A DNA stretch of 32,333 nt from Peptococcaceae bacterium (GTDB taxonomy: Bacteria > Bacillota > Desulfotomaculia > Desulfotomaculales > Pelotomaculaceae). The stretch is from assembly GCA_012518875.1 (NCBI GenBank), contig JAAYRI010000064.1:1-32333 (forward strand). Direction: 5' to 3'. Each line of letters begins with the position of its first letter. Position 1 is the first letter of the stretch. A program made the position numbers and the translations under genes. Below are positions 1 through 32,333 of this stretch, piece by piece. The notes beneath the pieces are model-generated. The model was not told the origin of the DNA. It did no database searches and saw only the letters and a program-made list of their open reading frames with translations.

Positions 1-36
1 AGCAACAACTTAGTAAACCCCCATAATTAAAATATC

Positions 37-45
37 TGGTACAAT
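37..45 (+). promoter_or_regulatory. Possible extended -10 promoter of metNIQ
   Basis: TACAAT at 40-45 is preceded by TG at 37-38, an extended -10 arrangement. No good -35 is visible at the expected distance. Transcription would start near 52 and leave a leader of about 110 bases before metN. The leader has a hairpin (TGCC/GGCA flanked by T and A runs around 99-126) but no riboswitch that I can recognise. Confidence 0.35.
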
Positions 46-165
46 ATATTTGTATGTTTATCATGAGAGAGCATGTATGCACCTTGGAGCCGGCACCTCT
101 TTTTTGCCAACCAGGCAGGAAAAAAGCAATCTGAATAAAAATATACCTCTGTGGGGGAAAACACA

Positions 166-1197
166 ATGATTGAAATTAAGAATCTTAGCAAGGTTTATTT
201 TGCATCAGGACAAAAGGTACTAGCGCTGGATGATGTCAGCCTGACAGTGCAAAAGGGTGAGATATTCGGCATTATCGGCCTGAGTGGAGCAGGCAAAAGC
301 ACATTGATCCGGTGCATCAATATGTTGGAAAAACCCACCAAGGGTTCCATTGCTGTTGATGGGCAAGAGATTACCCTACTTAGTCAGCATGAGCTTCGTC
401 TGGTTCGTCAGAAAATTGGGATGATTTTTCAGCAATTCAACCTGTTATCATCGAGGACCGTTTTTGATAATGTCCTCTTTCCACTAGAAATAGCTGGGAT
501 ACCGAAACAGGAAGCAGCCAAACGGGTCCAAGAGCTGCTGGAGTTAGTAGGCCTCACTGATAAGGCTGAAATGCATCCGGCCCAGTTAAGCGGTGGCCAA
601 AAGCAGCGGGTGGGTATAGCACGAGCACTGGCCAACGGACCCAAGCTCCTTTTATCTGATGAAGCCACATCCGCCTTAGATCCACAGACGACCCATTCAA
701 TCCTCGAGTTGCTCAAGGATATCAATCGCCAGTTCCGTTTAACAATTCTATTAATCACCCATGATATGAATGTAATTAAGGAGGTGTGCGATCGGGTAGC
801 GGTTATCGACAATGCACGTATTGTAGAGACTGGTGAAGTGCTGGAGGTTTTCTCCAACCCCAAAACGCCAACCTCCCATAGTTTTGTCAATGCGGTGATC
901 AGCAGGGAAATCCCTGGGGAGCTGCTACACAACCCTGTAGAACCAAGTGGAAACTCTGTCAGCAAACTAATCCGGGTGTCATTCATCGGCCCTTCCGCAG
1001 GAAAACCCTTGATATCTTCCATGATCAGGCGTTATGACCTTGATGTCAACATTATATATGGCAACATCGACCGCATTAAGGATACCCCGTTTGGCAACCT
1101 AACCCTTGAGGTACTTGGACATCCTGACTTACTGCAGAGAGCCCTGGCTTATTTACGCAACCAGGGTCTGGAAATAGAGGTGTTAAGAAATGCTTGA
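166..1197 (+). CDS. metN: Methionine ABC transporter ATP-binding protein MetN
   Basis: This is the ATPase that powers methionine import on the cytoplasmic face of the MetNIQ complex. The 343-residue protein has Walker [10 protein letters not shown] (38-46), an LSGGQ signature near residue 140, Walker [14 protein letters not shown], and an H-loop in LLITHDMN. The last 75 or so residues match the NIL domain, which in this family binds methionine and inhibits transport. The ATG at 166 is preferred over the GTG at 151 because GGGGGA (about 152-157) is correctly spaced as a ribosome binding site. It overlaps metI by 8 bases, so translation is probably coupled. Family assignment is firm because of the NIL tail and the metI/metQ neighbours; D-methionine or related substrates cannot be excluded. 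Confidence 0.96.
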
Positions 1198-1867
1198 GCT
1201 TTTGGAGAATAACTCTTGGATGGCAGGCAAGGTACTGTTGGCAACCTGGGAAACCATATACATGGTCCTAATATCTACTGTGCTAAGCTATCTGGCAGGT
1301 CTACCCCTGGGAATCATCCTGGTTACCACCAACGAAAACCACATATTGGAAAACAAAGGCTTGAACCAAGTTTTGGGGTCAATTGTCAACGCCGCTAGAT
1401 CTATCCCGTTTATCATTTTTCTAATTTTACTCATACCTTTCACGCGTTTTTTAATTGGCACCTCAATTGGCACGGTGGCATCAATAGTACCGCTTACCCT
1501 TGCTGCCATCCCTTTTGTGGCCCGTATAGTAGAGACTTCGCTAAAAGAAATTGAACAGGGACTTATTGAAGCTGCCATTTCTATGGGAGCTAATGCCAGG
1601 CAGATCATAAGCAAGGTTTTGTTACCGGAAGCAATGCCTTCCTTATTGCTGGGGGTTGCTATAACTGCCATTAACCTAGTTGGCTATTCAGCTATGGCGG
1701 GAATTGTGGGAGGAGGTGGATTAGGAACCCTGGCCTATTATTACGGCTACCAGCGCTATGAGGACACTGTGATGTGGATTACCGTCATTGTCCTAATCAT
1801 ACTGGTGCAAGGGATGCAAATGTTTGGTGACAATCTTGCCGGTAAAATAGCAAATAAAAGGAGGTAA
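1190..1867 (+). CDS. metI: Methionine ABC transporter permease MetI
   Basis: This is the membrane channel subunit of the methionine importer, 225 residues and typical for MetI. About five hydrophobic segments are visible, including residues near 20-42, 65-90 and 185-215. The EAA loop that docks the ATPase reads [20 protein letters not shown]. The start overlaps the end of metN and the stop lies one base before the metQ start, so the three genes form a tight operon. The glycine-rich stretch [20 protein letters not shown] near the C-terminus is characteristic of MetI proteins. Confidence 0.95.
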
Positions 1868-1868
1868 A

Positions 1869-2696
1869 ATGATGAGAAAATTCTTGATACTAGTTGGTTG
1901 TTTGATTTTTGCGGTAGGTATTTTGGCAGGCTGTGGCAGTGAACCTGCCCAGCAAACCACTGGGGATACTGATGCTGCCGTCAAATTGGTGGTTGGCGCC
2001 ACCGCCAAACCCCACGCTGAAATACTGGAGGTTGTGAAACCCATTTTGCAAGAAGAGAATATCGATCTGGAAATCAAGGTATTTACTGATTATGTTCTAC
2101 TAAACCCGGCACTGAAAGACAAGCAAATAGACGCCAACTTCTTCCAACACCTTCCCTACCTGGAGGACTTTAACAGCAAGAACAACACCGACCTGGGATG
2201 GACGGTGAAGGTCCATACGGAGCCTATGGGTGTATACTCCAAAAAGGTTACCGATCTAGGCATGCTACCCGAAGGTGCTACTATCGGAATACCCAATGAT
2301 GCCACCAACGGGGGCAGAGCCCTGATGGTACTCCAAGAGGCAGAATTGCTGAAACTCAAAGAGGGGGCCGACGTTACCGCCACAGATAAGGACATTGTAG
2401 ATAACCCCAAAAAACTTAAAATTAACATGATGGATGCAGCAATGTTGCCCAGGGCATTGGATGATCTTGATGTTTGTGTCATTAACAGCAATTACGCCCT
2501 GGAAGCAAACCTCAATCCCGTAGAGGATGCTATTTTCACAGAAGCAAAGGATTCACCCTTCGCCAATATCCTGGCGGTGAGACCTGAGGATAAGGATAAA
2601 GACAGCATCAAAAAACTGGGCCAAGCCCTACAATCACAGGAAGTCAAACAGTTTATTGAAGACAACTACAAAGGAAGTCTCATTCCAGCATTCTAG
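1869..2696 (+). CDS. metQ: Methionine-binding lipoprotein MetQ
   Basis: This is the substrate-binding lipoprotein of the methionine importer, anchored outside the membrane. The 275-residue precursor has a signal peptide with lipobox LAGC, lipidated at Cys22. The mature part has NLPA-family features: KLVVGATAKPHAEILEVVKP, DANFFQHLPYLEDFN and IGIPNDATNGGRALMVLQEA. A strong AAAGGAGGT site precedes ATGATG, so either Met could start. It is the last gene of metNIQ and a long hairpin follows. Confidence 0.95.
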   Translation: MMRKFLILVGCLIFAVGILAGCGSEPAQQTTGDTDAAVKLVVGATAKPHAEILEVVKPILQEENIDLEIKVFTDYVLLNPALKDKQIDANFFQHLPYLEDFNSKNNTDLGWTVKVHTEPMGVYSKKVTDLGMLPEGATIGIPNDATNGGRALMVLQEAELLKLKEGADVTATDKDIVDNPKKLKINMMDAAMLPRALDDLDVCVINSNYALEANLNPVEDAIFTEAKDSPFANILAVRPEDKDKDSIKKLGQALQSQEVKQFIEDNYKGSLIPAF

Positions 2697-2722
2697 AGCA
2701 AAAATACCACACTGACAGATCT

Positions 2723-2750
2723 GTTGCCGGACATTAAAACGTCCGGCAAC
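2723..2750. terminator. Hairpin between convergent metQ and the purF-like gene
   Basis: A perfect 10-bp inverted repeat, GTTGCCGGAC and GTCCGGCAAC, is separated by 8 bases. It lies between two genes that converge, so it could end transcription from both sides. Neither side has a clear T-run directly after the stem, so classical intrinsic termination is uncertain. Confidence 0.5.
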
Positions 2751-2783
2751 ATCTATGATAGCCACAAATCCTACTTAATAAGT

Positions 2784-2802
2784 TAGCAGGCCCCGCCTGC
2801 TA
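2784..2802 (-). terminator. Short hairpin over the purF-like stop codon
   Basis: TAGCAGGC and GCCTGCTA pair around a 3-base loop. The stem includes the stop codon of the minus-strand purF-like gene. There is no T-run after it on the minus strand. With the 2723-2750 hairpin further downstream it may stabilise or end the messenger. Confidence 0.3.
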
Positions 2803-4206
2803 TAATTCCCTACCATTCCAGCAGTAGGTGCAAAGCTTGTCCTCATCTATGCCAATGGCCTTGATCATATCATGAATGCTTTGATACTTCAGTGTTGTCA
2901 GGTTAAGCTCCTTGCTGATGCAGTCAACCATACATTTATGTTGCACTGAAGCCGGATCGCAATATGCACCCAGTGATTCCGGCTCCTTCCCCTCAAGTTT
3001 AATAATAGCCCGCCTTGCCGCTAGTTCTTTGGCTGCCCGAGAAACGGAAAAATTTAAATATTTACAACCGAAAAGAATAGGCGGGCAAGCAGTCCGGATA
3101 TGGACCTCCCTGGCGTTGCATCTATAAAGCAGATCAACAGTTTCACGCATTTGGGTGCCACGAACAATAGAATCATCACAAAAAAGCAAGCTTTTTCCTT
3201 TTACCAGTTCTGGGATTGGCATCAACTTCATTCTGGCAACCAAATTCCTAATTTCTTGTTTCTGAGGTATAAAACTCCTGGACCAGGTGGGAGTGTATTT
3301 TATAAAAGGCCGTCCATAAGGTACCTTGGATTGATTTGAGTAACCTATTGCATGTCCAACACCCGAGTCAGGCACACCGGCAACCATGTCAACCTCCACA
3401 TTGTCATTCCTGGCCAGTAGGGCACCATTTCTATACCGCATCGCCTCAACACTGACCCCTTCATAGGTCGATGACGGATAACCATAGTAGACCCATAGAA
3501 ATGAACACATTTGCATTTTATTCCCCGGTGGCGAAACTCTCTCTAAACCTTCCGCAGTAATAAAAACAATTTCCCCCGGTCCAAGTTCATAATTGAAACC
3601 ATACCCAAGGTTAGCAAAGGCACACGATTCGGAAGAAACGCAATAAGCATCCTTTTTTTTCCCTAATACCAGGGGAGTTCGGCCCAGTTTGTCCCTGGAC
3701 ACAAAAATTCCTCGTGGTGTCAAAAGCAAAATTGAGCAGGATCCTTGAATCAGCTCTTGTACCTTCAATAAACCCTCTTTAAAGGAGTTTTCATGGTCTA
3801 TAATAACGGAAACCATCTCCGTTGGGTTAATAGCTCCCTTATTGGTTTCCATGAAGTGTATATTCTTTCGATCCGAGAACTCCCTGGCAACAATTTCTTC
3901 CAGATTATTAATTTTCCCTACAGTGCTAATTGCATATTGGCCCAGGTGTGAACGTACTGTTAAGGGCTGCGGGTCGGTGTCACTGATACAACCGATACCC
4001 ATTTTCCCTTTTAGATTAACTATCTCGGCGTCAAACCTCGCCCGAAATTGTGTATTCTCAATATTATGAATAGATCTATTGAAATGGTTTCCATCCCAGA
4101 TCGCCATTCCCCCTCTGCTGGTGCCAAGATGGGAATGGTAATCTGTGCCAAAATATACGTCTGTGACACAGTCATCCTTAGAGACAACACCGAATACCCC
4201 GCCCAA
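2800..4206 (-). CDS. PurF-like amidophosphoribosyltransferase homolog lacking the glutaminase nucleophile
   Basis: The 468-residue protein has the two-domain layout of amidophosphoribosyltransferase, which makes phosphoribosylamine from PRPP and glutamine in purine synthesis. The phosphoribosyltransferase half looks intact, with VAGVPDSG (275-282) and PRPP loop CDDSIVRG (343-350). Cys234, Cys381, Cys459 and Cys462 align by context with the four [4Fe-4S] ligands of the Bacillus enzyme. The N-terminal glutaminase half is degraded: the family start M-C-G-V-F-G is here M-G-G-V-F-G, the usual GHTRYST region reads GCISDTD (72-78), and the HNGN loop reads TVGK (95-98). The TTG start is forced by an in-frame TAG two codons upstream, and AAGGGGTG (4213-4220) is well placed. 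The gene stands alone and converges with metQ. Its reaction is unknown; ammonia-dependent or changed chemistry is inference. Confidence 0.8.
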   Translation of the reverse strand: MGGVFGVVSKDDCVTDVYFGTDYHSHLGTSRGGMAIWDGNHFNRSIHNIENTQFRARFDAEIVNLKGKMGIGCISDTDPQPLTVRSHLGQYAISTVGKINNLEEIVAREFSDRKNIHFMETNKGAINPTEMVSVIIDHENSFKEGLLKVQELIQGSCSILLLTPRGIFVSRDKLGRTPLVLGKKKDAYCVSSESCAFANLGYGFNYELGPGEIVFITAEGLERVSPPGNKMQMCSFLWVYYGYPSSTYEGVSVEAMRYRNGALLARNDNVEVDMVAGVPDSGVGHAIGYSNQSKVPYGRPFIKYTPTWSRSFIPQKQEIRNLVARMKLMPIPELVKGKSLLFCDDSIVRGTQMRETVDLLYRCNAREVHIRTACPPILFGCKYLNFSVSRAAKELAARRAIIKLEGKEPESLGAYCDPASVQHKCMVDCISKELNLTTLKYQSIHDMIKAIGIDEDKLCTYCWNGREL

Positions 4207-4341
4207 AGACTACACCCCTTACAATAAATGATATGCTGGTATTTTCCCGGTAGACAGATAAATACAAAATAAGACACAATAATAGGATTACATTTTTAAG
4301 ATAATATTGCAAGAACATTTTATATCCAAAACAAACAAATA

Positions 4342-4381
4342 AAAACCAGGTCCAAAACAATAAACAAATGAACCTGGTTTT
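4342..4381 (-). terminator. Terminator of the amino acid ABC operon
   Basis: AAAACCAGGT and ACCTGGTTTT form a 10-bp stem with a 20-base loop. On the minus strand a T-rich tail (TTTTTATTTG) follows, just after the ATPase stop at 4397. The purF-like start lies about 135 bases further on, so that gene is probably transcribed separately. Confidence 0.75.
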
Positions 4382-4396
4382 AGTTGGGTGCCTTTA

Positions 4397-5134
4397 TTAA
4401 ATGCCCCATTCCAATACCCTACCCAAAAAGGAGGCTAGTTCAGGGGTATGCGGCCTGGTAAACAGCCGCTCACTATCCCCATATTCCGTAAGCCTGCCGT
4501 TTACAATAAACATCAGCTTGTCACAGGCTTTTTTAGCAAAGCCCATTTCATGTGTTACCAGTATGATATTTAGTCCATCGTATCTAAGTTCATTTAGCAT
4601 AGCCAGCACTTCACCAGTGAGCTCCGGATCCAGAGCACTTGTTGGTTCATCCAGTAAGAGCAGCTTCGGCTTAACTGCAACTGCCCTGACAATGGCTACC
4701 CTCTGCTGCTGGCCGCCTGATAGTTCATTTGGGAACTTATGCCTATCTGCGGATAGCCCAAACCTGTCCAGCAAACTATCAGCAATTTCTTTAGCATCTG
4801 CTTTTGCATATCCATGAACATTTACCAACGGTAAAACGACATTTTGCTGGGCATTTAGATGATTAAAAAGACCTTTGGCCTGAAACACAAAACCAATTTG
4901 TCGGCGATGTTGGATTAGATGTTTTTCATCGAAAATGATTTTATTCCCATCAAGTAACACATCCCCAGTTGTCGGTGATATGAGCCCCCCGAGTATTCTT
5001 AGGAGGGTAGACTTTCCTCCCCCAGATGGTCCAATAATTGCGAGGGTCTTGAAATCTCCGCCAAAACATATATTATCCAACACCTTTTTCCCATCCACAA
5101 AAATTTTGGTGACCCCTACAAGTTCAATTCTCAT
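4397..5134 (-). CDS. Polar amino acid ABC transporter ATP-binding protein
   Basis: This cytoplasmic ATPase belongs to the GlnQ/HisP class and energises the importer encoded just upstream. The 245-residue protein has Walker A GPSGGGKST (35-43), signature LSGGQQQR, Walker B LLLLDEPTSALDP and the switch HEMGFAKKACD, which is typical of polar amino acid importers. A start further upstream at 5245 is open, but it would add 37 residues lying inside the permease gene. The ATG at 5134 begins right where homology begins and overlaps the permease stop by 11 bases. The transported amino acid cannot be told from this subunit. Confidence 0.93.
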   Translation of the reverse strand: MRIELVGVTKIFVDGKKVLDNICFGGDFKTLAIIGPSGGGKSTLLRILGGLISPTTGDVLLDGNKIIFDEKHLIQHRRQIGFVFQAKGLFNHLNAQQNVVLPLVNVHGYAKADAKEIADSLLDRFGLSADRHKFPNELSGGQQQRVAIVRAVAVKPKLLLLDEPTSALDPELTGEVLAMLNELRYDGLNIILVTHEMGFAKKACDKLMFIVNGRLTEYGDSERLFTRPHTPELASFLGRVLEWGI

Positions 5135-5909
5135 AGCTAAATTTACCTTCAAGATACCTCGTATACAAAGAGATTGGAAAAGTGAGCGACAAATATAAAA
5201 GACCGAGAAAGATGTAGCTTTCAAATATAGCAAAATTTGAGGCACTAATCTCTCTAATGGTTTGGGTCAGCTCGATAACAGATATTAAAGACAGCAGAGA
5301 GGAATCCTTTATAATTGAGGCAAACTGGCCGGCCAGGGCAGGAAGGGTACGTTTGATGATCTGCGGCAGAACAATCAGGCGCAATGTCTGTCTGGCCTCT
5401 AATCCTACAGCCTTTGCTGCTTCCAATTGGGTAGGCTCAATTGAATCAATACCCCCTCTGATAATTTCTGCAATATACGCACCTTCAAAAAGCGAAAGGA
5501 TTAAAACCCCTGCTAAAAACCTGTTGTCAACACCCCAGGCGGTACCAACGATGTAAAAAAAAAGATAAATCTGCATAATCATCGGTGTGCCTCTAAAAAA
5601 CTGCACATATACCTTTGAAAAATAAGAAACAGCCAAAATTCGTGAATTGTTGGCCATAGCAGACAAAAAACCTAGCAGTAGGCTCAGTATCAGGCTGACA
5701 AGACTTAATTCCACTGTGGTAGCAAACCCCTTGATCAGCCTATAGCGAAATGTCCACAAAAAGCTAAAGTCAAAATTTATGTTCAACCGTTTAGCGGAAA
5801 AAAAGAAAAACAACAGGAAAATGGCTACCGCGATGACAATATTTAAAAATTTCTGTAGTAAGGTTACTTTATCGTTGGTACCCTTGATGAAAACCCTATG
5901 CAACGCCAT
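5124..5909 (-). CDS. Polar amino acid ABC transporter permease
   Basis: This HisM/GlnP-type membrane subunit has 261 residues. An N-terminal hydrophobic segment (about 22-40) is followed by the inner-membrane transport domain. The EAA loop EAAKAVGLEARQTLRLIVLP docks the ATPase, and RGTPMIMQIYLFFY is a conserved early motif of this family. Only one permease is present, so it probably works as a homodimer. AGGGGA lies just upstream of the ATG. It follows the binding-protein gene after 8 bases and overlaps the ATPase gene. Confidence 0.93.
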   Translation of the reverse strand: MALHRVFIKGTNDKVTLLQKFLNIVIAVAIFLLFFFFSAKRLNINFDFSFLWTFRYRLIKGFATTVELSLVSLILSLLLGFLSAMANNSRILAVSYFSKVYVQFFRGTPMIMQIYLFFYIVGTAWGVDNRFLAGVLILSLFEGAYIAEIIRGGIDSIEPTQLEAAKAVGLEARQTLRLIVLPQIIKRTLPALAGQFASIIKDSSLLSLISVIELTQTIREISASNFAIFESYIFLGLLYLSLTFPISLYTRYLEGKFSYEN

Positions 5910-5917
5910 AATATCCC

Positions 5918-6724
5918 CTATTTATCTAGATCGGAAAAGAACCACGCAAAACCGTTCTCATCAAAGGTTGCCTTTTCTTCTTTTAAATATTTTTCAGTTA
6001 TAGCGTCAAAGCCGTTTTGGGCATAGAACTGATCGATAAATGTATTTAACTTATTCAAGAGTTCCTGGTTGCCTTTTTTTACCCCCACCCCCCAATACTC
6101 AACACCCTGAAAGGGGATGAAAACCGCTTTCGTAGACTCTGGGTTTTTTAAATTGTTCCTATAAATAGTTAGTTGGTCATAAATAAAGGCATCAGCTTTC
6201 CCTTGCACAACCTCCATCACGCAGGCGCTTTCATCTGGGAACGGCACAATGCTGGCCTTTTTCAAGGTTGCCTCGGCATAGATTTGCCCAGTGGAGCCAG
6301 TCTTCACAGCAACCTTTTTACCTTCCTGATCCAGGTCTTCTGCTTTATTGATATTTGTCTCGCTGTTTACTAATAGTGCCAGTAGAGACTTGGCGTAGGG
6401 CTTGGAAAAATCAATTTTTTCTTTTCGCTCCTCACTTATTGTCATAGAGGAAATAACCACATCAACCTTTCCTGCTTGTAACGCCGGGATTAACCCATCC
6501 CAACTGATATTCTCAATCTTTACTGGCCTGTTGGCAAATTCGCCAAAGGCCCTTGCCAAATCAACACTTACTCCTGATGGGTTGCCATACTCATCCTTTG
6601 TTTCAAAGGGGGGATAGGCAAGTTCCATGCCAACAATGAGTTCATTTGTTTCTTTCCTTCCGCATCCTGACACAATTAAAATAGCAGAAACTAGGATGAA
6701 TATTATGGGAACAAGCCTTTTCAT
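5918..6724 (-). CDS. Amino acid-binding lipoprotein (family 3 extracellular solute-binding protein)
   Basis: This lipid-anchored receptor, 268 residues, delivers an amino acid to the permease encoded downstream. The signal peptide ends in lipobox VSGC with Cys21 lipidated. Family motifs include GMELAYPPFE, GVSVDLARAFGEF, WDGLIPALQAGKVDVVISSMT and EERKEKIDFSKPY. An excellent GGAGGAAATAATTG site precedes the ATG. It is first in the operon, the usual order for high receptor expression. Ligand specificity (glutamine, arginine, cystine or other) is not decidable by eye. Confidence 0.93.
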   Translation of the reverse strand: MKRLVPIIFILVSAILIVSGCGRKETNELIVGMELAYPPFETKDEYGNPSGVSVDLARAFGEFANRPVKIENISWDGLIPALQAGKVDVVISSMTISEERKEKIDFSKPYAKSLLALLVNSETNINKAEDLDQEGKKVAVKTGSTGQIYAEATLKKASIVPFPDESACVMEVVQGKADAFIYDQLTIYRNNLKNPESTKAVFIPFQGVEYWGVGVKKGNQELLNKLNTFIDQFYAQNGFDAITEKYLKEEKATFDENGFAWFFSDLDK

Positions 6725-6876
6725 TCAATTATTTCCTCCTCATCTGTGGATCGCCCTCAATGATGTCAAACATGCCTTCCCGGCAGCAAAAAACACCGGT
6801 TTGCCAATAACCACAAGGGTTTAACAACCTTATGTTAATAGTTTTTAAAAGGGATGTGGGCGTAAAGGATACCTAT

Positions 6877-7557
6877 CTAGCAATAGGATTCTATTGCATT
6901 CACAGGACATGCCTTTGAGCAACTACCGCAAACATCACATTTACCTGTATCGATTGCATAGCTGTTTTTAGTTTGATATACTGCTTTAAAATTAATTGAT
7001 TGACATATCTCTTCACATTTGCCGCATTTTGTACACAAATCCACGTTTATTTTTAACCCTTTAAACCGGTCAGGAAAATTTCCAAAATTAAAGTGTCTTC
7101 TAATAATTTTATGGTCACGGCTACAGCAGTCGTAGTCGTAATTGTAATAATCACCCTTGAAACGGTAGATACAAAATGTAACCGTATCCGGATACTTGAT
7201 GGTATCCTTTACCCCTAATCGAAAAATAGGTTTCTTACTTGCCTTTTTCTGCAATTCTACAAATGATATTTCTTTCACATCGCCTGTTGCCTTAATGGTA
7301 TATCCCGGTTCAAAATTTGGCAGGCCATCTTCCCCTATCCTCACATAGGGAGAGGCTGACATGCCACAAATGGATATTTTCCCGGTTTCTTTTAACTGTT
7401 TGTAAAACGGTTTTACCGTCATAGTCCTAAAATACAACCCTTCTTCATCCCAGGCAAACAAATGGGCGATTCTAGTTTCCGGATAGTCACCGTCAATCGT
7501 GGCGAATGTCAAACACCCGATCTGATCAAATGCCTGATAGATCTCTTCGATTGTCAT
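6877..7557 (-). CDS. Pyridoxamine-phosphate-oxidase-fold flavin protein fused to a 2[4Fe-4S] ferredoxin
   Basis: The 226-residue protein joins a split-barrel FMN-binding domain (about 1-140, with TFATIDGDYPETRI and a central strand region) to a bacterial ferredoxin domain. The ferredoxin cysteines are 175, 178, 181, 185 and 207, 210, 213, 217, enough for two [4Fe-4S] clusters. The first lacks the usual proline after its fourth cysteine. A Cys-Cys pair (144-145) and a terminal Cys226 are extra. It probably passes electrons between clusters and flavin in the cytoplasm, but the substrate is unknown. The GGAGG site ends 6 bases before the ATG. A consensus promoter with overlapping palindromes lies upstream and it appears to be transcribed alone. 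Confidence 0.85.
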   Translation of the reverse strand: MTIEEIYQAFDQIGCLTFATIDGDYPETRIAHLFAWDEEGLYFRTMTVKPFYKQLKETGKISICGMSASPYVRIGEDGLPNFEPGYTIKATGDVKEISFVELQKKASKKPIFRLGVKDTIKYPDTVTFCIYRFKGDYYNYDYDCCSRDHKIIRRHFNFGNFPDRFKGLKINVDLCTKCGKCEEICQSINFKAVYQTKNSYAIDTGKCDVCGSCSKACPVNAIESYC

Positions 7558-7616
7558 TGCCTACCCCTCCTATCTCCAAAACTATCACCCTGCTATATTA
7601 TTTTGGTTAGGCATCG

Positions 7617-7657
7617 AACTATATTTGCATTATAGTTTGACATCTAACTACTGTCAA
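7617..7657 (-). promoter_or_regulatory. Consensus sigma-A promoter with two overlapping inverted repeats
   Basis: On the minus strand TTGACA (7652-7657) and TATAAT (7629-7634) are exactly 17 bases apart, a perfect vegetative promoter for the 6877-7557 gene. One inverted repeat, AACTATA-N7-TATAGTT (7617-7637), covers the -10 and start site. A second, TTGACA-N9-TGTCAA (7637-7657), covers the -35 and spacer. Such placement fits one or two repressor operators, which is inference. Confidence 0.85.
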
Positions 7658-7707
7658 GCCTTATCCCCTATTCCTATATTTGAAATGATTGCATTTGCAT
7701 CATACTG

Positions 7708-8256
7708 CTATTTTATTAACGGTAAAAGCTCCCTAAACTCTGTAGTATTAGCCTTTTTTATCAAATCAAAAAACACTGTTTCGGTGTTGATCATCACGGC
7801 ACCCATCTGCGACATCAGGGTTATGCCGTTGAGATAATTTTCCTTTGTGCGTGAACACACAGCATCTCCCACCACAAAAACCTGATAGCCACCTGCCAGC
7901 AAATCCCTGACTGTTTGCAAAACACAAACATGGGTTTCCATCCCGGTAACAATGATCTTTCTTTTTCCGAGCTGTTTTAGGACCCCTGCAACCTCCTCAG
8001 TACAACCTGAAAATGTTGTTTTCTCAAATGTCAAGGCGTCAGGTATGTTTGAACTAATCTCCGGCACTGTCTTGCCCAGTCCCTTAGGATATTGCTCTGT
8101 AACCATAATCGGTATCCCTAAATATGCAGCCGTGCCAATCAAAGCATTGCTTTTACTGATAACCTGCTCGCGAAATTTCATTGCTGACGCTAGACGTTCT
8201 TGAATATCAATAATCAACAGGACTGTTTCATCTCTTTTTAGAACGAATTTATCCAA
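7708..8256 (-). CDS. Isochorismatase-family cysteine hydrolase
   Basis: This is a 182-residue protein of the nicotinamidase/isochorismatase superfamily, closest in feel to the YcaC-like group. The expected triad is visible: Asp17 in LLIIDIQERL, Lys79 in FEKTTFSGC and Cys111 in ETHVCVLQTVRDLL. The cis-peptide region GMETHV precedes the cysteine. A GTG at 8265 is possible, but it lies inside the GGGGGTG ribosome binding site; the TTG at 8256 has proper spacing and is chosen. The substrate is not known; nicotinamidase-specific metal ligands are not obvious. It lies after the TPR gene, with a terminator between, so it is likely a separate unit. Confidence 0.85.
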   Translation of the reverse strand: MDKFVLKRDETVLLIIDIQERLASAMKFREQVISKSNALIGTAAYLGIPIMVTEQYPKGLGKTVPEISSNIPDALTFEKTTFSGCTEEVAGVLKQLGKRKIIVTGMETHVCVLQTVRDLLAGGYQVFVVGDAVCSRTKENYLNGITLMSQMGAVMINTETVFFDLIKKANTTEFRELLPLIK

Positions 8257-8300
8257 AACACACACCCCCGAGGTTTTTCTGGTTATTATTGAGTAACTAT

Positions 8301-8322
8301 AAAAAGCCCGTAACTACCGGGC
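8301..8322 (-). terminator. Intrinsic terminator of the TPR gene
   Basis: On the minus strand GCCCG and CGGGC pair around a 7-base loop and TTTTT follows directly. It lies 49 bases after the TPR stop codon and before the isochorismatase start. Confidence 0.85.
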
Positions 8323-8370
8323 CCTTTATATCCTACCATGAAAATACCTACTGTAGTGAAGCGAGAATTG

Positions 8371-9207
8371 TTAGTTCCATTGATTGCCCATGAATTGGTT
8401 TAATTCTTCAGCTTTTTCATAAGCCAACCTGGCATCTTCATGCCGGCCCAGCCCAGCTAGTGCCGCAGCTTTGTTCATCCAGGCAGAGGGGTTTTCAGGA
8501 TCCAAGTCCATAGCTTTTTCATAAACCTTTAATGCTTCATCGTACTGGCCCATTTCACCCAGTAGGACCCCCTTATTAATCCAAGCAGAAGGATCCTTGG
8601 GGTTTAATTGCAATGCCTTTTCAAAATCCCGCATTGCTTCCTCATTTCTGCCCAGGGATCCCAGGGCAACACCCTTATTAAGCCAAATGGCAGGATCATT
8701 GGGGAAAATTTCTGCCGCTTTTTCGTAGGATTGCACTGCTTCTTCTTGTCGTCCTAGTTCACCAAGTGCAATACCCTTGTTCATTAATGCAAAGGGATCA
8801 CAGGAATCATGTTCCAATGTTTTTTCAAAGGCTTCTATTGCCTCTACAAAACGCCCCATCGAACCAAGGGCAACACCTTTGTTGAACCAGACATAATAGT
8901 CGTCAGGGTTAATTTCTAGGGCCTTGCTGAAAGCCTTTATCGCCTCCTCATGTCTGCCAGTGGAACCCAATGCTACACCCTTGCTAAACCAGATAGTAGG
9001 GTCATTCCCTTTTTTCTGCAAAGCCTTCTCAAATGCCAATACCGCTTCCTCGTAACGATTTAGCTTACTCAAGGCCAGACCCTTTTTTACCCAAACATCA
9101 GGATCCCCCGGTTTTTTTTCTAGATCCTTTTCACATTCCTGCAGCAATTTGTCATACGGGTTTAAGTTCCCACCTGCATCTTTGTCCATTTTGCTAGATT
9201 TGCCCAT
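8371..9207 (-). CDS. Seven-repeat TPR protein
   Basis: This 278-residue soluble protein consists almost wholly of tetratricopeptide repeats. After a charged head (about 1-35) seven 34-residue repeats follow, most with the pattern W-x-N-K-G-V-A-L-G-x-x-G-R-x-E-E-A and ending in A-L-x-x-N-P. The repeats are very alike, suggesting recent internal duplication or strong selection for a regular superhelix. No signal peptide, membrane segment or catalytic domain is present, so a protein-binding scaffold role is likely but the partner is unknown. The start ATG follows GAAGGGG. The gene has its own terminator. A tiny SD-ATG-stop unit lies upstream at 9261-9282. Confidence 0.93.
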   Translation of the reverse strand: MGKSSKMDKDAGGNLNPYDKLLQECEKDLEKKPGDPDVWVKKGLALSKLNRYEEAVLAFEKALQKKGNDPTIWFSKGVALGSTGRHEEAIKAFSKALEINPDDYYVWFNKGVALGSMGRFVEAIEAFEKTLEHDSCDPFALMNKGIALGELGRQEEAVQSYEKAAEIFPNDPAIWLNKGVALGSLGRNEEAMRDFEKALQLNPKDPSAWINKGVLLGEMGQYDEALKVYEKAMDLDPENPSAWMNKAAALAGLGRHEDARLAYEKAEELNQFMGNQWN

Positions 9208-9260
9208 TGTTTTGTCCCCTTCGAAAAGAATTTTTGCCTTTTACAATGTTGATGATTATT

Positions 9261-9282
9261 TTAGTTTATCATTTTACCTCCT
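9261..9282 (-). other. Three-codon mini-ORF with strong Shine-Dalgarno
   Basis: On the minus strand AGGAGGT (9276-9282) is followed 3 bases later by ATG ATA AAC TAA. It sits 54 bases upstream of the TPR start. It may be a ribosome-loading or leader element, or chance. No longer gene can be read from it. Confidence 0.35.
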
Positions 9283-9309
9283 AGCCGTAAACCTCCCCGC
9301 CCCGGCTAC

Positions 9310-9723
9310 CTAATTATTGATTTCCCCTTCTCTATTACCCCATAAGGTGCCCGGGAGGGCTGGTGCTTTTTTTGTATCCTTTTCCAAAGCTTCTCTCAAA
9401 TCATCCCTAACGCTTTCTTTGGCAAGTTCTACATGAGAATGATAGGCGGAACGGCAGATAAGGTGGGTAGAAACCGGCGAGGTCAGGAAAACAAAGAATA
9501 TCCCAAGAAACAATTTTATACTGAAATGACCCTCAAATAGGAAAAAGAGGAATGTGCCCACAAGAACAAATAGCACACCCAGGGTAGAACTTTTGGCCAG
9601 TGCGTGGGCACGGTTGTATACATCCGGCAGCCTTATAAAACCAATGGAGCCCAGGAATCCAAAAATTGTCCCCATTAGAATAACCACCGCAATGCTTAAT
9701 TCAATCGGGTTATTTCCGTTCAA
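9310..9723 (-). CDS. mrpG: Mrp antiporter subunit G
   Basis: This small membrane subunit of the Mrp Na+/H+ antiporter has three hydrophobic segments and the family signature LGSIGFIRLPDVYNRAHALAKSSTLGV. The reading frame is open further upstream (to 9786), but that part lies inside mrpF. The TTG at 9723 has GAGAGGGG 8 bases ahead and gives 137 residues, overlapping mrpF by 14 bases. The soluble tail of about 45 residues after the last membrane segment is rather long for MrpG, which is often near 110-125 residues. It is the last gene of mrpABCDEFG. Confidence 0.88.
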   Translation of the reverse strand: MNGNNPIELSIAVVILMGTIFGFLGSIGFIRLPDVYNRAHALAKSSTLGVLFVLVGTFLFFLFEGHFSIKLFLGIFFVFLTSPVSTHLICRSAYHSHVELAKESVRDDLREALEKDTKKAPALPGTLWGNREGEINN

Positions 9724-9985
9724 TAACAACACCCCTCTCAATAAATCTAGCAAATGCGATTGTGCCAATGAATGAAAGAATGCCAATCAACAATATCACC
9801 TCAAAAAAGGCAGTGCTTTTTAGGTATACGGAAAAGATAGCTACCCCGGCAATCAGGTAAATCCCCAAAGCATCTAACGCCTGGACACGATCGGGTGCCG
9901 AAGGCCCTCTTACCAACCGATAAATTGTAGCCAGGATTGAAAATATCAAAAGAACCAAAGATACAAACAATATCCCTTTGATCAT
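9710..9985 (-). CDS. mrpF: Mrp antiporter subunit F
   Basis: This 91-residue, three-helix membrane subunit belongs to the Mrp cation/proton antiporter. The conserved cytoplasmic loop RLVRGPSAPDRVQALDALG is the family hallmark. It overlaps the mrpE stop by 4 bases and the mrpG start by 14 bases, consistent with translational coupling. Length is normal for MrpF. Confidence 0.93.
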   Translation of the reverse strand: MIKGILFVSLVLLIFSILATIYRLVRGPSAPDRVQALDALGIYLIAGVAIFSVYLKSTAFFEVILLIGILSFIGTIAFARFIERGVVIERK

Positions 9986-10461
9986 TGTCTTGTCACCCTC
10001 TTAATGGCTTTTTCAAATTTGGTTTTTGATCGCAGAACAGCATCGCTAAGTTCTGGTATATCCATAGCATGGATATACAATACCTTGTTATCCGGGGATA
10101 CCTCAACCACAACAGAACCAGGGGTTAATGTAATGAGGAGGGAAAGTATAGTTACCTCTGCATCTCCCCGCAAACTAGTTTCCAAGGCAAAAATTCCCGG
10201 TTTGATGTTGATTTTTGGTTTAATAGTTTTCCCTATAACTAAAATACTGGAGGTAAACAGCTCATAAATAAAAATTAAAACAAGTTGCACAACAGCATGT
10301 ATAGTAAATAAATAATATTTTGTGGATATAAATCTATGAAAAACAAATAGGATCGCCAGACCAAGCAAATAACCACTAAAAAAGCTAATGTAGCTCCAAT
10401 CATCTTGGAAGAACATCCACAAAAACCCAATGAACAGGTTAATTAAAACTTGCAAAGCCAT
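9982..10461 (-). CDS. mrpE: Mrp antiporter subunit E
   Basis: This is a roughly 159-residue membrane subunit that supports assembly and activity of the Mrp complex. It starts with two hydrophobic segments, and the C-terminal part carries LITLTPGSVVVEVSPDNKVLYIHAMD, typical of MrpE. Starts at 10470 (GTG) and 10467 (ATG) are also open. The ATG at 10461, giving MALQVLINLFIGFLWMF, fits the family N-terminus best. It sits between mrpD and mrpF in the standard order. Confidence 0.9.
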   Translation of the reverse strand: MALQVLINLFIGFLWMFFQDDWSYISFFSGYLLGLAILFVFHRFISTKYYLFTIHAVVQLVLIFIYELFTSSILVIGKTIKPKINIKPGIFALETSLRGDAEVTILSLLITLTPGSVVVEVSPDNKVLYIHAMDIPELSDAVLRSKTKFEKAIKRVTRQ

Positions 10462-10486
10462 CAGCATCACCAGCCTATGTTAAAAA

Positions 10487-11974
10487 CTAGTAGCCACCAC
10501 TGCCTAAAACAGCCCCTATGTAGGCTTGTGGGTTAAGCACCCCTTCTACTGCTAAATCTATATAGCTGTGGATTCCCTCTACACCCAGACCAAGGGCTAT
10601 CGTCAAAACAGTTAGAAAGGCCATTGATGGCAATAATCCTTTTGCTGTTCCTTTTTCGTTATCTGTAGCCAGGTTTGTATAACCCCAAAATACACTCATA
10701 AAAATTTTCATAATAGAATATAACACCAGCAGGCTCGTAAATAGGCCAATTCCACCCAGCCAAAAATAATCTGCCTCAAAGGTTCCGGCGGTAATAAAAA
10801 CCTTGCCGGGAAAGCCACTTAACGGGGGCACACCCGCCAGGGAAAAAGCTGCAATAAAAAACATCCATCCTAGTTGGGGATACAGGCGAATCAGGCCACT
10901 CATATCCCTAAGCCTGCCGGTACCGGTCAGGTGAATAATGGTTCCACCCAGGAGAATAATAAGAGCCTTGATGATCATATCATGGAGCAGATAATACATA
11001 GAGCCCCTCACTCCCACCAGGGTAAAAGAGGCAAACCCAGCCAAAATGAATCCAATCCCCACCACCACGTTATAGGTAATAATTCTTTTTATATCCCAAT
11101 AGGCCACAGCACCCATGGCCCCTAAAACCATGGTCACACCGGCCAAAACCCCAATAAACAGGTGTGTAAACGCCGGTTCATGATAAAAGACAAGGGAAAA
11201 CAGGCGGATAATGGCATAAATACCCACCTTGGTCAGCAAAGAAGCAAATATGGCTGCTATTGCAGTGGGGGCAGCACCATAGGAGCCAGGCAACCAGAAG
11301 AAAAGAAACAAACCTGCTTTTATACTGAACACTATTAAAAACAAAAGAGCAACGGCAGCTATCACCCCACCCTGTCCTACATCTGCCACCCTGACGGACA
11401 AATGGGCCAGATTTAAGGTCCCCATAAGGGAATAAAGATAAGCAATTGCCACTAGAAAAAGTGTGGAAGAAAGCATATTAATTAGGATATATTTAAAGGA
11501 TTCCCTGAGCTGAATTCTTGTGCCTCCAATGGAAATCAACACATAGGAAGCCACCAACATGACCTCAAAACAAACAAACAGGTTGAAAATATCCCCGGTT
11601 AAAAAGGATCCGTTTACCCCGGCGATCAAGAAAAGACATAGGGCATAAAAGTAATGTCTTTCCCTGTCGTTTCCAATGGAGGAAAAGGCATAACATAAAC
11701 AACAAAAGGTAACTGTCGCCCCGACCAAAACCAACAAGACTGCAAACATATCCGCCACCAGGGTAATGCCAAAGGGCGCCTGCCACCCTCCCAGGTATAG
11801 GGTTTGTATTCCCCCCGTTTCGATCTGCCCCAGCAACAATACGGATACAATCCCAATCAGGCCCAGGGTCAAAAGACTCAAAAACCGGTGTAGCCGAATA
11901 TTATTTTTAAATACAACCATTATCATCCCGGAAATAATAGGCATGACAATGGGTAACACAACCCAATTATTCAT
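10487..11974 (-). CDS. mrpD: Mrp antiporter subunit D
   Basis: This 495-residue, many-helix membrane protein is related to the NuoM/NuoN proton-pumping subunits of complex I. Conserved charged membrane residues are visible: the glutamate in LFVCFEVMLVASYVLI and lysines in FSIKAGLFLFFWLPG and LLTKVGIYAIIR. The broken-helix segment SLAGVPPLSGFPGKVF is also present. It overlaps the end of mrpC by 8 bases. With MrpA it is expected to form the ion and proton path. Confidence 0.95.
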   Translation of the reverse strand: MNNWVVLPIVMPIISGMIMVVFKNNIRLHRFLSLLTLGLIGIVSVLLLGQIETGGIQTLYLGGWQAPFGITLVADMFAVLLVLVGATVTFCCLCYAFSSIGNDRERHYFYALCLFLIAGVNGSFLTGDIFNLFVCFEVMLVASYVLISIGGTRIQLRESFKYILINMLSSTLFLVAIAYLYSLMGTLNLAHLSVRVADVGQGGVIAAVALLFLIVFSIKAGLFLFFWLPGSYGAAPTAIAAIFASLLTKVGIYAIIRLFSLVFYHEPAFTHLFIGVLAGVTMVLGAMGAVAYWDIKRIITYNVVVGIGFILAGFASFTLVGVRGSMYYLLHDMIIKALIILLGGTIIHLTGTGRLRDMSGLIRLYPQLGWMFFIAAFSLAGVPPLSGFPGKVFITAGTFEADYFWLGGIGLFTSLLVLYSIMKIFMSVFWGYTNLATDNEKGTAKGLLPSMAFLTVLTIALGLGVEGIHSYIDLAVEGVLNPQAYIGAVLGSGGY

Positions 11975-12305
11975 CCGGATAACCCCTTAATTCCCCCACA
12001 TCATCAGTGCCCAACACCTTATAGGCACGGTAGCTCAACACCAAAAAAAGTGCCGTAGTCGCAAAGTTAATCACAATGGCTGTTAGTAAAAGGGCCTGGG
12101 GTAAAGCATCGGTGAAACTTAGCTCCTGTAGGTCCCGTAGCGGGGGTCCTCCCTTTTTTAGCCCTCCCATTGTTAAAAGAAGCAGATTTGCCCCATGTCC
12201 GATAATAGATGTGCCCAAAATAATTCTTAAAAAAATTTTAGACAAAATCAGATAAGTCCCAATAGCAAATAGAATACCAACAACAATTGACATGCATGTT
12301 TCCAT
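11967..12305 (-). CDS. mrpC: Mrp antiporter subunit C
   Basis: This 112-residue subunit is related to NuoK of complex I, with three membrane segments. The motif LRIILGTSIIGHGANLLLLTMGG and the following FTDALPQALLLTAIVINFATTALFL are typical. The ATG directly follows the mrpB stop codon. The next Met (12293) is a less likely start. AGGTGAT upstream can serve as ribosome binding site. Confidence 0.93.
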   Translation of the reverse strand: METCMSIVVGILFAIGTYLILSKIFLRIILGTSIIGHGANLLLLTMGGLKKGGPPLRDLQELSFTDALPQALLLTAIVINFATTALFLVLSYRAYKVLGTDDVGELRGYPDE

Positions 12306-12731
12306 CTAACGATCATCACCTATGCTAGTTATAATGGTCAAGGATGTGCCGATAACAGTCAGTGCCACCCCGATGTCAAATAATACAGCACTAGCTACCT
12401 CTGTTTCCCCAAAAATAGGCAAATTCACATGGCCAAAGGCCTGGGTTAGAAAGGGCTTCCCCATAATCATTCCGGCAACTCCTGTAAAAACTGAGGTTAA
12501 CACCCCGACTCCGGCAATTATCTTAAAATCTATAGGAATGTTTTTTCTAATACTTTCAATATCATAAACAAGAAAAAGCAGGACAATAGCTGCAACAAAG
12601 GCCAGCCCACCAATAAACCCCCCACCGGGACGGTGGTGGCCTGAAATAAAGAGGCTTACGGAAAAGGTAAGTATAATCACTGCCGCTGCCTTTGTAGCAG
12701 TCCGTAAAACAACATCATTTATTTGCTTCAT
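12306..12731 (-). CDS. mrpB: Mrp antiporter subunit B
   Basis: This 141-residue membrane subunit carries the MnhB domain. The motif SLFISGHHRPGGGFIGGLAFVAAIVLLFL is the clear family mark. It starts inside the end of mrpA (17-base overlap) behind GGAGGAGAG, which fits translational coupling. Four hydrophobic segments are visible. Confidence 0.94.
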   Translation of the reverse strand: MKQINDVVLRTATKAAAVIILTFSVSLFISGHHRPGGGFIGGLAFVAAIVLLFLVYDIESIRKNIPIDFKIIAGVGVLTSVFTGVAGMIMGKPFLTQAFGHVNLPIFGETEVASAVLFDIGVALTVIGTSLTIITSIGDDR

Positions 12732-15126
12732 TTTCTCTCCTCCCTGCCAGGTGAATCTTAATTAAGGCATAAACACCCAACCCGGCAATGGATAGAACCA
12801 AAATTTCCAACATGGTATCAAACCCTCGGAAGTCAACAAGAATAGCATTGACAATATTTTTAGCACCGGCAAGCTCATAGGCGTTTTCATAAAAGCCAGA
12901 AATTGTTTTAAACAAACTGTTCCCCCTGACAGACAAGGCTAACATGGTAGTAACCACACCCACTCCTACTGAAACCAGAACATTTACTGCTTTAAATTGG
13001 ATGGTGCTGTTTTCCTTCCTCAGTTTCGGCAGATGATAAAAACACAACAGAAATAATGCCGTTGTGATTGTCTCCACCACCAACTGGGTAAGAGCCAGGT
13101 CGGGCGCTCGAAAGAGGACAAAAAAGAAGGCGATCAACAAACCCAGAGCCCCTACGGCGATAATAGAGGTTAGCCTGGATCTAGCCAGGAGAACTGTAAG
13201 AGTGGAACAAATCATAGCAACCAGCAGCCCTAATTCATAAAAATTGATCGGGGCATCACCCGACAAATTAAGGGATATACTACCAGATAAAAAGGCAGTA
13301 CCACCAATCATGAAGATGACAAAGCCCAGGATATAAATTAGGTAATCCCGTACAAAACCGGTCATGTACCTTTTTGTTATGACATGAGAAACAGCCTCCA
13401 TTTTTTCTAGCAGAAATTCATATATGTTGTTTAGGGTTAACACCTTTGGATAATAACGATAAATGCTATACCATTTTCCCAAGGTTTTATATAGGAATGC
13501 ACCAACAGCTATGACCCCAATCGTCATTAGCAATTCAACATTCAAACCATGCCAGGCGTCAATTTCAATCTGCTGTAAGGGTGTTTTTGTTGGCAAAACC
13601 GCCTGCCAGGCAGGCTGTAGCAAATATTTTGCCAGGGCGTCAGGGTAGAAAAAAATTATAACAACCAGCGCTGCCAGCATAAAGGGAGGTATCAATATGG
13701 CAACAGGGGTTATGCGTGGTTTTTTCCTTAGTTTATAACCCCTCGGTCTACCGCCAAATGTTCTCAAAAGGATAATCATGCAGTAAACAAAGGTAAATAT
13801 ACTGGCCACCCAGGCTACTAACGCCAGTATGTTCCCCCAGGTTCCCATATGAAAAATAGACATCTTTGATGCATTTAGAACCGCTGTAAAGAACATCTCC
13901 TTACTTAAAAACCCGTTGAAAGGGGGCAGCCCGGCCATGGCAAAACTTCCAATTAGGGCCGGGAGGAAAGACAAAGGCATCAGTTGAAGTAAACCGCCTA
14001 GCTTTTTAATATCCCTCGTGCCTGTTTCCAGGTCGATAATCCCTATGACCATAAACAAGCAGCCCTTAAAGGTAGCATGATTCACCAGGTGGAAAATGGC
14101 GGCAAAGACGGCTACAGCATACAGAACCCCTTCCCCCACCACATCAAAATATAGGGCCGCGGATCCTAACCCCAATAGGCTCATAATTAAACCCAATTGA
14201 CCAACAGTTGAATAAGCTAATAGAGCCTTTAAATCTGTTTGCCTTACCGCATTAACTGAGCCGTATAGTAGGGTAAACAGACCCGTACCGGAAACCAGCC
14301 AAAACCATTCAGGAACCCCGCCAAAAATGGTAGTACAACGGGCAACTAAATAGATACCTGCCTTAACCATAGTGGCAGAATGTAAATAGGCACTCACTGG
14401 GGTGGGAGCCTCCATGGCATCCGGCAACCAGGTACTAAAGGGAAATTGGGCCGACTTTGTGAAGGCTCCCAGGAGAACCAAAAGCATTGATGGAATAAAT
14501 AATGGATGAGATTGGATCACCCCAGCCTGGCCTATCATTTCTCTAATGCTGTGGGTCCCCGTAATTAGCGAAAGCAGGATAAAACCAGACAACATGGCCA
14601 AACCACCAAAAATAGTAATCAACAATGACTTCTGGGCCCCGGATCTCGATTTTTCCCGCTCAAACCAATAAGCAATCAGTAAAAAGGAGGTTATACTGGT
14701 AATTTCCCAAAATACATATAAAACATAGATATTATCAGCAAAAACAAGCCCGAGCATAGAACCCATAAACAAAAGCAAATATATATAGAAGTTATGCAAG
14801 GCTTCCTTCTGCTTGGATAGATAATAAATCGAATAAAAGGTAACAAGAAGTCCTATCCCCGCAATAATCAGACTGAATACAAGGGATAAACCATCTATAT
14901 ACGCAGTAAAATTAATGTCATAAGAGGGAATCCAGGGTAGAGTAAAACTGATTATCTTACCTCTGGCAACAGGAGGGATATAGGTTAAAAGGTGGAGGAA
15001 AACTAGCAAAGGAACAATGAGAACGAACCAGCCTGTATGAATTTTAGCATTAAACTTCTTGTATAAAAGTGGAACTATAAGGGCATATGCAAAGGGAATA
15101 GCATTAATCAAATAAAAACAATGCAT
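12715..15126 (-). CDS. mrpA: Mrp antiporter subunit A
   Basis: This 803-residue subunit is the largest of the Mrp Na+/H+ antiporter and is related to NuoL. It is full length and includes the C-terminal MbhD/MbhE-like helices (from about residue 640, with RAPDLALTQLVVETITTALF). Residues essential in characterised Bacillus MrpA have counterparts: Glu141 in VFWEITSITSF, Lys224 in LGAFTKSAQFPF, and His249 with Lys255 in YLHSATMVKAGIYL. AAAGGAGGAGG precedes the ATG. It is first in mrpABCDEFG and divergent from the KdpD-like gene at 15334. Confidence 0.96.
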   Translation of the reverse strand: MHCFYLINAIPFAYALIVPLLYKKFNAKIHTGWFVLIVPLLVFLHLLTYIPPVARGKIISFTLPWIPSYDINFTAYIDGLSLVFSLIIAGIGLLVTFYSIYYLSKQKEALHNFYIYLLLFMGSMLGLVFADNIYVLYVFWEITSITSFLLIAYWFEREKSRSGAQKSLLITIFGGLAMLSGFILLSLITGTHSIREMIGQAGVIQSHPLFIPSMLLVLLGAFTKSAQFPFSTWLPDAMEAPTPVSAYLHSATMVKAGIYLVARCTTIFGGVPEWFWLVSGTGLFTLLYGSVNAVRQTDLKALLAYSTVGQLGLIMSLLGLGSAALYFDVVGEGVLYAVAVFAAIFHLVNHATFKGCLFMVIGIIDLETGTRDIKKLGGLLQLMPLSFLPALIGSFAMAGLPPFNGFLSKEMFFTAVLNASKMSIFHMGTWGNILALVAWVASIFTFVYCMIILLRTFGGRPRGYKLRKKPRITPVAILIPPFMLAALVVIIFFYPDALAKYLLQPAWQAVLPTKTPLQQIEIDAWHGLNVELLMTIGVIAVGAFLYKTLGKWYSIYRYYPKVLTLNNIYEFLLEKMEAVSHVITKRYMTGFVRDYLIYILGFVIFMIGGTAFLSGSISLNLSGDAPINFYELGLLVAMICSTLTVLLARSRLTSIIAVGALGLLIAFFFVLFRAPDLALTQLVVETITTALFLLCFYHLPKLRKENSTIQFKAVNVLVSVGVGVVTTMLALSVRGNSLFKTISGFYENAYELAGAKNIVNAILVDFRGFDTMLEILVLSIAGLGVYALIKIHLAGRRENEANK

Positions 15127-15223
15127 CTATCCTCCTCCTTTCAAGGAATTGCTACTAAATGGTCTGCTTATTTTTCTCCTGTTTAACAATAACCTTCAGC
15201 CACCTACAAATATTTCACAAGGA

Positions 15224-15244
15224 TTTTCAGGGATTGACTGAAAA
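15224..15244. promoter_or_regulatory. Inverted repeat in the mrp / KdpD-like divergent region
   Basis: A perfect 7-bp inverted repeat, TTTTCAG-N7-CTGAAAA, overlaps the -35 of the rightward promoter. It also lies just downstream of the proposed leftward mrp start site. It could be a shared operator; the regulator is unknown. Confidence 0.5.
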
Positions 15245-15262
15245 TCACACATAAGTTAATAT
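15234..15262 (+). promoter_or_regulatory. Sigma-A promoter of the KdpD-like gene
   Basis: TTGACT (15234-15239) and TAATAT (15257-15262) are 17 bases apart. A second possible -10, TATAAT at 15309-15314 with TTGTGT 18 bases ahead, would leave almost no leader and is less likely. Confidence 0.6.
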
Positions 15263-15265
15263 TCA

Positions 15266-15293
15266 TACATAGCCCACATGCAATTTGTGTCAA
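15266..15293 (-). promoter_or_regulatory. Possible promoter of the mrp operon
   Basis: On the minus strand a consensus TTGACA (15288-15293) is followed after 16 bases by TATGTA (15266-15271). It would give a leader of about 130 bases before mrpA. No riboswitch was recognised in that leader. Confidence 0.45.
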
Positions 15294-15333
15294 ACCATCC
15301 ATCTACAATATAATTCAGAGGTGAAGGGGAAGA

Positions 15334-16026
15334 ATGTCTAGAAGGAAAAAACGCATGGACGAGGGTATCCTCGTTTGTGTCTATTATGGGCCAAACGGTG
15401 AGCGTTTGATACAACGTGGCTGTAAGATCGCACAAACATTTGGCTGCCCTCTCTATATTTTAACTGTGGATAGAAAACCGTTTGCAGAACTGGATGCTGA
15501 AAAATCACATTATATCACCAAATGGAAACAGATGGCTATTAAAAACGGAGCAGATGCCTTTATTCTAAGGGATAATGAAGAACGTCCCGTCTATAAGGTC
15601 ATTGCTGAAGTCGCCCGGGAAAAAGGCATCACCCAAATAATTATGGGGCAAACACCCCATAGCCGCTGGGAACAAATCACAAGAGAATCTATTGTTAATT
15701 CTCTAATACGTGAAATACCATTTGTTGACTTGCATATCATTTCCGTAGCCCGTTATCTCAAGGATCCCGATAGTAATTATGATAAGGGTATACGGGCCTA
15801 CCTGGCCAAGGAGGGTCCATACTATCGGTTGTTTTTTAAACACACCAGGGATGCTGTATATGAGGGAATCTTCTTCAAAGAAGTTGGCACAGATTTTAAC
15901 AACGGGATATTTAAATTTAATAAAGAAAAAGAAACCTTACAGGTAGAAGTAACCGATGATATTGTTAAGGATTTTACCAATGTGGCAATAAAAACAGGTG
16001 ATGCTTCTGATAACAGCGGCCCCTGA
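15334..16026 (+). CDS. Orphan universal-stress-protein domain of the KdpD type
   Basis: The first roughly 145 of 230 residues resemble the UspA-like domain found inside the KdpD potassium sensor kinase: GILVCVYYGPNGERLIQRGCKIA, then GADAFILRD, ITQIIMGQTPHSRWEQITRESIVNSLIRE and VDLHIISV. Here it stands alone, with no histidine kinase, KdpD N-terminal ATPase or membrane segments. The C-terminal extension (about 146-230, with YYRLFFKHTRDAVYEGIFFKE) is not recognised. The promoter is vegetative and overlaps a palindrome. The gene is divergent from the mrp operon, which suggests, but does not prove, a link to cation homeostasis. A nucleotide or regulatory ligand is plausible. A normal ribosome binding site (GAGGTGAAGGGG) precedes the ATG. 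Confidence 0.75.
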   Translation: MSRRKKRMDEGILVCVYYGPNGERLIQRGCKIAQTFGCPLYILTVDRKPFAELDAEKSHYITKWKQMAIKNGADAFILRDNEERPVYKVIAEVAREKGITQIIMGQTPHSRWEQITRESIVNSLIREIPFVDLHIISVARYLKDPDSNYDKGIRAYLAKEGPYYRLFFKHTRDAVYEGIFFKEVGTDFNNGIFKFNKEKETLQVEVTDDIVKDFTNVAIKTGDASDNSGP

Positions 16027-16044
16027 GTCCAAGCATTAAAAGAC

Positions 16045-16073
16045 TGTCCCTTTCCTCCAATTGGAAAGGGACA
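16045..16073. terminator. Terminator between convergent genes
   Basis: TGTCCCTTTCC and GGAAAGGGACA form an 11-bp stem with a 7-base loop. It is followed by AATTTAATC on the plus strand and by GTCTTTTAA on the minus strand. It probably ends both the KdpD-like gene and the EFR1 gene. Confidence 0.75.
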
Positions 16074-16136
16074 AATTTAATCTTCCTTTCAATCTGTTAA
16101 CCTGCTATTGAAGGTATCAGTTTCTGCATATTTTTT

Positions 16137-16919
16137 TTAAATATAGAGCTCCGGCTCATTTTTCAAAGCGCTAAAGTTATCAATTAACAGCTGTGCGATT
16201 TTGCCCAATATCTCGGGGTTCATAGATTTGGCCCCTTCGGGACATTTTTTTATACAGCTAAAACAGCTTATACAACTCGCGGCATCAACATTGCTATAGT
16301 TATTAAAGTCAATTGCCCCCACCGGACAAATCCTGGCGCATTCTCCACAACTTACACATTTTTCACTTGTTTCTGGTAACAATCCCATTGGTTTTCTTTC
16401 TTTATATGGACGGTTCCCTTTAACATGGAGCTCAGGCATATCGGACAGATTTTTAATTTTTAATAATTTTTCTTTTATCCTCGCTCCAAACCTGCGGGCG
16501 ATCGCCAAATCCTTTTGATCCGGCTTCCCGGTTCCGAGCTTATCGGTAAATGGATGTTCCCCTATAAAAGCCCCTCCGGCAATACCAATAAAGCCATTTC
16601 CCTCAAATATATCCTTTAGCTCTAATAAGGCATCATCATAGTTACGGTTTCCATATACCACTATAAAAACTGCAGCTGTTTTATTTCCCCTTACCCTGCT
16701 AAAATAGTCTACTAGAGGAGCCGGGACCCTCCCCCCATGCACAGGTACCCCGATAATAACGAGATCATTTTCATCAAAAACCAGGTCTTGCTTTCTCTTA
16801 TCCGGCAATGTAATATTATTTTCCGTCATATTAACATTAATGCCCTGGGCAACTGCCTGAACAACCTGGCCCGTTGTGCCGGTAGCGCTGAAATAAAGCA
16901 AATTTAGGTGTTTGTTCAT
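16137..16919 (-). CDS. EFR1-type flavodoxin/ferredoxin fusion protein
   Basis: The 260-residue protein has an N-terminal flavodoxin-like domain, with FMN phosphate loop SATGTTG (11-17), and a C-terminal ferredoxin domain. The ferredoxin cysteines are 188, 191, 194, 198 and 216, 219, 222, 226, enough for two [4Fe-4S] clusters. This layout matches the EFR1 family common in anaerobic Firmicutes, whose redox partners are mostly unknown. It likely transfers electrons in the cytoplasm. AAGGCGG lies ahead of the ATG. The gene follows nagB on the same strand after 80 bases and could be co-transcribed. Confidence 0.85.
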   Translation of the reverse strand: MNKHLNLLYFSATGTTGQVVQAVAQGINVNMTENNITLPDKRKQDLVFDENDLVIIGVPVHGGRVPAPLVDYFSRVRGNKTAAVFIVVYGNRNYDDALLELKDIFEGNGFIGIAGGAFIGEHPFTDKLGTGKPDQKDLAIARRFGARIKEKLLKIKNLSDMPELHVKGNRPYKERKPMGLLPETSEKCVSCGECARICPVGAIDFNNYSNVDAASCISCFSCIKKCPEGAKSMNPEILGKIAQLLIDNFSALKNEPELYI

Positions 16920-16999
16920 ATTTTCTGCCGCCTTCTAGAAGTGATTTATTCTAATCTTAACAATAAACACATGAAACTTTCAATACATAATAGCCTTTT

Positions 17000-17812
17000 C
17001 TATAGCCCATATTGGCTTTTTATTTTTTCAACAAACCTATAGTGTTCAACATTTTTCAATCTTGAAGCTGCTGCTTCATCAAGCACAACAGTGATCCCTC
17101 CACTGTGTAACTGGATGGCTGTTGCAGTGATTTGTGATGTTATTGGGCCTTCCAAACACCTGGCAACCATATCGGCCTTCCGGGCACCATTTACAATCAT
17201 TAAGATGTTTTTTGCCTCCAATATTGTCCCAATTCCCATAGTGATAGCAAAATGGGGCATCTGGTTTCGGGAGATGTTAGCCTTTTTAAAAAAGGCCTCA
17301 TAGTTGTCGTCTAATGTTTGTTTGGCCAACGCCTGTACCCTGGTTCTTGAACCAAGGGATGAACCCGGTTCATTAAATCCCCAATGCCCATCACCCCCAA
17401 GACCCAGGAGCTGTAAATCAATTCCCCCCGCCCTTTTAATTTCCCTCTCATACCACATGCAGAATTTTTTAGGCTCCCTTGATAGCCCGTCGGGAACATA
17501 AATATTTTCTTTTTTTATATTGACATGTTTGAATAGCTCTTCATACATGAATCGGGCATAACTCTGGTCCAGATTATAGTCTATCCCCAAATTCATGCCA
17601 ATCCCAAAGTATTCATCCAGGTTAAATGTTTTAACCCGGGAAAAATCTAGCCCTTCCCTATGCATTTCAGCCAAAAACCGGTAGGTTCCAATGGGTGTTC
17701 TGCCCGTCGCTAAACCCAGTACACAATCCGGCTTAGCCCGCACATAACCAGCGATTATTTCCGCTGCATACCTACTCATTTGTTCATAATTTTCCCTGAT
17801 AATAATTTCCAT
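17000..17812 (-). CDS. nagB: Glucosamine-6-phosphate deaminase
   Basis: This enzyme converts glucosamine 6-phosphate to fructose 6-phosphate and ammonia, linking amino sugar breakdown to glycolysis. The 270-residue length is typical. The phosphate loop LATGRTP, the catalytic aspartate in FNLDEYFG (Asp66), and the Asp141/His143/Glu148 set in GGDGHWGFNEPGSS are all present; the last three match the numbering of the E. coli enzyme. The C-terminal TATAIQLH motif is also conserved. GGGGAG lies upstream of the ATG. A probable promoter, TTTAGT-N16-TATAAT, is at 17896-17923 on the same strand. No other amino sugar genes are in the window. Confidence 0.95.
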   Translation of the reverse strand: MEIIIRENYEQMSRYAAEIIAGYVRAKPDCVLGLATGRTPIGTYRFLAEMHREGLDFSRVKTFNLDEYFGIGMNLGIDYNLDQSYARFMYEELFKHVNIKKENIYVPDGLSREPKKFCMWYEREIKRAGGIDLQLLGLGGDGHWGFNEPGSSLGSRTRVQALAKQTLDDNYEAFFKKANISRNQMPHFAITMGIGTILEAKNILMIVNGARKADMVARCLEGPITSQITATAIQLHSGGITVVLDEAAASRLKNVEHYRFVEKIKSQYGL

Positions 17813-17895
17813 TTTCTAATACTCCCCATCTGCATTAAGGCAAAAATTGACGACTTGTGGGTTAGTTTACCATTTTAAGGTTATTGCCCTAGCCT

Positions 17896-17923
17896 ATTAT
17901 ACAAAATATTTCTTTATACTAAA
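17896..17923 (-). promoter_or_regulatory. Possible nagB promoter
   Basis: On the minus strand TTTAGT (17918-17923) and TATAAT (17896-17901) are 16 bases apart, about 85 bases upstream of the nagB start. Confidence 0.45.
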
Positions 17924-18001
17924 ATACCTTTTTGCAATATCCAAACATATCCGGAAAGAAAGGACAATAAACAACCCCGGCTTACTTTCGTCCCTAGATT
18001 T

Positions 18002-18034
18002 TTATATGCAAAATATATTAAAATGCGCATATAA
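18002..18034. promoter_or_regulatory. Inverted repeat upstream of the nitroreductase gene
   Basis: TTATATGC (18002-18009) and GCATATAA (18027-18034) are perfect 8-bp arms around 17 A/T-rich bases that include TATATT (18014-18019), a possible -10. It ends 28 bases before the GTG start and may be an operator or a messenger hairpin. Confidence 0.45.
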
Positions 18035-18062
18035 GAACAAAATTGAGAAGGGGTGGATATAA

Positions 18063-18674
18063 GTGAATTTAACGGAAATTGTTAGAGGGCGACGCAGTAT
18101 ACGCAAATATCAGGACAGAGAAATCCCCCAGGATGTTTTAAATGAAATATTAGAAGATGCCTTGTGGGCACCTTCGGGAACAAACAGGCAAAACTGGCAC
18201 ATTTATGTTGTTAGAGGTGAAAAAAAAGAAAACCTTTTTAAAAGCATGATCCAGGCCAGCCAGGTATTAAAACGCAGACTTGATCAGCTATTACCGGAAA
18301 AAGCCGTAAAGGCTACCATGAACTTCTTCAAAAGTCTTGGCGGCGCCCCCGTGCTGCTGATGATTTACATGCCAAAATATACCTATGATATCAATAAAGA
18401 CATGAGCCTGTCAGAAAGATATTCGGTTGAATATGATCGCTTCACCAACGCACTAAGCGCTTCTGCTCTCATCCAAAACATCCTGCTTCTGGCCAAAGAA
18501 AAAGGTTTGGGCACCTGCTGGCTTACAGGCCCTAAATATGCTGAGGATGCAATTAATGAGGAAATGGGAATTACAGACAAGGAAATGGTATCTGTGGTTA
18601 CCATTGGTTACCCCAGTGAGGAACCACGCGCCCCCAGAAGAAAGGGCGAAAAGATTGAATGGATCGGTTATTAA
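18063..18674 (+). CDS. Nitroreductase-family FMN oxidoreductase
   Basis: The 203-residue protein belongs to the nitroreductase family of FMN enzymes that use NAD(P)H. The N-terminal FMN-phosphate motif RGRRSIRKYQDREIP and LWAPSGTNRQNWHIYVV are clear, as is LAKEKGLGTCWLTGP in the second half. The start is GTG behind AAGGGGTGG. It stands alone between an inverted repeat and a strong terminator. The natural substrate cannot be inferred; this family also includes proteins of unknown role in anaerobes. Confidence 0.9.
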   Translation: MNLTEIVRGRRSIRKYQDREIPQDVLNEILEDALWAPSGTNRQNWHIYVVRGEKKENLFKSMIQASQVLKRRLDQLLPEKAVKATMNFFKSLGGAPVLLMIYMPKYTYDINKDMSLSERYSVEYDRFTNALSASALIQNILLLAKEKGLGTCWLTGPKYAEDAINEEMGITDKEMVSVVTIGYPSEEPRAPRRKGEKIEWIGY

Positions 18675-18684
18675 ATAACCTGCC

Positions 18685-18720
18685 AAACGGCTCATATGCA
18701 TATGAGCCGTTTGTTTTTAA
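18685..18720 (+). terminator. Long perfect palindrome terminator after the nitroreductase gene
   Basis: A 28-base perfect palindrome (18685-18712; arms begin AAACGGCTCATATG) is followed by GTTTTTAA on the plus strand. It is 11 bases after the nitroreductase stop. A smaller palindrome (18666-18680) spans the stop codon itself. Confidence 0.85.
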
Positions 18721-18804
18721 GCCATTGAAATCAATCAGGAGAGGGGAGGAGCTAAAAGAACTGCCAGGCCAATTAGTGTACTCCCAACCCAATCCTCTGC
18801 TGCC

Positions 18805-20034
18805 TCAAGCAGGTATCGTCCCTGCCCTTCCGGCTTCAATTAGGACCTTGTTACCCGCCAAGAAAAACCCTACAACTACTATCAACGGGCCAGTGGCAAT
18901 TAGTAGCCATGTAACAGGCACCACATCTGCCAATGGACCAAACAATAATATTCCCAGTGGCATTACTGTATTAGATATCATTACCAGAATACTAAACACC
19001 CGGCCAAGAAAATCTGTTTCCACTTTTTCCTGTAATAGAACTGTAGATGGGGTACTAAATATGGGCAGTGCTATACCGGCCACACCCATGATACCCACAA
19101 ATACCCAAAAGTTAGGGATAAACCCCAGCACAAAGGTGCAGGCTCCCACGATAAAAATTGAAAGGATCATGGAATGAACCTTATTCTTAAACCCACCCCA
19201 GGCGGCCATAATAATGCCGCCCAGCATCATGCCGATAGAAAAAACAACCTCAAGGGCTGTAAGTCGCCAAACATCAGGGCCAAAACTGCGGGTAACATGC
19301 AATGGCGTGAGAAGGGCCACAGGCACGGCCAAAAAATAGTACAGGGAGCAATATAGAAAAAAATTTTTTACATAGCCATGTCTCCTGATATATATAAAAC
19401 CTTCACGTAAATCGCTATGATAGCTAAGTCTCTGTTTCTGTGACGCCTTGGAGTGAACTGGAACATGTAAAAACAGCAACAATACCGCTACCGCTATAGC
19501 TGCCGTTACAACATCAATAAAAAATATCTTTTCTATAGATGTGACAGTTAGCAGCGCACCGCTTAGCATGGGGGAAATCAGCGCCACCAAGGATTGTATA
19601 CTCCCGTTGGTAGCATTGACTTTGGTTAGTTTTTCTTCGGGTACAAGCTGCGGTATAAAGGCGCCTACCGCCGGCGCCTGAACGGCTGCCCCCAACGCCC
19701 GTATGGCTAAAATAATAAAGAATAACCACAACATATCATAGCCAATAAAAAACAAAACAGCCAAAATAAGCGTTGCAGCCGCTATCATCGAATCAGAAAG
19801 CATGATCATTACCTTACGACTATAACGGTCAGCCCATACACCCGCAAAGGGGGAAAGGAAAAAGGTGGGGAGGAAACCACAAATAATGGCTATTGTCATC
19901 ATCACACCCGATTGGGTGATTAAGGTAATATGCCACATAATCGCATATTGAACCAGTGAGGAGCCAAAAAGTGATATGGTCTGGCTGAGCAAAAAAAGTG
20001 TTATGTTCCTTTTCCAATTAGCATACATATTCAA
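18805..20034 (-). CDS. MFS multidrug/macrolide-type efflux transporter
   Basis: This 409-residue membrane protein has about 12 hydrophobic segments and belongs to the major facilitator superfamily. The conserved loop between helices 2 and 3 reads GVWADRYSRKVMIML (about 65-79). The overall pattern resembles the drug-exporting MFS_3/MefA-like group that antiports drugs against protons. The ribosome binding site is modest (AGGAAT, 6 bases before the ATG). It stands alone and converges with the nitroreductase gene. The exported compound is unknown; a non-drug substrate is possible. Confidence 0.85.
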   Translation of the reverse strand: MNMYANWKRNITLFLLSQTISLFGSSLVQYAIMWHITLITQSGVMMTIAIICGFLPTFFLSPFAGVWADRYSRKVMIMLSDSMIAAATLILAVLFFIGYDMLWLFFIILAIRALGAAVQAPAVGAFIPQLVPEEKLTKVNATNGSIQSLVALISPMLSGALLTVTSIEKIFFIDVVTAAIAVAVLLLFLHVPVHSKASQKQRLSYHSDLREGFIYIRRHGYVKNFFLYCSLYYFLAVPVALLTPLHVTRSFGPDVWRLTALEVVFSIGMMLGGIIMAAWGGFKNKVHSMILSIFIVGACTFVLGFIPNFWVFVGIMGVAGIALPIFSTPSTVLLQEKVETDFLGRVFSILVMISNTVMPLGILLFGPLADVVPVTWLLIATGPLIVVVGFFLAGNKVLIEAGRAGTIPA

Positions 20035-20267
20035 ATTCCTGTAAATAGAAATCCGGAGGTAAAGCGCCCTGTTTGGGGTTTCTATCAGCCGGTAGACAGA
20101 CAGGTTAGGGTGGATATGGTAGTCCTAGGGGAAAAAAAGTGGTTGTTATGCCTTTAAACGTGATTATAGGACAAGTTATGCAGATAGCATCCTATCCTGC
20201 CCAGGATCATTGCATTGGAAATAAGAGGAATTCCAAGAGGCCAAGAACCTCCGGGCGCCCGCAGAAT

Positions 20268-20302
20268 AAAGGAAGTAACGGAACTTCACCGCTACTTCCT
20301 TT
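20268..20302 (-). terminator. Terminator of the asr operon
   Basis: AAAGGAAGTA and TACTTCCTTT form a 10-bp outer stem, with an inner CGG/CCG extension after one mismatch. On the minus strand CCTTTATTCTG closes and follows it. It lies 15 bases after the asrC stop. Confidence 0.7.
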
Positions 20303-20316
20303 GCATCCTGGATGGT

Positions 20317-21279
20317 TTAATATTTAACACCTTTCCAATAAACAGGTGTATATACTTCTGCTGTCTCCGGCAGCTGCACATCCTTCAAGGCCCATTTTTT
20401 GAATTCTTCAAAACCAGTACGATCAACAATATAGCCAATATGCTCTTTGCCACCCGGCGCATTCGGATCTATATATTGCTGCACATAATCATAGGTGTTT
20501 AGTATTATTTTAATGATGCTGTCCTCATCCACCCATTTAATGAAATCCTCACCAAGGCGAGGATTCCTTTTTCCTGATCTGCCCAATAGCGTTAGGCGGT
20601 AGAGCTTTTGCTCACCTCTGGTCCAGGCACCTACAGGACAAGCCAGGACACACTCACCGCACCCAATGCATTTATTCGCATAACGTTCCACCTTGTAATT
20701 GACTTCACTTAATGCACCAACGGATTTTTTTTCACAGGCTTTAACACAGGCGCCACAGTTTACACAACGATCTTTATTATATTGGGGTTCAGTCATCCCC
20801 ATGATACCGAAGTCATGCATACGTACCTTGGCACAATCATTGGGGCATCCCGTGAGCGCAATTTTAAAATGCAGATCGTTTGGGAAAATGGCCTTTTCAA
20901 TGCGTTGAGCAAATGCTGTTGTGTCATAGCAGGCGAAAGGACAAACACGGTTGCCTACACAAGCAACGACGTTTCTGGTGCCGGCGGCGGAATATCCCTT
21001 GCCGGGTTCCTGTTGATTGATACCCAACCCTTCAATAATCGGTTGCAAAAGTTCATTTACTGCAGGTATATTTGCAAAGGCGATGCCCGGTATCTCAAAA
21101 CCCTGCCTATTTGTTATATGCACTGTCCCATTACCATAGGTTTCAGCAATATTTTGCAGCAGGGAAAGATATTTTGCTTCTAGATGGCCACCAGGTACAC
21201 GAACCCTGGAGGCTGTAACACCCCGCACCTTGGTCACACGAAATGCGTTTTTCTTGAGTAATTTTGTATTTGTATCCAT
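20317..21279 (-). CDS. asrC: Anaerobic sulfite reductase subunit C
   Basis: This is the siroheme subunit that reduces sulfite to sulfide. The 320-residue protein has the siroheme/[4Fe-4S] motif C-x5-C-xn-C-x3-C at Cys107, 113, 145 and 149. A ferredoxin insert follows with Cys172, 175, 178, 182 and Cys204, 207, 210, 214. The start of the siroheme domain, GGHLEAKYL and HITNRQGFEIPGI, is typical of AsrC. It lies 17 bases downstream of asrB and is the last gene of asrABC. Its presence implies assimilatory or detoxifying sulfite reduction in an anaerobe. Confidence 0.95.
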   Translation of the reverse strand: MDTNTKLLKKNAFRVTKVRGVTASRVRVPGGHLEAKYLSLLQNIAETYGNGTVHITNRQGFEIPGIAFANIPAVNELLQPIIEGLGINQQEPGKGYSAAGTRNVVACVGNRVCPFACYDTTAFAQRIEKAIFPNDLHFKIALTGCPNDCAKVRMHDFGIMGMTEPQYNKDRCVNCGACVKACEKKSVGALSEVNYKVERYANKCIGCGECVLACPVGAWTRGEQKLYRLTLLGRSGKRNPRLGEDFIKWVDEDSIIKIILNTYDYVQQYIDPNAPGGKEHIGYIVDRTGFEEFKKWALKDVQLPETAEVYTPVYWKGVKY

Positions 21280-21296
21280 CCGGTATTCCCCCTTTC

Positions 21297-22091
21297 CTAG
21301 TCAATTAATTCGCGGCTTTTGGTAAAATTAAAAACCGGCCCATCCAAACAGATGTAGGTATCATTAACCTTGCAATGGCCACATTTGCCAATCCCGCAAC
21401 ACATCTTTCGCTCCATTGATACCCAGATGTTTTCCTCACGGAAACCTGCCTTGAGGAGCGCCATGGTTGTGAAGTGTATCATCACCGGTGGCCCCACAAC
21501 TATCGCTTCCGCTGTGACGGCATTTTTCAATGACAGCTTGGGGATATAATCAGTCACCAGGCCAACCTGGTATGACGACCCTTCTTCCGCCCTGTCAACC
21601 GTCAAAATGAGTTGCATCTTATCCTTCCACCCGGCAAAATCCTCACGGAACAGGATGTCCGCCGGTGTTTTAAAGCCCACAATTAGGGTCAACCCTTTTA
21701 TGTCTTGGGTGTGCCGGGTAAAATAGTCTACAACACCACGCACGGGTGAAAAGCCGGTCCCACCGGCAACTATAACCAGTTCCTTGTTTTTGTAACTCTC
21801 TACATCAAAACCATTGCCATAAGGGCCACGTAAAAACAGCCTGTCTCCGGCACGATATGCAAAAATTTCATTGGTGACCTTACCAACACGGCGGATAGTT
21901 AGATCAACTGTACCATCATTTATACCGCAAACAGATATTGGCGCTTCACCATACTTGGGAATGGAAACCTCAAAAAACTGACCCGGCTTCACTGCTCCCT
22001 CATAGGTCAGGCGGAACGTATATTCTCTGTCTGTGTGTTTAATAACATCCTTTATTTCAGCGAGAAAGGGCTTATATTCATTATGCGTCAT
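21297..22091 (-). CDS. asrB: Anaerobic sulfite reductase subunit B
   Basis: This is the FAD- and NAD(P)H-binding subunit of anaerobic sulfite reductase, related to dihydroorotate dehydrogenase electron transfer subunit PyrK. The 264-residue protein shows FLRGPYGNGF and the nucleotide-binding GGTGFSPVRGVVDYF. A C-terminal cysteine group (231, 232, 237, 240 and 248, in MCCGIGKCGHC and YICLDGPVF) can bind a [2Fe-2S] cluster. A GTG at 22097 is open, but AAGGAGGTG is best spaced for the ATG at 22091. It overlaps the asrA stop by 11 bases. Confidence 0.94.
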   Translation of the reverse strand: MTHNEYKPFLAEIKDVIKHTDREYTFRLTYEGAVKPGQFFEVSIPKYGEAPISVCGINDGTVDLTIRRVGKVTNEIFAYRAGDRLFLRGPYGNGFDVESYKNKELVIVAGGTGFSPVRGVVDYFTRHTQDIKGLTLIVGFKTPADILFREDFAGWKDKMQLILTVDRAEEGSSYQVGLVTDYIPKLSLKNAVTAEAIVVGPPVMIHFTTMALLKAGFREENIWVSMERKMCCGIGKCGHCKVNDTYICLDGPVFNFTKSRELID

Positions 22092-23100
22092 TACCACCCA
22101 CCTCCTTCACTGCGCTGCCTAGTTTATTAATGCAATGAGAGAAAGATATATATTCGGGGCAGATATCATCACATCTGCCGCAACCAACACACATATGATA
22201 GCCAAAGCGCTTTTTAAAGTCATATACCTTATGGAGCACCTTGAAACGCATCCGTTCCCCGTTCTTCTTGCGGTATGAACCACCACCGGCTACATCTGTA
22301 TAACCGTCAACCATGCAGGAAGCTGCCACGCGACGCCGTTCACCAACCTTGCCATTATCAGTATAGAAAATATCCTGCATAGTAAAACAGGTGCATGTGG
22401 GGCAAACAAAATTACATCTGCCGCAATTAATGCACCTGCCATCGTATTCATCCCACATTTTTGATTTCACCACACCTATGGATAGCCCAGGTGGGATTTC
22501 CACATGTACATTGGTTTCGGTTACATGTGACGGCTGCACATCCATCTGTCGCAAGCTATGTTTGGATAGTAGGGATTCCCAGTCTGCACAATGGTTGTCC
22601 ATCACATAGCCATCCCCGTTCTCTTCAAGGCTGGCATCATAAGTTTCAATGATGTTCGTTTGCATATCTACACAAAAGCAGTTCTCAAACGCCTTTTGGC
22701 ATCCCATTAAAACAAATTTAACCCGCTTTCGAAATCTCTGATAATAATAATCTTCAAAACCGTTTTGCAGGTAAATCTGATCAAGACGTTTCACTGCATG
22801 TAGATCACAGCTACGCAAAAAAATAATTGCTCCTTTTTTCGGCTCTTCCGCTTCCTTGATCTGATCTTCTGTAAAGAAGAAAAGGGTCTGGGAAAGCGGC
22901 AGGAGGATCTCTTTGAAGGAGTACCTTGATTTTTGGTCGAAAACGATTTCTTCCACTGTGTGTATTTGCCCATATTGAATAGAATCAGTATCCGAATATG
23001 GGCCACCTCCCGCCATTCGTACCGGAGCATAGATCAGATAGTCATCCCTCCATCGCTCTAGCACAGCATTAACACCGTCCTTTGCGAGAAAAAACCCCAT
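22081..23100 (-). CDS. asrA: Anaerobic sulfite reductase subunit A
   Basis: This is the Fe-S electron-transfer subunit of AsrABC, 339 residues. Two ferredoxin-type motifs are clear: Cys223, 226, 229, 233 (CINCGRCNFVCPTC) and Cys304, 307, 310, 314 (CVGCGRCDDICPEY). Earlier cysteines in IIFLRSCDLHAVKRLDQIY and FENCFCVD are also family features. It is first in the operon; GAGGTG is 8 bases before the ATG. The upstream -10 has no matching -35 (see 23156-23161), suggesting activator-dependent expression. Confidence 0.94.
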   Translation of the reverse strand: MGFFLAKDGVNAVLERWRDDYLIYAPVRMAGGGPYSDTDSIQYGQIHTVEEIVFDQKSRYSFKEILLPLSQTLFFFTEDQIKEAEEPKKGAIIFLRSCDLHAVKRLDQIYLQNGFEDYYYQRFRKRVKFVLMGCQKAFENCFCVDMQTNIIETYDASLEENGDGYVMDNHCADWESLLSKHSLRQMDVQPSHVTETNVHVEIPPGLSIGVVKSKMWDEYDGRCINCGRCNFVCPTCTCFTMQDIFYTDNGKVGERRRVAASCMVDGYTDVAGGGSYRKKNGERMRFKVLHKVYDFKKRFGYHMCVGCGRCDDICPEYISFSHCINKLGSAVKEVGGNDA

Positions 23101-23130
23101 CTGTCCAACACCTCTTTCTTTTATGATATT

Positions 23131-23161
23131 TATACGGGGGTATACCTCCTTAAATATTATA
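23131..23161 (-). promoter_or_regulatory. Probable asr promoter (-10 only) and leader palindrome
   Basis: TATAAT on the minus strand is at 23156-23161, but the bases 17 upstream (AGCTAC) do not resemble a -35. A small inverted repeat, TATAC-N4-GTATA, lies at 23131-23144 in the early leader. The arrangement fits positive control, which is inference. Confidence 0.4.
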
Positions 23162-23238
23162 CTATTTATTGATCATAGGTAGCTGGCAAGATGTTTAAAA
23201 GACCTTATTTTAACGTCCTTTGCATGTTCCCCCGACAT

Positions 23239-23269
23239 TTGCATCATGTTTCTCCTTATGTGATACAAT
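23239..23269 (+). promoter_or_regulatory. Possible promoter of the RemA-like gene
   Basis: TTGCAT (23239-23244) and TACAAT (23264-23269) are 19 bases apart. Transcription from here would start inside the upstream extension of the reading frame, supporting the shorter start at 23299. Confidence 0.35.
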
Positions 23270-23298
23270 ACCATAAAAAAGCAAGGATGTGGTTTTCA

Positions 23299-23679
23299 GT
23301 GGAGATCAGGGAAAAGGTAATAGTCCCCCTGGGCTATGGCAAATTTGTCAGGGCAGACAAAATAATTGCCCTGGAACCCATCGAAGAAAATAGGGGGCCG
23401 GGGCGCCGAACCATGGTTTTTGTTGAGCAAATGCCCACTCCCATTGTTGCCTCCAGAACGGAACAAGCCATTTTAGAAAATATAGTGCAAACCCCCAAAG
23501 AGGTGCTGGGGGCTCAAGCTGCTCTGGAAATATTAAGAGACCTTTTGGAGGACATCAACCAGGTCGGCCCCATGCTGAGGAAAAGCATTAAGAAGGAAGC
23601 AGCCCTAGATTTGGAGCAATTCGAACGAAAAATTAGAGAAATACTAGGACGCCAGGTTCACAGGGATGAAACCCCATAG
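23299..23679 (+). CDS. RemA/DUF370-like putative DNA-binding regulator
   Basis: The 126-residue product begins VEIREKVIVPLGYGKFVRADKIIAL, close to the DUF370 start seen in RemA, the Bacillus regulator of matrix genes. GRRTMVFVEQMPTPIVASRTEQAI parallels the family GRRTRAVIITDSGHVILS segment. The usual middle helix (PIKRMIQEARERGMLIDAT in typical RemA) is replaced by a short linker, and an acidic/basic helical tail of about 60 residues is added. The frame is open from 23191, but the GTG at 23299 is chosen because AAGGATGTGGT (23283-23293) matches an extended ribosome binding site and a promoter lies at 23239-23269. Function is inferred only from family likeness. Confidence 0.7.
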   Translation: MEIREKVIVPLGYGKFVRADKIIALEPIEENRGPGRRTMVFVEQMPTPIVASRTEQAILENIVQTPKEVLGAQAALEILRDLLEDINQVGPMLRKSIKKEAALDLEQFERKIREILGRQVHRDETP

Positions 23680-23720
23680 CCAATTAAAGGGGCCCTATTG
23701 TGACTTTTTTCTTCCTTGGT

Positions 23721-24410
23721 TTATTCAACGGCAGAATCGTTGCTAATCCTACCATCAACGATTTCTATCACCCGATCAACACTGGCCGCAATGTCACGGT
23801 CATGAGTAACCATCACCAGGTTCATTTTGTCCACCCTGACTATTTCCCTGAGGAGCTCCATTACCATGTTGCTGGTTTTGCTGTCCAGGTTTCCAGTCGG
23901 CTCATCTGCAAGCAATAGTTTCGGCCTGTTGATTAGGGATCGGGCAATGGCCACCCTTTGCTGCTGCCCCCCGGACAATTGGTGCGGGTATTTGTTACTG
24001 CACATTTCAATCCCTATCCGTTCCATCAAATACATCGCTCGGCTAACAACCTTTTCCGGTGGCTTACCTTTACCGATCCAGTAGGGAATGAGAATATTCT
24101 CCAAGGCAGTAAACTCAGGTAATAAATAGTGAAACTGAAATATGAAACCGATTTTTTCATTGCGGTAAGAAGCCAATTCATCTTTGCTCATTCCTGAAAT
24201 ATCCTGGCCGTCCAGAAAGACTGCCCCACTGGTGGGGGTTTCCAATAAACCAACAATATTTAAAAGGGTGCTTTTCCCTGATCCTGAAGGGCCTATAAAT
24301 GCGGTAAACTGGCCGCCTTTGATCGCTAGATCGATGTCAAACAATACCTGAACAACTACCTCATCGCCGTATAATTTATTAATCTTATCAAGCAAAACAA
24401 TTTCATTCAT
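23721..24410 (-). CDS. ABC exporter ATPase (LolD/MacB/YknY class)
   Basis: The 229-residue ATPase has Walker [10 protein letters not shown] (40-48), signature LSGGQQQR (145-152), Walker [13 protein letters not shown] and VTHDRDIAA. The phrase ADEPTGNLD is characteristic of the MacB/LolD/FtsE branch that drives mechanotransmission exporters rather than importers. It starts 8 bases inside the end of the permease gene. Together with that permease and the adaptor encoded upstream it forms a MacAB-like or YknXYZ-like exporter. The substrate (peptide, lipid or drug) is unknown. Confidence 0.93.
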
Positions 24411-25620
24411 TTCTGATAACCTCCATTGGGTTCAGCCCTGCTGCCCGGCGGGCAGGCACAAGGGCCGCCACGGAGGCTGCAGCAGTGGCCAAAAGAGCGG
24501 GCAAAAGGATATTTGTCAGGGTTATTTTTAGCTCATAGGTTGGGCCACCACTGCTTTTTGTCCCAATCATAAATAATTCAGCCAGGCCCAGCCCCAGTAA
24601 AATACCCACTAGCGCCCCGGCAAAACCCATGGAAAACCCCTGAATGATAAAAATACGGGCGGCACCTTTGTCATTAGTGCCCATCGCCTTCAAAATACCG
24701 AGCTGACGGGACTTTTGAATGGCAATAATGGCCAGGACACTGGCGATGCCCAGGGTAATGCTGAGCAAAACAAAAAACTGAATCATCGCCGAGGAGGTAT
24801 CCTGTGACCTCAGGCCACTGAGCAATTCTTTGTTCCTTTCTTGCCATGATTCTACCTTTATCCGATTAAAGGCTCCTCTAAGCCTTTCAGCTAAATTATC
24901 CGCCGCAAATACATCCTGTACTTGAATTTCGATTGCAGAAATTCCCACAACATCCAAAAAGGCTTGCGCCCTCTCTAAAGACATCACTACCATATTGTTA
25001 GCTGCTGAAGACCCCAGGTCAAATATTCCCTGAATCATGAAATGGTCGCCTGTTCCCTTTTGGTTTCTCAGATAAAAGGTATCACCTACCTGGAGCCCTG
25101 ATTTTTCGGAGGAGGCCGTACCAATGAGGACATTGTTTCCACCTGGCCGAATATCTCCATTGACCAGGTTTCCTTTAAACTTATAGATCACATCAGCCTC
25201 CGGCAATGTTACCCCCTTGATGATCACGGGGAACGAGGACCGCCCCTTTTCTATGTATCCATTGCCGTTTACCATTGGCGCAGCCACAGTTATGCCTGGG
25301 GTACCTTCCAGGTATTCGTTGTAGCGTTGCCATGACAATATCTCCCCTTCCTCTATTTTCAGCGGCATTTGACAGTCATCTATAGTACCACTGCCAATAC
25401 CCTGGGGTTGCGGAGAGGATAAAGGCGGCGCTATGGTAATATGTGGGGATGAGCCGATTGTGCGCTGAATGAGGTTTCTCTGTAACCCATCCATGAGTGA
25501 AATCAAGAAAACCTGCACGGCCACCCCGACAGCAATACCAAGAATAATTAGTATAGTCTGGGACCTGCCACTCATTAGAAACCTACAGGCAATCATGAAT
25601 TCATAGGTGTTAAACCTCAT
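24403..25620 (-). CDS. MacB/FtsX-family exporter permease
   Basis: The 405-residue membrane protein has one N-terminal membrane segment (about 22-44), a large extracytoplasmic domain and three C-terminal segments (about 282-305, 333-360 and 370-395). This four-helix layout is that of the FtsX/MacB type. The C-terminal motif [19 protein letters not shown] is typical. It overlaps the adaptor gene by 11 bases and the ATPase gene by 8 bases, so all three are translated as a unit. Confidence 0.92.
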   Translation of the reverse strand: MRFNTYEFMIACRFLMSGRSQTILIILGIAVGVAVQVFLISLMDGLQRNLIQRTIGSSPHITIAPPLSSPQPQGIGSGTIDDCQMPLKIEEGEILSWQRYNEYLEGTPGITVAAPMVNGNGYIEKGRSSFPVIIKGVTLPEADVIYKFKGNLVNGDIRPGGNNVLIGTASSEKSGLQVGDTFYLRNQKGTGDHFMIQGIFDLGSSAANNMVVMSLERAQAFLDVVGISAIEIQVQDVFAADNLAERLRGAFNRIKVESWQERNKELLSGLRSQDTSSAMIQFFVLLSITLGIASVLAIIAIQKSRQLGILKAMGTNDKGAARIFIIQGFSMGFAGALVGILLGLGLAELFMIGTKSSGGPTYELKITLTNILLPALLATAAASVAALVPARRAAGLNPMEVIRNE

Positions 25621-26827
25621 CGGGCTGAACCTCCCGGCCCAGATGTATTCTTAAACTGCCAGGTTTTGTCGCTCCAGCGAGAACCAGGGTATCCTCCGGT
25701 AGATTCTCTATAATAACCCAGCGCTCGCCTACATTTATATATGTAACCGGTGTTTTCACTGCCTTACCTTTTTGCAAAACCCATACAAAAGGTGTTTTTT
25801 CCGAATAATCTATGAATTGCTTGGGCAGAGCTAAAACCTGTCTATTAGGTTCAGTTAAAATTTCCACATCGGCAACCATACCATGCCTTATGTAACGTTT
25901 TCCGTTTTCTATCGCCAGCCGTAAGAGACAGGTTCCCTTTTGTTCGTCAATCTGTGGGGATATATAAGTTAGTTCGGCCTTAAAATGTTCTCCTGGATAA
26001 GCATCAAAGACTACTAACGCGGACTGCCCCACCTCTAAATTAGAAAGCTCTTTTTGGTCTACATCCGCCTCAACGACCAGATGCTCCTGCCGCAACACTG
26101 TTAGAAGTACCGCCCCATCCGGCACCCATTGGTCGGGGGAAAAATTCACATTACTGATTACCCCCGAAATAGGGGACACTATCTTTTTGTCCTCCACCGC
26201 CTGTTGTGCTATTTTTAATTGAACATCACAAAGAGCAATCCGGGCTTCTATTTCGGCTGCGCCGCTGCCCCCCGCCAGGGAATCCCGAACAAGAACAGCC
26301 TGATTATGCCTGGAAAGCTGCAGTTGATAGTTATTGGCAGCCTTTTCATATTCCACTGCCGGTACGGCACCATGTTCATAAAGGCTTTTCAAGCGGTTCA
26401 TTTCCTTTTCTGCTTCATCTAGCCCTAGCTGGCTCTGGTACATTTCCTCCTCTTGTTTAGGCAAGGCTTCCTCCACAATATTTCTTTGTTTGCTTCGGGC
26501 GAGATCCAGGTCGCCAAGAGCCAACTGTACACCTAGCCTGTCTTGATAATCGTCCATCTGAATTAACAGTTGCCCCTCATGTACCGGTTCTCCCTCAATA
26601 CAATTAATAGTAGAGATCCTTCCACAAGAGTTTGCTGTTACTTCATAGGGCTGGGGGAAACTCACCCTACCACTGGCTAGCACAGTCTGGTTAATGTCCA
26701 CCGGCTTTAACCTGTAGTAGTCAAAGGTGTTTTTTTTAATATACACCCTTATCCCAACCAATAAAATAAGCAGTGCTAGAAAGCCCACCAATACCTTTAT
26801 CCTATTGTTTTTCTTTTTTAACCACAT
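25610..26827 (-). CDS. Membrane-fusion adaptor protein (HlyD/MacA/YknX class)
   Basis: This 405-residue adaptor has one N-terminal membrane anchor (about 11-28) and no lipobox. A lipoyl-like half motif (GRISTINCIEGEPVHEGQLLIQMDD) is followed by a long charged helical hairpin (about 100-200). The second lipoyl half is IVSPISGVISNVNFSPDQWVPDGAVL, and a beta-barrel region follows. It is expected to sit outside the membrane and link to the MacB-like permease. GGGGAGGTAACAA precedes the ATG. No outer-membrane partner is present in the window, which fits a monoderm host. Confidence 0.92.
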   Translation of the reverse strand: MWLKKKNNRIKVLVGFLALLILLVGIRVYIKKNTFDYYRLKPVDINQTVLASGRVSFPQPYEVTANSCGRISTINCIEGEPVHEGQLLIQMDDYQDRLGVQLALGDLDLARSKQRNIVEEALPKQEEEMYQSQLGLDEAEKEMNRLKSLYEHGAVPAVEYEKAANNYQLQLSRHNQAVLVRDSLAGGSGAAEIEARIALCDVQLKIAQQAVEDKKIVSPISGVISNVNFSPDQWVPDGAVLLTVLRQEHLVVEADVDQKELSNLEVGQSALVVFDAYPGEHFKAELTYISPQIDEQKGTCLLRLAIENGKRYIRHGMVADVEILTEPNRQVLALPKQFIDYSEKTPFVWVLQKGKAVKTPVTYINVGERWVIIENLPEDTLVLAGATKPGSLRIHLGREVQPDEV

Positions 26828-26968
26828 TTGTTACCTCCCCAGCCTTGGACATAAGGGCAGCCAGGCGCCTATTAAAATACCCCTATCACTGTGACCCACC
26901 AAAAGATGGTTTTAAGATGATTGCTCATTTGCAAATATGCTCATGAATACATATATCGCTAATGTTAC

Positions 26969-26996
26969 ATTATCATCCAGTTTATCCATTAGTCAA
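26969..26996 (-). promoter_or_regulatory. Sigma-A promoter of the exporter operon
   Basis: On the minus strand TTGACT (26991-26996) and GATAAT (26969-26974) are 16 bases apart. The leader to the adaptor ATG is about 135 bases. Confidence 0.6.
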
Positions 26997-27023
26997 TCCC
27001 CATCCTTATTGCCAGACAAACAA

Positions 27024-27050
27024 ATAACCGGGAAATGCATTCCCGGTTAT
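27024..27050 (-). terminator. Terminator of the aspartase gene
   Basis: ATAACCGGGAA and TTCCCGGTTAT form an 11-bp stem with a 5-base loop. On the minus strand TTGTTTGTC follows. It lies about 80 bases after the aspartase stop. Confidence 0.75.
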
Positions 27051-27131
27051 AATTTATCATTTTTTACTTATGAACCCCATTCCCTGACGTGGACATTGTT
27101 AGCAGGCTCATCCTCCTGAGACTGCCCACAA

Positions 27132-28565
27132 TCACATTTTTCCCAGGAATTCCTTGCCGGAGATGCCCATCCTGGTCATTCCATAAGCATCAAGTATCTT
27201 ATCCAATTTTTCTTCTGTCATCAATTGTTTTTCCAATACTATTTCTCGAACATTGCGTCCATTTCTCATAGCTTCCTTTGCAATAGCACAGGACATCCCG
27301 TATCCCAAATGTGGGTTCAGTGCAGTTACAATGCAAACACTTTTATCCACCATTTCACGACATCGTTCCTTGTTGACAGTGATTCCCTTGATGCATCTGT
27401 CAGCAAAAACATGTTGCACATTTGTCAAAATATTGATGGATTGTAAAAGATTAAAGGCCATTACTGGTTCCATAACATTAAGTTCAAATTGGCCGGCTCC
27501 TGCTGCCAGGGTTACAGCCAAATCATTGCCTGTGACCTGAAAAGCTACCTGGTTGACCACCTCAGGTATGACCGGGTTTACCTTGCCGGGCATTATTGAG
27601 GAACCAGGCTGCATTTGAGGTAAGTTAATCTCCTTCAGTCCACAGTAGGGTCCCGATGCTAGAAGCCGTAGGTCATTGGCGATTTTTGACAACATAGTAG
27701 CCATGTTTTTCATGGAAGATGAAAGCTCAACAAAAGCATCCGTGTTTTGGGTAGCATCAACCAGGTTATCAGCCAGGCGCAACTCTATCCCGGAGATCTG
27801 CCGTAGATTTTCAATTACCCGATCAACATAAGTGGCATCGGCATTGAGGGCCGTACCAACAGCCGTAGCACCCATATTGACTTCAAGTAGCCCTGTGCAT
27901 GCCTGCCGCAGGCGCTGCATGGATCTGGCTACTACAGCGGCATATGCCCCAAATTCCTGACCCATCCGGATAGGCACAGCATCTTGTAAATGTGAACGCC
28001 CTATTTTTAGGATGTCATCAAACTCAACGGATTTTGACTTCAGCCCCTTCTCCACCTCCCCTGTTGCCTGCAGCAAGCCCTTTGCCTTGTTGATTAGGGC
28101 AATGCGCAAGGCGGTTGGGAAGGCATCATTGGTTGATTGGGACATATTTACATGGTTGTTAGCAGAGACAATGCTGTATTCCCCCAGCTTTCCACCAAGA
28201 ATCTCAATAGCCCTGTTAGCAATGACTTCGTTGGCATTCATGTTGATGGAGGTTCCCGCACCACCTTGAATAGGATCAACCACAAACTGATCGTTAAATT
28301 TTCCTTCCATCACTTCCTGTGAGGCATCCATGATAGCTCGCCCGCGCCGTTCATCCAGCAAGTCAGCCTGCATATTGGCAAGAGCAGCTGCCTTCTTCAC
28401 CATTCCCATGGCGCTAATCAAAGCCTCATCCAACCGGTACCCAGTTATTGGAAAGTTTTCTAAAGCCCGTGCAGTTTGAACTCCATAGTAGGCTCCAATG
28501 GGAACTTTCATTTCTCCAATAAAATCCTGTTCAACTCTGTACATATTCATCTGGTGATTTTTCAC
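27132..28565 (-). CDS. aspA: Aspartate ammonia-lyase (aspartase)
   Basis: This enzyme interconverts L-aspartate with fumarate and ammonia. The 477-residue protein belongs to the class II fumarase/aspartase superfamily. The signature loop GSSIMPGKVNP (321-331) holds the catalytic serine. DPIQGGAGTSINMNANEV, NNHVNMSQSTNDAFPTA and GRSHLQDAVP are the other conserved blocks. Resemblance to Bacillus aspartase is closer than to fumarase across the whole length, including QFELNVMEPV. A start at 28604 is open, but AAGGAGAGGG (about 28572-28581) is placed for the GTG at 28565. It appears monocistronic. Confidence 0.92.
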   Translation of the reverse strand: MKNHQMNMYRVEQDFIGEMKVPIGAYYGVQTARALENFPITGYRLDEALISAMGMVKKAAALANMQADLLDERRGRAIMDASQEVMEGKFNDQFVVDPIQGGAGTSINMNANEVIANRAIEILGGKLGEYSIVSANNHVNMSQSTNDAFPTALRIALINKAKGLLQATGEVEKGLKSKSVEFDDILKIGRSHLQDAVPIRMGQEFGAYAAVVARSMQRLRQACTGLLEVNMGATAVGTALNADATYVDRVIENLRQISGIELRLADNLVDATQNTDAFVELSSSMKNMATMLSKIANDLRLLASGPYCGLKEINLPQMQPGSSIMPGKVNPVIPEVVNQVAFQVTGNDLAVTLAAGAGQFELNVMEPVMAFNLLQSINILTNVQHVFADRCIKGITVNKERCREMVDKSVCIVTALNPHLGYGMSCAIAKEAMRNGRNVREIVLEKQLMTEEKLDKILDAYGMTRMGISGKEFLGKM

Positions 28566-28612
28566 AGGGGGTCCCTCTCCTTCATTGCTTAGAATGTATG
28601 TCATAATAATCT

Positions 28613-28643
28613 ATTATAACTGACATCAGCCGCTGAAAGTCAA
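28613..28643 (-). promoter_or_regulatory. aspA promoter with near-palindrome in its spacer
   Basis: On the minus strand TTGACT (28638-28643) and TATAAT (28613-28618) are 19 bases apart, slightly long. The spacer is filled by an imperfect dyad (28621-28642) with outer arms TGAC/GTCA and inner arms CAGC/GCTG. A long spacer over a dyad is seen at MerR-type and repressor-controlled promoters; which applies here is unknown. Confidence 0.6.
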
Positions 28644-28672
28644 TAGTTTTAACCCCCTTACATAAAAAAATT

Positions 28673-28695
28673 TGACCTTTTAACATTTAAGGTCA
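28673..28695 (-). terminator. Intrinsic terminator downstream of the DUF5320-like gene
   Basis: TGACCTT and AAGGTCA pair around 9 bases. On the minus strand AATTTTTTT follows, a good T-run. It isolates aspA from the gene upstream. Confidence 0.8.
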
Positions 28696-28798
28696 TTCCT
28701 GGGGTAAGAACAGCCCCTCTTTTGGCAAAAGAAAAAACCATTAATCCCAGCAAAAAACCACTACCCGGAATCTAAGAGGGAAATGCCCAAAATGGAAA

Positions 28799-28821
28799 TA
28801 ACCAGAGTTCCCCTCCGGTTA
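28799..28821 (-). terminator. First terminator after the DUF5320-like gene
   Basis: TAACCAGAG and CTCCGGTTA on the plus strand form a 9-bp stem (one G-T pair on the minus-strand transcript) with a 5-base loop. TTTCC follows on the minus strand. It is 14 bases after the stop codon; a second terminator lies at 28673-28695. Confidence 0.7.
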
Positions 28822-28834
28822 CTTCTCCTTCTAA

Positions 28835-29155
28835 TTATAGTTCCTCCAGTTGTTTATCAATAACCTCCAGTCGGCTTTGCAGATAATTTTTTTGTTCTTC
28901 CAATAGCTCTTTTTGCGTCTTTGATGATGCTTGGCCGGCAACCAAACCACCGCCCAGGCCCATACCAAAGCCACCACCAAATCCGCGGCCAAAACCACGA
29001 CCAAAACCACGACCAAATCCGCGTCTACAAGCAAAGCCAAATCCTAGCCCGGCACCGGCTCCGTACCCGGCAACATTTGCCTCTGTGCAAGGTCCCAGGC
29101 CCCTTCCAGTCATTGCGCCGGCACCCATTGGGCCAGTTCCATCTCCTCTCGGCAT
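28835..29155 (-). CDS. Glycine-rich DUF5320-like protein
   Basis: The 106-residue protein begins MPRGDGTGPMGAGAMTGRGLGPC, the usual start of the DUF5320 family of small proteins found in anaerobes and archaea. The middle is a run of RGFG units and glycines (about 45-70). The last 35 residues (TQKELLEEQKNYLQSRLEVIDKQLEEL) form a probable coiled coil. Two cysteines (about 23 and 43) flank the glycine region. Function is unknown; such genes often lie near nitrogenase-cofactor (NifX/NifB-like) iron-molybdenum proteins, but none is present here. A perfect AAAGGAGGTG precedes the ATG at 29155. The promoter at 29202-29229 is strong. Confidence 0.8.
   Translation of the reverse strand: MPRGDGTGPMGAGAMTGRGLGPCTEANVAGYGAGAGLGFGFACRRGFGRGFGRGFGRGFGGGFGMGLGGGLVAGQASSKTQKELLEEQKNYLQSRLEVIDKQLEEL
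28977..29024. repeat. Four tandem 12-bp units encoding RGFG repeats
   Basis: Four in-frame 12-base units of the type CCAAAACCACGA or CCAAATCCGCGG lie inside the DUF5320-like gene. Two central units are identical. Slippage could change the number of units between strains. Confidence 0.85.
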
Positions 29156-29201
29156 AATATTCACCTCCTTTGGTTATTGGCATATGCCTCTTACAACACT
29201 T

Positions 29202-29229
29202 ATTGTATACCCTTTTTGACATATGTCAA
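29202..29229 (-). promoter_or_regulatory. Promoter of the DUF5320-like gene with an FNR-like palindrome
   Basis: On the minus strand TTGACA (29224-29229) and TACAAT (29202-29207) are 16 bases apart. The -35 is half of a perfect 14-base palindrome (29216-29229) of the form TTGAC-N4-GTCAA, the geometry of CRP/FNR-family sites. A regulator bound here would block or compete with RNA polymerase. Confidence 0.7.
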
Positions 29230-29516
29230 TAACTAACCGGAGATAATAATCTTGAATTTTCTTTTCCAAAGCGATTATACTGTTTAGTTCGGCAAAAGCA
29301 GTTAAAAACCAACAGTATGGGAACAAGCAGTTTTTCACAGTATAGCAGCAAAAATAAACATCTAAAAGGGAATTACATTTATCATTTAAAAAGGAATTAG
29401 TGTTCGCCAAGTGGAAGAAGGTAGCCGAGAAAAAGAACCTGTTTTAATTTCTTGACTGTAGGGATGGGCAACATGGGGTTTACAACAAAATATATTACAA
29501 TCGCTAGGAGTCGGTT
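29230..29516. other. Divergent intergenic region before the aminotransferase gene
   Basis: No supported gene is present. Two imperfect copies of a short pattern occur, AGCAGTT then CAGTAT (29297-29318 and 29326-29343). A TTGACT at 29452 has no -10 at usual distance, so the aminotransferase promoter is not clear. A minus-strand open frame of 78 codons here lacks a ribosome binding site and coding character. Confidence 0.5.
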
Positions 29517-30638
29517 ATGAAAATAGGAGACTTTAAATTAGAGGTTTTTTTCAACAAGTATGAGTTTTCTGCGCCATATCTTTTGAGCCAGTCAGATTGT
29601 GAATCAATGTCGATTAAAGACCTGCTTAGCTATGAAAAAGACGCTGAAAAGCAATTTTTGAACTGCTGGCTAGGTTATACTGAGGTGGCTGGTGATCCGG
29701 AACTCAGGAGGGTTATTGCGACCCTATATACCACGATGAGACAAAAAAATATAATTGTTCACGCTGGTGCACAGGAACCAATTTTTAACTTTATGAATGT
29801 TTTATTGGATCGTGGTGATCATGTAATCTGCCAATTTCCAATTTATCAATCACTATACGAGGTCGCGAATGCCATCGGTTGTGGGATTTCACGATGGTAT
29901 ATTGAACAATCAACTGATGGCTGGATAATCGATATCAATAAGTTAGAACAGTTAATCCAACCTACCACTAAACTAATTGTTCTTAACAGCCCCAACAATC
30001 CTACTGGTTACACCTTAAAAAGTGAGGAAATTAGGGCCATTGCGGAATTAGCAAAAAAATATGATATTTATGTATTCTGTGATGAGGTTTATAAAGGCGT
30101 TGAGCTGGATGGTGTTAAGCGGCCCTGGTTTGCTGATTTCTATGAAAAAGGTGTCTCACTCGGTGTTATGTCCAAAGCTTATGGGCTGGCAGGCCTGAGA
30201 ATTGGCTGGTTAGCAACCAGGGATGAGGACCTAATAGGTAAACTAGCAAAAATGAAACACTACACAAGCATATGCAGCAGTGGTCCATCTGAATTCCTAT
30301 CAATCGTTGCTCTACAACATAGCCAGAAAATATTAGACAGGAATCTCAAGATCATTGAGAATAACCTTTCAATTGCGCAATCATTTTTCAATAAATATTC
30401 GGATTTGTTTGAATTCAACAAACCAATGGCTGGCCCTGTTGCATTCAATAAGATGAACATCACAATGCCTATAGAAAAATTTTGTAATGCCATGGTCAAA
30501 GAAAAAGGCATTTTGCTACTACCCGCAAATATTTACTCCTTCCCGGGACAATATTTTCGTATGGGATTTGGTAGAAGGAATTTTGCTGATTGTCTGGCAA
30601 TGTTTGAAAGCTATCTGATTGAAAAGAAATATACATAG
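29517..30638 (+). CDS. PLP-dependent class I/II aminotransferase
   Basis: The 373-residue protein has the fold-type I aminotransferase motifs: SPNNPTG (158-164), DEVY (189-192), the Schiff-base lysine Lys220 in SKAYGLAGLRIGW, and a substrate-carboxylate arginine near the C-terminus (PGQYFRMGFGR). It starts with KLEVFFNKYEFSAPYLLSQSDCES, a pattern of a subgroup whose substrates are poorly known and which includes enzymes acting on arginine-derived amino acids. TAGGAG lies ahead of the ATG. It is followed by its own terminator and seems monocistronic. No biosynthetic partners are nearby, so the substrate is not inferred. Confidence 0.88.
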   Translation: MKIGDFKLEVFFNKYEFSAPYLLSQSDCESMSIKDLLSYEKDAEKQFLNCWLGYTEVAGDPELRRVIATLYTTMRQKNIIVHAGAQEPIFNFMNVLLDRGDHVICQFPIYQSLYEVANAIGCGISRWYIEQSTDGWIIDINKLEQLIQPTTKLIVLNSPNNPTGYTLKSEEIRAIAELAKKYDIYVFCDEVYKGVELDGVKRPWFADFYEKGVSLGVMSKAYGLAGLRIGWLATRDEDLIGKLAKMKHYTSICSSGPSEFLSIVALQHSQKILDRNLKIIENNLSIAQSFFNKYSDLFEFNKPMAGPVAFNKMNITMPIEKFCNAMVKEKGILLLPANIYSFPGQYFRMGFGRRNFADCLAMFESYLIEKKYT

Positions 30639-30671
30639 ACACAATAAAAATATTTAACCCATGCCTATTAC

Positions 30672-30712
30672 AAAGGCCACAACCCTTTTTTCAAAGGTAT
30701 CTGTGGCCTTTT
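30672..30712. terminator. Terminator between aminotransferase and the 68-residue gene
   Basis: AAAGGCCACA and TGTGGCCTTT form a 10-bp outer stem, with an inner CCTTT/AAAGG pair. TTTTCTTCT closes and follows it on the plus strand. It lies between convergent genes and may work both ways. Confidence 0.75.
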
Positions 30713-30832
30713 CTTCTAACACCGTAGGAGCCAGGATATTGGCAACGCAAATGCTTATTAGAATCCTGTATTGTTTAAAAAATACCCTCCACCTGGTTTC
30801 CTCCCAAACTGGAAATATCCATCCTCGCTGCC

Positions 30833-31039
30833 TTATCCATAACACATTTTAGTTTGCAAAAATGATTCAACAACAATTAACTCCCCGTCTGATAGAAAAA
30901 GTTTCTCCAGTTTTCCTAATGCCTTTTTTATTTCTTTGGCTCTAGTATCTCCTATATTTGAAACAACAGTTGGAATTTTTCCGATACTAATCAATTCTTC
31001 TTTTGAAAAAAAGAGATTCCCTGTCTCTACCTCACCCAT
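30833..31039 (-). CDS. Unrecognised 68-residue protein
   Basis: I do not recognise this protein. It reads MGEVETGNLFFSKEELISIG, continues through a lysine-rich amphipathic segment (about 33-50, DTRAKEIKKALGKLEK) and ends in MCYG. No signal peptide, membrane segment or metal motif is visible. It is probably real: AAAGGAGGTGAT, an almost complete match to the 16S rRNA tail, lies 5 bases before the ATG at 31039. A longer start at 31051 would overlap this site. It is flanked by hairpins on both sides that share a 15-base repeat, and no clear promoter was found. Confidence 0.6.
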   Translation of the reverse strand: MGEVETGNLFFSKEELISIGKIPTVVSNIGDTRAKEIKKALGKLEKLFLSDGELIVVESFLQTKMCYG

Positions 31040-31375
31040 AAAAATTATCACCTCCTTTACTATAATGTCCTTTTAAACACTGAAATGATTGTTTTATGTG
31101 CATCGCTAATATCAAAGGCCACAACCCACCATGAATAGGGATTGCGGCCTCTCTTCTTTGCTTACCATGTTGTCAGAATCAGGATGACTAATACCGCTGA
31201 AGCTCATTTCTGTATATTCTTGCAAGGAATGGCATAATCCTTCCAGCAGGAGGATCTTTGCATAAAACATTGGGAAGGATACGATTGCATTGCATGGGGT
31301 GATCTGCCAACCCTGCCAAACCTTTGTGATATAATAATGCTGCATGCTTTTGATCAAAAAAAGGGGTTATAAAAA
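31040..31375. other. Intergenic region between the 68-residue gene and recQ
   Basis: This 336-base region holds the ribosome binding site of the small gene, a hairpin at 31116-31150 and a weak recQ promoter (TATAAT at 31330-31335, with TGCCAA 19 bases ahead). Minus-strand open frames here have no ribosome binding sites and look spurious. Confidence 0.5.
31116..31150. terminator. Hairpin sharing a repeat with the 30672-30712 terminator
   Basis: AGGCCACAACCC pairs with GGGATTGCGGCCT with one mismatch and one bulge, around a 10-base loop. CTCTTCTTT follows on the plus strand, TTTGATATT on the minus. The bases at 31113-31127 repeat those at 30671-30685. It may stop read-through toward recQ. Confidence 0.5.
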
Positions 31376-32333
31376 TTGCTAGAAAGGGCAGCAATCTTAT
31401 TAAAAAAACATTTTGGCTACCATTCCTTTAAACCCGGTCAGGAGCAAATTATCTACAGCCTTTTGCAAAGACAGGATACTATGGGAATCATGCCCACCGG
31501 GGGTGGAAAGTCCATATGCTATCAGATCCCCGCTCTAATGTCCGGTGCCACGCTGGTTATTTCACCGTTGATATCCCTAATGAAAGATCAGGTGGAAGCC
31601 CTGTGTAGCCTTGGTATACCAGCTGCTTTTATCAACAGTTCCTTGAACCATAAGGAATTGCTTACTGTTTTGAAAGGGGCCGTACGGGGCATGTATAAAG
31701 TCATTTATGCTGCACCGGAACGGCTGGAAAACGAGCAGTTTATAGATATGGCCAATAACCTGGGGATTACCTTGCTTGCTGTAGACGAAGCACACTGTGT
31801 TTCCCAGTGGGGACACGACTTCCGGCCAGCCTACCTGATGATCAGCCCCTTCATCAAAAAGCTGGCCCAACGCCCGGTAATAGCGGCATTCACAGCTACC
31901 GCCACCCCTGAGGTAACAAGGGATATAATTAACCAACTGGCGCTGGACAAGCCTAATGTGGTTATAACTGAAATTGACCGCGCCAACTTGTTTTTTACTG
32001 TAATCAATGGTGAGAATAAAAGGGGTTTTGTGGATCGTTATCTGGCAGAAAACAAGGATAAGCCGGGTATAATCTATGGTGCCACCAGAAAGGAGGTTGA
32101 TAAACTCCACGCCTACCTGCAGCAAAAAGGATTTAGCACCGGCAAATACCACGCGGGCATGTCGGCGGCTGAAAGGGATTATAGTCAGGAATGTTTTATC
32201 TATGACCACATCAGGGTAATGGTAGCTACCAATGCCTTCGGTATGGGTATAGACAAGTCCAACGTACGTTATGTTATACATTACCATATGCCCAAAAACA
32301 TGGAGGCGTACTATCAGGAAGCAGGACGTGCGG
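31376..32333 (+). CDS. recQ: RecQ-family DNA helicase (5' part, cut by window edge)
   Basis: The first 319 codons of an ATP-dependent 3'-5' DNA helicase are present; the gene continues beyond the window. Motifs in order are the RecQ motif 0 region FKPGQEQII (18-26), Walker A TGGGKS (41-46), DEAH (137-140) with CVSQWGHDFRPAY, FTATATPEV, and ATNAFGMGIDKSNVRYVIHY followed by QEAGRA at the edge. The start is TTG: an in-frame TAA lies two codons upstream, and AAGGGG (31361-31366) is 9 bases ahead. It acts in DNA repair and recombination. Whether the C-terminal RQC and HRDC domains are present cannot be seen. Confidence 0.93.
   Translation, partial: MLERAAILLKKHFGYHSFKPGQEQIIYSLLQRQDTMGIMPTGGGKSICYQIPALMSGATLVISPLISLMKDQVEALCSLGIPAAFINSSLNHKELLTVLKGAVRGMYKVIYAAPERLENEQFIDMANNLGITLLAVDEAHCVSQWGHDFRPAYLMISPFIKKLAQRPVIAAFTATATPEVTRDIINQLALDKPNVVITEIDRANLFFTVINGENKRGFVDRYLAENKDKPGIIYGATRKEVDKLHAYLQQKGFSTGKYHAGMSAAERDYSQECFIYDHIRVMVATNAFGMGIDKSNVRYVIHYHMPKNMEAYYQEAGRA

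What the first reader, a model, noticed from the sequence alone, without database searches (positions are those of the whole stretch)
15127..16026. Stand-alone KdpD-type USP domain facing the Mrp operon across a shared palindrome
Seen: a 230-residue protein resembling the USP domain of the KdpD sensor, without kinase or membrane parts, is divergent from mrpABCDEFG. A 7-bp inverted repeat (15224-15244) overlaps the rightward -35 and lies just inside the leftward transcript. KdpD USP domains are known to tune potassium signalling and to bind c-di-AMP in some bacteria. Inference: a detached sensor for cation homeostasis paired with Mrp. The C-terminal 85 residues are unexplained.
Basis: partly seen in the sequence, partly recalled or inferred. 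Interest (0 to 1): 0.55.

Follow-up and report, generated by a model that had tools for sequence, protein, structure and literature searches.

The report
Conserved USP protein partnered with Mrp
A small soluble protein with a nucleotide-pocket domain sits next to the Mrp sodium/proton antiporter genes in many Bacillota, which suggests an undescribed dedicated regulator of that pump.

Summary
The gene is real and the pairing is strong. The 230-residue protein (15334-16026, +) has a KdpD-type USP domain (Pfam Usp above cut-off; best solved match is the S. aureus KdpD USP, Z 15.1) plus a C-terminal five-strand module that has no Pfam family. Of the 80 best named relatives, 79 have mrpA beside the gene: 78 divergent, one co-directional. 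Two more distant relatives also place it directly upstream of mrpA on the same strand. Of 398 phylum genomes, the 20 holding the family are the same 20 holding the C-terminal module, and all 20 have MrpA (49 of 398 overall). The 'shared palindrome' does not hold up: its arms are 9 bp, but only 1 of 74 alignable promoters keeps them. What is conserved is a core promoter, TTGACT-N17/18-TATAGT-CATACATAGTTTA, found only at this gene in 9 of 12 genomes searched. The published c-di-AMP motif is absent from 60 of 60 proteins; adenine-pocket positions and a degenerate ATP-loop motif (38 of 60) are kept. Best explanation: a cytosolic, adenine-nucleotide-sensing accessory regulator of the Mrp complex. 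The partnership is well supported; the mechanism is inferred. No paper describing it was found in the searched library.

The parts
15334..16026 (+). Gene for the 230-aa Mrp-linked USP protein
   Evidence: ORF; full-length relatives 32-96% identical, 60-sequence alignment; conserved beside mrpA
15361..15756 (+). KdpD-type USP domain, about residues 10-141
   Evidence: PF00582, NF038185 local match, fold match 7ji4 Z 15.1 over model residues 9-139
15769..15987 (+). C-terminal five-strand module, residues 146-218
   Evidence: Predicted alone at mean pLDDT 91.5; no Pfam family in 60 members; only in the 20 family genomes of 398
15234..15272 (+). Core promoter of the USP gene: TTGACT 15234-15239, second hexamer TAATAT 15257-15262 (or AATATT 15258-15263), conserved tail CATACATAG to 15272
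   Evidence: aligned across 74 of 81 upstream regions with conservation beyond the hexamers
15222..15246 (.). 9-bp inverted repeat GATTTTCAG-N7-CTGAAAATC, judged lineage-specific or chance
   Evidence: not conserved; 33 of 2000 shuffles reach 9 bp
12715..15126 (-). mrpA
   Evidence: NF009285 and TIGR00940 above cut-off
12306..12731 (-). mrpB (named by gene order; not scanned separately)
   Evidence: ORF, conserved in order with mrpA
11967..12305 (-). mrpC (named by gene order; not scanned separately)
   Evidence: ORF, conserved in order
10487..11974 (-). mrpD
   Evidence: NF005818 above cut-off
9982..10470 (-). mrpE
   Evidence: NF009292, E 5.5e-55, 185.7 bits, below its cut-off of 213
9710..9985 (-). 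mrpF (named by gene order; not scanned separately)
   Evidence: ORF, conserved in order
9310..9786 (-). mrpG
   Evidence: PF03334 above cut-off
16045..16073 (.). Terminator-like hairpin between the USP gene and the convergent flavodoxin/ferredoxin-type gene, usable on either strand

Best explanation
The protein is a dedicated soluble accessory of the Mrp cation/proton antiporter. Its KdpD-type USP domain reads an intracellular adenine nucleotide (ATP, AMP or a related ligand). Its C-terminal five-strand module makes the contact, most likely with a cytosolic face of the Mrp complex, so that antiport activity follows energy or osmotic state. Shown here: the domain make-up, the conserved two-part architecture, the genome-wide tie to Mrp, and adjacency to mrpA in both orientations. 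Inferred: nucleotide binding, physical contact with Mrp, and the direction of regulation.
For: Adjacency: 79 of the 80 best named relatives have mrpA beside the gene, 78 divergent and 1 co-directional. Co-occurrence: the same 20 of 398 phylum genomes carry the family (after setting aside two hits to 387/390-aa frames that match only the USP part) and the C-terminal module; all 20 are among the 49 with MrpA; hypergeometric P 1.1e-20, ignoring relatedness. Architecture: 60 of 60 aligned members hold PF00582, and 20 columns are invariant, six of them in the C-terminal module (G152, G178, F180, T186, F188, G191). Pocket: C15 in 59 of 60, L43 in 59, T44 in 57, G105 in 60, degenerate ATP loop G-X2-A-X9-G-S in 38 of 60, read against the pocket description in PMC8214093 (passages). 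Precedent: TeaD, a USP tied to the ectoine transporter TeaABC, ranks among the structural matches (Z 12.8), and PMC5549992 says TeaD may regulate TeaABC (passages).
Against: No binding, interaction or activity data exist. 29 of 49 MrpA genomes lack the family, and two Mrp loci read in detail (a Listeria record and a Niallia megaplasmid) have no USP-family hit in the stretch fetched, about 6 kb on each side of mrpA, so Mrp does not need it. One family member (L162, 33% identity) has no mrp gene within its 15 kb; its genome's MrpA lies on another contig. The nucleotide loop has low model confidence (pLDDT below 50 at residues 108-117). The window's own loop is G-X2-P-X9-E-S, further from the ATP motif than most relatives.
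Confidence: 0.5

Rival explanations
1. The protein acts on expression: it controls transcription from the mrp / USP promoter region, directly or by scaffolding another regulator, as UspC does for KdpD/KdpE.
For: Head-to-head arrangement is the majority state. The USP promoter carries conserved sequence beyond the hexamers, gCATaaG before and CATacAtAgttta after the -10, found only at this promoter in 9 of 12 genomes, each once. UspC scaffolding of KdpD/KdpE is cited in PMC3673472 and PMC5549992 (passages).
Against: No DNA-binding family or convincing DNA-binding fold was found for either domain. In co-directional loci (L088, L160, L161) the pairing persists without a divergent promoter. The conserved block could serve another regulator.
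Confidence: 0.2
2. An assembly or stability factor for the seven-subunit Mrp complex rather than a sensor.
For: Tight linkage to mrp with a conserved small beta module suited to protein contact.
Against: Most MrpA genomes do without it (29 of 49). Pocket residues are retained, which an assembly factor would not need.
Confidence: 0.13
3. A c-di-AMP receptor that couples osmotic second-messenger signalling to Mrp.
For: Nearest solved fold is the c-di-AMP-bound KdpD USP (7ji4). The own genome has two DAC-domain ORFs.
Against: The published motif (A/G/C)XSXSX2N(Y/F) is absent in 60 of 60 members; the positions aligned to Ser244, Ser246 and Tyr271 are Tyr, Gly and Thr (functional roles from PMC8214093 and PMC4686210, passages).
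Confidence: 0.1
4. An independently acting stress protein that is merely co-regulated with mrp.
For: USPs are often general stress proteins (PMC8214093, passages); the own genome has two other short USP proteins.
Against: Exclusive occurrence with MrpA, a family-specific C-terminal module, and persistence next to mrpA through orientation changes.
Confidence: 0.07

Closest known systems
USP domain of KdpD (S. aureus, 7ji4)
   Same: Same fold (Z 15.1, rmsd 3.2, 120 residues aligned, 16% identity) and conserved first loop glycine (G105, aligned to Gly329 and PMC8214093)
   Different: Stand-alone, without the KdpD N-terminal, membrane and kinase domains; lacks the c-di-AMP motif; carries an extra C-terminal module
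KdpD-like non-kinase potassium sensor (NF038185); compare the short D. geothermalis KdpD of PMC11018627 (abstract)
   Same: USP part matches profile positions 240-371
   Different: Lacks the first about 240 positions; 108.7 bits against a 550-bit cut-off; pairs with Mrp, not Kdp
TeaD, USP of the TeaABC ectoine transporter (3hgm)
   Same: Small USP protein encoded with a transporter and proposed to regulate it (passages); fold match Z 12.8
   Different: TeaD is listed as ATP-binding with G-AE-G-(9X)-GS (PMC3673472, passages); chain of 147 residues with no C-terminal module; unrelated transporter
Haloarchaeal long MrpE (PRK12652 type)
   Same: A Mrp operon protein with an extra N-terminal part (L170, 386 aa)
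   Different: The extra part is not detectably USP: no PF00582, profile match probability 1.5%

Membership tests
Universal stress protein superfamily | PF00582 above gathering cut-off | tested here: met
   31 bits against 24; 60 of 60 aligned members match at E <= 0.01
Universal stress protein superfamily | USP fold | tested here: met
   AlphaFold2 model m11bb64d39abb; top matches are USP structures, Z up to 15.1
KdpD sensor kinase | N-terminal KdpD domain PF02702 and histidine kinase domains | tested here: not met
   Only PF00582 passes its cut-off in the 230-aa protein
KdpD-like non-kinase potassium sensor NF038185 | Score above the 550-bit cut-off over a 373-position model | tested here: not met
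   108.7 bits, positions 240-371 only
c-di-AMP-binding KdpD USP subfamily | (A/G/C)XSXSX2N(Y/F) motif (PMC8214093) | tested here: not met
   0 of 60 members
ATP-binding USPs (USPFG type) | G-X2-G-X9-G-(S/T) loop | tested here: not met
   0 of 60 canonical; 38 of 60 have the degenerate G-X2-A-X9-G-S; window has G-X2-P-X9-E-S
ATP-binding USPs (USPFG type) | Adenosine or ATP binding | not testable with these tools
   Needs purified protein
Known fold class for the C-terminal module | Confident structural match | tested here: inconclusive
   Best Foldseek E 0.66; best Z 3.4 to a NusG chain
Transporter-regulating USP such as TeaD (functional likeness) | Physical regulation of the linked transporter | not testable with these tools
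   Only genetic linkage shown

The most novel reading that the evidence does not exclude
The Mrp antiporter of many Bacillota has an unrecognised eighth, cytosolic component: a nucleotide-sensing USP protein that binds the complex through an uncatalogued small beta module and gates cation/proton exchange in response to energy or osmotic state.
Probability: 0.38. Interest if true: 0.75.

Novelty: new variant of a known kind. Interest (0 to 1): 0.55.

Why it matters
Mrp antiporters sustain sodium and alkali tolerance in many Bacillota and share ancestry with respiratory complex I subunits (recalled). How their activity is tuned to cell state is, to my knowledge, not settled. A conserved partner present in cultured Bacillaceae would make that question directly testable by deletion, co-purification and ligand assays.

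Tried and rejected
Shared palindrome as operator: rejected, not conserved and reached by 33 of 2000 shuffles. Riboswitch in the intergenic region: no Rfam match by gathering score over the whole window or by E-value in 14900-15500. Canonical c-di-AMP or ATP motif: 0 of 60 each. USP fused to haloarchaeal MrpE as an independent parallel: not supported. A ribosome-site-sequestering hairpin in the USP leader: TTCACnTC lies near the ribosome site in only 26 of 81 upstream regions, not pursued. A consistent mrpA promoter on the minus strand: not seen in the 31 regions printed. Plasmid copies of the family: tblastn of plasmids gave 55 records, none covering 80% of the query, and the 20 listed are KdpD or USP proteins or unannotated. 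Fold of the C-terminal module: only weak small-barrel matches. Literature: ten searches listed no paper whose title or abstract start describes a USP protein linked to Mrp; several returned nothing, and the listed papers were not all read.

Rows dropped: the promoter alignment required TTGAC and one of three -10 forms, so those letters are conserved by construction; 7 of 81 upstream regions were dropped for not fitting, and 4 more were dropped (70 used). Two of the 22 phylum hits (G301, G372) were set aside as KdpD-like proteins of about 390 aa. Only the best 80 of 366 relatives found could be examined.

Full report
What is there. The window carries a complete mrp operon on the minus strand (mrpA 12715-15126 down to mrpG 9310-9786) and, divergent from mrpA across 207 bp, a 230-residue protein gene at 15334-16026. 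MrpA, MrpD, MrpE and MrpG were identified by profile (MrpE below its cut-off); B, C and F are named by order. The protein has a USP domain at residues 12-129 (PF00582, 31 bits against a cut-off of 24) and its best NCBIfam match is the USP end of the KdpD-like non-kinase sensor model (E 3.7e-31 but 108.7 bits against 550). So it is KdpD-type in its USP domain without being KdpD.

Conservation of the family. A scan of named bacterial and archaeal genomes found 366 relatives, of which the best 80 were kept: syntrophic and related Clostridia-type MAGs and many Bacillaceae (Neobacillus, Niallia, Cytobacillus, Peribacillus, Robertmurraya and others), 62-96% identical. A 60-member alignment includes distant members down to 32% identity and shows the C-terminal part to be about as conserved as the whole (mean column identity 68% for residues 146-218, against 71% overall).

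Linkage to Mrp. Of the 80 named loci, 78 have mrpA divergent from the USP gene, one (L088, a Eubacteriales MAG) has USP then mrpA on one strand, and one (L038) has only 514 bp of upstream DNA with no mrpA. The start-to-start gap in the 78 divergent loci has a median of 185.5 bp, with two outliers at 786 and 1393. A pairing that survives orientation change is better explained by shared function than by a shared promoter.

Co-occurrence. Among 398 genomes of the phylum, the family profile hits 22 at E <= 1e-25; two are KdpD-like proteins, leaving 20. The C-terminal module alone hits the same 20 genomes and no others. MrpA (TIGR00940, E <= 1e-150) is found in 49, and the 20 are all among them; the hypergeometric P is 1.1e-20, which overstates the case because genomes are related. 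Handles agree between the three searches, so I take the 398 to be the same set. Conversely 29 of 49 MrpA genomes lack the family, so Mrp works without it elsewhere. A Listeria record and a Niallia megaplasmid have mrp with no USP-family match in the stretch read.

Structure. The full model has mean pLDDT 78.9 and pTM 0.56. Its USP part matches the S. aureus KdpD USP domain bound to c-di-AMP best (7ji4, Foldseek E 2.2e-6; Z 15.1, rmsd 3.2, 120 residues), with other USPs including TeaD close behind. The C-terminal module predicted alone reaches mean pLDDT 91.5 with five strands. It has no Pfam match in 60 members (two single-member hits to unrelated families are disregarded) and only weak PDB matches (Foldseek best E 0.66; best Z 3.4 to NusG). 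That says no clear relative was found, not that the fold is new.

Ligand pocket. PMC8214093 (passages) gives the KdpD c-di-AMP motif (A/G/C)XSXSX2N(Y/F) and describes an adenosine pocket common to USPs: a small last residue of strand 1, an aliphatic then Tyr/His/Thr pair in strand 2, and the first loop glycine. By the alignment to 7ji4 (E 0.024) these positions are C15, L43, T44 and G105 here, kept in 59, 59, 57 and 60 of 60 members (mapping of individual residues is mine). The c-di-AMP serines align with Y17 and G19; the motif is absent in 60 of 60. The ATP loop G-X2-G-X9-G-(S/T) is absent in canonical form, but 38 of 60 have G-X2-A-X9-G-S. An adenine nucleotide other than c-di-AMP is therefore the likelier ligand, if there is one. 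The own genome has two DAC-domain ORFs, no PF02702 match (the genome is about 80% complete) and two other short USP proteins.

Promoter region. The inverted repeat has 9-bp arms but only the window keeps all nine pairs among 74 aligned promoters, and 33 of 2000 shuffles of the intergenic region reach 9 bp. In contrast the USP promoter itself is conserved from Clostridia to Bacillaceae: TTGACT, 17-18 bp, TATAGT, then CATACATAGTTTA, with gCATaaG just before the -10 (70 sequences). A search with GYTATAGTCATACATAG allowing one mismatch found exactly one site in 9 of 12 genomes and none in 3, including the window's own; one reversed-pattern control match was seen. By coordinates the nine sites are those upstream of the USP gene. 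The block may be a site for a dedicated regulator or a special promoter; which is open. No riboswitch was found.

How it probably works. The most economical reading is a soluble partner of Mrp, with the USP domain as nucleotide sensor and the beta module as the docking part. Precedents exist for USPs acting on transporters: TeaD for TeaABC and UspC for KdpD/KdpE, as summarised in PMC5549992 (passages), and KdpD acting post-translationally on KdpFABC, through a domain this protein lacks (PMC11018627, abstract). Every mechanistic step beyond linkage and architecture is inference.

Novelty. The ten library searches listed no paper that, by title and abstract start, describes a USP protein tied to Mrp. 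The library lacks most subscription papers, so this is not proof. I rate it a new variant of a known kind: a transporter-linked USP, with a new partner and an uncatalogued C-terminal module.

Noticed in passing
window 16137-16919 (-): A flavodoxin-like plus two-[4Fe-4S] protein converges on the USP gene; the pair is kept in L035, L036 and L037 but not matched in the other named loci.
   Followed up: partly
window 8371-9207 (-): A TPR protein follows mrpG; it was matched only in L035 and L036 among 80 named loci.
   Followed up: partly
L029 and L030 (G050, G040): A 753-residue open frame with two USP-like stretches, distinct from this family; no mrp gene was matched in these loci by the window's proteins.
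   Followed up: no
L156 (G154) and G154:C49: Genome G154 has two copies of the USP family gene and two MrpA matches, suggesting a duplicated system.
   Followed up: no
USP leader in Bacillaceae loci such as L054, L070, L107: A TTCACATC...GAGGTGA arrangement that could pair with the ribosome site occurs in 26 of 81 upstream regions.
   Followed up: partly
window 28835-29164 (-): A 109-residue glycine/arginine/phenylalanine-rich ORF with RGFGRGFG repeats.
   Followed up: no
L170 2982-4142 (Halomontanus rarus plasmid): A 386-residue MrpE with about 186 extra N-terminal residues that match no Pfam family.
   Followed up: partly
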